Source: Aurantibacillus circumpalustris
GTDB lineage: Bacteria; Bacteroidota; Bacteroidia; B-17B0; Aurantibacillaceae
NCBI RefSeq assembly: GCF_029625215.1
Contig: NZ_CP121197.1
Coordinates: 4,464,001 to 4,528,000, forward strand
DNA: 64,000 bases
Direction of reading: 5' to 3'
Of this stretch, positions 1 through 64,000 are shown in pieces. The stretch's first letter is position 1; the number at the start of each line of letters is the position of its first letter. The notes beneath the pieces were generated by a model. That model had not been told where the DNA came from. It worked only from the letters and a program-made list of their open reading frames with translations, and did no database searches. The position numbers were made by a program, and so were the translations under genes.

Positions 1-327
1 AAAATTTATAAGTAAGCCAACTTTACATTTTGAAAGTTTCAAATAGGTAAGAACTTGCGCAAGGTGTATCTCATTTAATGCTTCTACAGATTTAATTTCA
101 ATCACCACCTGTTGCTCAATTAAAAAATCTATTCTATAGCCCGCATCCAATTTTACTTCATGATAAACTAAAGGAAGTGCTTTTTGTTTTTCTACCATTA
201 AATTCGCTTGCGTCAATTCATAATTCAAACATTCTTCATATGCACTTTCAAGAAGACCAGGCCCAAGTGCACTGTGCACTTTGAACGCACAGCCTAATAT
301 TTTCTCAGTAATATCGTTTATTTCCAC
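1..327 (-). CDS. GxxExxY protein, partial (3' end off the window)
   Basis: The gene runs off the left edge; 109 codons are visible. It reads from a GTG at 325-327, since no ATG lies nearby, and begins VEINDITEKILGCAFKVH. The family-naming motif G-x-x-E-x-x-Y is present at residues 24-30 (GLLESAY). A later D-F-L-I then E-I-K-S arrangement (IDFLI, VVIEIKS) matches the PD-(D/E)xK-like nuclease fold assigned to this family. Small proteins of this kind are common and often multi-copy in Bacteroidota; their role is not established. A degenerate piece of the dispersed CTCTGTGGCTAA-type repeat lies just upstream (about 353-410). The family call is firm; the function is unknown. Confidence 0.85.
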   Translation of the reverse strand, partial: MEINDITEKILGCAFKVHSALGPGLLESAYEECLNYELTQANLMVEKQKALPLVYHEVKLDAGYRIDFLIEQQVVIEIKSVEALNEIHLAQVLTYLKLSKCKVGLLINF

Positions 328-412
328 TTTATGTTATTCTAACTAGTGTTATTTATTTTTTTCTGTGAAACTCTGCGCCTAACTCTTTTTGACTCTGTGG
401 CTAAGTGCGATA

Positions 413-949
413 TCACCCTTTCACTATATAACCAATCTTTTTTCTTGGCTTTGTTGATTCTTTTTTCTCAATTAATTCGTCGAGATATTTAAAAACAAGT
501 TCAATATTCTGACTATGGTTATTGAGTTTCTTTTTAATATGTTCAATTTCTAAACGTAGTTCAGTATTATCGCTTAAAACAGCCCTTAGTTTTGTGAACA
601 ATCTAATAATTTGAATATTAACTTTAATTGCTCTTTTACTGTTTAGAACACTCGACAACATAGCTACACCTTGCTCTGAGAAAGCCATTGGAAGGTATTT
701 TACATGTCCACCTCTTTTTAAGGTCACAAATTGTGACCTTAAAGAATCACTCTCTTCTTTTGTTAGTTCAAACATAAAATCTTCAGGGAAACGATCTATA
801 TTTCGCTTAACCGCCTGTTTCAAAACTTTTGTTTCAACTTCATACAAACTGGCAAGATCTTTATCCAGCATCACTTTTTGGTTCCTGATAAAATATATTT
901 TGTTAGTAATTAACTCTTCAGGAATAATTGTTTCTAATTTATTTGCCAT
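413..949 (-). CDS. ORF6N domain-containing protein
   Basis: A 178-residue protein with an ORF6N DNA-binding domain over about residues 10-100, containing the typical stretch LDKDLASLYEVETKVLKQAV and RFPEDFMFELT. The C-terminal third (about 120-165) is charged and probably helical or coiled coil. ORF6N domains were first described in phage and large DNA virus proteins, and in bacteria they often mark mobile or prophage-derived genes. No other phage gene is visible here, and the neighbour at 1-327 belongs to another small family scattered through Bacteroidota genomes. The role is probably DNA binding or regulation; this is inferred only from the domain. Confidence 0.85.
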   Translation of the reverse strand: MANKLETIIPEELITNKIYFIRNQKVMLDKDLASLYEVETKVLKQAVKRNIDRFPEDFMFELTKEESDSLRSQFVTLKRGGHVKYLPMAFSEQGVAMLSSVLNSKRAIKVNIQIIRLFTKLRAVLSDNTELRLEIEHIKKKLNNHSQNIELVFKYLDELIEKKESTKPRKKIGYIVKG

Positions 950-1045
950 TTTGATTTTATTGGGTATTTAAAAATAAATCTAATTTTGAAATGGCCTTGC
1001 TATAAATTGTAGAAAGTTTTAATCCTTAACCTAGTAAAACAAAAA

Positions 1046-1077
1046 AAGCCCTCTCATCTCTGAAAGGGCTTCTTAAT
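1046..1077 (-). terminator. Rho-independent terminator of fumC
   Basis: The arms AAGCCCT (1046-1052) and AGGGCTT (1065-1071) form a 7-bp stem. On the minus strand the stem is followed by a run of T (the A-tract at 1041-1047 on the plus strand). It lies 14 bp or more past the fumC stop, so it fits as the fumC terminator. Confidence 0.75.
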
Positions 1078-1090
1078 TTTTTAAAAAAAA

Positions 1091-2488
1091 TTACTTCAAA
1101 CTTCCAATCATGTCTTCAGGTTTCACCCATTGGTCAAATTGTTCGTTGGTTACATAACCTAATTCAATTGCAGCTTCACGCAAAGTTTTATTTCCTTTGT
1201 GCGCCGTCTTCGCAATCTTAGCAGCTTTTTCATAACCAATATGTGTGTTCAATGCCGTTACCAACATTAAAGAATTTTCCAAATGTTGTTTTAACATTGG
1301 TAAATTTGGTTCGATGCCATCTGCACATTTTTCTGTAAAGCTCACACACGCGTCACCAATAAGGCGCGCAGACTGTAGTACATTCGCCGCAATAACTGGT
1401 TTAAAAACATTTAATTCAAAATGTCCGGTTGCACCACCAATAGAAACGGCAACATCGTTACCAATTACTTGCGCGCAAACCATGGTCATTGCTTCTGGCT
1501 GTGTAGGATTTACTTTACCCGGCATAATTGAAGATCCTGGTTCGTTATCAGGAATAATAATTTCTCCAATTCCGCAACGTGGTCCAGATGATAACATACG
1601 AATGTCATTCGCAACTTTCATTAAAGAAACAGCTGTGCGTTTTAATGCCCCACTCATTTCTACCATCGCATCGTGTGCTGCTAAAGCTTCAAATTTATTC
1701 GGAGCCGTTACAAATGGAAGTTTAGTGAGTTCTGCAATTTTTTTAGCAACCAACACATCGTAGCCTTTTGGTGTGTTTAAGCCTGTTCCCACAGCAGTTC
1801 CACCCAAGGCTAATTCTTTAACCATTTCTAAAGCATTCTTTAAAGCACGAATACTGTTGTCAATTTGTTGCACGTAACCACTAAATTCTTGTCCTAAGGA
1901 AAGCGGCGTAGCATCCATAAAATGGGTACGTCCTGTTTTGATAATGGTTTTCCAGCTCTCTGCTTTTTTGTGTAATGCATGACGTAATTTTTCTAATCCC
2001 GGAATGGTAATTTCAGCTACTTGCTTGTAAGTTGCAATGTGCATAGCCGTTGGGAAAGTATCGTTACTCGATTGAGATTTGTTCACATCGTCATTCGGAT
2101 GCAACACTTTTTTCTCATCGGCTAAATTTCCACCATTCATCACATGCGCACGGTATGCAATCACTTCATTCGCATTCATGTTACTTTGTGTACCCGAACC
2201 TGTTTGCCAAATCACCAAAGGAAATTGTTCGTCTAATTTTCCGGCAATAATTTCATCACAAGCTTTTGCAATTAAATCACATTTATCTTTTGCTAACACG
2301 CCTAATTCTGTGTTCGCTAAAGCAGCCGCTTTTTTCAAGTAGCCAAAAGCATATATTATTTCCTTTGGCATGCTTGCTTCAGGTCCAATTTTAAAGTTGT
2401 TACGGCTGCGTTCTGTTTGCGCACCCCAATAAACATGAGCTGGCACCTTTACCTCGCCCATCGTGTCTGTTTCTATTCTGAAATCCAT
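1091..2488 (-). CDS. fumC: Fumarate hydratase class II
   Basis: The 465-residue protein catalyses the reversible hydration of fumarate to L-malate in the TCA cycle (cytosolic homotetramer). It starts [16 protein letters not shown], followed by the family hallmarks [12 protein letters not shown] near the N-terminus, the H-PND-VN-SQSSND region, and the fumarase/aspartase signature [11 protein letters not shown]. The open frame extends 79 codons further upstream to 2725, but that extension overlaps the next gene's coding end at 2595 and has no fumarase homology, so the ATG at 2486-2488 is taken as the start. Length is normal for class II (about 460-470). It is transcribed alone, with a terminator just downstream. 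Confidence 0.96.
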
Positions 2489-2594
2489 ATGATAAATTTT
2501 TTGAGCTATAAATGTAGCAATTTTGCGGGACGTAGGAAGGGTTTGTTGGGATGAAATGACAAAATTTAGGGACAGCTTTTGAGAAGAGGATAAA

Positions 2595-3341
2595 CTAATT
2601 CCCTGCAACCTCCGAACAAACCCCATTCTGTTTTTGAACAACAAAATCAAGGCTTCGCATAGAAACATCTTTAGCATCGGCCCATAAAAATCCAGCACGC
2701 GAAAAATCACGTACCGAAAAACCAAGACCAGTATATTTAGAAACTTTAATTTCCGGATCTTTTTCTAATCGTCTAACTTCTGTGGTTAAACTCTCAAAAC
2801 CGTCTAATTCATAAAGTTTTAATTCTTCAATAAGTTGTATGAGTCGCGTTGCATAATGCGGAGCAGTTGCATATCCAGCAGTTTTTAATCCGAGGCACCA
2901 GTTTTTATAATCAATCACTGAGAGTTTAAACAATTCTGCGTAACGCGGACGAGTCACTAAAAATAAACTATGATCGGTGTACGATTGTTCAATATTCTTA
3001 TAACTTCTGAAACATTCGTTTAAAGTATCGTCATGTCTTGCAATGGTATCCCCTACCCAACCGACATGACATTTAATTCCAAAGTGATTGTTCGACTTTT
3101 TCGCCAATTCACTTGTGCCACTGCTGCTCTCACAAATTGCCTGAGCTAAGATAACACTGGCTGGTATTTTGTATTCCACCATTTGATGTACAGCGACATC
3201 CTTATATTTCTCGATGTAAGTGTAAATTTTAAATTGCGGTGGTTGAGCAAAAGCTGTAAATGAAAATAGAATAAGAAACACGCTCAAGCTTAAAGAAAAG
3301 CGTTGAGAAGATTCCGCTATTGAAAATCTGGCTTTAATCAT
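2595..3341 (-). CDS. Secreted glucosaminidase (GH73-type peptidoglycan hydrolase)
   Basis: A 248-residue protein with an N-terminal hydrophobic signal (residues about 15-32, ending AFA-Q) followed by a mannosyl-glycoprotein endo-beta-N-acetylglucosaminidase-like domain. Family marks visible are [19 protein letters not shown] (a catalytic Glu is expected in the AxxES stretch), NNHFGIKC, and the [15 protein letters not shown] and [12 protein letters not shown] segments. Such enzymes cut the glycan strands of peptidoglycan, here probably in the periplasm or cell envelope. There is no C-terminal LysM repeat; the last 50 residues are not assigned. It sits upstream of fumC on the same strand with a 106-bp gap, so co-transcription is possible but not shown. 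Confidence 0.85.
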
Positions 3342-3421
3342 CTACATTTACAAAAATATGCCTGCAAGGGCATGCTCTTTTGACTTCTTCAGATACATAT
3401 TAACAAAGCATTTTTGACAAG

Positions 3422-5527
3422 ATGAAACAACTAAACTCCCTTCTTTTTATTTCCCTGATGGTTAACACCGCTCTAACAGCGCAAACCTCCTTTGTTTATC
3501 CAGCAACCGAAAAACAAAACGTTTATGACGAGTATTTTGGAACCAAAGTCCAAGACCCTTACCGTTGGCTGGAAGACGATAGAAGTCCGAAAACAGAAGA
3601 GTGGGTAAAACAACAAAATGTTACAACAGAAGCCTATTTAAAAACGCTTCCTACAAGAGATAAAATAAGAGCACGACTTACCGAATTATGGAATTACAAT
3701 AAAGAATCAGCGCCATTTAAAAAAGGGATTTCGTTTTTCTGTTTTAAAAACAACGGACTGCAAAATCAAAGTGTGATGTATCGTATGAAAACCTTGGAAG
3801 ACAAAGGGGAAATTATTTTAGATCCAAACACACTTTCAAATGATGGAACAGTTTCATTAAGTGGCACATCGATTTCAAAAGATGGCAAAACGCTTGCTTA
3901 TGGTATTTCAAAAGCCGGGAGCGATTGGGTGGAAATTCATTTTAGAGATATCGAAACAAAAAAAGATCTTCCCGATGTAATTAAATGGGTAAAATTTAGT
4001 GGCATGAGTTGGAAAGGAAACGGCATTTATTACAGTCGTTATGCTGAACCAACAGGCAGCGGACTTTCACAGAAGAACGAATTTCACAAAGTGTATTACC
4101 ATCAAGTTGGAACAAGTCAAGATAAAGATGTACTTTATTTTGAAGACAAAGATCATCCAAATTATAATTTTGGAGCCTACACAACCGAAGACGAGAATTA
4201 TTTATTTGTAAGTACAAGCGAAAGCACAAGTGGCGAAAAGCTTATGGTAAAAGATCTTAAAGATCCGAAAGCTGAGTTTAAAATGCTATCTGGTGATTTT
4301 GAATTCGAATACAGAATAATCGATAATATTGGCAGCACCTTTTACATGACTACAAATAAAGGCGCACCAAGATTTAAACTCGTTTCTTTCACATACGAAA
4401 ATCCTGCTCCAGATTCCTGGAAAACAATTATTCCACAAAGTACAAATCCTTTGGAGGGTGCGAGAATCTGCAACAAAAAATTATTAGTGAATTATTTTCA
4501 AGATGTAATTTCCAAATTATATTGTTATGATTTGAATGGTAAGCTGGAAAGAGAAATAAAACTTCCAGGCCTTTGTCGCCTTAGTGCCTTTAATACAGAT
4601 AAGAATGATGATTTTGCGATCTACAGTATTTCTATGTTTACTTCACCAGGACAAACCTATTATCTAGATGCAAAAACATGGACAAGCAAACTCATTTTTC
4701 AACCTAATTGCAAATTTGATTCTGATAAGTATGAAACCGAACAGGTTTTCATTGAAACCAAAGATGGGACTGTAGTCCCAATGTTTATTACCAAGAAAAA
4801 AGATTTAAAAATGAATCCTGAAACTCCTTGTTTTGTTTATGGATATGGTGGATTTAATATTTCAATTGCCCCAGAATTTAGAATTGACAGGACAGTTTTT
4901 TTAGAAGCTGGTGGTATATACTGCGTTCCGAACATTCGTGGTGGTGGCGAGTATGGCGAAGATTGGCACAAGCTCGGAACAAAATGCAATAAACAAAATG
5001 TATTTGATGATTTTATTGCTGCATGCGATTTTTTAGTTGCAAAAAAATATACTTCCTATAATAAAATTGCCATTCATGGTCGCAGTAACGGCGGTCTCTT
5101 AATTGGAGCGGTGATCACACAGCGTCCGGATATCTGCAAAGTTGCCATTCCGGCAGTAGGTGTTTTAGACATGCTAAGGTTCCATTTATTTACAATAGGA
5201 AGAGCTTGGTCTGTTGATTACGGTAATAGTGAAACTAAAAACGAATTTGATTGTTTGATAAAGTACTCGCCTTTACAAAATATAAAAGACGTGAATTACC
5301 CTGCGACTTTGGTTTTAACAGGAGATCATGATGATCGTGTTGTTCCAGCTCACTCCTTTAAATTTGCAGCCACCTTACAAGAAAAAAATAAAAGCAAAGA
5401 ACCTATGCTCATTCGCATAGATGTGAACGCAGGACATGGTGCCGGAAAACCAACCAGCAAACAAATTGATGAGTTTGCCGATATGTGGAGTTTTGTTTTT
5501 TATAATTTAGGGATAAATACTCTTTAA
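3422..5527 (+). CDS. Prolyl oligopeptidase family serine peptidase (S9A)
   Basis: A 701-residue enzyme with a signal peptide (residues 1-20, ending LTAQ). It has the two-domain layout of prolyl oligopeptidase: an N-terminal beta-propeller (about 80-420) that gates the active site and a C-terminal alpha/beta hydrolase. The N-terminal PYRWLEDDRSP stretch is typical. The catalytic serine is S555 in HGRSNGGLL (the family usually has GGSNGG, so Arg replaces one Gly), the acid lies in TGDHDDRVVP, and the histidine is H672 in NAGHGAG. It should cleave short peptides after proline in the periplasm or outside the cell. It is divergently transcribed from the glucosaminidase, with an 80-bp gap holding both promoters. 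Length is close to the family norm of about 700. Confidence 0.95.
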   Translation: MKQLNSLLFISLMVNTALTAQTSFVYPATEKQNVYDEYFGTKVQDPYRWLEDDRSPKTEEWVKQQNVTTEAYLKTLPTRDKIRARLTELWNYNKESAPFKKGISFFCFKNNGLQNQSVMYRMKTLEDKGEIILDPNTLSNDGTVSLSGTSISKDGKTLAYGISKAGSDWVEIHFRDIETKKDLPDVIKWVKFSGMSWKGNGIYYSRYAEPTGSGLSQKNEFHKVYYHQVGTSQDKDVLYFEDKDHPNYNFGAYTTEDENYLFVSTSESTSGEKLMVKDLKDPKAEFKMLSGDFEFEYRIIDNIGSTFYMTTNKGAPRFKLVSFTYENPAPDSWKTIIPQSTNPLEGARICNKKLLVNYFQDVISKLYCYDLNGKLEREIKLPGLCRLSAFNTDKNDDFAIYSISMFTSPGQTYYLDAKTWTSKLIFQPNCKFDSDKYETEQVFIETKDGTVVPMFITKKKDLKMNPETPCFVYGYGGFNISIAPEFRIDRTVFLEAGGIYCVPNIRGGGEYGEDWHKLGTKCNKQNVFDDFIAACDFLVAKKYTSYNKIAIHGRSNGGLLIGAVITQRPDICKVAIPAVGVLDMLRFHLFTIGRAWSVDYGNSETKNEFDCLIKYSPLQNIKDVNYPATLVLTGDHDDRVVPAHSFKFAATLQEKNKSKEPMLIRIDVNAGHGAGKPTSKQIDEFADMWSFVFYNLGINTL

Positions 5528-5537
5528 AGAAATTTCT

Positions 5538-7400
5538 TTACACTAAGACCAAAGGCACTTTAATAGCATGCCTCACCCCTTCAATAGTAGTCCCCAGTAA
5601 AATATCTTTCAATGTTTTATGACCGTGCGTTCCCATCACAACCGTATCGCAATTATTTTTTATTATCAGAGCTGGTATCGCAACTTTAGGATTTCCAAAA
5701 CCCAATTGAATTTCCGTTTTAATGTTCATTGCTTTCAGTTGGTTTTGGTATTGCAAGAGCTTTTGGTAATCCTCTTCACGTTCATGATCAAAAGCATCTT
5801 CACCGTAAACCATGGCATTCGCACTTTCCAGCACATGTATTAATATAAGTGTGGAATCTTTATTGCTCATTTGAATTGCTTTATTAATTGCCTTATTATC
5901 GCTAGTACCAAAATCAACTGTGACAGCAATTTTAGTTAAAGCAGTCTCAAAATCCAATACTAATGGTGTAAACTCGGTGTGAAATCCTTTGTCAGCTGTT
6001 TTTCTTTCTTTTGTAATGAATGGAATCACCAAAATATAAACCAACATGATTAAACAAAATACACAAAAAGGTACAATGGTAAAGCTCACCAAAATAGGAC
6101 TGGAACTCGTTACCAACAAATCAGAAATCTCAACATAAACAAGATTAATATTTAGAACTATAATTACCAAAGCGGATACCCAAGAAGCCGTTTTTTGCCA
6201 GGCGGGTATGACAAAATCTCCCATCTTACTTTTATCACTTACAAAATGAATAAGTGGAATAATTGCAAAGCCTAATTGAAGACTCAAAATCACTTGCGAA
6301 AAAATAAGGAGTTTTCCGGTAGCACTTTCACCCAATACTAAAATAGTGATGAATGCCGGGACAATCGCAATCAACCGTGTAATCAGTCTTCTAATCCATG
6401 GCTGCAGACGTAAATTCAAATAGCCTTCCATCACGACTTGTCCAGCTAATGTTCCTGTAATTGTAGAACTTTGTCCGGCTGCAATAAGAGCTACTGCAAA
6501 TAAGATTGGAGCGAGTGCACTACCCAGCATAGGCGCTAATAACTGATGCGCATCTTGAATTTCGACAACATCGTGTTTACCATTTTTAAAAAAAGTAGCG
6601 GCTGAAAGAATTAAAATGGCTGCATTCACAAAAAGCGCAAGATTAAGCGCAATAGCACTATCAATGGTATTAAAACGAATAGCTTTTTTTATGTCGACTG
6701 GGGTCCGTTTAAAAGTTCGTGTTTGAACAAGCGAGCTATGGAGATAAAGATTATGCGGCATAACGGTTGCTCCGATAATCCCAATGGCAATATATAACGC
6801 TTCGTCGTTTGCAATAAAAGGTGTTAAACCTGAAGCTATATCTGCTAAATCTGGTTTTGCAATCAGTAACTGAATAAAAAATGAAACTCCAATTAAAAGA
6901 ACAAGACTGATTATAAACGCTTCCAATTTTCTTATTCCTTTATTTAATAGAAACAAAAGGATAAAACTATCGAACACCGTAATACAAACGCCTATTAAAA
7001 TACTTACGCCTGGAAAAAGCAAATGCAAACCAATCGCCATTCCTATTACCTCAGCCAGATCACAAGCTGCGATCGCGATTTCGGCTAAAGCATATAAAAA
7101 GAGATTAATGAAACGCGGATAATTTTCGCGCGATGTTTGCGCTAAATCTTTTCCTGTAACAACGCCTAAACGTACGCAATGACTTTGAAGCAAGAGTGCA
7201 ATAATATTGCTCATTACCAAAACCCATAATAAACTATAGCCAAATTTACTTCCTCCGGCAATGTCGGTAGCCCAATTCCCCGGATCCATGTAACCCACAC
7301 TGATCATGTAGGCCGGACCAAAGAAAGCAAGGAGCCGACGAAAAGAACTTGTCTTTTGTGTACTGACACTTGAATTTACTTCTTCTAACGATTTATTCAT
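5538..7400 (-). CDS. mntH: Nramp-family divalent metal transporter fused to a universal stress (UspA) domain
   Basis: The 620-residue protein has two parts. Residues about 20-470 form an Nramp (MntH) transporter of about eleven membrane segments. Metal-site motifs are seen: DPGN at 39-42 in the first membrane helix and MPHNLYLHS in the sixth. Residues about 485-620 form a UspA domain ending in the nucleotide-binding signature G-T-H-G-H then GTTIEGVRHAIKVPLVLV. The product should import Mn2+ (or Fe2+) with protons, and the cytosolic Usp domain may bind ATP/AMP and couple transport to energy or stress state; this coupling is inference. The start overlaps the stop of the DtxR/MntR gene by 4 bp (ATGA), so the two form an operon, with the regulator first. 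Nramp-Usp fusions are known in Bacteroidota. Confidence 0.93.
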   Translation of the reverse strand: MNKSLEEVNSSVSTQKTSSFRRLLAFFGPAYMISVGYMDPGNWATDIAGGSKFGYSLLWVLVMSNIIALLLQSHCVRLGVVTGKDLAQTSRENYPRFINLFLYALAEIAIAACDLAEVIGMAIGLHLLFPGVSILIGVCITVFDSFILLFLLNKGIRKLEAFIISLVLLIGVSFFIQLLIAKPDLADIASGLTPFIANDEALYIAIGIIGATVMPHNLYLHSSLVQTRTFKRTPVDIKKAIRFNTIDSAIALNLALFVNAAILILSAATFFKNGKHDVVEIQDAHQLLAPMLGSALAPILFAVALIAAGQSSTITGTLAGQVVMEGYLNLRLQPWIRRLITRLIAIVPAFITILVLGESATGKLLIFSQVILSLQLGFAIIPLIHFVSDKSKMGDFVIPAWQKTASWVSALVIIVLNINLVYVEISDLLVTSSSPILVSFTIVPFCVFCLIMLVYILVIPFITKERKTADKGFHTEFTPLVLDFETALTKIAVTVDFGTSDNKAINKAIQMSNKDSTLILIHVLESANAMVYGEDAFDHEREEDYQKLLQYQNQLKAMNIKTEIQLGFGNPKVAIPALIIKNNCDTVVMGTHGHKTLKDILLGTTIEGVRHAIKVPLVLV

Positions 7401-8071
7401 TTTTTAATTTCAACTAAAATATTTGAACTTACTTTATCACTAAAAAACTGACTTGAGTTTTTATTTATTTTTACTTTAAACGAATTATCGAATTCGTTTA
7501 TCTCTTCTACTTTAATGGTATCACCAATTTTAAGTCCTATCGAAGTGAGATGCTGCAAAAAAGATTTAGAGTGTTCAGTAACACCTACAAAAACAAAAAT
7601 ATTTTTCGTTTTATAATTTGTTAATGGTTTCGCTTTTACATTATTCAAATGTCCGGTAGCGTCTGGAATGGGGTCACCGTGCGGATCGAACTTTGGCTTT
7701 CCTAAAAACACATCGAGACGATCAACCAATTCATCGCTTTTAATATGTTCGAGTTGTTCGGCAATGTCATGGACTTCATCCCATTTAAAATTTAATTTTT
7801 CCATGAGAAAAACTTCCCATAAACGGTGTTTACGAACAATATCTAAAGCAATGCGTTCTCCTTTTGAAGTAAGGAATACCCCTTTATATTTTTCGTAGTG
7901 AATAATTTTTTTCTCAGCAAGACGTTTTAGCATGTCCGTAACCGAACCAGCTTTGTTGTTTAGGTTTTCTGAAAGCGCGTTTGTGCTAACACCAGCTTTG
8001 TGGTTTATCTGGTTTAGCGAAAAGATTGCTTTAATGTAGTTTTCCTCGGTGAGTGAAATTTCCATGCACAA
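7397..8071 (-). CDS. mntR: DtxR/MntR-family metal-dependent transcriptional repressor
   Basis: A 224-residue protein with an N-terminal winged helix (about 5-65, including KAGSVTDMLKRLAEKKIIHYEKY), the dimerisation and metal-binding region with HRLWEVFLMEKL and AEQLEHIKSDELVDRLD (the E-x-x-E-H layout of metal ligands), and a C-terminal FeoA/SH3-like domain (about 150-220). Two starts are possible: the ATG at 8071 (MCMEIS) and one two codons in (MEISLTEE); the second is the usual beginning for the family. It overlaps the transporter gene by 4 bp and should repress this operon when Mn2+ or Fe2+ is abundant. No clear palindrome was identified upstream, where A/T-rich DNA with a TGAGCCTAAA stretch (8110-8120) leads into a dispersed repeat. 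Confidence 0.92.
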   Translation of the reverse strand: MCMEISLTEENYIKAIFSLNQINHKAGVSTNALSENLNNKAGSVTDMLKRLAEKKIIHYEKYKGVFLTSKGERIALDIVRKHRLWEVFLMEKLNFKWDEVHDIAEQLEHIKSDELVDRLDVFLGKPKFDPHGDPIPDATGHLNNVKAKPLTNYKTKNIFVFVGVTEHSKSFLQHLTSIGLKIGDTIKVEEINEFDNSFKVKINKNSSQFFSDKVSSNILVEIKK

Positions 8072-8167
8072 ATGTACACATGTTTAAGTAAATCAAAATA
8101 TAATTTTAGGTGAGCCTAAATATTTATTTAACCAAGGTAGATTAACCACGAAAAGATTCTGCTTTTT

Positions 8168-8364
8168 TTAACCACAAAGGGCACGAAGTGTTGCACAAAG
8201 GGCACAAAGGGTGAGAGTTTTTCTTCGTGTTCTTCGTGTCTACTTAGGGTTCTTCGTAGTTTCTGTTCTATTTAACCACAAAGACAAAGTGCTACACAAA
8301 GGGCACAAAGGGTGAGAGTTTTTCTTTGTATTCTTCGTGTCTTCTTTGTGTTCTTTGTGGTTTA
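8168..8364. repeat. Dispersed CACAAAG/CTTTGTG intergenic repeat, two copies
   Basis: This gene-free interval (8072-8373) is filled by two tandem copies of a degenerate repeat. Each starts with TTTAACCACAAAG (near 8168 and 8271), continues with CACAAAGGGCACAAAGGGTG, and ends in repeated TTCTTCGTGT / TTCTTTGTG units closing with CTTTGTGGTTTA. The outer ends are therefore inverted (ACCACAAAG against CTTTGTGGT). Related copies lie at 31841-32028, 32400-32546 and 48198-48415. No coding potential or promoter was recognised in it. Confidence 0.75.
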
Positions 8365-8373
8365 AATTGAGTA

Positions 8374-9741
8374 CTATTTATAAAACTCAACTACTGTTTG
8401 ATTATCAGATGTAATCGTGAATTTTTTCTCAACCGTATAAATACTTCCTTTTAAAGCCTTTGCACGCCAAGTTGCTACATACTTTCCAGGTTGTAAATAA
8501 TAAGTCTGAATCGTTTGTGTGGATAAATTACATACCCACTCCAGTCTTCCGTCACGGTTCAATAAAATACTTCCATCGCCTGCTTCAAGGCACTTCACCT
8601 GCACCACACCGGCATTGGGGATATCAATTGTTTTTAGTTTTGATTGTTCTATCGTAATCTTATTGATAAAAATTCGTGGCAGGGTTAAAATCTCAACATC
8701 ATAATTTCCAACAATGTATTTTTCATTGCTGTTCAAAGGCTGAACGTTTAGTGTGTTCATCGCATTTGTCTTACGAACAACACACTTTACTCTTTCATTG
8801 TAATTGTAAACACCTTGATTTCGGTTAATGGCCAAAAAACCTTGCGGTGCATCTATGGGAATAATGTTATGCTTACCTGGAGATAATTTAATCTCCTTAC
8901 TTTCAGTTGGCGGAATAGTATGTGCAATTACCTTGTAGGTTGGATAATCGTCCACGAACAAGGTGTCAGGATTTCCCTGGTAATTCATTGTGTGAATATA
9001 ATTGTACTTGTATTGATTTCTTTCAACATCATAAAACGTCATGTTCACATTGGTTTCCTTTGGCTGACCTCTGGTATCAAAGAGATTAACCTGTGTGGTA
9101 GTTCTGTTAAGTTTTTGTTGTTGAATGATTGTAGAGATCGTTGAAAAAGTCTCTTCACTATCATAATCATAAAATGTTCCCACACATTCAAAGGTTTTAA
9201 TTTGTTCCGGACTCAATCCTATACCAATAATAAACGGTTTAAATACAATTCCTTTTGCCATTAATTTTTGTCTTGCCGCGCAGGGATCACCGCCGCATTC
9301 TTCAATGCCATCCGTAATAATAATTACAATATTGGTTGTTTTGTTGTCTTTAAAATCATTCGCAGCTTCGGTTAAGGAATGTTCAATAGGTGTTATGCCA
9401 GTAGGCTTAGCTTCACTTACTTTTTGTTTGATGTGAGAAAGATTGTTTGGACCAAAAGGAACGACCAGTTTACTGTCCTTGCAATCCCCTGGCGGATATT
9501 TTACAGTGTGACCATACATTCGCAGCGCAAACTGCATGGATTTATCTTTTCCTAAACTATCTACAAACTTGTAAAAAAGATTTTTAGCACCGTCCATGCG
9601 AGTACTATTCTCATGTTTGGAGCTCATACTTTTGCTAGCGTCAAACACAAATAAAATTCGTACTGGTTTTTGGACGGTTTTTTTTTGTGAGATTCCTAAA
9701 GAACTAAGAAAAATAAATATAGAGAGTAATAAAAAACGCAT
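8374..9741 (-). CDS. Secreted von Willebrand factor A domain protein
   Basis: A 455-residue protein with a signal peptide (1-19, ending LGISQ) and a VWA domain at about 28-215. The metal-ion-dependent adhesion site is intact: D34-A-S36-K-S38, a Thr in the TGITPIEHSL segment, and the later Asp in ITDGIEECGGD. The remaining 230 residues are probably beta-rich and repeat a motif about ideal PEGA-like or carboxypeptidase-regulatory folds (for example PGKHNIIPID and PGKYVATWRA). It should bind protein ligands at the cell surface or periplasm. The gene stands between a repeat-filled spacer and the T9SS-type surface protein gene, which it follows on the same strand with an 81-bp gap. Its specific partner is unknown. 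Confidence 0.85.
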   Translation of the reverse strand: MRFLLLSIFIFLSSLGISQKKTVQKPVRILFVFDASKSMSSKHENSTRMDGAKNLFYKFVDSLGKDKSMQFALRMYGHTVKYPPGDCKDSKLVVPFGPNNLSHIKQKVSEAKPTGITPIEHSLTEAANDFKDNKTTNIVIIITDGIEECGGDPCAARQKLMAKGIVFKPFIIGIGLSPEQIKTFECVGTFYDYDSEETFSTISTIIQQQKLNRTTTQVNLFDTRGQPKETNVNMTFYDVERNQYKYNYIHTMNYQGNPDTLFVDDYPTYKVIAHTIPPTESKEIKLSPGKHNIIPIDAPQGFLAINRNQGVYNYNERVKCVVRKTNAMNTLNVQPLNSNEKYIVGNYDVEILTLPRIFINKITIEQSKLKTIDIPNAGVVQVKCLEAGDGSILLNRDGRLEWVCNLSTQTIQTYYLQPGKYVATWRAKALKGSIYTVEKKFTITSDNQTVVEFYK

Positions 9742-9822
9742 ATTAAAAATCTAAATGTAAGAGAAGAAACGACTCACATTTTTAATAACGGTAAATAGTT
9801 TTAAACGATACTTTTTTATTAA

Positions 9823-11862
9823 TTAGCGTAAAAGCAACACGTTTCCTTTCATCTGCATGTATTCACCGCGAGCGTTCTTGTAATCGATTAAATATACATA
9901 TACGTCGGGGGTACAATTTGAGCCGTCCCAGGCTTTTGTATCGTCGTTTGTTTCAAATACTTTTTTTCCCCAGCGATTAAAAACGCTGACATGATAATCG
10001 GTTTTTTCAATAAAATGTGTAATGGGTAACCATGTTGTATTTACACCTCGCGGCGCAAAAGCATTTGGTACATAAATATTCCCTTCCATATAAACAGCCA
10101 CCGGATTAGAACTACTCAATTCGAGTATACCATAGATATTTCCAATTCCTTCAACAGCCTGCACAACGTATTCTATCTTTGCTCCTTGTGAGGCTGCACC
10201 TTCAATATTGTCGGTATAAGTTGTGGTGAGGGCATCGGTAGTACCTACTAGCGCGTTGTTAAAATCATCATTAATAACTCTCAAAACATTGTAACCTGCT
10301 ATTCCCCCATTAAATCCTTCGTACTCACTCCAACTAAGTTGTTTAGAAAAGATCTCCGCTTCATCACTGTGTACTTTCAGAAAAATTGTTTTAGCCACAT
10401 TGCTTGAATCTCTCGGATTACCACAGCTATCTTTTACTAAAGCTCTGTAGTAATAACTTCTTAAATGTGGCTTAACAGTTTTATCCTCGTAGGAATAGTT
10501 TGCAAGACCTGTAAATGGGATAAAAGCAATTTCTTTAAAATCATTTTTGGTTTCTGAACGTTGTATAGTTACGCCTTGATACCTTCTTGTATCGTCGACG
10601 TAAACACCCACATCAATAGAGGACTCATTTTTTACAGATGCTGTTTTTAAATAAAGATATTGTGGCCCGTCTACTTGACCAGAAAAAAAACACGTACGAT
10701 TTGAGGAGGCCGTAATGGTTTGCCGTTCATTTACAACACGCACAAAATAACAAACATTCTTGCCTGGTGCGACACCCTTGTGGACAAAATTTGTATCCTT
10801 TGTTTCTCCTACCACTTGAAAAGCGCTATTGTTAACAGAACAGTAGATTTTATATTTTCCAGTTGTTTCCAAAAACACACCTTTAATATCTGACCAAATG
10901 TATTTATTCCAACTTAATTTAGTTGAGTAGGCACAACGGTCATACTCGGGTTGTAAAAACATGGTGCGTATCTGATAGTTCACACTACTTCCATTTCCAC
11001 AGGAATCCTTTGCCTGAACAAAAACCCCTATTGCTATTGAATTAGCTGTTGGTGTAGTATACGTATAGGAAGTGTTTTCCCTGCCCTTAAGGCTATCGAT
11101 ATAGCTATTTATTGCGCCATTACCACCATTGTAATAAATGTCGTATTGATTAATATCCTTATCTATTGGTATTTGCCAGCCAATAACTGTTTGTCCGTTT
11201 GACAACACACTAATAGAATCGACATAAGGCCTTTCAGGTTTTTTAATATTTACATAATCTCCCATTAATAAATTAGATAGAGAAACACAGCCACTATTAT
11301 CGGCTAAGCTTACTTGGTAATTCATTTTTGCATTACAAACCGTTATTGTATCAGGATAAAGAGTGCCAGTACCGGCAGTTAAAATATTCCAGGTACCTAG
11401 CGGGTATTCTTTATTCAAAACTAAATTTGTACTTGTGGAACTTAACTTAGGCGTGTGAATAGCGTTGTATTTAAACTCCTGTGTACCATTGTTAGTGTTC
11501 GTTAAACTATTTAAAAAAATACTTCTTAAAGTATCTGATGATATAGATGTATTGGGTGCACTTCCGTAATTGGCACGCAAGTAATAATAACAGCTTTGTG
11601 CAGTTGACACCGTTGTTGTATGAACAAATGTTGTTGTGTTTAGTGAATTTAGGTTCGTGGAAACAAGAGCAAAAGTCCCAGTTCTCAGGATCGAAAAATA
11701 AACGTCGTAAGATGTAAACTGATTACCTGGATCAGAAGGAGGAATCCAGGTTAACTTAACATCTCCGTTCGGCAATACTTCAAGGCAACGCAAATCGGGA
11801 GGATTTAACTGCCCAAACATTTTAGTAATGCAAAAAATAAATATGAATAGATGAAATTTCAA
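9823..11862 (-). CDS. T9SS type B sorting domain surface protein with fibronectin-like repeats
   Basis: The 679-residue protein has a signal peptide (1-17, ending KMFGQ), several fibronectin type III-like segments (recurring forms such as VKLTWIPPSDPGN, VIGWQIPIDKDINQYDIYY and KQLSWSEYEGFNGGIAGYNV) and a C-terminal gliding-motility-type domain (about 590-679). The latter has the canonical NIYVPNAFAPRGVN, VFNRWGKKVFETN and KAWDGSNC elements and ends KGNVLLLR. Type B C-terminal domains route proteins through the type IX secretion system to the surface or medium, as for SprB-like adhesins. It is an adhesin-like protein with unknown ligand. The 288 bp upstream (11863-12150) contain no gene; only A/T-rich promoter-like DNA for the two divergent genes was seen. 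Confidence 0.92.
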   Translation of the reverse strand: MKFHLFIFIFCITKMFGQLNPPDLRCLEVLPNGDVKLTWIPPSDPGNQFTSYDVYFSILRTGTFALVSTNLNSLNTTTFVHTTTVSTAQSCYYYLRANYGSAPNTSISSDTLRSIFLNSLTNTNNGTQEFKYNAIHTPKLSSTSTNLVLNKEYPLGTWNILTAGTGTLYPDTITVCNAKMNYQVSLADNSGCVSLSNLLMGDYVNIKKPERPYVDSISVLSNGQTVIGWQIPIDKDINQYDIYYNGGNGAINSYIDSLKGRENTSYTYTTPTANSIAIGVFVQAKDSCGNGSSVNYQIRTMFLQPEYDRCAYSTKLSWNKYIWSDIKGVFLETTGKYKIYCSVNNSAFQVVGETKDTNFVHKGVAPGKNVCYFVRVVNERQTITASSNRTCFFSGQVDGPQYLYLKTASVKNESSIDVGVYVDDTRRYQGVTIQRSETKNDFKEIAFIPFTGLANYSYEDKTVKPHLRSYYYRALVKDSCGNPRDSSNVAKTIFLKVHSDEAEIFSKQLSWSEYEGFNGGIAGYNVLRVINDDFNNALVGTTDALTTTYTDNIEGAASQGAKIEYVVQAVEGIGNIYGILELSSSNPVAVYMEGNIYVPNAFAPRGVNTTWLPITHFIEKTDYHVSVFNRWGKKVFETNDDTKAWDGSNCTPDVYVYLIDYKNARGEYMQMKGNVLLLR

Positions 11863-12150
11863 ATTATCTGTAATTCGTTGAAATTATAGTGTGCTTTTTA
11901 TGATATAAAATTGATTTTAGCTCTCTTTTCTTCCAAAACATACTGTTTTCAACACTTATAACGAATAAAATTACTCTTTATTTTACTCCTTAAAATTTAA
12001 AGTTTGCTAATTTCTTAGTGTTAGATTGTTATTAAATACCTCAAAGTGAGGCTGATTCATAAATTATTCGTACCTTCGTTCGATACCCACGTATATGTTT
12101 TCACACAGTAATTAAACAGATTAAAAATTATAGAATATTCATTTGTTAAT

Positions 12151-12564
12151 TTGAAAAAACTCTGCTTCATACTCTTATTTATACTGGGATCTGCCATTTA
12201 TACTGATTGCTATTCTCAAATAGGAGGCAGGAAGACAGAAAAACGTATAAAGACTAAAAAAAGGGGTAACCACATTCTTACTCAATACAAAAGTCATGGT
12301 CATGCCGATAAATTCGCAAAAGGAAATAATGGAAGAAGAGGCCGCTTAGCGAGATTATTCCGAAAAAAACAACCTTCGTGGGTGTATAAATCATCTGGAT
12401 CAAAAAGAAGTGCCTTCAGAGCCAACCAATACTTATTAACGCGAAGTCGCTCAAGTGGCAAAATTGATAATGCTGATGTATTAGATAGGCAAAACGGAAA
12501 GAGATCCAAGTCTCGCGTGAAGGGAAATAGAATCTTTCGTTTTAAAAAATATAAATCCCGATAA
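12151..12564 (+). CDS. Small secreted, highly basic hypothetical protein
   Basis: The 137-residue protein has a clear signal peptide (residues 1-22, ending TDCYSQ) and a mature part dominated by Arg, Lys, Gly and Ser. Stretches such as KTEKRIKTKKRGNH, RRGRLARLFRKKQPS and KRSKSRVKGNRIFRFKK show it. It starts with TTG at 12151; no in-frame ATG or GTG precedes it. A TACCTTCG sequence near 12071-12078 resembles the Bacteroidota -7 element TAnnTTTG. Its stop codon lies inside a Rho-independent terminator, which supports a real expressed gene. Similar small basic secreted proteins exist in Bacteroidota without assigned function; binding to anionic surface polymers or nucleic acids is conceivable but only inferred from charge. 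Confidence 0.7.
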   Translation: MKKLCFILLFILGSAIYTDCYSQIGGRKTEKRIKTKKRGNHILTQYKSHGHADKFAKGNNGRRGRLARLFRKKQPSWVYKSSGSKRSAFRANQYLLTRSRSSGKIDNADVLDRQNGKRSKSRVKGNRIFRFKKYKSR

Positions 12565-12580
12565 TCCTTCGGGATTTTTT
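12554..12580 (+). terminator. Rho-independent terminator
   Basis: AATCCCGA (12554-12561) pairs with TCGGGATT (12569-12576) and is followed by T residues to 12580. The stop codon TAA at 12562-12564 is in the loop. It ends the small basic protein transcript 20 bp before purD. Confidence 0.8.
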
Positions 12581-12600
12581 ATTTTTACACTTTATTAATT

Positions 12601-13881
12601 ATGAACGTTTTAATTTTAGGATCAGGAGGCAGAGAGCATGCTTTTGCCTGGAAAGTTGCTCAAAGTAAACTATTGGAAAATCTTTACATTGCACCTGGAA
12701 ACGCAGGCACAGCGCATTGTGGAACAAATGTGGCAATTGGAGTAAATGACTTTGAAGCAATCAAAAATCTGGTATGGGAAAAAAATATTGACTTGGTTTT
12801 GGTTGGCCCAGAAGATCCTTTAGTAAACGGTATTCACGATTTCTTTTTAAGCGATGATGTACTAAAAGATATTCCAGTTATTGGACCTAAAAAAGATGGG
12901 GCTCAACTAGAAGGAAGTAAAGATTTCAGCAAACAGTTTATGATAAAGCATAGCGTGCCAACTGCCGCGTATGCTACTTTTACAAAAGAAAACATCAAAG
13001 AATCAGACGCTTTTTTAGAATCTTTAAAACCTCCTTATGTTTTAAAAGCCGACGGTTTAGCTGCAGGCAAAGGAGTGTTAATACTTGATAGCCTGGAAGA
13101 AGCAAAAGCAGAATTAAAAAAAATGATTCTGGATTCTAAATTTGGTAACGCAGGAAGCAAAGTGGTGATTGAAGAGTTTTTGAAAGGTATTGAATTGTCT
13201 GTATTTGTTTTGACCGATGGAAAATCATACAAAATTCTACCAGCCGCAAAAGATTATAAACGTATTGGTGAAGGTGATACCGGTTTAAATACAGGCGGAA
13301 TGGGAGCTGTGAGTCCAGTGCCATTTGCAGACGAAGCTTTCATTAAAAAGGTGGAAGAAAAAGTTGTGAAGCCAACTATTGCTGGTTTAAATAAAGAAGG
13401 TATTGATTACCGCGGTTTTATTTTTATTGGATTAATGAATTGTGATGGTGAACCACGCGTAATCGAATACAATTGCCGAATGGGTGATCCGGAAACAGAA
13501 GTGGTAATTCCGCGTATAAAATCTGATCTTTTAGATTTATTAAACGGGGTTGCGACACAAACACTCGATCAAAAAAATTACGAAACCGTACCTGAAATAG
13601 CTACCACGGTTGTGATGGTAAGTGGCGGATATCCTGGAGATATCGAAAAAGGAAAAACTGTAAGTGGTTTAAATGATGCCGGAGATTCTCTGATTTTTCA
13701 TTCAGGAACCAAACAAGAAGATGAAAATGTGTTAACCAACGGTGGTCGCGTTTTTGCAATTACTTCTTTTGGAAGAAGTATTGAAGACGCTGTAAAAAAG
13801 AGTTTTATTACTGCCGAAAAAATAAAATACGAAGGCAAATATTACAGAAAAGATATTGGGAAAGATTTAATGATGTATTAA
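12601..13881 (+). CDS. purD: Phosphoribosylamine-glycine ligase
   Basis: A 426-residue ATP-grasp enzyme that joins glycine to 5-phosphoribosylamine in purine synthesis (cytosol). Visible features are the N-terminal VLILGSGGREHAFAWKV loop, the VGPEDPLVNGI segment, ATP-grasp stretches (PPYVLKADGLAAGKGVLIL) and the signature region YRGFIFIGLMN followed by EYNCRMGDPETEVVIPR. Length is normal. It heads a co-directional run into the cytochrome c maturation genes, with only 4 bp to ccmB, which suggests shared transcription. Confidence 0.97.
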   Translation: MNVLILGSGGREHAFAWKVAQSKLLENLYIAPGNAGTAHCGTNVAIGVNDFEAIKNLVWEKNIDLVLVGPEDPLVNGIHDFFLSDDVLKDIPVIGPKKDGAQLEGSKDFSKQFMIKHSVPTAAYATFTKENIKESDAFLESLKPPYVLKADGLAAGKGVLILDSLEEAKAELKKMILDSKFGNAGSKVVIEEFLKGIELSVFVLTDGKSYKILPAAKDYKRIGEGDTGLNTGGMGAVSPVPFADEAFIKKVEEKVVKPTIAGLNKEGIDYRGFIFIGLMNCDGEPRVIEYNCRMGDPETEVVIPRIKSDLLDLLNGVATQTLDQKNYETVPEIATTVVMVSGGYPGDIEKGKTVSGLNDAGDSLIFHSGTKQEDENVLTNGGRVFAITSFGRSIEDAVKKSFITAEKIKYEGKYYRKDIGKDLMMY

Positions 13882-13885
13882 AACA

Positions 13886-14536
13886 ATGTTAGGCGCCCTT
13901 ATAAAAAAAGAATTTCTTCTTGAATTTCGCCAAAAATCAACCATTGGCGGAGTTTTGGTGTATGTTATCGGAACCATTTTTGTAAGTGCTTTGTGTTTTA
14001 AAGGTAAACTCGATAAACCAACCTGGAACGCCCTATTTTGGGTAATCACCTTGTTCACTTCCGTTACCATCAGTGGAAAAAGTTTCCTAAAAGAAACTGG
14101 CGGACAAGCCCTCTTTAATTTTCTGCATTACAGCCCACAACAATTTATTATCGCTAAAATTCTCTACAACATGGTGTTTATGCTGTGTTTGAGTTTTATC
14201 ACATTTTTCTTTTACGCTTTTTTTATTAAAAACGAGGTAGAAAATATGAGTTTGTTTTTTATTGTGCTCATTTTGGCTTCTACAGGATTAGCAGGTGTGT
14301 TAAGCTTAATGAGTGCTATTTCTAGTAAAGCTAGTGGCAATTTTGCCATCATGAGCATTTTAAGTTTTCCAGTAATAATGCCTCTTATTTTGGTAGTTAT
14401 TCGTCTGAGCAAACAAGCTGTAGATGGTATCGAATGGGCCGGTGTTGGTTTAGATTTTATTGTGATTTTGGGTGCTTTAAATGTTTTAACTCTGGCACTT
14501 TCTTTCCTATTATTTCCCTATCTTTGGCGCGATTAA
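13886..14536 (+). CDS. ccmB: Cytochrome c maturation permease CcmB
   Basis: The 216-residue membrane protein starts with the conserved amphipathic LIKKEFLLEFRQKSTIGG and has about six membrane helices. It is the permease partner of the CcmA ATPase in the CcmABCD complex that releases haem-loaded CcmE in the inner membrane. The TSVTISGKSFLKE segment fits the family. It lies 4 bp after purD and ahead of ccmC. No ccmA is present in this window, so the ATPase must be encoded elsewhere if the system works. Confidence 0.9.
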   Translation: MLGALIKKEFLLEFRQKSTIGGVLVYVIGTIFVSALCFKGKLDKPTWNALFWVITLFTSVTISGKSFLKETGGQALFNFLHYSPQQFIIAKILYNMVFMLCLSFITFFFYAFFIKNEVENMSLFFIVLILASTGLAGVLSLMSAISSKASGNFAIMSILSFPVIMPLILVVIRLSKQAVDGIEWAGVGLDFIVILGALNVLTLALSFLLFPYLWRD

Positions 14537-14550
14537 TTCTATGTTTAGAT

Positions 14551-14630
14551 TCTAGTCGTAAGTCAATAGTCGAAAGTCTCGAATGAGTTTATCCGACTAG
14601 CTTCTTTCGACTAACATCTATCGACTATTG
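14551..14630. repeat. TCGACTA/TAGTCGA intergenic repeat
   Basis: The 94-bp spacer between ccmB and ccmC consists of short inverted units: AATAGTCGAAAG (about 14562-14573), then CTTTCGACTAACATC and ATCGACTATTG up to the ccmC start. The left unit CAATAGTCGA pairs with the right TCGACTATTG (14621-14630). This is repetitive intergenic DNA inside an operon; function unknown. Confidence 0.6.
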
Positions 14631-15290
14631 ATGAAACACTGGTATAAAATACTTTCTGTAATTCTCATTTTTTACACACTGGTGTGGGGTCTTTTAAACA
14701 CTGTGCCTCGCTTGGATATTCTCAACGAAACAATTAGAAACGTTTATTATCACGTGCCCATTTGGTTTGCCATGTTGTTTATGATGACCGTTTCACTCAT
14801 TCAAAGTATTCGTGCTTTATCAAAAACAGATCTTTTAAATGATTCAAAAGCTTATAATGCCGCGCGCGTAGGATTCTTCTTTAGTTTACCCGGACTGGCA
14901 ACAGGTTCCATTTGGGCAAAGTACACATGGGGAACCTGGTGGACTTTTCAAGATCCCAAATTAAATGGAGTGGCCATTAGTATTCTCATTTACCTCGCTT
15001 ATTTTATTTTACGTTTTTCGATTGATGACGAATTAAAACGTGCGCGCATTTCAGCGGTGTACAATGTGTTTGCTTTTGTGATGATGAATGTTTTTATCAT
15101 GATACTTCCGCGCTTAACAGATTCGCTGCATCCTGGAAATGGCGGAAATCCAGCTTTTGCAAAATACGATTTAAATGATGGTATGCGCATGGTGTTTTAT
15201 CCGGCAGTAATTGGCTGGATTCTTTTTAGCTACTGGTTATTCGAAATTAAAAACAGAATTAGTTTTATTAAAAACAAAATAGATGATTAA
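14631..15290 (+). CDS. ccmC: Haem exporter/haem-handling protein CcmC
   Basis: A 219-residue, six-helix member of the haem-handling protein family. The Trp-rich (WWD) motif is visible as WAKYTWGTWWTFQDPK, flanked by conserved His residues (YYHVPIWF and LHPGNGG). CcmC binds haem and loads it onto CcmE in the inner membrane. A TTG precedes the ATG by one codon; the ATG at 14631 is chosen. It overlaps ccmD by 8 bp, showing tight operon linkage. Confidence 0.93.
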   Translation: MKHWYKILSVILIFYTLVWGLLNTVPRLDILNETIRNVYYHVPIWFAMLFMMTVSLIQSIRALSKTDLLNDSKAYNAARVGFFFSLPGLATGSIWAKYTWGTWWTFQDPKLNGVAISILIYLAYFILRFSIDDELKRARISAVYNVFAFVMMNVFIMILPRLTDSLHPGNGGNPAFAKYDLNDGMRMVFYPAVIGWILFSYWLFEIKNRISFIKNKIDD

Positions 15291-15510
15291 GAAAGTTCTA
15301 GGTTTATTGTTTATCTGTGTGTCGTTGCTCTCACAAGCGCAGCAGGTTGTAACGAACGACTCGCCTCAAATGGCAGATGCATTCAGACAAGAAGGAAAAA
15401 TTTACGTTGTGATTGCAGTAATCGCTCTTATTTTTTTAGCCTTGGTTTGTTTTTTAATCTACATTGAACGTAAAGTGAAAAAAATAGAAGACAAAGTTTT
15501 TAAAGGCTAA
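15283..15510 (+). CDS. ccmD: CcmD-like small membrane protein
   Basis: The 75-residue protein has an N-terminal hydrophobic stretch that resembles a signal peptide (residues 1-18, ending SQAQQ), a second membrane helix (about 40-62) and a basic tail (ERKVKKIEDKVFKG). Size, position between ccmC and ccmE, and the 8-bp overlap with ccmC all fit CcmD, the small subunit that aids release of CcmE from CcmABC. Sequence conservation in CcmD is poor, so the call rests largely on context. Confidence 0.75.
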   Translation: MIKKVLGLLFICVSLLSQAQQVVTNDSPQMADAFRQEGKIYVVIAVIALIFLALVCFLIYIERKVKKIEDKVFKG

Positions 15511-15544
15511 CATCAAAATTTAGAAACGATCTAGAATTTATAAA

Positions 15545-15931
15545 ATGAAAAAATTACACATCTTAGGAATCATAGTTATTGCAGTTGCAATTGGAGTGAT
15601 TTTTGTTTCGTTAAAAAATACAAGCACTTACGCTGATTTCACCGAAGCCGTTTCAAACCCCGATAAAGAATTTCATGTTGTTGGTAAATTAGATAAAGAT
15701 CAACCTCAAATTTATGATCCTAAAATTAACCCTGATGAATTTTTGTTTAGCATGATCGACAACAAAGGAGTGATCAAACAAGTTGTTCTGCATAAAAGCA
15801 AACCACAAGATTTTGAAAAGAGTGAACAAATTGTTTTAATTGGAAAAATGCAAGGCGATAATTTTCATGCAAATGATATTTTAATGAAGTGCCCAAGTAA
15901 ATACAACGAGGGCGCACAGCAACTAAACTAA
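15545..15931 (+). CDS. ccmE: Haem chaperone CcmE, CxxxY variant
   Basis: A 128-residue protein with one N-terminal membrane anchor (residues 5-22) and a periplasmic OB-fold domain. CcmE binds haem covalently and passes it to the CcmF ligase. Classical CcmE uses HxxxY; here the same position reads C116-P-S-K-Y120 (preceded by NDILMK), that is CxxxY. This Cys variant defines system I*, described from archaea and some bacteria such as Desulfovibrio, which also lacks CcmH. No CcmH or CcmG is seen here, in agreement. It lies between ccmD and ccmF, 8 bp ahead of the latter. Confidence 0.92.
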   Translation: MKKLHILGIIVIAVAIGVIFVSLKNTSTYADFTEAVSNPDKEFHVVGKLDKDQPQIYDPKINPDEFLFSMIDNKGVIKQVVLHKSKPQDFEKSEQIVLIGKMQGDNFHANDILMKCPSKYNEGAQQLN

Positions 15932-15939
15932 AATTCTAT

Positions 15940-18531
15940 ATGAACAACATTGAATACGCCGATGAACGTTTGTGGGCAGGGAATTTAGGAAACGGATTTA
16001 TTGTTCTCTCTTTTGTAGCGGCGCTTCTTTCATGTTTGAGTTTTTATTTTTCATTTAAAGATTCTAGTCTTCTAAAATTAGCACGCTTCTCTTTTAATCT
16101 TCATGGATTTTCAGTTCTTGGAATCATAGGAACTTTATTCTATATGTTGCTTAATCATTTTTTTGAGTACCAGTATGTTTGGCAGCACAGCAATAGTACA
16201 ATGGATATGAAGTACATTCTATCCTGCTTTTGGGAAGGACAAGAAGGTAGTTTTCTATTATGGACTTTCTGGAATGTAGTTTTAGGTTTACTTCTTAAAA
16301 GACAATTAAAAGGTGGGGAATGGGAAGTACCAGTAATGACCATATTCGCACTCGTTCAGGTTTTTTTAGCGAGCATGATTCTCGGTGTTTATATGTTCGA
16401 TTACAAAATTGGAAGCAATCCTTTTTTATTGATGAAAGAACATTCCGAATTTAGAAATCTACCTTTTGTATTAGCCGCGAAATATGAGTCCACTGCACGA
16501 GGTTTAAATCCATTATTAATGAATTATTGGATGACAATTCATCCACCAACTTTATTTTTAGGCTTTGCCTCCACCCTAGTACCATTTGCATTTTCTATTG
16601 CAGCACTCTGGAATAAACAATATACGAAATGGCAAAGCATTGCATTGCCCTGGACTTATTTTGGAATATTAATATTAGGTGTTGGTATTTTAATGGGTGG
16701 TGCTTGGGCTTACGAAGCGCTTAGTTTTGGCGGCTTCTGGGCTTGGGATCCTGTAGAGAATGCTTCTTTGGTGCCTTGGTTAGTTTTAGTAGCCGCTGGT
16801 CACACCATGATTATTAATAAAAATAAAGGAGGTTCACTATTCACGACGCATTTTTTAACCATCAGTAGTTTTTTATTAGTACTCTATTCTACATTCTTAA
16901 CGAGAAGCGGTGTACTCGGAAACGCTTCTGTACATGCATTTACAGACTTAGGCATGACTGGCCAATTGGTTATGTACGTTCTCACATTCATACTTATTAG
17001 TGTGGCTTTACTTGTTAGAAATGATTTATTTAGAGTATCGTATGTGGTGCTTTCATTCTTATTATTAGCTTTTGCATCCCTTTATGGATATAAAAGAATT
17101 ATTCTTTTAATTTGGATTTCATCCTCTGCCTTCATTACCGGACTATCTTACTATCTGTACTTCCCGAAAGAAAAAGAAGAAGAAGAACTTTTCTCACGTG
17201 AGTTTTGGATGTTTCTAGGTTCTTTAGTGTTGATTTTATCCTCATTGATCATTACCTACTTCACTTCCATACCTGTTATCAACAAATTATTTGGCACAGA
17301 GTATGCCCCACCAAAAGTGCCTGTCTATAATGAATGGATGGTTCCATTTGCAATTCTATTAATGTTATTAATTGCAGCAGCGCAGTTTTTAAAATATAAA
17401 AAAACGGAGTCGTGTAAATTTTTAAAACGTATTTCCTATACTTTTATTTTGGCACTTTTATTTGGTACAATATGTTCTATTCCTTTTTACTTTCTGAATA
17501 ACTTTGCTAATGGAAGTGGTGAAGAAAAATGGAACCTGATTAGTTACGCACTTCTACTTACCACGGCTCTTTTTGCAGCCTTTGCTAACGCTGATTATTT
17601 TATCACCATTTTAAAAGGAAAAATTTCTAAAAGCGGGGCTGCAATAGCGCACATTGGTTTTGCATTGATTATGATCGGTGCATTAATTTCTACTTCTAAA
17701 AAAGTAGTGCTTTCTAAAAATACGGCTGAAAGAAAAGTTTCTTCATTAGGTGCAGACTACGACGATAAAAAAAGTATTCTTCTCACTCAAGGTGACACGC
17801 TTCCAATGGGCCCCTATCTTGTTACCTATACTGGCAAATACCGCGAAGGAATTGATGTGTATTTTAAAGTTGATTACCTTAAATTAAATAAAAACAATAA
17901 ACCCGAATTAGATTTTACTCTTGAACCTCATGTGCAAGATAATCCTCGAATGGGCAAGTCGCCAGAACCAGATACAAAACATTATTTAGATAGAGATATT
18001 TATACGCATGTGACCTGGGCTGATTTAAATATTGATACCAACAAAACAAAAAATGACGCCTTTACCTCTGCTAAAAATTACATTGGTCACGTGGGAGATA
18101 CCATTTTCTCAAGCAATGCCATTATAGTCATTGATTCTTTACGAAGTAATCTCAGTAAGTCTGAATACGAAAAAAATGATTCATACCTTGAAGTAACAGC
18201 CGTTTTACGTTGCGTTGATGTCCGTTCACAAGTATATTTTGCACATCCTAAATTTATTATTCAAAACAATGTTGTTATTCCTAAAGAAGATCTTGTAGAT
18301 GAATTGGGTCTAAAATTAGTTTTCTGGAAAATAAATCCTGAAGAAGGAACAGTTGAGATTACGTTAAGCGAGCGACTGAGTAATGCAAGAGACTTTTTTG
18401 TGATGGAAGCTTATGTTTTCCCTTACATCAATGTGTTGTGGATCGGCTGTTTGATTATGGCGATTGGCACGGCAATAGCCATTTTGGAAAGAATTCGTAA
18501 ATTCAAATTACAAAAAGAAGTAAAAACCTAA
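15940..18531 (+). CDS. ccmF: Cytochrome c haem lyase subunit CcmF
   Basis: The 863-residue membrane protein is the haem ligase of system I, attaching haem from CcmE to apocytochrome c. It has more than ten membrane helices, and the WWD motif is visible as FGGFWAWDPVENASLVPWLV, with nearby His-containing conserved loops (MTIHPPTLFLGF). It is longer than E. coli CcmF (about 650), mainly through a large periplasmic region before the final membrane helix (about residues 590-830). It overlaps the following DUF2520 gene by 1 bp (TAATG). Confidence 0.95.
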   Translation: MNNIEYADERLWAGNLGNGFIVLSFVAALLSCLSFYFSFKDSSLLKLARFSFNLHGFSVLGIIGTLFYMLLNHFFEYQYVWQHSNSTMDMKYILSCFWEGQEGSFLLWTFWNVVLGLLLKRQLKGGEWEVPVMTIFALVQVFLASMILGVYMFDYKIGSNPFLLMKEHSEFRNLPFVLAAKYESTARGLNPLLMNYWMTIHPPTLFLGFASTLVPFAFSIAALWNKQYTKWQSIALPWTYFGILILGVGILMGGAWAYEALSFGGFWAWDPVENASLVPWLVLVAAGHTMIINKNKGGSLFTTHFLTISSFLLVLYSTFLTRSGVLGNASVHAFTDLGMTGQLVMYVLTFILISVALLVRNDLFRVSYVVLSFLLLAFASLYGYKRIILLIWISSSAFITGLSYYLYFPKEKEEEELFSREFWMFLGSLVLILSSLIITYFTSIPVINKLFGTEYAPPKVPVYNEWMVPFAILLMLLIAAAQFLKYKKTESCKFLKRISYTFILALLFGTICSIPFYFLNNFANGSGEEKWNLISYALLLTTALFAAFANADYFITILKGKISKSGAAIAHIGFALIMIGALISTSKKVVLSKNTAERKVSSLGADYDDKKSILLTQGDTLPMGPYLVTYTGKYREGIDVYFKVDYLKLNKNNKPELDFTLEPHVQDNPRMGKSPEPDTKHYLDRDIYTHVTWADLNIDTNKTKNDAFTSAKNYIGHVGDTIFSSNAIIVIDSLRSNLSKSEYEKNDSYLEVTAVLRCVDVRSQVYFAHPKFIIQNNVVIPKEDLVDELGLKLVFWKINPEEGTVEITLSERLSNARDFFVMEAYVFPYINVLWIGCLIMAIGTAIAILERIRKFKLQKEVKT

Positions 18532-19337
18532 TGGAAAAACAGGTCAAAGAAAAAATCGTAATTATCGGTTGCGGTAGTGTGGCCTGGCACATAGCAAAAC
18601 ATTTAAAGTCTTTAAAACAATACGATGTTTATGTTTATAATCATTATGCGAATCCTTTATTGAATGACTTTAAAACAAAACTAAAATGTAAAACAGACAT
18701 TGGTTTTGAAAACGTAATATCAAACGCAAACATTTATTTAATTTGTGTAACAGATAAATTTATTTCGAAAGTCGCAAAACAATTAAATATTCTCAATCCA
18801 AATGCACTTTTATTACATACGTCTGGAAGTACTAAAATTCAGGATTTAGGTAACCGTATTCAAAATACCGGTGTGTTTTATCCTTTACAAACCTTTTCAA
18901 GAGATTCAGAAATTAACTGGTCAAAAGTTCCTATTATAATAGAATCTGAAAGCCGAGATGCTGAACACAGTATTTTACATCTCGCAGATATGTTTAGCGA
19001 AACGGTTGTGAGAATGAATTACAAAGAGCGTCTGAAATTGCATCTGGCTGCTGTGCTTGTAAATAATTTTACCAACGCTTTATATGCAAGTGCAAACGAT
19101 CTTATCAGACGGGATGCAGCAAGTTCGGAACTTTCTTTTGAAATTCTTATCCCATTAATTGAACAAACAACCGCGAAGATAAAAACACTGGAGCCTCGTT
19201 CAGCACAAACTGGTCCTGCTAAACGAAAAGATGAAACGGTGATGAAAAAACATTTGCAGATTATTTCCAAACAACCCGATCTAAAAAAAATATACAAACA
19301 ATTAAGCAAGTTAATTGCAAAACAACAGGAGGAATAA
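18531..19337 (+). CDS. Rossmann-fold and DUF2520 domain protein
   Basis: The 268-residue protein has an N-terminal NAD(P)-binding Rossmann domain (IVIIGCGSVAWHIAKHL, residues about 9-25) and a C-terminal DUF2520 domain (about 140-265), with the conserved HLAAVLVNNFTNALY helix and EPRSAQTGPAKRKD. The family resembles ketopantoate/prephenate-type dehydrogenases and is widespread in Bacteroidota, but the substrate is not established. The start overlaps ccmF by 1 bp and the gene is followed directly by a KdsC-like phosphatase, so it is the seventh gene of the purD-ccm run. Confidence 0.88.
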   Translation: MEKQVKEKIVIIGCGSVAWHIAKHLKSLKQYDVYVYNHYANPLLNDFKTKLKCKTDIGFENVISNANIYLICVTDKFISKVAKQLNILNPNALLLHTSGSTKIQDLGNRIQNTGVFYPLQTFSRDSEINWSKVPIIIESESRDAEHSILHLADMFSETVVRMNYKERLKLHLAAVLVNNFTNALYASANDLIRRDAASSELSFEILIPLIEQTTAKIKTLEPRSAQTGPAKRKDETVMKKHLQIISKQPDLKKIYKQLSKLIAKQQEE

Positions 19338-19338
19338 G

Positions 19339-19851
19339 ATGCTTAATTTTAAACAGAAACTAAACAAAATCACAACTATTATATTTGATGTTGATGGTGT
19401 TATGACCGATGGAAAAGTACTCGTGATGGAGAGTGGTGAAATGGTGAGGAATATGAATTCTAAAGATGGATACGCTTTAAACCTCGCAGTAAAAAAGGGC
19501 TACAGAATTGCAGTCATTAGCGGCGGAAATAATTTCGCTATCAAAAATGCTTTAGATAGAAATGGCGTTAAAGATGTTTTTATTAAACAGCACGATAAAC
19601 TGGCCTGTTACAACGAATACAAAACCCAAAATAATTTAAGCGACGAAGAAATTGTTTTTATGGGTGACGATTTACCCGATCATGAAATTATGTCTCGAAC
19701 GGGCTTAGCGGTTTGTCCGAACGATGCAGCAACAGAAATAAAAGAAATCTGCCACTACATTTCACCAAAGAATGGTGGCGAAGGGTGTGTGAGAGATATT
19801 ATTGAACAAGTGTTGCGGGTGCAAGGCAATTGGGAAATTGTAAAATGGTAA
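19339..19851 (+). CDS. KdsC-like HAD phosphatase (3-deoxy-D-manno-octulosonate 8-phosphate phosphatase family)
   Basis: A 170-residue HAD-superfamily enzyme. Motif I is D17-V-D19-G in IIFDVDGVMTDGK, motif II lies in AVISGG, and motif IV in FMGDDLPDHEIM. The short cap-less form is typical of KdsC, which removes phosphate from KDO-8-P during synthesis of the lipopolysaccharide core sugar KDO. The start is set at the ATG 19339 because a strong AGGAGG lies at 19327-19332, unusual for this genome; the open frame reaches 8 codons further upstream within the previous gene. Only 1 bp separates it from the DUF2520 stop, so translation is likely coupled. Confidence 0.88.
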   Translation: MLNFKQKLNKITTIIFDVDGVMTDGKVLVMESGEMVRNMNSKDGYALNLAVKKGYRIAVISGGNNFAIKNALDRNGVKDVFIKQHDKLACYNEYKTQNNLSDEEIVFMGDDLPDHEIMSRTGLAVCPNDAATEIKEICHYISPKNGGEGCVRDIIEQVLRVQGNWEIVKW

Positions 19852-19896
19852 GCTTTTATTCGCAGTAATTCCCTTGCACAAATTTTCATACACTAC

Positions 19897-20454
19897 TTAT
19901 ATCTTAAGTAAACCTCTAAATCCTCTCGCTGCATAATACGATTCTGCTCCGTTATGATACAAGAAGACCGTGTTGTAACGACGATCACAAAATATTGCAC
20001 CACCGAGTTCTCTGATATCTGAAGGTGTTTTTACCCAGCTCGATGTTTTCATGTCGAAATTTCCTAGCTTCTGTAATTCACGATATTGCTCTTCTGTTAT
20101 AAGTTCAATCCCCATCTCAGCCGCCACATCTAAAGCACTACTTTTAGGTTTATGCTCCTTTCTTGATTCTAAAGCCTGACGGTCATAACAAAGACTTCTT
20201 CGTCCTTTTGGACTTTCTTCTGAACAATCACAAAAAATGTATTCACCCGTTTTTTTATCCTGCCCAATAACATCTGGTTCGCCGCCGCTGATTTCCATTT
20301 CCTCTAACGACCACAGTTTTTCTGACATTTTTTTTAGTCTTTCCACTAATCTACTCCATTCAAGTCCCTTATGGCGTTTTGTATTTTTCTCAAAACGTGT
20401 TTTCAAAATTTTGATTAGTTCTTTTTCTTGATTCGCAGACAATTTCTTTTTCAT
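19897..20454 (-). CDS. DUF4256 domain-containing protein
   Basis: The 185-residue protein matches the DUF4256 family over its whole length: conserved stretches include ISGGEPDVIGQD, FCDCSEESPKGRRSLCYDR, SALDVAAEMGIELITEEQYR and GGAIFCDRRYNTVFLYHNGA. It is cytosolic with no signal or membrane segment. Function is not known. It ends a run of five minus-strand genes led by an ArsR regulator; this set (ArsR, SRPBCC, DoxX, YdeI, DUF4256) often travels together in Bacteroidota and Bacilli. Confidence 0.88.
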   Translation of the reverse strand: MKKKLSANQEKELIKILKTRFEKNTKRHKGLEWSRLVERLKKMSEKLWSLEEMEISGGEPDVIGQDKKTGEYIFCDCSEESPKGRRSLCYDRQALESRKEHKPKSSALDVAAEMGIELITEEQYRELQKLGNFDMKTSSWVKTPSDIRELGGAIFCDRRYNTVFLYHNGAESYYAARGFRGLLKI

Positions 20455-20501
20455 GTTATTTTAATTTTTATCCCAAATGAATTATGGGTTTTAATAATTT
20501 A

Positions 20502-21089
20502 CTAATCATCTAATCCTTTACCATTGAGAATTTGTGTTGCATATTTTTCAACCCTTGCTTCACGCGTTTTAGCTTGTTTTGCTTGGGAGAAATAAAGCAA
20601 ATAGCCTCTTTGCCGCCCAGGTGTTAATGCTTTAAACGCTTTTTCCAGAGCCGGAAGTTCATCCAATTTGTTTTGGAACTCTTTAGGCATATTGAATTCT
20701 GTCGTTTTTTTTAAAGAAACCTTTACACCTGATTTTTCCACTTCAATGGCTTCTTTAATATAAGCTTTCACGACACTTTTTTTCTTTACAATTTCTTGAA
20801 GACTTGTAAACCTTAATTGGCGAGCTACCTGAACATTCTTAGTTTGTCGAATAAGAATTTCTTTTGGATCCTGTAACAAAACTCCTTTAAAAAATAAAAG
20901 AGCACAGTACTCTTTAAACACATGAATTAAAACAATGTTGTTTTTGTTATTAGTATAACAGGGACAACCCCATTTTAATTCTTCAGCAAGTCCACACGAA
21001 ACCGTAATCGCTCGGAGTGCCTCAATTTCATTCTGCCACTTTGCGTTTTTAGTAAAATACCAATCAACTTTAGGATTCATGTGTGTCAA
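20502..21089 (-). CDS. YdeI/OmpD-associated family protein (DUF1801 plus YdeI domain)
   Basis: The 195-residue protein has an N-terminal DUF1801-like region (WQNEIEALRAITVSCGLAEELKWGCPCYT) and a C-terminal YdeI region ending in LTPGRQRGYLLYFSQAKQAKTREARVEKY, the usual signature. YdeI proteins are linked to stress resistance in E. coli and B. subtilis, but their biochemical role is uncertain. The gene belongs to the ArsR-led operon, 29 bp after the DoxX gene. Confidence 0.87.
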   Translation of the reverse strand: MTHMNPKVDWYFTKNAKWQNEIEALRAITVSCGLAEELKWGCPCYTNNKNNIVLIHVFKEYCALLFFKGVLLQDPKEILIRQTKNVQVARQLRFTSLQEIVKKKSVVKAYIKEAIEVEKSGVKVSLKKTTEFNMPKEFQNKLDELPALEKAFKALTPGRQRGYLLYFSQAKQAKTREARVEKYATQILNGKGLDD

Positions 21090-21118
21090 TTATTTTATAA
21101 TTAAAATTAATAATTTTA

Positions 21119-21499
21119 CTAATTCGCGAAATTGATTTTCCTATCCGAAGGTCTAAGATACCAAGATACTAAAGTTAACACTAACAATAATGTAGGTCCG
21201 AAAAATTCAATAGCACCATCACCGACAACAAAATGAGAAACGATGGCTCCTGTCATTGTAAAGAAGAATCCGGCGTAGGCCCACTCTTTTACTAAAGGAA
21301 ATTTAGGCATAAGTACTACAATGACTCCCAAGATTTTCCAGACACCCAGAAGTGTTAGAAAATAAAGAGGATAACCTAAACGCTTCATCATTTCAACTTC
21401 TTCTCCCATTTGAATTAATTGTACAATTCCAGTTGAAGTCATTCCTAATGATAACCAGATAGTAGCGATCCAATAGATAATTTTGTTTCTTTTAGTCAT
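21119..21499 (-). CDS. DoxX family membrane protein
   Basis: The 126-residue protein has four predicted membrane helices (about 8-28, 43-63, 72-92, 97-117) with the family's YFLTLLGVWKILGVIVVLMP and EWAYAGFFFTMTGAIVSHF segments. DoxX-like proteins sit in the inner membrane, and the family has been tied to quinone/thiol redox or stress roles, none proven for this branch. It lies 6 bp after the SRPBCC gene in the ArsR-led operon. Confidence 0.87.
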   Translation of the reverse strand: MTKRNKIIYWIATIWLSLGMTSTGIVQLIQMGEEVEMMKRLGYPLYFLTLLGVWKILGVIVVLMPKFPLVKEWAYAGFFFTMTGAIVSHFVVGDGAIEFFGPTLLLVLTLVSWYLRPSDRKINFAN

Positions 21500-21505
21500 G
21501 GTATT

Positions 21506-21970
21506 TTATTTTAATTTGTTTCCTATTTCTTGTATGCGATTATGTGCCTTATTAATTCCTTGCGCAAAGGGAAGTTGCAATATTTGGTCTCTGATAGCAA
21601 CGGACCTATAAACAATGTGCATGGTTAGTATACTTACACCCGATGTGAGTCTTTCGAATTCTAAAAATTCAAGTTGAACGGGGAAAGGTGTGTTTTCCAT
21701 TTCAAATGTTCGCGTAATTTTTTTGTTTGGAACAAATTCATGAATGGTTCCATTGAACAGATGTTTATTTCCTCTTGGATCGCTTGTTTCAAATTGGTAA
21801 CTGCCGTGTCTTTTGCTTTCTAGTTTTAATACTTTTGTTCCCATCCATTGCTCAACGATTTCAGGCTCTATATAAGCTCTAAAAAGTAATTCTAGCGGCA
21901 AATCAAATTCCCGAGTAATAAAAATTTCCTGTTTACCTTCTTCGGCGTCAATTTTTGTTTTTCTCTCCAT
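21506..21970 (-). CDS. SRPBCC (AHSA1-like) domain protein
   Basis: The 154-residue protein has one START-like SRPBCC fold. The N-terminal ITREFDLPLELLFRAYIEPE and middle YQFETSDPRGNKHLFNGTIH stretches, and the C-terminal helix at about 130-152, are typical of the AHSA1 group. It probably binds a hydrophobic ligand or acts as a co-chaperone-like partner; the ligand is unknown. The start lies 1 bp from the ArsR stop, so it is translated with the regulator, a pairing common in many phyla. Confidence 0.9.
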   Translation of the reverse strand: MERKTKIDAEEGKQEIFITREFDLPLELLFRAYIEPEIVEQWMGTKVLKLESKRHGSYQFETSDPRGNKHLFNGTIHEFVPNKKITRTFEMENTPFPVQLEFLEFERLTSGVSILTMHIVYRSVAIRDQILQLPFAQGINKAHNRIQEIGNKLK

Positions 21971-21971
21971 G

Positions 21972-22292
21972 TTATTTATTTTTATACTTTTTCATAACAC
22001 TTTCCAGTTTATTAAATCGCTCATCCCACATGCTGCGGAATGGTTCGATAAAATCCGCAACCTCTTTCATTTTTTTAGGATTAAATTGATAATAAACTTC
22101 CCTACCCTCTTGCCTTTGATTTAACAACTCACATTCTGCAAGAATTTGCAAATGCTTAGAAACGGTTGGCCTTGCAGTGTCAAAATTTGATGCAATAGCG
22201 CCTGCCGTCATTGATTGCGAAGTAAGCAGAAGGAGGATAGCCCTTCTTGTTGGATCAGCAATAGCCTGAAAAACATCCCGTCTTAAATTCAT
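21972..22292 (-). CDS. ArsR-family winged-helix regulator
   Basis: A 106-residue repressor with the ArsR fold: [15 protein letters not shown], the recognition helix region [23 protein letters not shown], and the wing [13 protein letters not shown]. It lacks the ELCVCD cysteine motif of metal-sensing ArsR, so it belongs to the non-metal group paired with SRPBCC proteins. Two 16-bp palindromes touch and precede its start codon, which points to autoregulation of the five-gene operon (21972 down to 19897). Confidence 0.93.
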
Positions 22293-22295
22293 TAT

Positions 22296-22337
22296 GTAGT
22301 TATTTGACTACAAATATATGTGTAGTTATTTAACTAC
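22296..22337 (-). promoter_or_regulatory. Tandem palindromic operator of the ArsR operon
   Basis: Two near-identical 16-bp palindromes, GTAGTTATTTGACTAC (22296-22311) and GTAGTTATTTAACTAC (22322-22337), sit 26 bp apart centre to centre, about 2.5 helical turns. The first begins 4 bp upstream of the regulator's ATG. They are the probable binding sites of the ArsR dimer. That binding is inference; the symmetry is read directly. Confidence 0.75.
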
Positions 22338-22411
22338 GCAAATTTTTTATTGCGATGAAATTTGGAAGTGTTTAAAAAACCGATTTTGCTCATTATATGA
22401 ATCTTAATTAT

Positions 22412-22774
22412 TTATTTAGCACAAACACACATAAATGTTTTTAGCTTTTTCGCTTCATTGCATGTAAGCTTTGTTTTGGTGATACAATCAAAAGTACTAT
22501 CAATTACAGTAATCATGTTCGATTGCCCTGAATACTTATTTCCGAACGCTGTTACAGAATCCTCTACGCTTTGGTCTACCAATAAGTTTCCTAAAGAACA
22601 AAAAACCTTTCGTTCAATTATACTATCATTTCCTACGTAAAACGAGGTAACAATTTTACAACCGGAACAACTTTTACAATTGCAAAAACACATACAGGAA
22701 TTCAACATAAACAAAACAAAGACCAAAATAGTTGCTGAAATAATTTTTAGCGAAAATTTTTCTTTAAATATCAT
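22412..22774 (-). CDS. Cysteine-rich putative lipoprotein (last array gene)
   Basis: The open frame extends upstream to 22984 through palindrome DNA, so the start is set at the ATG 22772-22774, giving 120 residues. It begins MIFKEKFSLKIISATILVFV, has one hydrophobic segment and a lipobox-like LNSC, then a cysteine cluster (CMCFCNCKSCSGC) and more Cys at the C-terminus (TCNEAKKLKTFMCVCAK). It is probably a lipidated envelope protein; the Cys cluster could bind metal or form disulphides. No family was recognised. It is the gene furthest from the recombinase, and no palindrome follows its stop before the arsR operator 75 bp away. Confidence 0.55.
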   Translation of the reverse strand: MIFKEKFSLKIISATILVFVLFMLNSCMCFCNCKSCSGCKIVTSFYVGNDSIIERKVFCSLGNLLVDQSVEDSVTAFGNKYSGQSNMITVIDSTFDCITKTKLTCNEAKKLKTFMCVCAK

Positions 22775-22837
22775 ATTTTTACTCTTGGATGTAACTAATA
22801 ATAATATTTGTTGTCCTGTCGTCTCACTTATGCTTGC

Positions 22838-23019
22838 TAACGGATTCGGGCTTGGCGCCGGCGAAAATAACGATTTCGCAGATGCTAAAAGTGTTCCGAT
22901 GTCCAGCGTGAAGTTAAAGTATTTTGAGCATTTGCAAAACAATAAAAAGTCCCGAAGGGGCCGCTGAAAAATTTGCAAATGCATGCACGAATGTCCGCTG
23001 GCGCCATTAGCCCGTGTTA
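22838..23019 (-). repeat. attC-like palindromic site a
   Basis: Ends are TAAC (22838-22841) and GTTA (23016-23019) on the plus strand. The arms pair: on the plus strand, the left arm continues GGATTCGGGCTTGGCGCC; the complement of the right arm reads ACGGGCTAATGGCGCC. At 182 bp it is the longest of the set and includes two copies of the central box type (GATGTCC and GAATGTCC) plus TATTTTGAGC, so it may be two sites fused or nested. A further CACAAAGTATTTGAGCG copy lies at 23036-23052. Confidence 0.6.
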
Positions 23020-23094
23020 GCTACTAGTGCGCCCACACAAAGTATTTGAGCGTTTCCGCTAGTCTGAAATACCATCGTCCTAAAATTAAACGTT

Positions 23095-23409
23095 TTAAGG
23101 TTGCAGTTGAAATAGGTTTATATAATGCCAATTAATATAGCCATATTTTATGCTGGCTAACCAAATACCAAGAGTCAAATTTGTTAAAAGAAGAAAAGTC
23201 AGGATGATTTTTTTAAACGTACTATAAAGATGATAATTTCTAATGAAAATTATTATTGCTAAGAATGTCACCAAAAAAGCGAATAGATTTATATAATGAC
23301 TGTAAACAGGTCCAAGTATAATTGCCGAAAAGAATGAAAAAAGCATTGTGCCAATTGAACCTGTCAATAACGGCGAGCAATAATTGTATTCTTTCAGTTC
23401 TTCAATCAT
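23095..23409 (-). CDS. Small membrane protein (array gene)
   Basis: The 104-residue protein has three predicted membrane helices (about 14-34, 40-57, 67-86) and no recognised family. It is flanked by a truncated palindromic site upstream (23501-23588) and site a downstream, so it fits as one cassette. Nothing in the sequence points to a function. Confidence 0.55.
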   Translation of the reverse strand: MIEELKEYNYCSPLLTGSIGTMLFSFFSAIILGPVYSHYINLFAFLVTFLAIIIFIRNYHLYSTFKKIILTFLLLTNLTLGIWLASIKYGYINWHYINLFQLQP

Positions 23410-23500
23410 TTATTTCAATTTGCTATTGTCTTCGTCCAGTTGCAATACTTCTGTTCTTGTTAGGCCGAAATGTTTGAACGTCCGCTGGGCGCATTGTAGC

Positions 23501-23588
23501 TAACGTATCGCGAACAGTTTTCCGTGCCCGCGTCTGTAATGTTATAAAAGTACAAATGTCCGCCGAGATTTTAAAATAGAAAATGCCG
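23501..23588 (-). repeat. attC-like site b, truncated by the IS
   Basis: It begins with TAACGTATCGCGAACAG (23501-23517) as one arm, followed by GCCCGCGTCTG and a central ACAAATGTCCGCCG box, then stops at the IS end (23589). The partner arm that should read CGCG-AACAG in inverse and end in GTTA is absent. A fragment of another site (GTCCGCTGGGCGC, 23480-23492) lies just to its left. Confidence 0.55.
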
Positions 23589-23609
23589 TGTAAGCTCCCC
23601 AAAATTGGA

Positions 23610-24428
23610 CTACTCAAAAGTAGAATTTTTAATTAAAAGTTCATTATTATATGTATGAGAATGTTGACTTGTTGGAAACTCTTTTCGAGTTTTCAATAAA
23701 TCAACATTCTTTAGTTTGAATAGAATTGGGGATAATCCTCCTAGGCTATCATGAGGTCGTTTGTTGTTGTAGTCATGAATAAAAATATCTGTCACCTCTC
23801 TAACTTCATTAAGATCTTCAAACAAATATGCATCTAGTACATGTCGTCGGTATGTTCCGTTAAAGCGTTCAATATATGCATTCTGAGTTGGTTTGCCTGG
23901 TTGTATATAATGAAAATCGATGTGATGCATCTCACTCCACTCTTTAGTTAATCCGGCAATAAACTCCGGACCATTATCCATTCTTATTGTGCAAGGCTTT
24001 GTTCTTTGGTTAATAAGTCTGTTTAATACCCAAACAACAGCATTGCTTTTTAATGAATGATCAATTTCAATATGTAAAACTTCACGATTGTAATCATCTA
24101 TCACATTAAAGGTTTTAAACTTTCTTCCATTTATAAGGGCATCATGCATAAAATCAATAGACCAGGTGTGATTGATGTATGCAGGAACTACAAGTGTTTC
24201 TTTAGTTCTAGCAGGCAAACGTCTCTTGCCTTTTCTTCTTAGGTTTAATTTCATCGCTTTATAAATTCTATGTACACGTTTATGATTCCAAATATTTCCT
24301 TCTAATCTAATTCGTCCGTATGCCTTCCAAAAACCCTCTCGTGGATGTTCATCGGCCTTTAAGCGTAATTCATCCATAACTTTTTTATCGTCTTTCTTGG
24401 TTTTATAATAGATGCTTGATTTTCCCAA
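23610..24428 (-). CDS. IS3-family transposase OrfB (DDE domain)
   Basis: From the first ATG 272 residues are read; the same frame continues upstream without a stop to the orfA end ([20 protein letters not shown]), so the full product is OrfAB made by frameshift. It has an HTH_21-like region ([20 protein letters not shown]) and an rve/DDE catalytic core: D in [10 protein letters not shown] in IRMDNGPEF and E in [14 protein letters not shown]. The C-terminal [15 protein letters not shown] is typical of IS407-type transposases. It cuts and joins IS ends. All catalytic residues are present, so the element may still be active. Confidence 0.93.
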
Positions 24429-24511
24429 GTTAAGGATCCTGCACGCCCTGCTGATGCGGTAATTACCACTGCTGCATATTTCAGTTGCTATTTGTTTTTT
24501 AACGCAAGGCT

Positions 24512-24778
24512 TTAGAGCTTTTTTTCAATGATCTCCTTTGCCAACTTTAAATCGAGCGCAAGTTCAGCATACATATGCTTTAAGCGCCTGTTTTCTTCTT
24601 CCAGGGATTTCATCTTTCTTAACTCATCAGAGCTCATGCCTCCATAACGCTGTCGCCATTTATAAAACGCAGCTTTGCTAACGCCATGTGTTCTTACAAT
24701 TTCTTCTAATGGTTTGCCGGTATCAAACTCTTTGAGGATAGCAGCAATTTGTTCGGGGGTGAATCGTTTTTTCTTCAT
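24512..24778 (-). CDS. IS3-family transposase OrfA (helix-turn-helix)
   Basis: The 88-residue protein has the HTH_8-type DNA-binding domain ([20 protein letters not shown] and [16 protein letters not shown]) and a leucine-zipper-like helix ([15 protein letters not shown]). Near its end the minus strand reads A7 followed by G (24518-24525), a slippery heptamer A-AAA-AAG for -1 frameshifting into orfB just before the orfA stop. The product binds the IS ends and regulates transposition. Confidence 0.93.
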
Positions 24779-24824
24779 TTTGCTTAGGTTAATTTATTAG
24801 TTTTTTTTCTACTAACAAATAGTC

Positions 24825-25124
24825 CTAATTTTGGGGGAGCTTACAATTACGCTTCTTAATTAAAATTGCTTTGCCCGACATTTGTCCGAAAAGATGTCCG
24901 CTGAGAAACATAATTAGAATGCCTATTAAAAGATTAAGTTTAAATTTTACTGTCGTGAACCAAAAGAAAGCGTCTATGAAACTTTCGTCAAGAGAATTAA
25001 AATATGTCATTATTATTTGAGCGATAAGTAGTCCGAAACCAACGGAAATTAATGCTTGTCTACTACCTATTTGTTTCGCTATTTTTTCAGTCATGAATGG
25101 GTCTGTTTGTCTGTCTGTCAGCAT
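24825..25124 (-). pseudogene. Membrane protein gene truncated by the IS (array gene)
   Basis: Ninety-three codons of original sequence (ending ...LIKKRN at 24846) read into the IS end and stop after six more residues, CKLPQN, coded by the terminal repeat. Two membrane helices are visible (about 24-42 and 62-80). Start choice: ATG at 25124 (MLTDRQTDPF) lies 6 bp from the palindromic site; ATG at 25094 (MTEKIAKQ) is an alternative. The original C-terminus and the following site are lost. No family recognised. Confidence 0.6.
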
Positions 25125-25130
25125 TGGCTA

Positions 25131-25223
25131 TAACGTTTTGCGGCCTTGCGTCCGTTTTTTTGCTAAGTCCAAATATAGCATTTGAGCGTTACTGCGCAAA
25201 AAAATGGCGCGAGACCGCTGTTA
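25131..25223 (-). repeat. attC-like palindromic site c
   Basis: Ends TAAC (25131-25134) and GTTA (25220-25223). One arm reads GTTTTGCGGCCTTGCGTCCG, the complement of the other AGCGGTCTCGCGCCA; both continue into T6-7 GC. The loop holds AAGTCCAAATATAGC and ATTTGAGCGTTA. Beyond GTTA the plus strand reads GGGTTGGCCG then CACACAGTATTT, which is shared with site f. The arm on the side of the downstream cassette start is about 3 nt longer near the end. Confidence 0.7.
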
Positions 25224-25279
25224 TGGGTTGGCCGTTGCACACAGTATTTAGTCCGCTTGAGTGTCTGCATAAATTTGTA

Positions 25280-26299
25280 TTAAGTATTTTCAATTTTTGA
25301 ACCTTTAGTCCGATTGCATCTCCAACAAAGAGTTTGCAAATTGTCTTCAGATGTAATACCGCCTCTTGAAAGCGGAATAATATGGTCAATCTCTAGCAAT
25401 AAATTCTTTTCGTCTCTAATTGATAAGCTACATTTTTTACAACAAAAGTTATCTCGTGATTTTATTTTTTCTCTTAAGGCGGATGTCATTAATGCCCTTT
25501 GTCCATGAACGCTCTTTTTAAATTTAATTAAATCATTTAAATAGAAAATCAAGTTCTCTAAGTTGTCGATGTTTAATTTTATGTCACATTTTGTCGAGCT
25601 GTTGCCACCCGCAGACACATACTGAAAAGTATAGACAGGAAAATACAAATCGCTAAAATCGTAACTTTCAAAGCCAAGCTTCCGAATTACCATGTTCTTG
25701 TTGAAGTACATAATTAATTTCGGAATAGAATCGCTGATGTTGTTTAAAATAGAATCCCTTTCATTCCTTAATAGTTCTTTTCCTTGTTCTGCCGCAGCAA
25801 AGTCATTAAGTACAGTTTCAAAACTCATCAATGTACCCTCATTTGTCTCGATATTGAAATATTTACAGAGGTATTTGATTGGTTGATTACTTGCGCTTTT
25901 ACATACGGCAGCAGAACAGTTATAAATTTGATGATTCTTAATGTCATTTTGCCACTCCTTGCGTTTAAATTTAAAATTACTGTTGTCATTCAGTTCCCCC
26001 TGTCCATAGTCGTATGTACTTATGGCAACGAAAGAACTTTTTAATTCATTAATATGAGTGTTCAGGTCGTTACAATTCTTAATGTATTTCTGGATGTCAC
26101 TTTTGAGATTTAAAAATTTGCTACTGTTGAAATAGAGGTGTCTATATATGATGTATGATAATATCACTACGCCAGCACTTAATAATGTGATGCCTAATGG
26201 AAGCAATAGAATACTTACCACTGATATAACGAATTTTATTACGAGTCCGATTATTGCAACAATAATTACTAGAGTTATAAGAGCGGAATTACCTTTCAT
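25280..26299 (-). CDS. Membrane-anchored HNH endonuclease (array gene)
   Basis: The 339-residue protein has two N-terminal membrane helices (about 7-30 and 32-52), a long middle region with predicted helices (about 60-260) and a C-terminal HNH nuclease domain (about 280-335). The domain shows C-C-K-K-C, then LLLEIDHIIPLSRGG, then EDNLQTLCWRCNRTKGSK, so both zinc-knuckle CxxC pairs and the DH of the active site are in place. It could cut DNA near the inner membrane. Membrane-bound HNH proteins occur among phage-defence candidates; that role is inference from domain layout and its place in an accessory array. Flanked by sites d and c. Confidence 0.8.
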   Translation of the reverse strand: MKGNSALITLVIIVAIIGLVIKFVISVVSILLLPLGITLLSAGVVILSYIIYRHLYFNSSKFLNLKSDIQKYIKNCNDLNTHINELKSSFVAISTYDYGQGELNDNSNFKFKRKEWQNDIKNHQIYNCSAAVCKSASNQPIKYLCKYFNIETNEGTLMSFETVLNDFAAAEQGKELLRNERDSILNNISDSIPKLIMYFNKNMVIRKLGFESYDFSDLYFPVYTFQYVSAGGNSSTKCDIKLNIDNLENLIFYLNDLIKFKKSVHGQRALMTSALREKIKSRDNFCCKKCSLSIRDEKNLLLEIDHIIPLSRGGITSEDNLQTLCWRCNRTKGSKIENT

Positions 26300-26369
26300 T
26301 GGGTCTTTTGTATTGATGTCTTAAGTTTACGTCCGACTGTTTTTTGAGGGTCGTCCAACGGCTTACCCA

Positions 26370-26453
26370 TAACGTAATGCGACTAAAAGTAGTTTGCTAA
26401 TTCAAATTAACACATTTATGCGTGTCCGCGCAAATTACTTTTAGTTGCGGTTA
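26370..26453 (-). repeat. attC-like palindromic site d
   Basis: Ends TAAC (26370-26373) and GTTA (26450-26453). Arms: GTAATGCGACTAAAAGTAG on one side against the complement CGCAACTAAAAGTAA on the other, 12 or more paired positions. The first arm has 4 extra nt next to the TAAC end. The loop carries the GCGTGTCCGCG box. It is the shortest full site (84 bp). Confidence 0.7.
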
Positions 26454-26463
26454 TAGGCAGGCT

Positions 26464-26913
26464 TTATATTAGTCTCACAGTTGTCTGAATAATTATTACT
26501 AAAGTCACTGTCGCGATAATTATTGTTGAATTTTTAAAATTTGTATCATTTGTCAACGGAGCAAGTCTGTACTTTTCAAATAAGGTCGGCAAGTGAAAAA
26601 CAAGAGCAAGAATCATAAAATAAATATTGTATTGTCTTGCAAAATAATAGAAGTAGTCCGTAGAATTAATTTGGAAAGGTCCGCGTTTAAATAAAAGTAA
26701 ATTGTAGACGATTATAAATACAAAAAGTCCTATAAGCTCTTGAACTTTCTTATGTCTTAGAGTATAACCTAGAAAGAGTCCCAATAAACAGGTGTCGTAA
26801 CCCAATTTAATATTGTCATGATGCTCAGGAATTGCAAGTCCGATAAAGTACAAGAGTCCCCATGTCAAAGCTGAAGTTAATGCAATAATATTTCCGGTAT
26901 TATAATTATTCAT
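26464..26913 (-). CDS. Multi-pass membrane protein (array gene)
   Basis: The 149-residue protein starts MNNYNTGNIIALTSALTWGL (ATG at 26911-26913; a TTG three codons earlier is possible). Four or five hydrophobic segments are visible (about 8-26, 40-53, 62-77, 94-110, 130-148). There is no signal peptide and no recognised family. It is bounded by site e 18 bp upstream and site d 10 bp downstream, the tightest cassette fit in the array. Confidence 0.6.
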   Translation of the reverse strand: MNNYNTGNIIALTSALTWGLLYFIGLAIPEHHDNIKLGYDTCLLGLFLGYTLRHKKVQELIGLFVFIIVYNLLLFKRGPFQINSTDYFYYFARQYNIYFMILALVFHLPTLFEKYRLAPLTNDTNFKNSTIIIATVTLVIIIQTTVRLI

Positions 26914-26931
26914 GTCTGTCAAGCTTGCCTA

Positions 26932-27041
26932 TAACGTTTTCCAAGCAAGAGCCGTGCCTGTCGTCCGTAAAGTTAAATGTACGAATGTCCAGCGAAATGC
27001 CAAAATGCAAAATGAACAGGCATGGATTTTGCTTGGTGTTA
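26932..27041 (-). repeat. attC-like palindromic site e
   Basis: Ends TAAC (26932-26935) and GTTA (27038-27041). One arm reads GTTTTCCAAGCAAGAGCC then GTGCCTGTCG; the complement of the other reads ACCAAGCAAAATCC then ATGCCTGTT, about 20 paired positions, with about 4 extra nt in the first arm beside the end. The loop holds ACGAATGTCCAGCG. Confidence 0.72.
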
Positions 27042-27061
27042 CCACGCGTTTTTTATTGTCC

Positions 27062-27952
27062 TTATGTCGCAAATAAACCTGTCGAGAGAGCTAATTTTAC
27101 TCCAGCAATTACGATCTTATGTCCGAAGTCAAGTACGGTCGAAGCATTGGCACAGAGTTCAAGCACTTTACCAATTGCTCCTAAGTCTAAAGTGTCTTCC
27201 TTTTCAATGGCGGTCAAAGCCAATTCAACAATATCTTTGTCTTGTTGCTTTGAGTCTTTGAGAATTTGTTTAATTTCTTTTAGGACTTCAACAACATTGT
27301 CTTTGTTAAATGTATTGTTAATCGTACTTATATTGTGCGAGCCGAAATTTGCAATACCCTGATTGCCCATTTTTACGGTGATGTTCTGATAGTTTGTAGA
27401 ATTTTTGTTGTCCATATTGTTTTTAGCAAGAATGTGAGCATACCCTTCTGGAGTCATTTTCGCATTAACAAATGGAACATTTCCTTTACTAATAGCAGAC
27501 TTTAAAGAGGTAGGGTTTGCGAGCCTATTATAAAGGGCATTGTTGTCTTGTATATGCTTGGCGTCAACTAAAAGTACTAAAATATTTCGAATTTCTGTCC
27601 CTGTAATGTTTGGTGAATGATCTAAAACCAAATCTGTAATATCAACGAAAGCGCCATTGTAATATGTCGGAAATAAATGCTCAAGAATTTCTTCAGCAAG
27701 CGCTTTTCTCGGAGGAAATATTTTGTCATAGGAATAGCTGGTGAGAGCAATACCTTTTTGTGTCCGCATAACAGTGTATTTTGAATGAGCAGGCGCTACA
27801 AGTTTATTTTCAAGCATTTTTTCAAGTAAGTCGTCAATGCGAGTTATGGAGTCTTCGCCTAATTGTTCGAACATAGTGTCGATATAATATTGCGAGTCGG
27901 TGTCCATTTGCGAAAGTACTCCAAGTATCAATTCTTTGTCTGTCTTAGTCAT
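27062..27952 (-). CDS. Hypothetical protein, winged-helix-like N-terminus (array gene)
   Basis: The 296-residue cytosolic protein has no recognised family. The first 75 residues alternate helices and a short beta pair (KLVAPAHSKYTVMRTQKG) like a winged helix. A low-complexity beta stretch in the middle (NITVKMGNQGIANFGS, then NISTINNTFNKDN) resembles the linker repeats found before effector domains in several bacterial conflict proteins. It is followed by a charged helix (VVEVLKEIKQILKDS) and a hydrophobic C-terminal helix (about 265-296). A two-part sensor-effector layout is possible, but this is inference from composition only. Bounded by sites f and e. Confidence 0.6.
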   Translation of the reverse strand: MTKTDKELILGVLSQMDTDSQYYIDTMFEQLGEDSITRIDDLLEKMLENKLVAPAHSKYTVMRTQKGIALTSYSYDKIFPPRKALAEEILEHLFPTYYNGAFVDITDLVLDHSPNITGTEIRNILVLLVDAKHIQDNNALYNRLANPTSLKSAISKGNVPFVNAKMTPEGYAHILAKNNMDNKNSTNYQNITVKMGNQGIANFGSHNISTINNTFNKDNVVEVLKEIKQILKDSKQQDKDIVELALTAIEKEDTLDLGAIGKVLELCANASTVLDFGHKIVIAGVKLALSTGLFAT

Positions 27953-27987
27953 TTTGTTGTCGTCAGAGTCGGTCCAAAAATGCGTGG

Positions 27988-28077
27988 TAACGTTTGGCGA
28001 ATTTGCGCCGTTTTTTGCTTGTCCAAGTTATGCATTTGAGCGCTAACCCGCAAAAAATGGACGCGAATTTGCTGTTA
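27988..28077 (-). repeat. attC-like palindromic site f
   Basis: Ends TAAC (27988-27991) and GTTA (28074-28077). One arm reads GTTTGGCGAATTTGCGCC then GTTTTTTGC; the complement of the other reads AGCAAATTCGCGTCCA then TTTTTTGC. The loop carries TTGTCCAAGTTATGC and ATTTGAGCGCTAAC, very close to the loop of site c. Outside GTTA lies GCACACAGTTT, also shared with c. Confidence 0.72.
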
Positions 28078-28099
28078 TAAGCTGCCAGCCGCACACAGT

Positions 28100-28723
28100 T
28101 TATTGTTGCTTTTTGTCTATACTTTTTTTGTCGCGGTCATACATAAAAAAAGTTTTTTCAAACTCAGTCCCAAAACTGTCAAACGGAAATTTTTTGATAG
28201 TTTCATTTCTGTATGTCATTATACATATTTTATTTTTCTTGTCACAGTCTATACAAATTGGGTATTTCTCTTTTGCAGCAAGAGAGGTTGATTTAATAAT
28301 TGTGCTGTCCTTAATATAAAGTATGTCGGATTCATTAAATCCTCCGTCCGCAAACCATGAGGTCACACGAGAAGTGTCCTGAGAGTAATAGTAAGAATCT
28401 TCACGTTGATCATATATTAAATGAACATTCATAACTGTGTGCCAAGTACCAATCTTTCTGTCGTCAGCGTATTGTCCATAGAAGTAGTCCTGAACATAAT
28501 CACCTTTTTCAAGTTCGTCTGGCTTGTCGACCGGATTGTATTGAACTTTATAGTAAATCCACCAGCCTTGCTTTTTCGCAAATTTGTCCTTGCAATTTAT
28601 GCTGTCCGGAAAGTTGTCTGGGAGTGAATGAAAAAGTTTACGGTCGAATTTTTCGCACGTCTGAGAAAATGTCTGGCCGTAAATTAAAAGGAAAAATATT
28701 ATTGTCTTGCTGTATTTTGTCAT
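28100..28723 (-). CDS. Secreted MORN-like hypothetical protein (first array gene)
   Basis: The 207-residue protein has a signal peptide (1-20, ending QTFSQ) and short motifs such as GDYVQDYFYGQYADDRKIGTW that resemble the MORN-like repeats of YwqK-type proteins. It has a CIDCDKKNKIC segment near 160. The likely location is periplasm or outer envelope; function unknown. It is the first cassette-like gene after the recombinase, starting 26 bp from the TAAC at 28750 and ending 22 bp before site f. Confidence 0.6.
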   Translation of the reverse strand: MTKYSKTIIFFLLIYGQTFSQTCEKFDRKLFHSLPDNFPDSINCKDKFAKKQGWWIYYKVQYNPVDKPDELEKGDYVQDYFYGQYADDRKIGTWHTVMNVHLIYDQREDSYYYSQDTSRVTSWFADGGFNESDILYIKDSTIIKSTSLAAKEKYPICIDCDKKNKICIMTYRNETIKKFPFDSFGTEFEKTFFMYDRDKKSIDKKQQ

Positions 28724-28749
28724 GGGTCATTTGTCCGGCTGGTTGCTTA

Positions 28750-28829
28750 TAACTACCTTATACCCGCTACAAACATTCGGTTATCTTGCATATGGTACGC
28801 AGATAACCGCTACTCGGTAGCGGTTTTTT
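28750..28829. other. Candidate primary recombination site (attI-like) between recombinase and first cassette
   Basis: This interval differs from the other sites. It has TAAC at 28750-28753, then a perfect 9-bp inverted repeat CGGTTATCT (28778-28786) and AGATAACCG (28801-28809) around a 14-bp loop, then an overlapping hairpin ACCGCTAC-TCG-GTAGCGGT (28806-28824) followed by T5 on the plus strand. A CCCGCTAC unit also occurs at 28763-28770. The last hairpin looks like a plus-strand terminator, yet the genes on both sides run on the minus strand, so a recombination or regulatory role is more likely; that is inference. Confidence 0.45.
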
Positions 28830-28845
28830 AAATGTATAACTATTT

Positions 28846-29997
28846 CTATAAATAATCAAATGGCGAAGTTATCGTTTGTAAACTTTTAGTACTCACATGG
28901 GTATATATCTCGGTGGTTCTACTACTGCTATGCCCCAGTAATTCTTGTATATATCTTAAATCAGTGCCGTTTTCTAATAAATGAGTAGCATAGCTGTGTC
29001 TCAGCCAATGTAAGGTTACTGGCTTTTTAATGCTCGTTTTTAATAAATTAGTTTTTAAAACCTGCTGTAAACTCCTCTCGTCATACATACCACCGGGTTT
29101 TTGTCCCTCAAATAAATAAAGCCTAGGTTCGTGTATCTTATTATACTCTTTCAAAAGCACTAAAATCTTTGAACTTAATGGAGTAATTCTGTCTTTCCTT
29201 CCTTTCGACTGCTTTATAATTAATAAATTTCGATTACAATCTAAATGTTCTGGCTTTAATCTCAACAACTCTCCGCATCGTAAACCACAAGCGTAAATTA
29301 AACTCAACATGGCTTTATGCTTCAGATTACTAGTCTTTTCAAGCAATTCTTTTACTTCCTCCTTACTTAATATGTTCGGTAATAATTTAGGCCGTTTTGG
29401 CCTGTCTATTAATTCCGGGTCTAGTTTTTTGTTTTCAACTTTTCTGAAAAATAATTTTATAGCGCTCACAACCTGATTCTGGTAAGATGCCGAAAATTTG
29501 TTAGCCAAAATATAGTGGTTATTAAAATCAATTAGGTCATGGTTATTCAGATTCTCTGTGTTTTTTGTACTGTGATATCTTAAAAAAGTAGTTAAAGCAT
29601 CCGTATAGGTGTGTACCGTATTTTTACTATAGCGTTTCGACAACATCCATTTTTTAAACTCAGTCACTTTGGCTTTTTGCCTTTCGTTTAATAAACCTAA
29701 TCTGGAAGAAGGATGTTCTGTTATCCTCGCAGAACCAAGCACCAAAGCCGTGCTATTATTTTTAACAGTCGAATAATCCAACCAAGCTTTCCCCTTAAAC
29801 GCGTTGAATAATTCACTTAAAATCCCAGGTCTATTCTCGAAATACCAGGCCTTGTGTGTGTGACTCCATTTATAACCAATAAGCGATTTAACACATTGCT
29901 GCAATTCAGCATTATAAGTAAAGTGTAAAGAAATAATTTCCTTTTCACGGTGAATTAATTTGCTCAGCTTTATGGTTTGGGTAGTTTCCACAAACAA
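28846..29997 (-). CDS. Tyrosine recombinase with HARP-like N-terminal domain
   Basis: The 383-residue protein has three parts. Residues 1-75 resemble the HARP-like segment seen in some Bacteroidota integrases (HFTYNAELQQCVKSLIGYKW and KAWYFENRP). Residues about 105-185 form a core-binding SAM-like domain. Residues about 205-383 are the catalytic domain with all six residues: R240 (CGLRCGE), K265, H330 and R333 (HWLRHSYATH), H356 (LLGHSS), Y365 (IYTHVS). The gap between K265 and H330 is 65 residues, as in XerC/D, so the extra helix of integron IntI is absent, although the IYTHVSTKSLQTITSPFD tail is IntI-like. It probably acts on the palindromic sites downstream. It shares their strand rather than facing away as in most integrons. 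Confidence 0.9.
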   Translation of the reverse strand: MFVETTQTIKLSKLIHREKEIISLHFTYNAELQQCVKSLIGYKWSHTHKAWYFENRPGILSELFNAFKGKAWLDYSTVKNNSTALVLGSARITEHPSSRLGLLNERQKAKVTEFKKWMLSKRYSKNTVHTYTDALTTFLRYHSTKNTENLNNHDLIDFNNHYILANKFSASYQNQVVSAIKLFFRKVENKKLDPELIDRPKRPKLLPNILSKEEVKELLEKTSNLKHKAMLSLIYACGLRCGELLRLKPEHLDCNRNLLIIKQSKGRKDRITPLSSKILVLLKEYNKIHEPRLYLFEGQKPGGMYDERSLQQVLKTNLLKTSIKKPVTLHWLRHSYATHLLENGTDLRYIQELLGHSSSRTTEIYTHVSTKSLQTITSPFDYL

Positions 29998-30090
29998 AAT
30001 TACCTCTAAAAAAACACATAACTTGCTATACTTTGTAGCAAGTTAAATCGAAATCATGTTCTCACAAAAGTTCTGCGAAAAACTATCAAC

Positions 30091-30120
30091 AAAAAAACCC
30101 TTCTAGTTCTAGAAAGGGTT
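30091..30120 (-). terminator. Rho-independent terminator of icd
   Basis: AACCCTTCTAG pairs with CTAGAAAGGGTT (30096-30120, with one mismatch or bulge) and is followed on the minus strand by seven T residues (A-tract 30091-30097 on the plus strand). It lies 25 bp past the icd stop. Confidence 0.8.
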
Positions 30121-30144
30121 CTTAAATTATATCCTGAATAAAAA

Positions 30145-31374
30145 TTACTCGCCCAAAGCTTTTTTCAAATTAGTATCTAAAGCTTCTAAAAATTCTTCTG
30201 TATATAAAAAGTGTTCGCCATGTTTTACATTGTTTCCAAATGCACACACTGCTAGATCTTTTGTCATTTTTCCACTTTCAACAGTTTCAACACAAACTTT
30301 TTCTAATGTTTGACAGAAGTTAACCAAATCTTTATTTCCATCTAATTTACCACGGAACTCTAAACCTCTAGTCCAAGCAAAAATAGATGCAATTGGATTA
30401 GTAGAAGTTGGCTTACCAGCTTGGTGATCACGATAGTGACGTGTTACCGTGCCATGCGCCGCTTCTGCTTCCATTACTTTTCCATCCGGAGTAATTAATA
30501 CAGAAGTCATTAATCCTAATGAACCAAATCCTTGTGCTACTGTATCCGATTGTACGTCGCCATCGTAATTTTTACAAGCCCACACAAAATTTCCATTCCA
30601 CTTTAATGCCGAAGCAACCATGTCGTCGATCAAACGGTGTTCGTATACAATTCCAGCAGCTTCGAATTTTGATTTGTAATCTGCTTGATAAATTTCTTCG
30701 AAAATATCTTTAAAACGACCATCGTATTTTTTTAAAATGGTGTTCTTAGTTGACAAATACAAAGGCCACTTTTTTGTTAAGGCCACATTAAAACACGAGT
30801 GCGCAAATCCGCGAATCGATGATTCTAAATTGTACATGCCCATTGCAACACCTGCTCCTGGAAATTTAAAAATTTCATGCTCAATCACCGTTCCATCTTC
30901 ACCTTCAAATTTCATCGTTAATTTTCCTTTTCCTGGAACGACGAAATCTGTAGCACGGTATTGATCTCCAAACGCGTGACGACCAACAATAATTGGCGCC
31001 GTCCAGTTTGTTACCAAACGTGGGACGTTTTTACAAACGATTGGCTCACGAAAAACAGTACCATCTAAAATATTACGGATGGTTCCGTTTGGTGATTTCC
31101 ACATTTGTTTTAAATTAAATTCTTTTACACGCGCCTCGTCAGGAGTAATCGTAGCACACTTAATACCCACTTGATATTTTTTAATAGCCTCTGCAGCGTC
31201 AATCGTTACTTGATCTCCGGTAGCATCACGGTGTTCAACACCCAGGTCATAATATTTAATATCCAAATCTAAATATGGAACAATCAATTTGTCTTTTATG
31301 AATTTCCAAATAATACGGGTCATTTCATCCCCATCAAGTTCTACAACGGGGTTAGCTACTTTAATTTTGCTCAT
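30145..31374 (-). CDS. icd: NADP-dependent isocitrate dehydrogenase (eukaryote-like homodimeric type)
   Basis: The 409-residue TCA-cycle enzyme oxidises isocitrate to 2-oxoglutarate with NADP+. It begins [21 protein letters not shown] and shows the substrate-binding [19 protein letters not shown] and the metal/NADP region [20 protein letters not shown] and [11 protein letters not shown]. This is the subfamily II enzyme also found in eukaryotes, not the E. coli type. Its own terminator follows. Immediately outside the cassette array, it marks return to core genome. Confidence 0.97.
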
Positions 31375-31489
31375 TTTTAAGGCGTTTTAAGATTTTTTTA
31401 AATAGAGCACAAATTTAGGAAAGCTAGTTGAACAGGCAAGTTTTTGGCAGGGTTTTTATAAGATTTAACGAAGACCTGATGACACAGAA

Positions 31490-31840
31490 TTCTTGAATTT
31501 AAGCAAGAATGGCTTCACATACTACATTTTTTGGGCGCTTGCCCATGAAGCTGAAAACGCCTTTAGTTAAATCTCGTCTGCGTTTCGCTTCGGTCTTAAA
31601 AGCCAGCGCACGATCTGGCCCAAAAGTTCACTGAACTTTTGTCCTGCTTTATCCCATTTGCCTTAGCTAAAAGCGGCTATGTTTGTGCGGGGTCTTTGCC
31701 CTTCGGGACACGTACGCACCAGCTGGCTCAAAAGTCTACAAGCCTTTTGCCCTGCCAAACAGCCGCTTTAAGCCAAGTCTTCGCGGGGATGCCGCTGTGG
31801 TCCCTGGCGCGAATTCTGCTATTTTTATTCCTGTTGTAAA
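31490..31840. other. GC-richer non-coding segment with internal short repeats
   Basis: No credible gene lies in 31375-32090. This part is clearly more GC-rich than its surroundings, with small palindromes such as GGGCGCTTGCCC (31531-31542) and AAAAGTTCACTGAACTTTT (31621-31639), and recurring units (CAAAAGTTCACTGAAC, CAAAAGTCTACAAGCC; TTTTGTCCTGC, TTTTGCCCTGCC). It ends in GATGCCGCTGTGGTCCCTGG, a form close to intergenic repeats common in Bacteroidota genomes. Open frames here have no family features and are not called. Confidence 0.5.
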
Positions 31841-32028
31841 ACCTCAGCGATATTCTGCGCCGAACTCCACAGACTCTGTGGTTAAACAGACTACAACAAA
31901 CCGCCAACTCTTTGTGTCCTTTGTGCAACACTTCGTGCCCTTTGTGGTTAAAAGTACAGAAACCACGAAGAACACAAAGAAGACACAAAGAAACACTGAG
32001 GAAATCAAAACCCTTTGTGATTAAAAGA
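31841..32028. repeat. Dispersed CTTTGTG/CACAAAG intergenic repeat
   Basis: After a weaker unit with ACTCTGTGGTTAAA (31872-31886), the sequence reads CTCTTTGTGTCCTTTGTGC, then CCTTTGTGGTTAAAA, then the inverse GAAACCACGAAGAACACAAAG and GAAGACACAAAGAAACACTG. The inverted arms meet at about 31950-31960. It is the same family as at 8168-8364. Confidence 0.75.
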
Positions 32029-32090
32029 ATATAAACACTTTCAAAGCGCCCCATATTTAACTACTTTAGCCAACACTTAAAAAAACAACC

Positions 32091-32312
32091 ATGTCAAAAA
32101 CTAAAATAACAGTAAATAACAACGGCTCTATCCGTTTAGAAGGAGATTTTGAAATTGTAGACAAAAGCGGCGCAGCATACGATTTAGCAGGGCGCGAAAT
32201 AGTTTCTTTATGCCGCTGCGGACTTTCAAAAAACAAACCATTTTGCGATGGTTCTCATAATGGACACTTTGAGCACGACGCGGTTGCATTTGCATTACCT
32301 CCAAAAAAATAA
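32091..32312 (+). CDS. CDGSH iron-sulfur domain protein
   Basis: The 73-residue protein carries the CDGSH signature CRCGLSKNKPFCDGSH with C41, C43, C52 and H56 as the ligands of a 2Fe-2S cluster. There is no membrane helix, unlike mitochondrial mitoNEET, so it is cytosolic. It probably works in redox or Fe-S transfer; the partner is unknown. The gene stands alone between two copies of the dispersed repeat. Confidence 0.92.
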   Translation: MSKTKITVNNNGSIRLEGDFEIVDKSGAAYDLAGREIVSLCRCGLSKNKPFCDGSHNGHFEHDAVAFALPPKK

Positions 32313-32399
32313 AATTTGACTTAGTTGTGTCTTTCTACATTTTAACGCTCTATGGATAAAAAAACAGAGCACACGAATAAACACTATGGAAAATTAATA

Positions 32400-32546
32400 A
32401 TCTTTGTGTCCTTTGTATAACACTTTGTACGCTTTGTGGTTATAAGAAGACAAATCACGAAGAACACAAAGTAGGCACTAAGAAATACAAAAAAACTCAA
32501 AATTCTTTGTGCCCTTTGTGTAACACTTTGTGCGCTCTGTGGTTAA
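32400..32546. repeat. Dispersed CTTTGTG/CACAAAG intergenic repeat
   Basis: It holds CTTTGTGTCCTTTGTATAAC, GCTTTGTGGTTATAAG, the inverse ATCACGAAGAACACAAAG, and a second CTTTGTGCCCTTTGTGTAAC closing with GCTCTGTGGTTAAAA at 32546. It occupies most of the spacer 32313-32557, where no other feature was seen. Confidence 0.75.
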
Positions 32547-32557
32547 AAAAGCGGGTT

Positions 32558-33682
32558 CTAAAAAACTTCCTCAATCAGTTTCTTTGCATTCAAAGTATTA
32601 TCAAAATTCTCAATTAAACTTTTTCTTTCATGACACAATTCATCCGTAAAATCCTTATGCATAGATTCATTAATTGACTGAATAAAGTTTTCTGCCGAAT
32701 CGGCAAGCCTTAAAGTTTTATTTTCTTTTATCCCCGTTCCAGAAATCATGTGGGTGTTGCAAATCACAAAACGTCCTTTAAACAACACATTTAATAATTT
32801 TAATTTCAATCCTGTTGGTTGCGCGGTATACAACACATGAATTTGTGAATTACGCAACAACTGTGTCATTTCTTCTTCATTAGGACTCACTCTTAATTTT
32901 ATATTTGAATGCTCTTTTACCAATTGAATCAAGAATTCAGGCGGATTTAAACCAGCAATGACAACGGGAAAATTTATTTTTGAAAAGACATGTTTAATCA
33001 ACCATACCGCTGCCTCATAATTTTCTGAAACACTTAAATTTCCATGAAAAAGAATATAATCTCCCTTTCCCGGTTTAATAGTTAAACTTGAATTTGGATG
33101 AAAACTTGCCAAATAAACAGACTTTACAGCTGGATATTTTTTATGGAAATAAGTAGTATCTTTTTGATTCACAGCAAGAATTAAATCTGCATATGCTACA
33201 ATGCTTTCAAAACGCTTTAGTTTCCATGCTTCAATTCTAAGGTAGATTCTTTTCGCGAAACGTTTTTCAGTTTTTGAGAGCTCATTGTAATAATCGTGTT
33301 CAATATTACTGTGACGGTAAATCTTCTTTCGATTTTTAAAGCGTTCATCATTTAATAAATAACAGGTATGCAATACTTCAAAAAGAATTGGAAAATCATT
33401 ACAGAGTAAATTTTTTTCTAGTTCTGCAGATTGCCTTGATTTTACTGTGTATGGAAGTAAAGACAAATTATTCAGCACTCCGGTTTTTCGTTCGTAATAG
33501 TAAACCTTTTCACATAAGTCCTCTAATTCCTTTGACGGATTTCGCCCATAAGTAAAACAATGAAGATGAATTTTAACACCAGCCTTTTTTAACCAATAAA
33601 GTTTGTAAAACACATCAATAACACCGCCATAATTAGCGGGAAAGGGGACATCGAAAGAAACAATATTTAAAGAATTACTCAA
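32558..33682 (-). CDS. Glycosyltransferase (GT-B, family 4-like)
   Basis: The 374-residue protein has the N-terminal LNIVSFDVPFPANYGGVIDV loop of a GT-B glycosyltransferase and a C-terminal half with KPGKGDYILFHGNLSVSENY, NFPVVIAGLNPPE and LLNVLFKGRFVICN. It should transfer a sugar from a nucleotide donor in the cytosol to an envelope glycan; the acceptor is unknown. It lies downstream of the B12-operon gene at 33702 with a 19-bp gap on the same strand, so read-through is possible although the function looks unrelated. Confidence 0.82.
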   Translation of the reverse strand: MSNSLNIVSFDVPFPANYGGVIDVFYKLYWLKKAGVKIHLHCFTYGRNPSKELEDLCEKVYYYERKTGVLNNLSLLPYTVKSRQSAELEKNLLCNDFPILFEVLHTCYLLNDERFKNRKKIYRHSNIEHDYYNELSKTEKRFAKRIYLRIEAWKLKRFESIVAYADLILAVNQKDTTYFHKKYPAVKSVYLASFHPNSSLTIKPGKGDYILFHGNLSVSENYEAAVWLIKHVFSKINFPVVIAGLNPPEFLIQLVKEHSNIKLRVSPNEEEMTQLLRNSQIHVLYTAQPTGLKLKLLNVLFKGRFVICNTHMISGTGIKENKTLRLADSAENFIQSINESMHKDFTDELCHERKSLIENFDNTLNAKKLIEEVF

Positions 33683-33701
33683 TCATTCAAAGATGCCAAT
33701 T

Positions 33702-34727
33702 TTATTCGAAATAAAAACTATTCGAAATAATTCCTGCTTTAAAATTATGTTTTGGACTTCCGTCTGCATGATATATATAGATCTGCGAACGTTGAGAGTA
33801 ATCCAAAGCATCGGAAACATAAATACTGTAGTCGTTTGGATTTACGCCAAGTCCGTAAAAGTTTTTTGTTCCGCTCGCTATAAAATGACTAGCGGGCAAA
33901 CTCATTTCCTTAACAGACATTCTATAAACGGATTTATTTAAAAAATACAAAGTGTCTTTCTTTGCGTTCAAACACAAATTAAAAGGCGAATCTGTTAATT
34001 CAAAATTTACAAAGAAGTCCACTTTATTTGTTGCCGGATTGATTTTCGATAATCTTCCGGAAGAAATGCCATAATTTCCTGAAGCAAGCACCCACACCTG
34101 ATCATTTGCATCTAACGCCACACTTGATGCACCAGCTCCGACAAACACACTATCTTCAATTTTATCACTTAAAACATTCACAACATATACATGGTCACGG
34201 TCTGTATTCGTTATATAGGCTTTGTTGTATAATAGTGTCATCTTTTCTGTTTTTCCCGAACAAGGTATACTTCCCGTTATTGCATTTGTATTTAGATTAA
34301 TGATACTAATAGAGTTTGCATACAAATCGCTCACGTATGCTTTTTGATTGGTAATCGGCAAAATATAACGCGGTGAGTTGAGCCCTGTGATTTCAGTTTT
34401 TTTCTTGAATTCCTTATCACATACAATAATCTTTTTGGAATTATTTACAACGATGTAATAACTGCCATTAAAATAATTCAGGCTTTGTGCAATGTTGCCA
34501 AGCTGTGATTGATTCTGTGTTTCATAAAAATTCTCAACTACTTCATTGCTCCCACTATCGTACAATGAAATGCTGCCGTTTCCGTTCTGAAAAGGTCCTT
34601 CGTTTACAATGTATACTTTTTTAGAATTTGTTAACTGAACAGGCGGTTGGACAAGAGTTTCCGGTTTGTCTTTTACGCATGACGCTAAAAACAAAACTAA
34701 AACGAGAATAAAAAAATTATTTTTCAT
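33702..34727 (-). CDS. btuG: BtuG-like beta-propeller surface lipoprotein (DUF5074/YncE-like)
   Basis: The 341-residue protein has a lipoprotein signal (LVLFLASC, Cys at about 17) and a seven-bladed propeller with repeated units such as KVYIVNEGPFQNGNGSISLY, NQKAYVSDLYANSISIINL and KAYITNTDRDHVYVVNVL. It is the third gene of a run under a cobalamin riboswitch, behind a TonB receptor and a DUF4465 protein. In Bacteroides, BtuG is a propeller lipoprotein that caps BtuB and captures vitamin B12 with very high affinity. The same role here is inferred from fold and context. Confidence 0.82.
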   Translation of the reverse strand: MKNNFFILVLVLFLASCVKDKPETLVQPPVQLTNSKKVYIVNEGPFQNGNGSISLYDSGSNEVVENFYETQNQSQLGNIAQSLNYFNGSYYIVVNNSKKIIVCDKEFKKKTEITGLNSPRYILPITNQKAYVSDLYANSISIINLNTNAITGSIPCSGKTEKMTLLYNKAYITNTDRDHVYVVNVLSDKIEDSVFVGAGASSVALDANDQVWVLASGNYGISSGRLSKINPATNKVDFFVNFELTDSPFNLCLNAKKDTLYFLNKSVYRMSVKEMSLPASHFIASGTKNFYGLGVNPNDYSIYVSDALDYSQRSQIYIYHADGSPKHNFKAGIISNSFYFE

Positions 34728-34784
34728 GGTGTTATCTATTAAAAGTAGAGTTAGAATATCCCTCTAACTCCTTTCTTTATTCAT

Positions 34785-35783
34785 TTAGTTTTTAATTATT
34801 TTTTTAACGGTTGAATTAGTCTCAGAACGCATTTGGAGTAAATAAATTCCCGACTGTAAATCGTTAAGGTTTATTTGTGAACTTGTATTCTGCATTGTTT
34901 CATCATGAACAATTTTACCAGCCATGTCTTTAATAGTAATTCGTGCTAACGGCGACTGTCCTTGAACTGTTATCATAGAATTAAAAGGATTTGGATACAC
35001 TTGCAAACCGTTATCAGATGAACCTTCTGTTAAACCCGTAACAATCGAAGAAGAAGTGGAAAAATTATCTAAACAGAAATAAGTTGGATTATTGATTCCG
35101 TAAATGCCAATATCTGATGAGTATAGCTTAAAGGATACACTATCCACATTCCCTAGGGTACTGCAATCAACCCAGGTCCAAGCATTCACAATGTAATCTT
35201 GCGAGTTATTTGAGAATCGATAATCCGCTAAATAAAACTCAACCGTGTCCGTTTTTTTTGTTCCATTTTTATAAGCGTAAACTGTGAGCTTAAACCAATC
35301 CGGATAATTTCCAGGCTGCAATCCTGAATGCGTGTGAAGCGTGTCACCAAAGGCCCTGGCAGGACCTCCACCATTCAACATTGTTTTATAACCATACGTT
35401 GAATTAGTAACAAAAAACCCAAGCACAGATTTTTCTGAAGCTGACAGTTTTACCCGCATTTGTCCTCCAAAATATCCTTGTGATGCCGTTACATACTTAT
35501 TTGAATTATTATAACCTTTTCCGGTTATAGCGCCGTACAAATTATTGTAGGTTCCGTCAGTGATGTTGTTCTTATTCGTGTAAGCAAATCCTGCGTCCCA
35601 AAGATTATAGGTAGTATCCCAAGCATAACGAAATGTTGCGTTCGTTACTACCCATGAATCTCCGTTGTGATTTTCATAAAAAGTATCTGTACCTAAAGTT
35701 AAATTTTCGAAATCAGCTACAGTTTGTGCGTTGAATCCGACACCCGTTAAAGCAAGTGAAATGATTGTAATCGTTTTTTTCAT
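34785..35783 (-). CDS. DUF4465 domain protein with T9SS type A sorting domain
   Basis: The 332-residue protein has a signal peptide (1-19, ending FNAQ), a DUF4465 domain (about 25-235) with typical WVDCSTLGNVDSVSFKLYSSD and GINNPTYFCLDNF, and a C-terminal type A sorting domain (about 255-332) starting GLQVYPNPFNSMITVQG and ending QSGIYLLQMRSE...KKIIKN. DUF4465 proteins are part of the B12 regulon in Bacteroidota and include a known cobamide-binding surface protein. Here it seems exported by the type IX system to the cell surface next to the receptor. It lies 3 bp after the TonB receptor gene. Confidence 0.9.
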   Translation of the reverse strand: MKKTITIISLALTGVGFNAQTVADFENLTLGTDTFYENHNGDSWVVTNATFRYAWDTTYNLWDAGFAYTNKNNITDGTYNNLYGAITGKGYNNSNKYVTASQGYFGGQMRVKLSASEKSVLGFFVTNSTYGYKTMLNGGGPARAFGDTLHTHSGLQPGNYPDWFKLTVYAYKNGTKKTDTVEFYLADYRFSNNSQDYIVNAWTWVDCSTLGNVDSVSFKLYSSDIGIYGINNPTYFCLDNFSTSSSIVTGLTEGSSDNGLQVYPNPFNSMITVQGQSPLARITIKDMAGKIVHDETMQNTSSQINLNDLQSGIYLLQMRSETNSTVKKIIKN

Positions 35784-35786
35784 GTT

Positions 35787-37742
35787 TTAATTATTAGTTA
35801 TTTTATTTTTCTGTTTTACTTTAATACTGATACCTAATTCGTAACTGCGCAATGGCATTGGTCTCCCTGCAAGAACAGTATAATCTGAATTAAAAAGATT
35901 GTTGCAGGCAGCAAACACCGTTAAATCGACTTCTTTTAACATAAGTTTATTCGTTAATCGTAAGGAAGAAGTATGATAAGGGTTTAACCAATTTAAATTA
36001 TCGCTTGTTGTAAAACGATAGCCTGCATATTGATGATAAAAAATTAAATCCGTTCCTGCATAACCCAATGCTATATTTCCATTTACGGTATAACGTGGTG
36101 TATAAATAAGTTGCTTATTTACCGTATTATCATTTTGTTGAGAATTTGATTCAACGGTAGATAATACGTAAGCTGTAATAACACCTGTTCCCATCCGAAA
36201 TTTATTTTTGCGATAGTTAAACTTCCAACTTGTTTCCGTTCCCCTACTCCAAACTTTTTGAATATTTAAAGGCGATGGATTTCCACCTGCTCCCGGAACC
36301 CAAAGTATCCAGTTATCAATTTTTCGGTTATACGCTGATCCCGAAACAAAAAAAGTAAACTGCTTAATTTGTTTTGTGTAATTTATTTCTCCTTCATAGG
36401 TATAGCCTTCTTCAGGCTTAAGATTTGGATTCCCTCCGGGCAGCCAGTATAATTCATTCAATGTTGGCTGTCTGTATACTTTTGCAGTATTTATTTTTGC
36501 AGTAATGTGTTTTGTAAGTTTATATTCCAACGAAACGTTCCCAGTAAATGGCAACGTGCCAGCACTAAAGTACTCGACTCGCGCTGACACGTAACTTATT
36601 AACCGATCCTTAAAAAACATAAATTTGTTGCCAATTAATAGTGAGGCTCTACTTAGTGTTTTAGCGGCGCTATAATTTTCTGTATTTGCTGAACTAGAAA
36701 GAATATTTATGGCAACATTTAAATGATAGTTCTTATGAGCCATGAAATAGTTTTCATTTTCGAACATCGTTGTCTTAACCGAACTTTTTGAAAACAAATT
36801 GATAAGACTGTCAGTGTAATTAATATTATCTACAAAGTACCCGGCTCTTAGCAAGGACTTAAATTTTGTTACCATATAGCTCCAGCTAGCCGTTATGCGA
36901 ATTCCGTTGTCCCGTTGATAAGTCTTACTACTTATATTATTGGGGTAATTTGGTAGATGCCTTTGATTATCGGAGAGCCATGCGTTGACAGAAATAATTT
37001 GTTTAGAGTTGATAAGAAATTTAAATTCCTGCATCAGTCCTTTAAAATTAAACTCAGAATTCCTTAAATGTTTAATTTGATTTTCTTTGTCAAGAGTATC
37101 TTTGTAATTAAAATTATTTTGAGATCTATTCAGGTAAACTTTTGTGGAAGAAGCAAAACTACGTTTACTCAATAAAACACTCGCGGAACTATTCAGTGTT
37201 CCAAAACTAGCAACACCAACGTTTATAGCGCATGATAATCCCTGATTAAACCGTAAAGCATTATTTAAATGTATACTCCCTCCCATAGCGCCGCTTCCCC
37301 AAAGAGAGGATGAACCGCCATACTCAACTCCTATAGATTCAAAAAGAATAGAAGGCATTAAAGACAAATCTGATTGGCCAAGCATAGCATTCTGCAAATT
37401 AAATCCATTCCATAAAACGGCAGTCTGAGAAGCGTTACCTCCCCTCAGTGCAGTGGTTGCAATGGAACCAGGTCCATAATTTTTAATAAAAATAGAAGAA
37501 TTGTAATTCAGTATATCTGCAACGGAACTGTATTTAAATTGTTCTTTTACGACTGTATCTGTTTTCTCTAGCTTTTTCCCAATTTGTGACAAGTCAATTT
37601 TTTTTGCGCTTATTTCCACATCATTCAAAGAAATCGTGTCTTGGGCATAACAAATACTGCTCGTTATAAAACAACAAAACAGTATAGGTTTAACCAAATA
37701 GGTTAATACACAAGCAAAGCGCTTATCTAAATTTAAAATCAA
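35787..37742 (-). CDS. btuB: TonB-dependent outer membrane receptor, BtuB-like
   Basis: The 651-residue protein has a signal region (1-33, ending ICYAQ), a TonB-box-like start (DTISLNDVEISAKKI), a plug domain (KYSSVADILNYNSSIFIKNY, then LWNGFNLQNAMLGQSDLSLMP and GSGAMGGSIHLNN) and a beta-barrel ending in YELGISIKVKQ. The cobalamin riboswitch upstream and the DUF4465 and BtuG-like genes downstream make a corrinoid the likely substrate. It lacks the N-terminal carboxypeptidase-like domain of SusC-type receptors, as BtuB proteins do. Confidence 0.9.
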   Translation of the reverse strand: MILNLDKRFACVLTYLVKPILFCCFITSSICYAQDTISLNDVEISAKKIDLSQIGKKLEKTDTVVKEQFKYSSVADILNYNSSIFIKNYGPGSIATTALRGGNASQTAVLWNGFNLQNAMLGQSDLSLMPSILFESIGVEYGGSSSLWGSGAMGGSIHLNNALRFNQGLSCAINVGVASFGTLNSSASVLLSKRSFASSTKVYLNRSQNNFNYKDTLDKENQIKHLRNSEFNFKGLMQEFKFLINSKQIISVNAWLSDNQRHLPNYPNNISSKTYQRDNGIRITASWSYMVTKFKSLLRAGYFVDNINYTDSLINLFSKSSVKTTMFENENYFMAHKNYHLNVAINILSSSANTENYSAAKTLSRASLLIGNKFMFFKDRLISYVSARVEYFSAGTLPFTGNVSLEYKLTKHITAKINTAKVYRQPTLNELYWLPGGNPNLKPEEGYTYEGEINYTKQIKQFTFFVSGSAYNRKIDNWILWVPGAGGNPSPLNIQKVWSRGTETSWKFNYRKNKFRMGTGVITAYVLSTVESNSQQNDNTVNKQLIYTPRYTVNGNIALGYAGTDLIFYHQYAGYRFTTSDNLNWLNPYHTSSLRLTNKLMLKEVDLTVFAACNNLFNSDYTVLAGRPMPLRSYELGISIKVKQKNKITNN

Positions 37743-37802
37743 TTTATTGAATTAATTTTTACACGTCTTAAACCCCACATCCCGAAGGTTTTTTAACATT
37801 GT

Positions 37803-37975
37803 GTAGCAGGCAGGTCTTCTGACTTATCCTTGACTTAAACGCCTTCCCGTATTATAACAGTGGCAATCGATTGTTTAAGTCCCGATAGTTATCGGTATTA
37901 AAAGGACTCACAGCAGCGGGCACTATTAGCGAATTTCACGCTATTCCCTATTATTCTTTTTTTCAGCCCACAGTT
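37803..37975 (-). ncRNA. Cobalamin riboswitch
   Basis: On the minus strand the leader of the TonB receptor gene contains, in order, GTGAAATTCGC (core), GTGCCCGCTGCTGTGA (the conserved CCCGC-ACTGTGA type region) and the B12 box GTCAGAAGACCTGCCTGC (37807-37824). These elements are in the order and spacing of the AdoCbl riboswitch. High cobalamin should turn the three downstream genes off. It fills the gene-free interval 37743-38073. Confidence 0.92.
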
Positions 37976-38073
37976 TTATATAACCGAAAGGATTAAAAAA
38001 GAACCTGATACATTACAAATATAAAAAATACTGTTCATTTGAAAGAATTTATTTTTCTTTGCACCAAATCGTT

Positions 38074-38751
38074 ATGGATAATCCTCAGAAAATAGAATTG
38101 ATTAATTACCTAAGCTCGTTTATTTCCGAAAAAAGAAAAATTAGGTTTGATGAAGTTATTGCCATGCGAACACAACATCTGCGTGTTGTGCTCGAAAACG
38201 TATATCAAGGACATAATGCCAGTGCTGTGCTCCGAAGTTGTGAGAGTTTCGGAATTCAACATGTACATTTTATCGAAAACAGAAATCAGTTAAAAATAAG
38301 CGACGATGTGGCTATGGGTAGTAGCAATTGGTTGAACATACACCGCCACAACAAGTCAGATAATAACACGGTAGAAGCAATCAAACATTTAAAAAGTTTA
38401 GGTTATCGTATAGTAGCTACAAGTCCTCATAAAAATGATTGTACGATTGATAAACTTCCGGTAGATAAAAAACTAGCCCTTGTTTTTGGCACAGAAATAG
38501 ATGGCATTTCGCAAGACGTTTTTGAGCACGCTGACGAATTTGTAAAAATTCCAATGTATGGTTTTACCGAAAGTTTTAATGTAAGTGTTTGTGCTGCTCT
38601 TTGTATGTACGAACTTACAACGCGAATAAGAAAAGAGGTTCCCAGTTATCTTTTAAGTGAACAAGAAAAATTAGATGTTTATTTTGATTGGTTAAAAAAC
38701 AGTGTTGAAAAAAGTGAAGCGCTTATAGAAAACTACCTCAATCCAAAATAA
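38074..38751 (+). CDS. trmH: TrmH-type tRNA/rRNA 2'-O-methyltransferase (SpoU family)
   Basis: A 225-residue SPOUT-fold enzyme. The motifs are visible: N-H-N-A-S-A-V-L-R-S (motif 1), LALVFGTEIDGIS (motif 2) and IPMYGFTESFNVSVCAAL (motif 3, the SAM-binding knot). It lacks an extra N-terminal domain, like TrmH that methylates G18 of tRNA. The start is the ATG at 38074; the frame also opens five codons upstream with TTG. Its 3' end overlaps the convergent hemW by 14 bp. Confidence 0.9.
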   Translation: MDNPQKIELINYLSSFISEKRKIRFDEVIAMRTQHLRVVLENVYQGHNASAVLRSCESFGIQHVHFIENRNQLKISDDVAMGSSNWLNIHRHNKSDNNTVEAIKHLKSLGYRIVATSPHKNDCTIDKLPVDKKLALVFGTEIDGISQDVFEHADEFVKIPMYGFTESFNVSVCAALCMYELTTRIRKEVPSYLLSEQEKLDVYFDWLKNSVEKSEALIENYLNPK

Positions 38752-39862
38752 AAAGATCAGAAGCAATACCATCGGCTTGCAGTTTTGCGCTTTTAGTAAG
38801 TGTAAAAACTTTATTCTTTTCTATCAGAAAATTTTTCTTAACAAGGATTCCATTTTTAAAGTGCTTTGCGATAACTTCTCCAAATTGCGCTTTGATTTCG
38901 TTTAAATCACATCCCCAAATGGTTCTCAAACGTGTTAGTACATATTCGTTATAACGATTATTGACCGAAAGCTCTTCTTTTTCAAAAAACGATTGATCAG
39001 TATCCAAAGATTTAATATAACTCGAATTATTACTCACATTCCATTGCCTTGAATTACCGTTAAAAGAATGCGCTGAAGGGCCTATTCCCAAATACGCCTG
39101 TTGCAACCAATAATTGCTATTGTGCTTGGCGAAAAAATTAGGCTTCCCAAAATTAGAGATCTCATAATGCACAAAACCCGCATCCTCAAAAGCATCAGCC
39201 ATCATAATAAATTGTTTACTACTAAGATCGTCACTTACTGGTGGTTCTATCCCTTTATTAAAATTTACTCCTAAAGCAGTTTTATTTTCAATAGTAAGAT
39301 TGTAAGAAGAAATGTGCTGAGTTTCCAAGGACATCGCAGTTGTCAGTGTTTTTTCCCAGGTCTTTAATGATTGAAATTTACTACCATAAATTAGATCAAT
39401 AGTGAGATTATTAAATCCTGCATCTTGTGCAAGTTTCACCGAAGCTAAAGATTCAGTAGCAGTGTGCGCCCTGTTCATCCATTTTAACTCTTCGTCATCA
39501 AAACTTTGTAAACCTATACTGAGTCGATTGAACCCAAGTTGAAACCAATCTCTTAAGGATTTTGTGGTGATATCATCTGGATTAACTTCTAAGGTAATTT
39601 CAATATTCTTTCCAAAGGTAAAATGAGATTTCAATGTTTCTAAAACAGTCCTTAACTCCTCATGCGAAAGCAAACTAGGCGTTCCCCCACCAAAATAGAT
39701 ACTATCCAAGTTTTTGTTGCTTAAATAATCACTTCTTAAATTAATCTCCTTATTTAAAGCTTTAACCAGGTTCTCTTTTGAAGATAAATTGGTGCTAAAA
39801 AAAAAGTCGCAGTAACTGCATGCTTTTTTACAAAAAGGTATATGAATATAAACGCCAGACAC
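38738..39862 (-). CDS. hemW: HemW-like radical SAM haem chaperone
   Basis: The 374-residue protein begins MSGVYIHIPFCKKACSYCDF with the radical-SAM cysteine triad CxxxCxxC followed by DF, which separates HemW from true HemN (CxC). Further marks are YFGGGTPSLL, EITLEVNPDD and GFNRLSIGLQSFDDEEL, and the C-terminal HemN_C region (YNEYVLTRLRTIWG). HemW binds haem and an Fe-S cluster in the cytosol and is thought to insert haem into respiratory proteins. Often annotated as coproporphyrinogen III oxidase, which is probably wrong for this type. Confidence 0.93.
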   Translation of the reverse strand: MSGVYIHIPFCKKACSYCDFFFSTNLSSKENLVKALNKEINLRSDYLSNKNLDSIYFGGGTPSLLSHEELRTVLETLKSHFTFGKNIEITLEVNPDDITTKSLRDWFQLGFNRLSIGLQSFDDEELKWMNRAHTATESLASVKLAQDAGFNNLTIDLIYGSKFQSLKTWEKTLTTAMSLETQHISSYNLTIENKTALGVNFNKGIEPPVSDDLSSKQFIMMADAFEDAGFVHYEISNFGKPNFFAKHNSNYWLQQAYLGIGPSAHSFNGNSRQWNVSNNSSYIKSLDTDQSFFEKEELSVNNRYNEYVLTRLRTIWGCDLNEIKAQFGEVIAKHFKNGILVKKNFLIEKNKVFTLTKSAKLQADGIASDLFILD

Positions 39863-40030
39863 GCATTAAAAATACAGAGAATTAAAGGATTGAAGGGAAA
39901 GATTCCCTTTATTTACCTTAAATCAATGAATTTCGCTGTAGCACTTAAAAAAACGAATAAAAACTACATTTTTTTGAAACTATTTAAAAATTATCATTAT
40001 TTTAGCAGCCGACTAAACTTTATTTAAAGT

Positions 40031-42088
40031 ATGAAAAACATTACCAAGCTTACTTTAGCAGCTGTAGCTGTTTTAACTTTCTGTGTATCAGGATTTTCGC
40101 AAAAAGCCTTAGTAAAAGCCGATGAGGCTTTTGACGCTAGGCAGTACTATTTGGCAGCTCAACTATACAAAAACGCATATAGTTCTGTAGATAAAGCTAA
40201 GAAAGGGCTAGTACTATATAGATCTGGACTTTGCAGCCAACGTATCAATGATTACAGAGCCGCAGAGGCCTATTACAATAAGTCGATTGCTGCTGGTTTC
40301 GATGATCCAAATGTTTATTTTCAACTTGCTCAGATTCTCAAAAATCTTCAAAAATATCCTGAGGCTATAGTGGAGTTCAAAAACTACAAATCTAAGGGCG
40401 GTGATTCTAAAAAAGCCGATCTTGGCGTAAAATCATGTGAATTAGCGCAGCAGTGGATGGATAATCCAATGCGCTACAAAACAGAAAATATTTCTTTGGT
40501 GAACTCTAAAAATAGAGATTACGCACCTTGTTTTAGCGATAAAAAATACAAAACCATCGTTATTTCTTCTAACAGAGAAGGGGCTTTGGGAAGTCAGGAT
40601 GCAAACACTGGTTATCCAAAAGGAGATCTTTGGGAATCAAAATTAGATAAAAACGGAAAATGGTCAACACCAGTTTTATTACCTCCTTCAGTTTCAACCG
40701 ACGTGAATGAAGGTAGAGCTTGGGTGAGCAAAAAAGGTGATATGATTTTCTTTACACGTTGTCCTGAAGAAAAGGGCATGGAGAACCAATGTGGTTTATT
40801 TATGGCTAAAAAACAAGGTAGTACATGGGGTGTTCCTGAACGCTTACCTTTTAGTAATGATACAATTACTTTTGCGCATCCAACTTTATCAGCAGATAAC
40901 AAAACGCTTTATTTTACTTCCAACCTAAAAGGTGGTTACGGTAAACTTGATATTTGGAGTTGCACATATGATCCAAGAAGTAACTCTTGGGGACAACCTA
41001 AAAACGCTGGTCCAACTGTAAATACAGAAGGTATGGAAGTTTATCCTGCGCTTACTGATGATGGAAAAAAATTATATTTCTCTTCAGATTTCCACCCAGG
41101 TTTAGGTGGTTTAGATATTTTCCTTGCAGAAATTGGTCCTGATGGAAAAACTAGTAAACCAGTAGAAAACCTAAAATACCCAATTAACTCTTCTTATGAT
41201 GATTTTGGAATCGTATTTGAAGGTAGAAAAAACAGAGGTTATTTCACTAGTAATCGTGAAGGCGGAAAAGGTGATGATGATATCTGGAGTTTCAGCTTAC
41301 CACCATTAGTTTTTAATGCAAAAGGTAATGTATTCAGTGAAGGAGATCCTAACACAGGAAAAGGTAAGGCAGAAACTGTTGAAGCTGTTAAGGTAAAAAT
41401 GGTTGGAAGCGATGGTTCTATTACTGAGGCCATGACAGGAAAAGACGGTGCTTATGCATTCAAATTAAAAGAAAGAACAACTTATAGTGTTTCCACTGAA
41501 ACAAGTAAATCGTCTAAATCACCTTCTTATTCGAAAGATGGTTATTTATCAAGTAAGGATTTACGTGTTTTCACTACAGTTGGTTTAGATCAGTCTCAGG
41601 ACTTTTCTGCTGATTTTGCTGTAAAACCAATCGTTCCTAATCCTCGCATGCCAGAAGTACGTTACGAACTTGGTGATTACAAATTACTTGCTGACTCGAA
41701 GGACTCTTTAAATTATTTATTTGATCTAATGACTGATAATCCTTCCACAGTTGTTGAGTTAAACTCACACACCGATACACGTGGTAGCGCCGTTAGTAAC
41801 ATGACACTTTCTGCTGCTCGTGCTCAATCATGTGTTGATTTTCTGGTAAAGGAAAAAGGAATTAACCCTAAGCGTTTAATTGCTAAAGGTTATGGTTTAA
41901 CACAGCCAATTATTGCTGATGCAGTTATTGCTAAAGAGCCTTCTAAAGAAGGAAAAGAGGCTTTACATGCTAAGAACAGAAGAACATCATTTAAAATTCT
42001 AAGTTTCGATTTTGTTGATCCTAACGCTTCAAAGAATCCTGTTAAGCCAAAGAAAGCAACAGATGATGAGGATGAGGATGAAGAATAG
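40031..42088 (+). CDS. PorE-like OmpA family protein (TPR, propeller, CRD, OmpA domains)
   Basis: The 685-residue protein has a signal peptide (1-23, ending SGFSQ), TPR-like repeats (about 25-150), a PD40/WD40-like propeller (about 170-420; units such as AHPTLSADNKTLYFTS and VYPALTDDGKKLYFSSD), a carboxypeptidase-regulatory-like domain (about 430-520) and a C-terminal OmpA peptidoglycan-binding domain (VELNSHTDTRGSAVSNMTLS, ARAQSCVDFLVKEKGI). The same four-part order is known in PorE, which anchors the type IX secretion apparatus to peptidoglycan. Related OmpA proteins share the layout, so the PorE role is likely but not certain. The acidic tail (DDEDEDEE) is unusual. A terminator follows. 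Confidence 0.85.
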   Translation: MKNITKLTLAAVAVLTFCVSGFSQKALVKADEAFDARQYYLAAQLYKNAYSSVDKAKKGLVLYRSGLCSQRINDYRAAEAYYNKSIAAGFDDPNVYFQLAQILKNLQKYPEAIVEFKNYKSKGGDSKKADLGVKSCELAQQWMDNPMRYKTENISLVNSKNRDYAPCFSDKKYKTIVISSNREGALGSQDANTGYPKGDLWESKLDKNGKWSTPVLLPPSVSTDVNEGRAWVSKKGDMIFFTRCPEEKGMENQCGLFMAKKQGSTWGVPERLPFSNDTITFAHPTLSADNKTLYFTSNLKGGYGKLDIWSCTYDPRSNSWGQPKNAGPTVNTEGMEVYPALTDDGKKLYFSSDFHPGLGGLDIFLAEIGPDGKTSKPVENLKYPINSSYDDFGIVFEGRKNRGYFTSNREGGKGDDDIWSFSLPPLVFNAKGNVFSEGDPNTGKGKAETVEAVKVKMVGSDGSITEAMTGKDGAYAFKLKERTTYSVSTETSKSSKSPSYSKDGYLSSKDLRVFTTVGLDQSQDFSADFAVKPIVPNPRMPEVRYELGDYKLLADSKDSLNYLFDLMTDNPSTVVELNSHTDTRGSAVSNMTLSAARAQSCVDFLVKEKGINPKRLIAKGYGLTQPIIADAVIAKEPSKEGKEALHAKNRRTSFKILSFDFVDPNASKNPVKPKKATDDEDEDEE

Positions 42089-42110
42089 TATTCATAATAT
42101 TTGATAACAA

Positions 42111-42137
42111 AAGGCTACAGAATCTGTAGCCTTTTTT
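42111..42137 (+). terminator. Rho-independent terminator
   Basis: AAGGCTACAG (42111-42120) and CTGTAGCCTT (42124-42133) form a perfect 10-bp stem with an AAT loop, followed by T residues. It ends the PorE-like gene transcript. Confidence 0.92.
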
Positions 42138-42232
42138 ATTTTAGTAGAACTAGCTTTGTCTTCTATTCTGGTTATTGGAAAGATTGAAAAGTTAAACCAA
42201 ATTTAATCCGTAAAACAAAAGCAATTTAGTCA

Positions 42233-45200
42233 TTGGAAAACTTTGTAGTATATAAATCAAGCGCGGGGAGCGGTAAAACTTTTACGCTCGTCAAAGAATA
42301 CTTACGATTGGCTTTATGTGAGGAAAAAAAACTAAGCTACAATTACAAACGCATTCTCGCCGTCACTTTTACTAATAAAGCTGCCAGTGAAATGAAAAGC
42401 AGAGTGATAGAAGCTTTGAATCAAATCTCTTATAATCAAAGCCTACCCTTTATTGGGCAATTACTGTCTGATGAACTTCAATTATCGGCTGAAGAATTAA
42501 AAAAACGTTCCAACTATGTATTAAATCACATCTTGCATCACTATTCTGATTTTTCTATCGGAACCATTGATAGCTTCACCCACAAAATCGTTAAAACTTT
42601 TGCGCATGACCTCAAACTCCCAGTGAATTTCACTATTGAAATGGATACACAAGGTTTTTATGAAAAGGTAATCGCTTCTCTATTTAATAAAATAGGCGAA
42701 GATGAATACGTAAGCAAACTCCTTAAAGATTATGCCCTTAATAAAGCTGAGGACAATGCTGCCTGGGATCCAGAAACTCAAATACAAGAATTCGCAAAAC
42801 TCTTACAAAAAGAAAATTCAGGTGAATACATCGAAAAGCTAAAACAATTTTCTTCAGATGAATTGGAAGCATTTCGTAAACAATTTCTGGACTTTACGAA
42901 ACATTATAAAACAACTCTAAAAACGGAAGCAAAAAAAGCATTAGAACTTATTCGAAAAAACAAATTGAATGATTCGGATTTTTACCACAAAGCAGCGGGT
43001 CCACAAAGTTTCTTCAAAAAATGTATAGATAACTCTGTTAATTTAGAAAGCACCATAAAAGGCCGCATTATTGATGCTGTCACAAATAATAAATGGTCTA
43101 ACACGGATGGATCAAATAAATCTATTCTTGACAGTATTACAAACGAATTAAACACACTTGCTAAAAGTCTTCTCAATTTTATTAGTGAAAACTATACATA
43201 TTTTTCTTTATGCGAATTATTAAGCAAGCAAATGTACCCACTCATGCTGCTCAAAAAAATTGAAGAAATAAGTCTTGAACAAAAACAAGAAGAACGTTTG
43301 GTATTTATAAGTGAATTCAACCACAAAATATTTGAGATTATAAATAATGAACCTACTCCTTTTATTTATGAGCGGTTAGGAGAACGTTACCAGCATTATC
43401 TATTAGATGAGTTTCAAGATACCAGTAGTTTGCAATGGCATAATATTTTACCATTACTTGATAATTCACTTTCTAATGGTTGGTTCAATTTAATTGTTGG
43501 CGATGGAAAACAGAGCATTTACCGATGGAGAAACGCTAACGTAAAACAATTTGCATCTCTGCCAGATGTTGAAAACAAAGACAATAACTATAACATTGAT
43601 GAACGTGCTCAGGCCTTAGAAAGAAATTATTCAGGTAAAGTATTGAACACAAACTTTAGGAGTTTAAAAACCATTGTAGAATTTAATAATGCTTTTTTTG
43701 AGTCTTTAAGCAATAAACTTCTTTCAGAAGAATCTCAAACTATTTATAAAGATCAATTACAACTTATAAAAAATCCCGGTGAAGGTTATATCAGTATTCA
43801 TTATGGCAAGACTGAACGTGAACAATTGGATAGTTTTAATTGTGAAACGATAAAAGAACAAATTTTAAAAGCAGTGAGGGACGGTTTTGCTTATAAAGAC
43901 ATTTGTATACTTGCCCGCAAAAATTATCATGGCAATAATATTGCTAATTATTTAGTGGAACAAAAAATCCCGGTTGTGTCATCTGATTCACTTTTACTCA
44001 AAAACAATTTGGAGATAAACACAATTGTGAGCTACTTAAATTATTTAGTAAACCGCCAAGATGCCATTAGTGGTGCTGCTGTGCTGAACTACTTGTTTCA
44101 AATTGAGAAGATTAATGCCGCCGATTATCATACATATCTCACTGAACTTTCAAAAAACAATTCGCTTTTTTCCATTTTCAAAAAAGTAGGTATTCAACTC
44201 AGTGAAGGCGATTTGAGTTTAAATAACTTGTTCGATAATTGCATTGAAATAATTCGCGCTCTTGATCTTACAAAAAAGGGCTACCATTACGTTCGGTTTT
44301 TCCTCGATGAAGTAAATGAGTTTCTTGTGCAAAAGAATTCTAACATATCTTCGTTTTTCGATTGGTGGAAAAGCCTTAGCAATAGAGCTTCCATGATTAT
44401 ACCCGAGAATACAGATGCAGTTAGGATAATGACCATTCATGCCAGCAAAGGACTCGAATTCCCCGTTGTAATTATTCCTTATTGTAATTGGCAAATCTAC
44501 AAGGCTAACGATAGTTGGGTAAACGTAAAAAATGATCAGATAGAACTACCGGTTGGTGTGATTAATCTCTCTAAAAAAGTTAGTGATTCAGGTTTTGAAC
44601 TTGAATTTGAAACCGAAAAACAAGAACAACTGCTTGATAATCTTAATCTCTTATATGTTGCATTTACAAGGGCGATAGAACGACTTCATATTATTGCCAC
44701 TTCAAGCATCACAAACAAACATGAATCCGTTAGTGATTGGCTATATGCTTTTGTAGGTTCTCAAAACGATGATACAAGCGAAAATATTTATGAGTTAGGT
44801 ACAACTCTTACTAAACAATCTAAACACTCAACATCTAGTCTAACACAGTTTGCTCTTGAGCCTTTAAATTTTAATACAAACAAAAATACCATTCAAATAA
44901 AAGCCTCCTACCTCAACAATAATGAGCATAACGAAGAAGCAAAACAACAAGGACTTCTAATTCACTGGTTATTATCAAAAATAAGAACAAGTGACGATCA
45001 AACTGGCGCCTTACAATCAGCCTTATTGGAAGGAATAGTAAGCAAAGAAGAAATCCCTGACCTAAATAAAAAATTAAAAGATGTTCTTCAGCACCCTGAA
45101 TTATCAACATATTTCGCACCAAATATCAGTTGCAAATTGGAGGCAGAACTTGTTACTCAAACTGGAGACTTATTGCGTCCCGATAGAATTGTATTTAATG

Positions 45201-45364
45201 AAAACGAAACAATTCTCATAGATTATAAAACAGGGAAAGAAAATAACAAAACATATTTCAAACAGCTTTACAAATACGAAGCGGCACTTATGACAATGGG
45301 TTACACAAATATTAAAAAACTACTTGTTTATGTTGATGAAGTAAAAGTTGTTGAAGTAAATTAA
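42233..45364 (+). CDS. UvrD/AddA-like helicase-nuclease (exodeoxyribonuclease V beta-type)
   Basis: The 1043-residue protein has a Walker A motif YKSSAGSGKTF at residues 7-17, the helicase motifs VTFTNKAASEMKSR, LLDEFQDTSSLQW, VGDGKQSIYRWRNAN, MTIHASKGLEFPVVIIP and LLYVAFTRAIERLHI, and a C-terminal RecB-family nuclease core (RPDRIV, then LIDYKTGK). This is the AddA/RecB-type layout used in double-strand break processing. It starts with TTG at 42233; no ATG or GTG fits the conserved beginning. An AddB-type partner is not seen next to it; the neighbours are unrelated. Confidence 0.93.
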   Translation: MENFVVYKSSAGSGKTFTLVKEYLRLALCEEKKLSYNYKRILAVTFTNKAASEMKSRVIEALNQISYNQSLPFIGQLLSDELQLSAEELKKRSNYVLNHILHHYSDFSIGTIDSFTHKIVKTFAHDLKLPVNFTIEMDTQGFYEKVIASLFNKIGEDEYVSKLLKDYALNKAEDNAAWDPETQIQEFAKLLQKENSGEYIEKLKQFSSDELEAFRKQFLDFTKHYKTTLKTEAKKALELIRKNKLNDSDFYHKAAGPQSFFKKCIDNSVNLESTIKGRIIDAVTNNKWSNTDGSNKSILDSITNELNTLAKSLLNFISENYTYFSLCELLSKQMYPLMLLKKIEEISLEQKQEERLVFISEFNHKIFEIINNEPTPFIYERLGERYQHYLLDEFQDTSSLQWHNILPLLDNSLSNGWFNLIVGDGKQSIYRWRNANVKQFASLPDVENKDNNYNIDERAQALERNYSGKVLNTNFRSLKTIVEFNNAFFESLSNKLLSEESQTIYKDQLQLIKNPGEGYISIHYGKTEREQLDSFNCETIKEQILKAVRDGFAYKDICILARKNYHGNNIANYLVEQKIPVVSSDSLLLKNNLEINTIVSYLNYLVNRQDAISGAAVLNYLFQIEKINAADYHTYLTELSKNNSLFSIFKKVGIQLSEGDLSLNNLFDNCIEIIRALDLTKKGYHYVRFFLDEVNEFLVQKNSNISSFFDWWKSLSNRASMIIPENTDAVRIMTIHASKGLEFPVVIIPYCNWQIYKANDSWVNVKNDQIELPVGVINLSKKVSDSGFELEFETEKQEQLLDNLNLLYVAFTRAIERLHIIATSSITNKHESVSDWLYAFVGSQNDDTSENIYELGTTLTKQSKHSTSSLTQFALEPLNFNTNKNTIQIKASYLNNNEHNEEAKQQGLLIHWLLSKIRTSDDQTGALQSALLEGIVSKEEIPDLNKKLKDVLQHPELSTYFAPNISCKLEAELVTQTGDLLRPDRIVFNENETILIDYKTGKENNKTYFKQLYKYEAALMTMGYTNIKKLLVYVDEVKVVEVN

Positions 45365-45386
45365 TTTCACAATAAATAAAAACAAA

Positions 45387-46808
45387 ATGTTCTCTAAATC
45401 TATTTTATTTCTTGCTCTCCTACCTTTATTCACGCAAGCACAACTGACTGCTTTTGAAGAAGAATGGAAAAACGATAAAGATTTAAAAAACGCTTCCGTT
45501 GGTTATTGTGTGATGAACGCTGCAAGTTCAGAAGTCCTTGCAGAATATAATTCTCGACAACTTTTAGTTCCAGCGAGTACCTTAAAAATTGTAACTACTT
45601 CTGCCGCGTTAAGTTTATTAGGAGCCAATTACAAATACGAAACACGTATTTATTATAACGGAGAATACAACAAAACAAGCGGTGTGCTAAATGGAGATCT
45701 TATCATTCTAGGAAGTGGAGACCCAACCCTTCAATCAGATAATTTTTCAAAGGACAATACTTCAGTTACTGATTCTTGGGCGAAAATTTTAAAAGAGAAA
45801 GGACTCAAAGAAATTAAGGGAAACATTATTGGTGATGCATCTTACTTTGAACGAAAGATACCGTCTAACTGGATTTGGGAAGATATCAGCAACTATTATG
45901 GAGCCGTGCCTTGCGGACTTTCCTATCATGATAACAAATTTAAAGTCCGCTACACAACAAAAGAAAATGGTAGTTCAGCCAAAATTGTAGATTATTCACC
46001 CGCTTATTTAAGCAATAGTATAACACTTGTTTCAGATGTTACTTCTCAAGGCACACAAGATGAAGCCTATGCGTACGGCGATCCATTTTCATTTACAAAA
46101 GAAATTCACGGCACACTTCCACCCAACAAAACCAATTATGAAATAGAAGTTGTTCTGCCCGATCCAGCCTTACTTTGTGCGGAGAATCTTTATACTTCAC
46201 TTCAAAAAATTGGCATAAAATGTAAGACCAAGTCTACACATTCAAATTACAAAAAAACGGAGCAAAATTTGGGTGATTTAATTTACACACACTTCTCTCC
46301 TACCCTTGAAAAAATAATTTACTTCACAAACATTAAAAGTAATAACCATTACTGCGAATCACTTATACTCACGCTTGGAAAGGGTAACGCAAAAACTGGA
46401 CTAAAAACTGTTCAAGAATATTGGGTTAGTCGTGGACTAAATTCAAGCGAAGTATTTATGGATGATGCAAGTGGCCTTGCCAGAATTAATGCTATTAGTC
46501 CACATTATCAGGCAAGTCTGTTAAGTAAAGTATCTAAAGACAATGTGAATTATAAATTGTTTAGCAACTCCTTACCAATTGCAGGCAAACAAGGAAGCAT
46601 GAGTAATCTTGGAAAAGGAAAATTTATTGAAAACAACATGCATGCAAAAACAGGATACATCACACGTGCGCGCGCTTACTGTGGTTATGTAAAAACTAAA
46701 TCTGGAAAGGAACTCAGCTTTTCACTCATATTTAATAATTATAACTGCTCAGTTATTGAAGCAAAGTTAAAAATGGAGAAATTTTTAGTGGCATTGGGGG
46801 ACTTGTGA
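45387..46808 (+). CDS. dacB: D-alanyl-D-alanine carboxypeptidase/endopeptidase (PBP4)
   Basis: The 473-residue enzyme has a signal peptide (1-18, ending FTQAQ) and the three active-site motifs of class C penicillin-binding proteins: S64-T-L-K67 in VPASTLKIV, SNN in IKSNNHYCES and KTG in HAKTGYIT. It trims or cuts peptidoglycan peptide cross-links in the periplasm. Length fits PBP4. It follows the helicase gene by 22 bp. Confidence 0.94.
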   Translation: MFSKSILFLALLPLFTQAQLTAFEEEWKNDKDLKNASVGYCVMNAASSEVLAEYNSRQLLVPASTLKIVTTSAALSLLGANYKYETRIYYNGEYNKTSGVLNGDLIILGSGDPTLQSDNFSKDNTSVTDSWAKILKEKGLKEIKGNIIGDASYFERKIPSNWIWEDISNYYGAVPCGLSYHDNKFKVRYTTKENGSSAKIVDYSPAYLSNSITLVSDVTSQGTQDEAYAYGDPFSFTKEIHGTLPPNKTNYEIEVVLPDPALLCAENLYTSLQKIGIKCKTKSTHSNYKKTEQNLGDLIYTHFSPTLEKIIYFTNIKSNNHYCESLILTLGKGNAKTGLKTVQEYWVSRGLNSSEVFMDDASGLARINAISPHYQASLLSKVSKDNVNYKLFSNSLPIAGKQGSMSNLGKGKFIENNMHAKTGYITRARAYCGYVKTKSGKELSFSLIFNNYNCSVIEAKLKMEKFLVALGDL

Positions 46809-46852
46809 AATTTGATTGTTGAATTATTTTTACCTTTACAAAAACTAAATCA

Positions 46853-48193
46853 GTGAATTATCTAATAAAAAAAGCTACGCTTGTTAATGAAGGAGAAATT
46901 GGAATTTATGATGTTCTGATTGAACGGGAATTTATTTCGCGTATTGAGAGAGAAATAGACAACACCGGAAACTACAAAGAAATAAATGCCGAAGGCTTAC
47001 TATTATTACCAGGTGCTATTGACGATCAAGTGCATTTTCGTGAACCTGGTTTAACGCACAAAGGTGAGATTTACACAGAGGCTAAGGCTGCTGTTGCAGG
47101 AGGCGTTACCACCTATATGGAAATGCCGAACACCGTTCCACAAGCAACTACTGTTACTGAATTAGAGAAAAAATATACCCGTGCTTCACAATGTTCCTTA
47201 GCGAATTACTCTTTCTTTATGGGTGGAACCAATCATAATTTGGAAGAGGCTCTTAAAGTGGATTATTCAAAAGTATGTGGTTTAAAAATCTTTATGGGTT
47301 CTTCCACCGGCGATATGCTTGTTGATCATCAGCCTGTATTAGAAGGTTTCTTTTCAAAAATAAAAGCGCTTATTGCTACGCACTGTGAATTTGACCCGAT
47401 GATTAAAGAAAATCAGGCTCGCATTGTTGCAGAATATGGTGAAGATATTCCTGCCTATTTTCATCCCGTTATTCGCAATGCAGATGCCTGTTACAAGTCT
47501 TCTTCCATGGCGGTAGAACTTGCTAAAAAACACAACACACGTTTACATGTGTTACATATTTCTACAGCAAAAGAATTAAGTCTCTTTTCAAATAAAATTC
47601 CTTTAAAAGAAAAACGTATAACTGCCGAAGCGTGTATTCATCACTTATGGTTTTGCGACGACGATTACGAGAAAAAAGGGAATTACATTAAGTGGAATCC
47701 TTCGGTTAAATCGGCTTACGATCGCGATAAAATTTTTGAAGCAGTTTTAAATGATACTATTGATGTCATTGCTACAGATCACGCACCTCACACAATTGAA
47801 GAAAAAGAACAATCATACTTAAAAGCACCAAGTGGGGGTCCTTTAGTGCAGCACAGTATTTTAGCCATGTTAGATTTTTATCACGCCAAAAAAATAAGTC
47901 TTGAAAAAATCGTTCAAAAAATGAGTCATAATGTTGCTGAGCTTTTTAGAATAGAAAAACGCGGTTATATTCGTGAAGGTTATTTTGCTGATTTAGTTTT
48001 AGTAAATCTGAACAAACCAACAACCGTTACAAAAGAAAGTCTACTTTATAAATGTGGTTGGAGTCCATTCGAAGGGCATACTTTCAAAAGCAGTATTTCA
48101 AAGACTTTTGTGAGTGGACATTTAGTTTACGATGAAGGAAAGTTTGATGAATCTAAATTCGGTAAGCGTTTGAGTTTTAAATTAGATGTTTAG
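46853..48193 (+). CDS. pyrC: Dihydroorotase
   Basis: The 446-residue amidohydrolase should close carbamoyl aspartate to dihydroorotate in pyrimidine synthesis. It starts with GTG at 46853 (NYLIKKATLVNEG). Family marks are IDDQVHFREPGLTHKGEI, GGVTTYMEMPNT, the Lys expected to be carboxylated in CGLKIFMGSSTGD, HVLHIST and DVIATDHAPHTIEEK. The first metal motif reads Q-V-H rather than H-x-H; the same DDQVHFREPG form is usual in Bacteroidota dihydroorotases, so activity is still expected. Confidence 0.92.
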   Translation: MNYLIKKATLVNEGEIGIYDVLIEREFISRIEREIDNTGNYKEINAEGLLLLPGAIDDQVHFREPGLTHKGEIYTEAKAAVAGGVTTYMEMPNTVPQATTVTELEKKYTRASQCSLANYSFFMGGTNHNLEEALKVDYSKVCGLKIFMGSSTGDMLVDHQPVLEGFFSKIKALIATHCEFDPMIKENQARIVAEYGEDIPAYFHPVIRNADACYKSSSMAVELAKKHNTRLHVLHISTAKELSLFSNKIPLKEKRITAEACIHHLWFCDDDYEKKGNYIKWNPSVKSAYDRDKIFEAVLNDTIDVIATDHAPHTIEEKEQSYLKAPSGGPLVQHSILAMLDFYHAKKISLEKIVQKMSHNVAELFRIEKRGYIREGYFADLVLVNLNKPTTVTKESLLYKCGWSPFEGHTFKSSISKTFVSGHLVYDEGKFDESKFGKRLSFKLDV

Positions 48194-48197
48194 TTCT

Positions 48198-48415
48198 TTT
48201 AACCACAGAGTTAAATGAGTAATGCACAGAGTTACAGAGAGTTTTTGATTTCTCAGATCTACGCGGCTACTGCTCTGTATTATTCGGTGGTTCCTGTACT
48301 ATAAACACAAAGTGCATTAAATAGACACAAAAAACGCAAAGAAATGTTTTTCCTTAGTGCTTCTTAGTGTTCTAAGTGCCTTAGTGGTTTTATTTTAACC
48401 ACTAAGAGCTTTATC
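48198..48415. repeat. Dispersed CACAGAG/CTTTGTG-type intergenic repeat
   Basis: The spacer 48194-48578 has no gene. Its first half carries TTTTAACCACAGAGTTAAAT, CACAGAGTTACAGAGAG, AACACAAAGTGC, then TTAGTGCTTCTTAGTGTTC and CTTAGTGGTTTTATTTTAAC. It is the most diverged copy of the repeat family also found at 8168, 31841 and 32400. The rest of the spacer is promoter-like. Confidence 0.65.
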
Positions 48416-48504
48416 TCCAAAAAACTTCTACAAATCATTGTTTCTGCGCCACATCAATAAAAAAATCTCATTTTTACAGCTTTTCAACTGTTTTAGTGTG
48501 GCTT

Positions 48505-48540
48505 TTTGACTCCCGAATCCCTACAAAACCGTATATTTAC
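48505..48540 (+). promoter_or_regulatory. Predicted Bacteroidota-type promoter of the C45 hydrolase gene
   Basis: TTTG (48505-48508) and TATATTTA (48532-48539) resemble the -33 TTTG and -7 TAnnTTTG elements of the Bacteroidota primary sigma factor. The spacing of 23 bp is at the long end. It sits 39 bp before the start codon. Weak evidence, sequence only. Confidence 0.35.
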
Positions 48541-48578
48541 AGGCTAATTTAGCTCTTATTACGGCTTAGATTACAACT

Positions 48579-50282
48579 ATGAATAAAACGCTTAAAAAGC
48601 CTTCAAAACTATTATTAAAGACACTTCTTGTTTTTTTGATTCTTGTTGTTGCCTTAGCAATTTATTTCATTGCCGCCATTTATCAACCAACCCCAGAAAT
48701 TGCCAATAGAGAAATTGAAATGCAGGAAGTCACTACTATTTCAGTAGATTTCAGAAAACTTGGTAAGAATTGGTTACGAAAAAGTGAGTCTGGTCTATGG
48801 GAAATGTACATAGAAGGAGATGGTTTCGAGCGCGGGGTTGTAAATGGAAAACTCACGAAGGAACTTGCCGAATTTCAAGAGACCGTTTTTATCAATCAAC
48901 TTAAAGAACTTGTACCATCAGATAGTTACCTCAACTTCTTAAAATATTTTGTGGCATACTTTAATCGCAACATGGCAAAACATATTTCAGAAGAATATCT
49001 TAATGAAATATACGGAGTATCATTAAGCGCTTCTGATAAATTCGATAAACTCGCTCCAAAATATTACCGCATTTTAAACTACCACAGTGCGCACGATGTT
49101 GGGCATGCCTTACAAGATAAAAATATGGCTGTAGGTTGTACGTCTTTTGGCGTTTGGAAAAGTAGGACAGAAGATGGCAAATTACTATTGGGAAGAAATT
49201 TTGATTTTTTCGCCGGAGATGATTTTGCGAAAAATAAAATCGTGTGTTTTACAAAACCTACAACCGGTTATAAGTTTATGTATGTTACCTGGGCTGGTTT
49301 TACGGGAGTAGTTTCAGGCATGAATGATCAAGGACTCACGGTTACTATCAATGCTTCTAAGTCAGACATTCCCAAAAGTGCTGCGACGCCTATTTCATTA
49401 TTAGCAAAAGAAATTTTACAGTACGCGAAAAATATAGACGAAGCTTATTCAATTGCACAAAAACAACAAACATTCGTTTCTGAATCTATCATGATTGGGT
49501 CAGCTCTTGACAAAAGCACTGCCATAATCGAAAAAACACCGACTAAAATTAATTTATATTCCGAAGAGGGCGAACAACTCATTTGCTCTAATCACTACAG
49601 AAGCAAAGCCTTTGAAAGTAATTTTATAAATAACAAAAACATTGTTGAAAGTTCATCGCTATACAGAAAATTCAGGATGGAACAATTGCTTTCGCGCACT
49701 GAAAAATTTAATCCAAAAGATGTTGCCAAAGTACTGCGAAATCAAAATGGGTTAAATGACCGTAAAATTGGGCTGACTAACGAAAAAGGAATTAATCAAT
49801 TGATTGCCCATCATTCCATTATTTTTAAACCGGAAGAAAGGCTTGTTTGGGTTTCAGCATCACCTTTTCAATTAGGGAAATATGTTTGTTACGACTTAAA
49901 CAAATTCTTTGAAGAAGCTCCAAAAATGGTTGAATCCAAGGAACTACAAGACATTTCAAGAACTATTTCAGCAGACTCTTTCCTGTATTCAAAAGGGTAT
50001 AAAGACTTTTTATTATTCAAACAAATCAAACACTACATACAGTATTGCACCAAAAGTCCGTACGATCTAAAAATAAATGAAATTCATTTAAAAGCATTTG
50101 CCAATTCCAATCCTAACAGCTATTTTACCTACTGGATTTTGGGTGATTATTATGCTAAAATAAAAGATAACGAAAACGCTATTCTTTATTATTCGGAAGC
50201 ACTTAAAAAAGAAGTCGCAACAGAAAAAGAAGCTTACAGTATTAAAGAACGTTTATTGTTATTGCAAAAAAAAGGAAATTAA
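48579..50282 (+). CDS. C45-type Ntn-hydrolase (acyl transferase-like) with membrane anchor and TPR tail
   Basis: The 567-residue protein has one N-terminal membrane helix (about 14-35), a C45/acyl-CoA:6-aminopenicillanate acyltransferase-like domain (about 90-440) and a TPR-like end (about 500-560, NPNSYFTYWILGDYYAKIKD). The expected self-cleaving nucleophile is C187 in AVGCTSFGVWKSR, with LLGRNFDFF and GVVSGMNDQGLTVTINAS nearby as in the family. Such enzymes transfer or remove acyl groups. Being 1 bp from a CoA-ligase-like gene and close to the aryl-polyene genes, it may acylate or hydrolyse pigment esters; this is inference. Confidence 0.82.
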   Translation: MNKTLKKPSKLLLKTLLVFLILVVALAIYFIAAIYQPTPEIANREIEMQEVTTISVDFRKLGKNWLRKSESGLWEMYIEGDGFERGVVNGKLTKELAEFQETVFINQLKELVPSDSYLNFLKYFVAYFNRNMAKHISEEYLNEIYGVSLSASDKFDKLAPKYYRILNYHSAHDVGHALQDKNMAVGCTSFGVWKSRTEDGKLLLGRNFDFFAGDDFAKNKIVCFTKPTTGYKFMYVTWAGFTGVVSGMNDQGLTVTINASKSDIPKSAATPISLLAKEILQYAKNIDEAYSIAQKQQTFVSESIMIGSALDKSTAIIEKTPTKINLYSEEGEQLICSNHYRSKAFESNFINNKNIVESSSLYRKFRMEQLLSRTEKFNPKDVAKVLRNQNGLNDRKIGLTNEKGINQLIAHHSIIFKPEERLVWVSASPFQLGKYVCYDLNKFFEEAPKMVESKELQDISRTISADSFLYSKGYKDFLLFKQIKHYIQYCTKSPYDLKINEIHLKAFANSNPNSYFTYWILGDYYAKIKDNENAILYYSEALKKEVATEKEAYSIKERLLLLQKKGN

Positions 50283-51535
50283 TGGTCGGCATCGAACATA
50301 GCGCCCTGAAGAAACAGATTTTGTATTTGGCAAATCATTCTCCATTTTATAAACGGATGTTTGAGAAGAATGCCATTTCTACAGATAGCATACAAAGTAT
50401 TGAAGACCTTCAGAAAATACCTTTTACAGAAAAAGAAGATCTACAAAATTTTACAAGTGATTTTATTTGTGTACCTAAAAGTAAACTGATAGATTTTGTA
50501 ACCACCTCTGGAACAACAGGAAAACCAGTCACTCTAGCCCTAACAGATTCAGATTTAGAAAGGCTTGCATTAAACGAGTACAACTCATTTAAAACTGCCG
50601 GTGTAAAAGAAGAGGACATTATTCAGTTGATGACAACCATAGACAGAAGATTTATGGCAGGCCTTGCTTACTTTTTAGGCGCACGAAAATTAGGAGCTGG
50701 CATTATTCGTGTTGGAAATGGGCTTCCGGAACTTCAGTGGGATACAATTAAAGAGATTAAACCAACTGTAATTATTTGCGTTCCGTCTTTTATTTTAAAA
50801 TTGATTGAATTTGCTGAAGAGAATAATATTGACTTCAAAAAATCATCAATTAAAAAAGCTATTTGTATTGGAGAAAGTATTCGTAATGCGGATTTTTCTT
50901 TAAACACACTTGGAGAAAAGATTACTCAAAAATGGAATATACAATTACATTCCACTTATGCATCGAGTGAAATGGCAACAGCGTTTACAGAATGTGAAAT
51001 GTTTCAAGGCGGCCATTTACAATCTGAATTAATAATTCCAGAAATAGTAGATGATAATGGCTTTCCAGCTAAAGAAGGAGAAGCGGGAGAACTAGTAATT
51101 ACAACTCTTGGTGTAGAAGGAATGCCTCTTTTACGTTTTAAAACAGGTGACATTTGTATCGCCTATTCAGAACCTTGCGGCTGTGGACTTGAAAGCCTTC
51201 GCTTAAGTCCAGTGCTTGGTCGAAAAAAACAAATGATAAAATACAAAGGCACCAGTTTATACCCGAATACTATTTATAGTATTTTGGATGAAAATGAACT
51301 GGTGAAAAATTATCAGGTTGAAGTAACAAACAATTCATCAGGAACCGATGAAATAAAAATTTATATTGGGATAAATACGGACGAAATGCCGTTGAAAACA
51401 AAACTAATGGATACCTTTAGAGCGAAACTAAGGGTAGTTCCTGAACTAGTATTTTTATCTCCAGAAAAAGTAACCGACCTATTGCTGCCCGATAGCAGCA
51501 GAAAACCGCTTAAATTTATAGATAGAAGAAAGTAA
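50282..51535 (+). CDS. Phenylacetate-CoA ligase (PaaK)-like AMP-forming enzyme
   Basis: The 417-residue protein has the adenylate-forming motif DFVTTSGTTGKPVTLAL (about 75-90), STYASSEMAT and the motif LRFKTGDIC, with a zinc-like cysteine group CGCGLESL near 300, as in PaaK relatives. It should activate an aromatic acid with ATP, making an acyl-AMP and then a thioester. It overlaps the C45 gene by 1 bp and precedes an acyltransferase by 3 bp, so the three are an operon. Loading of a cinnamic- or coumaric-type starter made by the ammonia-lyase at 59609 is a reasonable guess. Confidence 0.85.
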   Translation: MVGIEHSALKKQILYLANHSPFYKRMFEKNAISTDSIQSIEDLQKIPFTEKEDLQNFTSDFICVPKSKLIDFVTTSGTTGKPVTLALTDSDLERLALNEYNSFKTAGVKEEDIIQLMTTIDRRFMAGLAYFLGARKLGAGIIRVGNGLPELQWDTIKEIKPTVIICVPSFILKLIEFAEENNIDFKKSSIKKAICIGESIRNADFSLNTLGEKITQKWNIQLHSTYASSEMATAFTECEMFQGGHLQSELIIPEIVDDNGFPAKEGEAGELVITTLGVEGMPLLRFKTGDICIAYSEPCGCGLESLRLSPVLGRKKQMIKYKGTSLYPNTIYSILDENELVKNYQVEVTNNSSGTDEIKIYIGINTDEMPLKTKLMDTFRAKLRVVPELVFLSPEKVTDLLLPDSSRKPLKFIDRRK

Positions 51536-51538
51536 AAT

Positions 51539-52723
51539 ATGATGACTGATAACAACCTACCAAAAAGTAAAGAAGAAGAAGAAGAAAATTTTGATGATAT
51601 CCGTGCTTTTTACGATCATGAAGTGCAGGATGTAACAAAAAAGATTATTCAGGATCCCGTTTTTATGACCTTGATTAATTATCTGTGGAAAGACATGACT
51701 TTTGCAGAAGTAGAAACTAAAGCTGATAAAGTTCATGGCAACGTTGATTTTCAATTAGAGTTTATGCATGGAGCCATTAGGCGTGTCATTGAAATGAGCG
51801 CTTCTGGTCTTACAAGCAGTGGCTTTGAAAAACTTGACCCTAAAAAATCGTATCTTTTTGTTGGTAATCATCGCGATATACTTCTCGACGCTGCAATACT
51901 TCAAGTTTTATTAGTTGAACATAATTTACCAACCTCTGAAATTACTTTTGGTAGTAATTTAAAAGAAAAAGGTTTCGTAACCGATTTTGGAAAATTAAAC
52001 CGAATGTTCACCATTCAAAGAGAAGGTACAAGCAAAGAGCTTTACGAAATATCAAAAAGATTATCAGCCTACATTCGTCATACCATTACCAATAAAAATG
52101 TATCGGTTTGGATTGCCCAACGAAATGGAAGGACAAAAGACGGATGTGATTTCACTCAGAGTGGTCTTTTAAAAATGCTTAACATAAGTGGTAAAAAAAC
52201 CTTTTCTGAAAATTTTGCTCAGTTAAACATTGTACCAATAACTATTTCATACGAATACGAACCTTGCGACAGCTTAAAACTTCAAGAACTCTATTTATCA
52301 ACTTTACACACCAAATACACTAAAGCACAAGGTGAGGACTTGAATAGTATTGTTACCGGTATTAAACAGTTTAAAGGGAAAATACATATGAGTGCGGGCA
52401 ACCCGATTGAGGAAAAAGAATATCAGTTCATTGACAAAATTACAAACGAAAATGACAAAGTAAAGGCACTCACATCAATGATTGACAAACGTATTCACCA
52501 CGATTACAAATTATATCCATCTAATCATATTGCCTGCGATATTCTTAATGACAGTGATTTATTTGAATCTTTTTATAGTCCCGAAGAAAAAAACAACTTT
52601 ATTAAATACATGGAAGAAAAAATAAATGCGATTGAGGGAGAAAATGAGGTTTTACGCTCCATTTTCCTAAAAATGTATGCCCAACCAACAATGAACAAAA
52701 TTCATCCTACTGAAACTAACTAA
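51539..52723 (+). CDS. Glycerol-3-phosphate/1-acylglycerol acyltransferase-like protein
   Basis: The 394-residue protein has a PlsC-like domain (about 80-290). The catalytic HxxxxD box is GNHRDILLDAA, and EGT-like WIAQRNGRTKDGCD is the phosphate-binding part. The N-terminal 70 residues are acidic. There is no membrane helix, so it may be peripheral. It probably moves an acyl chain to a lipid or to the pigment. Two ATGs lie together at 51539 and 51542. Third gene of the C45-PaaK operon. Confidence 0.85.
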   Translation: MMTDNNLPKSKEEEEENFDDIRAFYDHEVQDVTKKIIQDPVFMTLINYLWKDMTFAEVETKADKVHGNVDFQLEFMHGAIRRVIEMSASGLTSSGFEKLDPKKSYLFVGNHRDILLDAAILQVLLVEHNLPTSEITFGSNLKEKGFVTDFGKLNRMFTIQREGTSKELYEISKRLSAYIRHTITNKNVSVWIAQRNGRTKDGCDFTQSGLLKMLNISGKKTFSENFAQLNIVPITISYEYEPCDSLKLQELYLSTLHTKYTKAQGEDLNSIVTGIKQFKGKIHMSAGNPIEEKEYQFIDKITNENDKVKALTSMIDKRIHHDYKLYPSNHIACDILNDSDLFESFYSPEEKNNFIKYMEEKINAIEGENEVLRSIFLKMYAQPTMNKIHPTETN

Positions 52724-52859
52724 AATACAAGCAGTTAAAAACTATAATTATATGGGTTTTGCATAAAATATTTTTAATATTTATTGATTGTGTTTTCTGA
52801 TCTTAGAATCTTGTGTATATTTATCAAAAATTTAATTCAAAAACCTAAAATTTCATACT

Positions 52860-53510
52860 ATGAAAAACTTAAAATTAATTCTTTTAACATTTGTGTTAAT
52901 CTTTTCTATTTCAGATAGCAAGGCGCAATATGGTTACGGATCTGGGTTTGCAGGACCAAGAACAATGATTACTCTTAGCAGTGGCGATATTGCCTCTCTC
53001 AAAGGTTTGACGAATATTAATATTGTTTATGACTACTCCAAAATGGGCGTTGGTGCTTTTAAGGATGAAGTTGATTACCTAAAGAAAAAAGAAGATGATA
53101 TGAAAAAAGACCCAGCTAAATTTGAAAAATTTAAGAAAAGCTGGTTTGACTCACGTAAAGGCCGCTATGAGCCGAAATTCGAAACCATGTTTAACAAAAC
53201 TATAGCAAAATTAGGAATGGTAGGAAAAAACGATGGAACGGATGCGGCAGTAACACTAAAAGTAGCAACAGTATTCACAGAACCTGGTTATAATATCGGT
53301 ATTTCAAAAGTTCCAGCATTTGTTGATATGGAGTGTACGTTTATGGATAAGGATGGAAAAGAACTTGTTCGTTATTTTATTAAAAATTCAATAGGCGCTT
53401 CAGCTATGGGAATGGATTTTGATGCTGGATCAAGAATTTCAGAAAGTTATGCTAAAGCTTCAAAAATGTTAGCTAAGGATGTTATGAAACGTATGAAGAA
53501 AGTAAAATAA
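52860..53510 (+). CDS. Secreted hypothetical protein
   Basis: The 216-residue protein has a signal peptide (1-22, ending SKAQ). The mature part is an alpha/beta domain with TLKVATVFTEPGYNIG and ECTFMDKDGKELVRY segments, and it ends in a lysine-rich helix (AKDVMKRMKKVK). It resembles small periplasmic lipid- or polymer-handling proteins of Bacteroidota only in general form; no family was recognised. TATATTTA at 52816-52823 may be its -7 element. A strong terminator follows. Confidence 0.65.
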   Translation: MKNLKLILLTFVLIFSISDSKAQYGYGSGFAGPRTMITLSSGDIASLKGLTNINIVYDYSKMGVGAFKDEVDYLKKKEDDMKKDPAKFEKFKKSWFDSRKGRYEPKFETMFNKTIAKLGMVGKNDGTDAAVTLKVATVFTEPGYNIGISKVPAFVDMECTFMDKDGKELVRYFIKNSIGASAMGMDFDAGSRISESYAKASKMLAKDVMKRMKKVK

Positions 53511-53530
53511 TCAAATACAATACAAAATTG

Positions 53531-53557
53531 AGCCGGAAGTTACTTCCGGCTTTTTTT
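53531..53557 (+). terminator. Rho-independent terminator
   Basis: AGCCGGAAG (53531-53539) and CTTCCGGCT (53543-53551) form a perfect 9-bp stem with a TTA loop, followed by T residues to 53557. It may also serve the convergent gene ending at 53594. Confidence 0.92.
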
Positions 53558-53593
53558 ATACGCATACCATCCTAAACAGCTTCACGAAAAACT

Positions 53594-55564
53594 TTAATCA
53601 GACAGCTTTTTATAAAACTTATTTAGCTTTTTAGCCTCTTGCTCAATATTCAAATACTTCAAGCCCTTGCTAGGAATTAATCTAAGGCTTTGAGTGCCCT
53701 GAATACTGTAACGTTTTTTTAACGGCAACGATATTTTATATTCACCAACAATTGCCTTTTTATCGTTTTGAATACTTAGTTTGTAAAAATAAACATGTTC
53801 AATGTCTCTCTTTTTAAAAAACGAATAAAGTTCCGGGCAAACTTCAAGCCAATCTATTTTTGTTTCTTTCAAACCCACCTGAGGTCTTAGGTTTAGAAAA
53901 TAATTGGCGTTTTCAATAAGAATAGAAACCATATGCTGCTCGTCGCAATCAAGCTCATTCACTAAAACAATTGGATTATTTATTTTTTTTCTGAATTTTT
54001 CAACTAGTGCATTATTCAGTCTTTTTACCGTTTCCAAATCAAAATCATCTGGAAGACTGAAAAGATCCTCAATACTTGGTGGTATAATTACAATAAGCTC
54101 GTTTTTATTACGCGAAAGTGTTCCTTTTTCCTTTAAATAATCATTTGTTTGAAAAAGTGTATTTGTTTTAACGTACTCTTCCACATCTTCAAAGTTGGCA
54201 GTTGATCCAAAATAATTTATATGTTTCGCTGGTTGGTTTTCAGTTTTCTTTGCTATTTCCTTAAAATATAAATAAGCGTCCATATTTGTTGTAAATTCAA
54301 CAACCGTAGTATCTACAAGTTCCCTAGCTTTTATTTTTTCAAAATCTTCTTTCCAAATATTCACAAAACCCTTATTTAGATGATTTAGAATCGAAGGATT
54401 TTTTTCATTTAAAAAAGCATAATTTTCACTATTCCTTATAGAAGGTGTTTGGTACCAGGACAAAATAAAGGATCGATCGTTAACACCATTTTCCTTTCCA
54501 AAGAAAATATAACGTCGTAAGGCTTCTATCAAAACCGCTAAATTATTTTCATCCTCAGGGTACAATAAATATTTAGTGAAGCATAAAAGAATGATCTTCT
54601 CTAAATTATTTTCCACCATGCCAATATTTACAGTCTCTTCAAAACATATTTGTTTTAGTTGGGAAAACTTTAAAGAATCGACCTGGAAATTTTTTCTCAT
54701 TCCGTTGAGTGAATCAAACCTAAAGCTTCTAAAGGTATTTAATCGCGAACCTGGATCAGGATGACTAACATAATTTCCCGAAATTTTTCCGCACTGTATT
54801 TCTTTACGAATTTCGTCTCTTTTGAAAGATTTAAGTACGTTGCAAGCTTGGTCAAAATTGTATCGAGATTCGTTCAATAACTTAAAAGAGTATTGATCCG
54901 CCATTGTTTCTTGGCCTCTTGAAAACCAATAATAATTACTAGAATTATTATAGAGAGCTACCGCATAGGTAATTGACGCAAAGAGTGGTCCGGGATTCGG
55001 CACCATTCCACTAATACCGGGTAGCATCATAAACGATGGCTTATCAGGATATTTTATCTCCAATATTCGTCCATAGTTTTTAATAACATCATCGTTAACA
55101 TAATGCGCAATTTCGTGTCCTAATATTAGGGCTAGTTCAGCCTCAGTCTCAATTTCGGCTATTAGGCCAACATTAATTAATAAATAACCCGATTGATCGA
55201 CAGATGCATCAAATTCATCACTTCTTTGAAAAAATATTTTGATATTATTTGAAACTGCAGTGTCTTTAACAATGGTTTCCATAACTTTTCTAATATAGAC
55301 TTCATAACCATTAAATGATGGGTAAATTTTCCCACCAGTAAAGTCCTCGTAAAGCATTAACGCACCCTGTAGTGCGAATTTTTTATACTGTGCACCAATG
55401 AAAAGATTATCCCTATACTTTTGAGCACCGTAATTATAAGCATAGTTATAATGATCTAAACTTTCACTCTTATTAGCTTGCTTCCAATTATAGTGATACC
55501 ATTCGTTTTGAGTGAAACATATACTTGGCAGAAGGGCCAATAAAATTACTCTTGCAAAAGTCAT
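53594..55564 (-). CDS. M48-family metalloprotease, secreted, long C-terminal region
   Basis: The 656-residue protein has a signal peptide (1-18, ending CFTQN) and an M48 domain at about 75-290 with the zinc motif H-E-I-A-H at about 150 (LILGHEIAHYVND) and the downstream SRGQETMADQYSFKLL carrying the third ligand Glu. VSHPDPGSRLNTFRSF is also typical. The remaining 360 residues are not assigned and have no membrane helix. BepA-like M48 proteases act in outer membrane quality control; this one may do the same but lacks TPR repeats. Confidence 0.85.
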   Translation of the reverse strand: MTFARVILLALLPSICFTQNEWYHYNWKQANKSESLDHYNYAYNYGAQKYRDNLFIGAQYKKFALQGALMLYEDFTGGKIYPSFNGYEVYIRKVMETIVKDTAVSNNIKIFFQRSDEFDASVDQSGYLLINVGLIAEIETEAELALILGHEIAHYVNDDVIKNYGRILEIKYPDKPSFMMLPGISGMVPNPGPLFASITYAVALYNNSSNYYWFSRGQETMADQYSFKLLNESRYNFDQACNVLKSFKRDEIRKEIQCGKISGNYVSHPDPGSRLNTFRSFRFDSLNGMRKNFQVDSLKFSQLKQICFEETVNIGMVENNLEKIILLCFTKYLLYPEDENNLAVLIEALRRYIFFGKENGVNDRSFILSWYQTPSIRNSENYAFLNEKNPSILNHLNKGFVNIWKEDFEKIKARELVDTTVVEFTTNMDAYLYFKEIAKKTENQPAKHINYFGSTANFEDVEEYVKTNTLFQTNDYLKEKGTLSRNKNELIVIIPPSIEDLFSLPDDFDLETVKRLNNALVEKFRKKINNPIVLVNELDCDEQHMVSILIENANYFLNLRPQVGLKETKIDWLEVCPELYSFFKKRDIEHVYFYKLSIQNDKKAIVGEYKISLPLKKRYSIQGTQSLRLIPSKGLKYLNIEQEAKKLNKFYKKLSD

Positions 55565-55619
55565 TTTTTATTTTTTTATTGTGTGCGTTTTAAAATCATA
55601 ACCCAAAAGATTGACCAAA

Positions 55620-56462
55620 ATGAAAATTCAATCCATCAAATTATTTATATTTATTTTTTTCGTGTGTGCTGCTTATACGTGTTTGGGTCAAACAAAAAAC
55701 AAGTCTAGGTATTACAATGATACAACTTTTGAATTTAATGGTTACACCATTGGTTTAAAAAACACTTACAATCGAAAGAAATTATTCCTAAGAACAACCC
55801 TTGAAATTAATAACCCAAGTAAAAATTTTGTATTAATTAACCCGAAAGATATATTCTTGTCAGCATCAAGCTTAACTCAGAAACCTTCGTTATATAGAAA
55901 AACTATAGTAGTGCCCCCTGGCCACTCTTTAAAATTTCCAGTCAAGTTTCCCGATGTTAGCTCTGAGGATTCACTGATTAATTTTTCCTTTTCTAAAATA
56001 ACCATTTCTAAAGACGTTATTACTGCGGTTGGTTCAGGTAGTTTGGCTATAAAAAACAGAAAACAATACAAGGATGGAAATGTAAAAGTTGAAATTATAG
56101 ATGTGAAAGAATATCAAGGTGACGTATTAATACGGGTAAAAATTTCGTACAAAGGAAACGGCTTTTTAGCAGTAAATTATAATAATATTGCTGCAAAAAA
56201 CGAAAAGGCAGACACCTGTTATAATCTTAAAAAGCCTGTTGGAAAGGCTCACATTAATCCTAAAACAAATATAGAGTCAGTTAATCTTGTGTTCCCAAGA
56301 AGGTGTTTGAATATAAATGCAAGAAAAACCATGTTTTTTAAAAATGTTTTCACAGAGTTGTCGATAGAAGATTTGTCTGGATTTGAAACAAGTTTAAGGA
56401 TTATTGATGATAAGGATATTCCTTTGCAAAAGGAAAAAGACGATATTGAAACGATGGATTAA
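55620..56462 (+). CDS. Secreted hypothetical protein
   Basis: The 280-residue protein has a signal peptide (1-26, ending TCLGQ) and a beta-rich mature region (FVLINPKDIFLSASSL, GHSLKFPVKFP, VEIIDVKEYQGDVLIRVKISY). The ATG at 55620 is preferred over a TTG three codons earlier. It is divergent from the M48 protease (55-bp gap), and the pair may be functionally linked, for example as envelope proteins; no family was recognised. It ends 4 bp inside the convergent YdcF gene. Confidence 0.6.
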   Translation: MKIQSIKLFIFIFFVCAAYTCLGQTKNKSRYYNDTTFEFNGYTIGLKNTYNRKKLFLRTTLEINNPSKNFVLINPKDIFLSASSLTQKPSLYRKTIVVPPGHSLKFPVKFPDVSSEDSLINFSFSKITISKDVITAVGSGSLAIKNRKQYKDGNVKVEIIDVKEYQGDVLIRVKISYKGNGFLAVNYNNIAAKNEKADTCYNLKKPVGKAHINPKTNIESVNLVFPRRCLNINARKTMFFKNVFTELSIEDLSGFETSLRIIDDKDIPLQKEKDDIETMD

Positions 56463-57118
56463 TCCGTCTCCTTAAAATCGATATGACGTCCTATAGTTCC
56501 CATAAAACGTTTCCATTTACTTTGTCGTTGTGTTATTGAAATAAAATTTTCAATTTTTAGTGGCGCATAATTTACAACAGGCGTGTCGTGAGGCAAACCC
56601 CTTAACGTATCAAAAATTGCCGGTAAAAATTTCACTTGTTTTTTTGTTTTCCGTTTGGCAAAACGATACAACATTTTAGATTGAAAAGGATCACTGCAAA
56701 CTGCAACCGATTTAAAACCCTTTTTTTGTGCTAACTTATAACCATACCAAACATTCTCGGTGCTATGCTCTGCCCGTTCTTCTGTAAAAATATTTTCGCG
56801 TGGAACTCCCATTGCAATAAGATATTCCTTCATTATTTCCGCTTCTATGTAAGGTGAATAAACAGCACCACCACTTGTGATTATGTTTTTTGCAATGCCT
56901 CTGTCGTACAAGTGTTTTGCCCAAATTACGCGCATTTGCATAACCCTATCCCAAGTTGGTTCATAAAATGGGATTCCAGGTACTATGATAACATCGTAGA
57001 CTTTATTTGCTTTTAATGCGCGTTTAGTCATTCTGGAAGCCGAAGGTTTGAATAACATACAAGAACCAAGAAAAATAGATAGTATTAAAATAGAGCTAGA
57101 TAAAAAGAAACGGTTCAT
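56459..57118 (-). CDS. YdcF/ElyC-family (DUF218) protein
   Basis: The 219-residue protein has a lipoprotein-like signal (ILSIFLGSC, Cys at 20) and a DUF218 domain (about 40-180) with VYDVIIVPGIPFYEPTWDRV, ITSGGAVYSPYIEAEIMKEY and EHSTENVWYGYKLAQKKG. The family includes ElyC and SanA, implicated in envelope polymer metabolism in E. coli. It is upstream-adjacent on the strand to the halogenase-like gene (21-bp gap), so it may be part of the pigment operon (59448 down to 56459). Confidence 0.85.
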   Translation of the reverse strand: MNRFFLSSSILILSIFLGSCMLFKPSASRMTKRALKANKVYDVIIVPGIPFYEPTWDRVMQMRVIWAKHLYDRGIAKNIITSGGAVYSPYIEAEIMKEYLIAMGVPRENIFTEERAEHSTENVWYGYKLAQKKGFKSVAVCSDPFQSKMLYRFAKRKTKKQVKFLPAIFDTLRGLPHDTPVVNYAPLKIENFISITQRQSKWKRFMGTIGRHIDFKETD

Positions 57119-57139
57119 AATTGGTTTGTCGTCCGTGAC

Positions 57140-58378
57140 TTAATGGTGTACTTTACGATGACGAATCATTTTAGCAAGCGAGGCAATTGCTTTATCATGT
57201 TTTTTCACGAAAGGATTTTCGAGATCCCATACATAACCTGCCAAAACCGAACAAATTTGCTTTTTTATTTCCGGGTCAGGATTCTCAGAAAAGAAAATAT
57301 CGTAAAGATCGCCTGAATACCAAGCCGCAACATAAGAACGAAATGTATTAATGCCTTGCATCATGTGATCTGTATATTGTTTTGGCCAATTTACTTCTTT
57401 GCCATTTAAGGTATCACAAACCAATTTACCCGCCTTATTACCAGACTCCATTGCAAACGTAACACCAGAAGAAAAAATAGGGTCTAAAAACTCTGTTGCG
57501 TTTCCACACAAAACAAAACCGTCTCCATACAATTGTTTGGTTGATATGGCATAACCTTCAATACTCTTTGGCTGAAACATCATTTCAGCATCACTAAAAC
57601 GTTCTTTTGTTATAGGATCTTTGGCAATAATACTGCGCATACGTTCAACAGGATCTTCTGATATTCCAGTATAAAACTCAGGATCTGCCACAAAACCTAC
57701 CGAAGTAATTCCATTAGAAAAAGGTATAATCCAGATCCAGGTGCGAGGCTGATGAACAACAACGGTTATACGGTTTCCATCTGTACCTTCGGGACGTTTT
57801 AGATCTTTAAAATGTGTAAAATGCGTTTTGCGAGGCTCAAAGTTCGAAGGCTTGTCGAGATTAAACATGCGCGGAATAACCCTTCCGTACCCACTTGCAT
57901 CAACAATAAACCGTGCTTCAATTTGTTTTTCTTTTCCTGTTTTATCCGTTACTGTTGTTAAAGAGTTGGTGCCACTAAATTCAATGTTTTTCACTGCCGT
58001 TTCGTGTTCTACATCAACTCCCATAGACGCAAGTGTTTTTGAAAGTATTTGATCAAATTCGGCTCGCGGTACTTGCCACGTCCAGTTCCAACCTTTGCTA
58101 AACTGATCTGAAAAGTTAAAATCACAAACTTCATTTCCGCGCACAAACTTTGCACCGTTTTTTCGTTGAAAGCCTGCACTTTTTATAGCGTCCATAAATC
58201 CTGCCTCTTCCAGATGATCCATCACACGCGGCAACAAACTCTCGCCAATAACAAAGCGTGGAAACTTTTCTTTTTCCACCACTTTTACATTAAATCCTTG
58301 CTTATTAATTATAGAACCTGCTATGCAACCAGCAGGGCCGGCTCCAATAACCAACACGTCTACTTTTTCTTTTTGCAT
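57140..58378 (-). CDS. FAD-dependent halogenase-like oxidoreductase
   Basis: The 412-residue flavoprotein starts with the FAD dinucleotide loop DVLVIGAGPAGCIAGSI, followed by EKEKFPRFVIGESLLPR, NWTWQVPRAEFDQIL and DASGYGRVIPRMF. It has WIWIIPFSNG, which matches the WxWxIP motif of flavin-dependent halogenases, and GDGFVLCGNATEFLDPIFSSG for FAD binding. Halogenation of the aryl head group of a flexirubin-type pigment is likely; a hydroxylase or reductase of the same superfamily is the alternative. It overlaps the methyltransferase gene by 1 bp (TAATG), so the two are co-translated. Confidence 0.85.
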   Translation of the reverse strand: MQKEKVDVLVIGAGPAGCIAGSIINKQGFNVKVVEKEKFPRFVIGESLLPRVMDHLEEAGFMDAIKSAGFQRKNGAKFVRGNEVCDFNFSDQFSKGWNWTWQVPRAEFDQILSKTLASMGVDVEHETAVKNIEFSGTNSLTTVTDKTGKEKQIEARFIVDASGYGRVIPRMFNLDKPSNFEPRKTHFTHFKDLKRPEGTDGNRITVVVHQPRTWIWIIPFSNGITSVGFVADPEFYTGISEDPVERMRSIIAKDPITKERFSDAEMMFQPKSIEGYAISTKQLYGDGFVLCGNATEFLDPIFSSGVTFAMESGNKAGKLVCDTLNGKEVNWPKQYTDHMMQGINTFRSYVAAWYSGDLYDIFFSENPDPEIKKQICSVLAGYVWDLENPFVKKHDKAIASLAKMIRHRKVHH

Positions 58379-59448
58379 TATTTTATTTTTTTACACTTTA
58401 ATAAAGAATGACTCACTCCAATATTATCAACCTGTTCAACAACTTCAAGACCCGATTGTTTAACTAATTTAAGAAATACTTTGCTATCATACATTTGACT
58501 ATTACCATTTGCCATTGCTGTAAAGTACAATGAGGTCATTTGTAAACAAAAAGCCGAAGCTCCAAAACGTTGTTTGTCCCAAAATGTCTCTAGAATGTAG
58601 ATGTAGCCATTTTCATCGATTGCGTTTGCACATCTTTTAAGAATCGAAATTATTTCTTCATCCGAAAAACAGTCTAAAAACTGACTCATCCAAACACCAT
58701 CAAAACCTTTTGGAAAAACAGTTTTTTCGTCTAAAATATTTGCCTCGTAAAAGCCAATGCGATCCGACAATCCTTTACTTTCAATGTTCTTTCTGGCCAT
58801 ATTTGTTTGACCCGGCAGATCCATTATTGTCATATGAACATCCTTGCAATAATTAGCACAGGCAATAGACCATTTTCCCGTGTTGCCGCCAATATCCAAT
58901 ATTTTTTTTGGTTTTTGATCGAGTACGTGACTCAAAACTTCATCAAATGCATTGTCAGAATAATAATGATCAAAGTCAAACCAACTCTTTTTTGCTGGTT
59001 CTGGAAAAGTGGATAAGCCCTCGTAAATTGTCCCCCACTTACCAAAAACTTTGAGTCCTTCTGGCTTAGATTGTTCAAGGCTTTTATCAAGATCCCACAT
59101 ACCTTGATAACAAACATCATTTGTAAAATCAAGGTTTACGCGCGTTAATTCGTCGTTTAATATAAAGTATCCAGTCTTAGTTAAGAAATATTTTTCGTCC
59201 TGAATGTAAACCAATCCTATACCTAGTCCGGCTTCTAAAAGAACCCTAACATTATACAATGGCAGATTAACTTCCTTAACCAATTCTTCAATTGTAATTC
59301 CTGTTCTTCTTGATTTTTCAACATGTTTTAAAATGCCATTGTTCCTCAAAATTCTACTCGCTTGAAAGACCATTGGAGCAAAGGCAATCCATTGCGCATA
59401 CTCCTTAGCCTCTAATGCATTTCGCGTATCTGTTGTAAAAAAATCCAT
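58378..59448 (-). CDS. SAM-dependent O-methyltransferase (acetylserotonin type)
   Basis: The 356-residue protein has an N-terminal dimerisation/winged-helix part (about 20-110: ILRNNGILKHVEKSRRTGIT) and a C-terminal Rossmann methyltransferase with motif I KKILDIGGNTGKWSIACA, MTIMDLPGQTNMARKNIE and MSQFLDCFSDEEIISIL. It probably methylates a phenolic oxygen or ring position of the pigment head. It is the first gene of the minus-strand pair with the halogenase-like gene, facing away from the ammonia-lyase at 59609. Confidence 0.88.
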   Translation of the reverse strand: MDFFTTDTRNALEAKEYAQWIAFAPMVFQASRILRNNGILKHVEKSRRTGITIEELVKEVNLPLYNVRVLLEAGLGIGLVYIQDEKYFLTKTGYFILNDELTRVNLDFTNDVCYQGMWDLDKSLEQSKPEGLKVFGKWGTIYEGLSTFPEPAKKSWFDFDHYYSDNAFDEVLSHVLDQKPKKILDIGGNTGKWSIACANYCKDVHMTIMDLPGQTNMARKNIESKGLSDRIGFYEANILDEKTVFPKGFDGVWMSQFLDCFSDEEIISILKRCANAIDENGYIYILETFWDKQRFGASAFCLQMTSLYFTAMANGNSQMYDSKVFLKLVKQSGLEVVEQVDNIGVSHSLLKCKKIK

Positions 59449-59608
59449 TATTATTTTAATTGTGATAAAGGCTTAAATATAACATAAAGAAACAAAACGG
59501 GGACTATATAAAACGCTTGTTTGTTTACGATTGCATCTGTTAATTTAAACCCAGAAGCGTTAAAAGTTTTTGTATATTCGCATTCTTATTTTTTAACCTA
59601 AATCACGT

Positions 59609-61135
59609 ATGATAAACCTTGGCAGCGGTAAATTAACTTTTGATGAATGTTATGATGTTCTTATTCATAACAAAAACATTGAGTTGAATGACAGTGCCAT
59701 GTCGCATGTTTATCAAAGTTACTTTTTTTTAAAAGAATTTATTAAAGATAAGCTCATTTATGGCGTTAATACAGGTTTTGGGCCGATGGCGCAATATAAA
59801 ATTAGTGATAACGATCAGGTACAACTTCAATATAATTTAATACGTAGTCACTGTTCGGGAAGTGGAAACCCCATTGAACCCATTAATGTAAAAGCCCTAA
59901 TGCTAGCGCGCCTAAGTACGCTTATGCGTGGTTATTCTGGCATACATCCTGACGCTGTTATTTTATTAAAAGAACTTATAAACCGCAATATTTGTCCGGT
60001 GATATACGAACACGGCGGACTAGGTGCAAGTGGCGATCTCGTGCAGTTAGCGCATTTAGCCCTAACTCTGATTGGTGAAGGGGAAGTTCATTATCAGGGA
60101 GAAATTACCGATACTGCCCAAGTATTTAAAAAAGAAGGCTTGACTCCCCTGCAAGTTCATATTCGTGAAGGACTAGCTCTAATGAATGGTACATCCGCCA
60201 TGTGTGGTATTGGACTAATAAATCTTATCCATGCAAAAAATCTCGTAAAGCATTCTATAGCGGCAACAAGTATGATTGTAGAAATGGTGCAGTCTTATGA
60301 TGATCATTTTTCGAATGAATTAAATTCTGTAAAATACCATGCCGGACAAAACATCATTGCAAAAGAGATGCAAGCGTTTTTAAAAGACAGCAAACTGGTA
60401 AAAAAACGCGAAAAACATTTATACCATCAGCCAATCAAAGAAAATATTCTGAAAGATAAAGTTCAGGAATATTATTCAATTCGTTGTGTGCCACAAATTT
60501 TAGGTCCCGTGCATGATACCATTGCTTATGCTGAAGAAGTTATTATTAATGAAATAAATTCGGTAAACGATAATCCAATTATTGACTACGAAAATAAAAA
60601 TGTATTTCATGGTGGAAATTTTCATGGGGATTACGCCTCTCTTGAAATGGATAAGCTTAAAACCGTAATCACCAAACTCTCCATGTTATGTGAACGTCAG
60701 CTTAATTTTTTATTAAACGATAAGCTTAATGGAATTTTACCGCCATTTATTAATCTAGGAACGATTGGTTTAAATCTTGGAATTCAAGGGGTGCAATTTA
60801 CAGCAACTTCTACAACGGCAGAAAATCAAACACTGAGTTTTCCAATGTACGTGCATAGTATTCCAAGTAACAACGACAATCAAGATATCGTAAGCATGGG
60901 TGCAAATTCAGCTCTGATTGCGCAAAAGGTAATAAACAATACGTATGAAGTCATTGCAATTGAGTTTCTTGCTTTAATACAAGCCTTAGATTATCTCAAT
61001 TTTGAGCCAAAAATTTCACAAAAAGCCCGCAATTATTACAAAGATCTCAGGGGCTTGGTGCCTGTATTTAAAGAAGATAGCACTAAATATCAGGATCAGC
61101 GCAAAATTGTAAACTATTTAAAAAGTAAAATATAA
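59609..61135 (+). CDS. Aromatic amino acid ammonia-lyase (HAL/PAL/TAL family)
   Basis: The 508-residue lyase has the self-forming MIO cofactor triad A140-S141-G142 in GGLGASGDLVQLAHLAL, with YGVNTGFGPMA at the N-terminus, REGLALMNGTSAM and NDNPIIDYENKNVFHGGNFHGD. In aryl-polyene and flexirubin clusters this enzyme deaminates tyrosine (or phenylalanine) to coumarate or cinnamate as the chain starter. The substrate-selecting position is not resolved by eye. A histidine lyase is unlikely because no hut genes are nearby. TATATTCG at 59573-59580 resembles a -7 element. Confidence 0.93.
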   Translation: MINLGSGKLTFDECYDVLIHNKNIELNDSAMSHVYQSYFFLKEFIKDKLIYGVNTGFGPMAQYKISDNDQVQLQYNLIRSHCSGSGNPIEPINVKALMLARLSTLMRGYSGIHPDAVILLKELINRNICPVIYEHGGLGASGDLVQLAHLALTLIGEGEVHYQGEITDTAQVFKKEGLTPLQVHIREGLALMNGTSAMCGIGLINLIHAKNLVKHSIAATSMIVEMVQSYDDHFSNELNSVKYHAGQNIIAKEMQAFLKDSKLVKKREKHLYHQPIKENILKDKVQEYYSIRCVPQILGPVHDTIAYAEEVIINEINSVNDNPIIDYENKNVFHGGNFHGDYASLEMDKLKTVITKLSMLCERQLNFLLNDKLNGILPPFINLGTIGLNLGIQGVQFTATSTTAENQTLSFPMYVHSIPSNNDNQDIVSMGANSALIAQKVINNTYEVIAIEFLALIQALDYLNFEPKISQKARNYYKDLRGLVPVFKEDSTKYQDQRKIVNYLKSKI

Positions 61136-61157
61136 GTTTTAAAAAATAATATTTTGT

Positions 61158-61165
61158 TAAATTTG
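61158..61165 (+). promoter_or_regulatory. Predicted -7 element upstream of fabG
   Basis: TAAATTTG matches the Bacteroidota TAnnTTTG -7 consensus exactly and lies 24 bp before the fabG ATG. No convincing -33 TTG was found at the usual distance, so the call is weak. Confidence 0.35.
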
Positions 61166-61188
61166 TATTAACATAGCACTCAGCACGT

Positions 61189-61920
61189 ATGACAAAATTC
61201 GCTTTAGTTACAGGAGGTTCAAGGGGTATAGGAAGGGCTGTTTGCGTTACCTTGGCCGAAATGGGCTATAATGTTCTTATAAATTATCAATCAAACGAAG
61301 CAGAAGCCAATAAAACCCTTGCACTTGTAAAAGAAAAAGGCGTTAGTGGCGAGATTATGAAATTTGACGTGTCTAAATTGGAGGAAGTTACCGCCGTTTT
61401 AGATACTTGGATACAAGCAAATAAGGATAATCAAATTGAAGTGCTTGTTAACAATGCCGGGATTCGTAAAGACAATCTTATGATGTGGATGAGCGATACT
61501 GAGTGGCATTCTGTTATGGATATTGCAGTAGACGGCTTTTTTTATGTGACGCGTTTGGTTATTAAAAACATGCTTGTAAAAAAATACGGGCGTGTTATAA
61601 ACATTGTGTCGCTTTCTGGGTTAAAAGGTTTACCGGGACAAACAAATTATTCAGCTTCAAAAGCAGCCGTTATTGGTGCAACCAAGGCTTTATCGCAAGA
61701 GGTAGGTCGCAGGGGAATTACGGTAAATGCTGTTGCTCCTGGTTTTATTAAAACTGAAATGACACAGGACTTGAATGAAAAAGATTTTAAATCATTAATA
61801 CCGATGAATCGTTTCGGAGAAGTGCAAGAAGTGGCAGATGTTGTTGGTTGGTTAGCTTCTAGCAAATCTACTTACGTTACTGGCCAGGTAATTTCGGTGA
61901 ACGGAGGCTTGTATTCATAG
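61189..61920 (+). CDS. fabG: 3-oxoacyl-ACP reductase (FabG type)
   Basis: A 243-residue short-chain dehydrogenase with the NADPH loop ALVTGGSRGIGRAV, NNAGIRKDN, the catalytic S-x-Y-x-x-x-K set (VSLSGLKG..YSASKAA) and VAPGFIKTEMT. It reduces ketoacyl-ACP chains. In a cluster with a ketosynthase and ACP, it most likely serves polyene chain extension rather than primary fatty acid synthesis. The ketosynthase starts 10 bp after its stop. Confidence 0.94.
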   Translation: MTKFALVTGGSRGIGRAVCVTLAEMGYNVLINYQSNEAEANKTLALVKEKGVSGEIMKFDVSKLEEVTAVLDTWIQANKDNQIEVLVNNAGIRKDNLMMWMSDTEWHSVMDIAVDGFFYVTRLVIKNMLVKKYGRVINIVSLSGLKGLPGQTNYSASKAAVIGATKALSQEVGRRGITVNAVAPGFIKTEMTQDLNEKDFKSLIPMNRFGEVQEVADVVGWLASSKSTYVTGQVISVNGGLYS

Positions 61921-61930
61921 GAGAATAAAA

Positions 61931-63148
61931 ATGAGAAGAGTAGTAATAACAGGATTGGGTATTTGGTCATGCTTAGGCGACAACCTCGAAGAAGTGAAAA
62001 AGTCTTTGTTTGAGGGAAAGTCTGGTATTGTGTACGATGCCGAAAGAGAACAGTGGGGTTATCGCTCTTGTCTTACCGGTAAAGTATCGACACCACAACT
62101 AAAAGGAGTTTTAGACAGACGTGCCCGTGTGCAGCTTTCTCAAGAAGCGGAATACGCTTATCTTTCTACATTAGAAGCATTGAAAAATGCTAAAATGGAT
62201 CAAGAATGGATTGATAAAAACGAAGTAGGTATTTTATTTGGCAACGATAGCTCAGCAAAAGCGGTTATGGAAGCCATTGACATTGTACGTGCTAAAAAAG
62301 ATACTACTCTTATTGGATCGGGTTCTATATTTCAGTCAATGAACTGCACAGTCACTATGAACCTTTCAACCATTTTTAAATTAAAAGGCATCAATTTCAC
62401 AGTGAGCGCTGCTTGTGCAAGCGGATCGCATTCAATTGGAATGGCTTACTTAATGATAAAATGGGGTATGCAAAACCATATCATTTGCGGTGGCGCTCAG
62501 GAAGTAAATCCTTTTGCATTTGGAAGTTTTGATGGCCTCAGTGCTTTTTCGATTCGCACAAATGAACCTACCAAAGCTTCTCGTCCTTTCGACCGAGATC
62601 GTGACGGTCTTGTGCCTAGTGGAGGATCTGCTACCGTTATTTTAGAAGACTATGAGTCAGCTGTTAAACGCGGGGCTCCTATTTTAGCGGAAGTAATCGG
62701 GTATGGTTTTTCATCAAATGGCGAACATATTTCAAATTCAAGTGTTGATGGTCAGGTGCGTTCCTTACAAATGGCTCTTAAGGATGCCAATATTTCGGAA
62801 TCTGAGATCGACTACATAAACGCTCATGCTACTTCAACCCCTGGTGGAGATTTTGCGGAAGCAATTGCAATTGATCAGGTATTTGGAGCCAGTAAACCAC
62901 TTGTAAGTTCAACAAAATCAATGACGGGCCACGAATGCTGGATGGCCGGAGCAAGCGAGATCGTTTACTCCATGTTAATGATGCAAAACGATTTTGTGGC
63001 TCCAAATATTAACTTCGAAAATCCGGATGAAGCCTCAGCAAAACTCAACATTGCAAGTAAAACTGTTGATAAAAAAATAAATACTTTCCTTAGTAATTCT
63101 TTTGGATTTGGCGGAACAAACTCAACTTTGGTAATTAAAAAAATATAA
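61931..63148 (+). CDS. Beta-ketoacyl-ACP synthase (FabB/F-like)
   Basis: The 405-residue condensing enzyme has the Cys-His-His triad: C162 in VSAACASGSHS, His in INAHATSTPGGD and His in KSMTGHECWMAG, plus the C-terminal SNSFGFGGTNSTL. Start RRVVITGLGIWSCLG is typical. It extends a chain on the ACP with malonyl units; its relatives in aryl-polyene clusters make the conjugated chain. Directly after fabG and 24 bp before the ACP gene. Confidence 0.94.
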   Translation: MRRVVITGLGIWSCLGDNLEEVKKSLFEGKSGIVYDAEREQWGYRSCLTGKVSTPQLKGVLDRRARVQLSQEAEYAYLSTLEALKNAKMDQEWIDKNEVGILFGNDSSAKAVMEAIDIVRAKKDTTLIGSGSIFQSMNCTVTMNLSTIFKLKGINFTVSAACASGSHSIGMAYLMIKWGMQNHIICGGAQEVNPFAFGSFDGLSAFSIRTNEPTKASRPFDRDRDGLVPSGGSATVILEDYESAVKRGAPILAEVIGYGFSSNGEHISNSSVDGQVRSLQMALKDANISESEIDYINAHATSTPGGDFAEAIAIDQVFGASKPLVSSTKSMTGHECWMAGASEIVYSMLMMQNDFVAPNINFENPDEASAKLNIASKTVDKKINTFLSNSFGFGGTNSTLVIKKI

Positions 63149-63172
63149 GCGCTTAAACAATATCACACACAA

Positions 63173-63430
63173 ATGACAAAAGACCTAATCATATCAAAAG
63201 TAAACGAATTTTTAGTAGATGAATTCGAGGTAGAAAGCAGTAAGATTGTGCCTGAGGCTAATATGCGTGAAACACTTGATCTGGATAGCCTTGATTACGT
63301 TGACCTTGTGGTAGTAATTGAAAGTAATTTTGGATTTAAAGTGGTGGGTGAAGACTTTATCAACATTCATTCTTTTCAAGATTTTTACGACTACTGCCAC
63401 CAAAAAGTTAGTCAAAAAGACGCTGCTTAA
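63173..63430 (+). CDS. Acyl carrier protein
   Basis: The 85-residue acidic protein has the phosphopantetheine attachment serine S39 in LDLDSLDYVDLVV. It differs from housekeeping AcpP, for example in a longer C-terminal tail (YDYCHQKVSQKDAA), and matches the carrier proteins of aryl-polyene clusters in context. It carries the growing chain between the ketosynthase, FabG and the acyltransferase that follows 8 bp later. Confidence 0.93.
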   Translation: MTKDLIISKVNEFLVDEFEVESSKIVPEANMRETLDLDSLDYVDLVVVIESNFGFKVVGEDFINIHSFQDFYDYCHQKVSQKDAA

Positions 63431-63438
63431 AATTAAAA

Positions 63439-64000
63439 ATGTCTAACAAGAGCAAGTGGGAAGGGAAAACCAGAGGCGGGCTAAGTGGGCATAAAATTTT
63501 TGTATTTATTCTCAATACATTCGGGCTACACATTGCATATTTTTTCTTGCGATTTGTAGCTTTTTATTTTTTTTTATTTAGTAAATCCACTAAAACCTCA
63601 CTAAACTATTTTAGGAAAATTCACGGCTACAAAGGTTTAAAGGCCTACGGAGCCACTTATCAAAATTATTTTTTATTCGGCCAGATTTTATTGGATAAAG
63701 TGGCTCTTCTTTCAGGCGTAAAAACCAACTTCACAATAAATCACGATGGTCACAATGAAAACCTCGCTAATCTCAAAAGCTCCGGCAAAGGCAGTATTTT
63801 GCTTAGCGCCCACATTGGTAATTGGGAAATTGCCGGTCAAATGCTTGATTCGCTGAACACCAAATTTAATGTCCTCATGTACGACAATGAGGTAGAGAAA
63901 ATGAAGGAATACATGAGTCGTGTGATGGGTAAAAAAAGTTTTAATGTGATTGCAATACGTGATGGTGATATGGGGCACTTGGTAGAATTACACAAAGCAT
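63439..64000 (+). CDS. LpxL/HtrB-type acyltransferase, partial (3' end off the window)
   Basis: 187 codons are visible from the ATG at 63439 to the right edge. It has one membrane helix (about 20-47, FGLHIAYFFLRFVAFYFFLF) and the lipid A acyltransferase motif SILLSAHIGNWEIAGQML, where the HxxxxxE of the active site is H-I-G-N-W-E. In aryl-polyene clusters such an enzyme attaches the finished chain to a membrane lipid. It lies 8 bp after the ACP gene and closes the visible operon. Confidence 0.88.
   Translation, partial: MSNKSKWEGKTRGGLSGHKIFVFILNTFGLHIAYFFLRFVAFYFFLFSKSTKTSLNYFRKIHGYKGLKAYGATYQNYFLFGQILLDKVALLSGVKTNFTINHDGHNENLANLKSSGKGSILLSAHIGNWEIAGQMLDSLNTKFNVLMYDNEVEKMKEYMSRVMGKKSFNVIAIRDGDMGHLVELHKA

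What the first reader, a model, noticed from the sequence alone, without database searches (positions are those of the whole stretch)
28846..29997. Recombinase lacks the IntI insertion but has a HARP-like N-terminal domain
All six catalytic residues are present (R240, K265, H330, R333, H356, Y365). The K-to-H distance of 65 residues is XerC/D-like and leaves no room for the IntI-specific helix needed to hold attC extrahelical bases. Instead it has about 75 extra N-terminal residues resembling a HARP-like segment, a domain of annealing helicases that act on single-strand/double-strand junctions. A junction-binding domain would suit a recombinase acting on folded single strands. That link is inference.
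Basis: partly seen in the sequence, partly recalled or inferred. Interest (0 to 1): 0.65.

Follow-up and report, generated by a model that had tools for sequence, protein, structure and literature searches.

The report
Integron with an unusual integrase
This recombinase sits at the head of a row of swappable gene cassettes like those that spread antibiotic resistance, but it lacks the protein part that integron enzymes are thought to need, and similar arrangements recur in related bacteria.

Summary
In detail: six catalytic residues present, K265 to H330 is 65 residues (106 in IntI1), and the extra N-terminus is HARP-like by profile (only PDB hit: SMARCAL1 HARP domain, E 6.5e-4).

The larger finding is that the gene heads an integron-type cassette array: an attI-like site, then four attC-like hairpins. 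Each cassette's first bases are complementary to those before its own terminal hairpin box, as expected of circular cassettes crossing over at G^TTA. Over relatives this holds in 33 of 43 neighbouring pairs, against 3.3% of 5,506 other pairs. The hairpins covary and favour the bottom strand. No IntI exceeds the model cut-off in 60 genomes.

Enzyme and sites differ together: 48 of 83 model-found sites have no bulged base, while all 8 class 1 attC sites examined have one; the asymmetry is a 1-versus-5-nt spacer instead.

The proposed role of the N-terminus is only partly supported: five relatives lack it yet keep an attI-like site, and phage relatives that seem to lack it carry arrays. The blaVEB cassette has the same start behind a truncated member of this family and in class 1 integrons. 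Verdict: a new variant of integron, inferred from sequence alone.

The parts
28846..29997 (-). Tyrosine recombinase (proposed integrase of the array), 383 aa, TTG start, no IntI-specific insertion
29758..29982 (-). HARP-like N-terminal domain, residues 6-80; predicted strand-strand-helix-strand-strand-helix-strand, pLDDT block means 83-97 over residues 1-80
28829..28836 (-). Promoter-like TAnnTTTA just after the recombinase stop; TAnnTTTG is the Bacteroidota -7 box (recalled). TAnnTTTG lies within 45 nt after the match end in 30 of 80 relatives' loci, 1.95 expected in shuffles
28750..28809 (-). attI-like site: inverted repeat 28778-28809, then TAGCGGGTATAAGGTAG^TTA (28750-28769); proposed crossover between 28753 and 28752
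   Evidence: the last 20 bases fit one pattern also met in the paralogue locus and in L011 and L035
27991..28752 (-). Cassette 1 (ORF 28100-28723, no Pfam match); starts TTATAAGC, ends with box GCTTATAAC
27983..28082 (-). attC-like site 1, 43.3 bits with model R1
26935..27990 (-). Cassette 2 (ORF 27062-27952, no Pfam match)
26927..27046 (-). attC-like site 2, 46.2 bits with model R1 (not among the sites the model was built from)
26373..26934 (-). Cassette 3 (ORF 26464-26922, no Pfam match)
26365..26458 (-). attC-like site 3, 65.7 bits with model R1
25134..26372 (-). Cassette 4 (ORF 25280-26299 with a C-terminal HNH endonuclease domain)
25126..25228 (-). attC-like site 4, 51.9 bits with model R1
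24825..25133 (-). Start of cassette 5 (ORF 24825-25124); its far end is not resolved
22831..23026 (-). Weak, possibly decayed attC-like site, 24.4 bits, E 2.2e-4

Best explanation
The locus is an integron-type cassette array, and this recombinase is its integrase. Cassettes are excised as circles and inserted at the attI-like site, or at another hairpin, by crossover at G^TTA. As in classical integrons the substrate would be the folded bottom strand of the hairpin. The enzyme does this without the IntI insertion; its sites mostly lack single bulged bases and carry a 1-versus-5-nt unpaired spacer next to the crossover box, which I propose marks the strand and the direction. The HARP-like domain is an accessory DNA-binding module, perhaps for the hairpin's single/double-strand junction or for attI, and is not indispensable. 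A promoter-like box after the recombinase gene would transcribe the first cassettes. Shown from sequence: anatomy, the cassette-end rule, covariation, strand bias, shared orientation, co-occurrence, missing insertion. Inferred: catalysis by this enzyme, strand choice, the spacer's role, the domain's role, promoter activity.
For: (1) Cassette-end rule: for the window's four cassettes the start after the preceding G^TT is complementary to the box before their own AAC. Over the arrays, 33 of 43 neighbouring pairs match at 5 or more of 7 positions, against 6 of 75 for a site's own two flanks and 3.3% of 5,506 non-adjacent pairs. In phage arrays 99 of 138, against 4.9% of 35,858 pairs from different loci. 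(2) Position: 82 detector sites in 311,332 bases downstream of 80 relatives' recombinases, 13 in 652,035 upstream, 6 in shuffled downstream; 158 model matches, all on one strand, 3 of the best 150 upstream. (3) Structure: 16 of 21 consensus pairs have changes on both sides with pairing kept. (4) Bottom strand: G.T pairs 126 against 48, 47 sites more on the bottom, 4 more on the top, 20 equal; bottom more stable in 56 of 71; phage arrays 345 against 62. (5) attI-like motif within 400 nt in 47 of 79 loci, 13% in shuffles. (6) The paralogue in the same genome has the same layout. (7) No IntI above cut-off in 60 genomes. (8) 43 genomes with the recombinase or its N-terminal domain have a median of 9 model-found sites, 17 without a median of 2, p 0.0008. 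(9) The blaVEB cassette start is the same behind a truncated family member (L124, L127) and in class 1 integrons (L125, L126), where its attC scores 46.4 bits, E 7.2e-11.
Against: No recombination was observed. 10 of 43 and 39 of 138 neighbouring pairs do not follow the rule at 5 of 7. Six of 41 loci with 2 kb or more downstream have no model-found site. 12 of 17 genomes without the recombinase still have at least one match, so solo site clusters exist or another enzyme acts. 67 of the best 150 model matches lack a TAAC/GTTA pair where I looked for it. The blaVEB attI-like score, 10.5, is the best of each locus but lies below the 5th percentile of the training set (17.3) and below the null maximum (14.2). 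No cassette shared at high identity between arrays was found.
Confidence: 0.85

Rival explanations
1. The hairpin arrays are moved by another recombinase (a true IntI in other cells, or host XerC/D), and the adjacent gene is not the active enzyme.
For: Sites occur in genomes without this recombinase (12 of 17 have at least one). PMC9892861 (section 3.4 read) reports that IntI1 recombines attC sites of virulent phages, one of two sites of a Polaribacter phage among them.
Against: Sites cluster beside this gene in one orientation; an attI-like site follows it; no IntI above cut-off in 60 genomes; in the tree the host's two closest Xer-like proteins (L004, L005) group with E. coli XerC/D, outside the family.
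Confidence: 0.08
2. The HARP-like N-terminal domain replaces the IntI insertion and is what makes hairpin recognition possible.
For: HARP-like by profile; at least 46 of 50 genome matches of the domain lie beside or in frame with a recombinase match seen or 41 (counted by hand).
Against: Five members without it keep attI-like sites, two of them with model-found hairpins downstream; phage relatives that seem to lack it have dense arrays.
Confidence: 0.12
3. The N-terminal domain binds attI or arm-type double-stranded sites or sets array direction, and hairpin recognition lies wholly in the core.
For: Members with it that I inspected closely mostly have co-oriented arrays, the phage group has divergent ones. 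None of the 24 Pfam families hit by N-termini is named an arm-binding family.
Against: L222-L224 have a HARP-like N-terminus and divergent arrays; L035, L070, L084, L086 and L089 lack it and keep attI-like sites.
Confidence: 0.4
4. The palindromes are ordinary repeats (terminators, REP-like elements, MITEs) and not recombination sites.
For: They are hairpins between genes, and some repeat families look like that.
Against: The cassette-end rule and the strand bias are not expected of them; no Rfam family matches in 20000-31500.
Confidence: 0.02

Closest known systems
Integrons with IntI integrases (class 1, chromosomal)
   Same: Integrase gene, attI-like site, array of mostly single-ORF cassettes each ending in a hairpin site, crossover at G^TT, bottom-strand bias.
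   Different: No IntI insertion (65 against 106 residues), extra N-terminus, integrase co-oriented with the array here, sites with a 1/5-nt spacer and often no bulged base; model R1 does not match the class 1 cassette sites in L237-L240 and L139.
XerA / simple Xer-type tyrosine recombinases
   Same: Closest PDB sequences are XerA (4a8e, 5hxy); K-H spacing is Xer-like.
   Different: Associated with cassette arrays; in the tree the sampled E. coli XerC/D and the host's own Xer-like proteins lie outside. XerA itself was not in the tree.
attC clusters in phages (PMC9892861)
   Same: Hairpin cassette sites in phage genomes, some recombined by IntI1.
   Different: That paper describes clusters without an integrase; the phage loci here have an insertless recombinase next to the array.
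HARP domain of SMARCAL1 (PDB 4o66)
   Same: Only PDB sequence hit of the N-terminal profile, E 6.5e-4.
   Different: Fused to a recombinase, not to a helicase; most members do not hit Pfam HARP (7 of 50).
xerD-like genes beside tet(X) (PMC7473080, passages read)
   Same: A truncated family member precedes tet(X3) in the three plasmid records opened.
   Different: There named xerD and left unexplained; here read as the remnant of such an integrase, which is suggestive only.

Membership tests
IntI integron integrase | IntI-specific additional domain near patch III | tested here: not met
   65 residues from K to H against 106 in IntI1; TIGR02249 matched in two pieces
IntI integron integrase | Score above the TIGR02249 cut-off | tested here: not met
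   198.7 bits against 265
IntI integron integrase | Catalytic R, K, H, R, H and Y | tested here: met
Integron (system) | Array of cassettes ending in attC-type hairpins with G^TT crossover | tested here: met
   cassette-end rule; crossover is inferred from sequence
Integron (system) | attI next to the integrase gene | tested here: met
   conserved attI-like motif; function not tested
Integron (system) | Extrahelical bases in attC | tested here: not met
   no bulged base in 41 of 71 detector sites and in 48 of 83 model-found sites; 8 of 8 distinct class 1 sites other than blaVEB have one (counted by hand, found at a lower stem threshold). In the window, 2 of 4 sites have none, the others one each
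Integron (system) | Recombination of the bottom strand by the integrase | not testable with these tools
   only sequence bias towards bottom-strand pairing
XerC/XerD dimer resolution | Groups with the host's XerC/D | tested here: not met
   E. coli XerC/D with L004 and L005 form a separate starred set (quick tree)
HARP domain | Profile match to HARP | tested here: inconclusive
   no hit for the window sequence; profile hits 4o66 E 6.5e-4; 7 of 50 members hit Pfam HARP
HARP domain | HARP fold of residues 1-80 | tested here: inconclusive
   the structure searches are filled by the core domain; model residues 104-371 only are covered by a fifth or more of the rows
Arm-binding domain of integrases | Match to an arm-binding family or fold | tested here: inconclusive
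   no arm-binding Pfam family among the 24 listed; fold not searched alone

The most novel reading that the evidence does not exclude
A widespread second class of integrons, in Bacteroidota and their phages, in which the enzyme's helix insertion and the site's extrahelical bases are both missing, polarity being read from an asymmetric spacer, and from which resistance cassettes such as blaVEB (and perhaps tet(X)) passed to class 1 integrons and plasmids of other bacteria. The insertless enzymes are the sister group of IntI and may keep the state before the insertion was gained.
Probability: 0.5. Interest if true: 0.93.

Novelty: new variant of a known kind. Interest (0 to 1): 0.85.

Why it matters
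The insertion that holds extrahelical bases is taken as the feature that made integron integrases able to use folded single strands. A working integron without it would show that hairpin recombination does not need it, and comparing the two classes would make the origin of integrons testable. It would also mean that screens that require IntI (IntegronFinder 2 reports one complete integron in Bacteroidetes, passages of PMC9024848) miss most cassette arrays in this phylum, among them a likely source of the blaVEB cassette.

Tried and rejected
Single-sequence structure prediction: mean pLDDT 37.8, not used. Searching HARP (PF07443) in 60 genomes gave weak matches only, none over the cut-off, in 34 of 60. 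First hairpin detector was too noisy and was replaced. Shared cassettes between arrays: only 3 pairs of 250 nt or more, all near 78% identity. A wider set of IntI proteins: the plasmid search returned only near-identical IntI1 and the viral search six loci, so the tree has two IntI rows. attI profile at the tet(X3) junction: not found; half attC after tet(X3): best nhmmer hit of ten loci but E 0.25, and model R1 finds nothing there; the box before that half site does not match the cassette start, so tet(X3) stays suggestive. Rfam: nothing. No solved structure of an arm-binding domain is among the listed rows for residues 1-80, which proves nothing as that part was not tested. Nine literature searches listed no report of such a system; preprints and most subscription papers are not in that library. 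Papers: passages of PMC9024848, PMC8618304, PMC9668308, PMC8138268 and PMC7473080; outline, abstract and section 3.4 of PMC9892861; nothing else was read.

Rows dropped: A1 holds 29 recombinases, leaving out L021 (a stop) and L035 (no N-terminus); A4 holds the window and 69 of 80 named loci; A3 holds 43 sites, leaving out window site 2 and others over 150 or under 90 nt or redundant by locus; the tree holds 89 of 144 prepared sequences; phage loci were de-duplicated from 80 to 74 before counting; counts use 83 of 150 matches.

Full report
What was checked. The recombinase at 28846-29997 (-) is a complete 383-residue tyrosine recombinase. R240, K265, H330, R333 and H356 are invariant and Y365 at least 90% conserved among 70 aligned members. 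The K265-H330 distance is 65 residues, against 106 in IntI1. The first 100 residues are extra relative to XerA and IntI4 (the matches begin at residue 109-114).

What surrounds it. On the minus strand, just past the stop codon, lie a promoter-like box (28829-28836), an inverted repeat (28778-28809) and the motif TAGCGGGTATAAGGTAG^TTA (28750-28769). The five ORFs that follow, down to 24825, are all on the minus strand. Between them are four palindromic sites of about 95-120 nt. The array strand reads, for each site, xxxxxTAAC, one unpaired base, a stem of about 20 pairs, a loop, the other arm, five unpaired bases, GTTAxxxxx. The same genome holds a second copy of the recombinase (55% identical) next to recA with the same layout.

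The cassette-end rule. If cassettes are circles that crossed over at G^TTA, the bases that open a cassette must pair with the bases before the TAAC box at its own far end. They do: TTATAAGC with GCTTATAAC; TTACCACG with CGTGGTAAC; TTATAGGC with GCCTATAAC; TTATGGGT with ACCCATAAC. Over arrays of relatives, with the window included, 33 of 43 neighbouring pairs match at 5 or more of the 7 free positions; a site's own two flanks do so in 6 of 75, non-adjacent pairs in 3.3% of 5,506. Some of the 10 failures have a missed site between them, but I did not resolve each. Phage arrays: 99 of 138, against 4.9% of 35,858 pairs from different loci.

How general it is. Of 60 genomes (own included), 37 have a relative at E up to 1e-60. 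Downstream of these genes a stem detector found 82 sites in 311,332 bases, against 13 in 652,035 upstream and 6 in shuffled sequence. A covariance model from 43 sites found 158 matches in the 80 loci, all on one strand; of the best 150, three lie upstream. Of 41 loci with at least 2 kb downstream, 35 have a match there. An attI-like motif is seen within 400 nt in 47 of 79 loci, 13% in shuffles.

Folded single strand. 16 of 21 consensus pairs show compensatory change. That alone would fit any inverted repeat. The strand bias is more telling: pairs that only the bottom strand can form as G.T number 126 against 48 for the top, 47 sites against 4 (20 equal), with a detector that scored both alike; the bottom strand is more stable in 56 of 71, and in 5 of 5 sites of the window's genome that were folded. 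Phage arrays: 345 against 62, 167 sites against 4. The sites share ancestry in part, so these counts are not independent.

Enzyme and site differ together. In the 8 distinct class 1 sites that I could align (blaVEB apart), the stem always has one to three bulged bases on the same arm; in this class 41 of 71 have none. The detector's threshold disfavours bulges, so I repeated it on model-found sites without a threshold: 48 of 83 have none. Instead the unpaired spacer is 1 nt on one side and 5 on the other in 65 of those 83, and differs by 3 or more in 79 of 83; phage sites 157 of 193. The window's four sites are all 1/5; two have one bulge each. I read this as a matched loss, or a state before the gain, of the protein insertion and the bases it holds. 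That extrahelical bases are held by the IntI insertion is established knowledge (the title of PDB 2a3v's paper appears; the detail is recalled).

The N-terminal domain. AlphaFold2 with 70 sequences gives mean pLDDT 89.8 and a strand-strand-helix-strand-strand-helix-strand domain. Sequence profiles place it near HARP and DUF5710. It occurs in 40 of 60 genomes; 46 of the 50 matches lie beside or in frame with a recombinase match, four were not traced. L088 has two such domains in tandem (by eye). But five members have none and keep the attI-like site; on the tree this needs at least four separate changes by starred branches. The 80 phage relatives match from residue 80 or later; 29 whose reading frame I could delimit are 262-300 residues long, and one, L142, shows an N-terminal stretch of this kind by eye. 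Of the 300 phage matches listed (316 in all), 297 are on the plus strand and all but six lie upstream of the recombinase, so their arrays are divergent; L142 has its three sites downstream on the other strand. A second Bacteroidota subfamily (L222-L224) has the domain and divergent arrays. The domain is therefore neither universal nor tied to one orientation.

Descent. In a quick maximum-likelihood tree of 89 rows, IntI1 and one other IntI form a 100% branch beside a group of 83 insertless rows (support 83); E. coli XerC/D and two Xer-like proteins of the host lie apart with 99%. With two IntI rows, long branches and no XerA or other simple recombinases, the sister relation is a lead only.

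A link to resistance genes. Truncated relatives stand directly before tet(X3) in the three plasmid records opened and before blaVEB-3 in two. The blaVEB cassette opens with the same bases, GTTAGCGGTAATTTAACC, behind an attI-like sequence there and behind a class 1 junction in L125 and L126; its attC in class 1 integrons matches model R1 at 46.4 bits, E 7.2e-11, while no other cassette site in L124-L127, L139 or L237-L240 matches at E up to 5. That site has bulged bases and a 2/4 spacer, so it is intermediate. The attI-like score at the blaVEB junction is the best of each locus but weak (10.5; training 5th percentile 17.3, null maximum 14.2). For tet(X3) the evidence is weaker still.

Limits. 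Everything here is sequence inference. The genome-wide site searches are lossy: the own-genome search lists three of the window's four sites and not the paralogue's. The IntI search had no positive control. Sites occur in 12 of 17 genomes in which neither the recombinase nor its domain was found. The literature library holds no preprints.

Noticed in passing
L007:6765-9102 (own genome, 1336764-1339101): The paralogous recombinase stands directly downstream of recA, with its own attI-like site and one clear attC-like site.
   Followed up: partly
L121-L123 (plasmids with tet(X3)): A truncated relative of this recombinase precedes tet(X3); a promoter-like box, a palindrome and half of a possible attC-like site flank the gene.
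   Followed up: partly
L124, L127 and L125, L126: The blaVEB cassette has the same start behind a truncated relative and in class 1 integrons, and its attC matches the Bacteroidota-type model.
   Followed up: yes
L142-L221 (IMG/VR contigs): Dense hairpin cassette arrays, divergent from an insertless recombinase, in many viral contigs; L203 has about 12 listed sites in 4.3 kb.
   Followed up: partly
L222:8030-8830: A gene whose product looks like the Erm(F) methyltransferase (recalled, not searched) lies between a divergent array and its recombinase.
   Followed up: no
window 30019-30045: Palindrome TAACTTGCTA-CAAAGTA-TAGCAAGTTA upstream of the recombinase gene, possibly an operator or core site.
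   Followed up: no
window 23610-24778: Two transposase-like ORFs (IS3-like by eye) interrupt the distal part of the array.
   Followed up: no
window 8163-8363 and 31895-32548: Repeated CTTTGTG-rich stretches of 59-111 nt in both orientations.
   Followed up: no
G040, G043: 17 and 19 model-found sites without a close recombinase: solo site clusters or another enzyme.
   Followed up: no
L088 upstream of 2770: Two HARP-like domains in tandem before the recombinase core, by eye.
   Followed up: no
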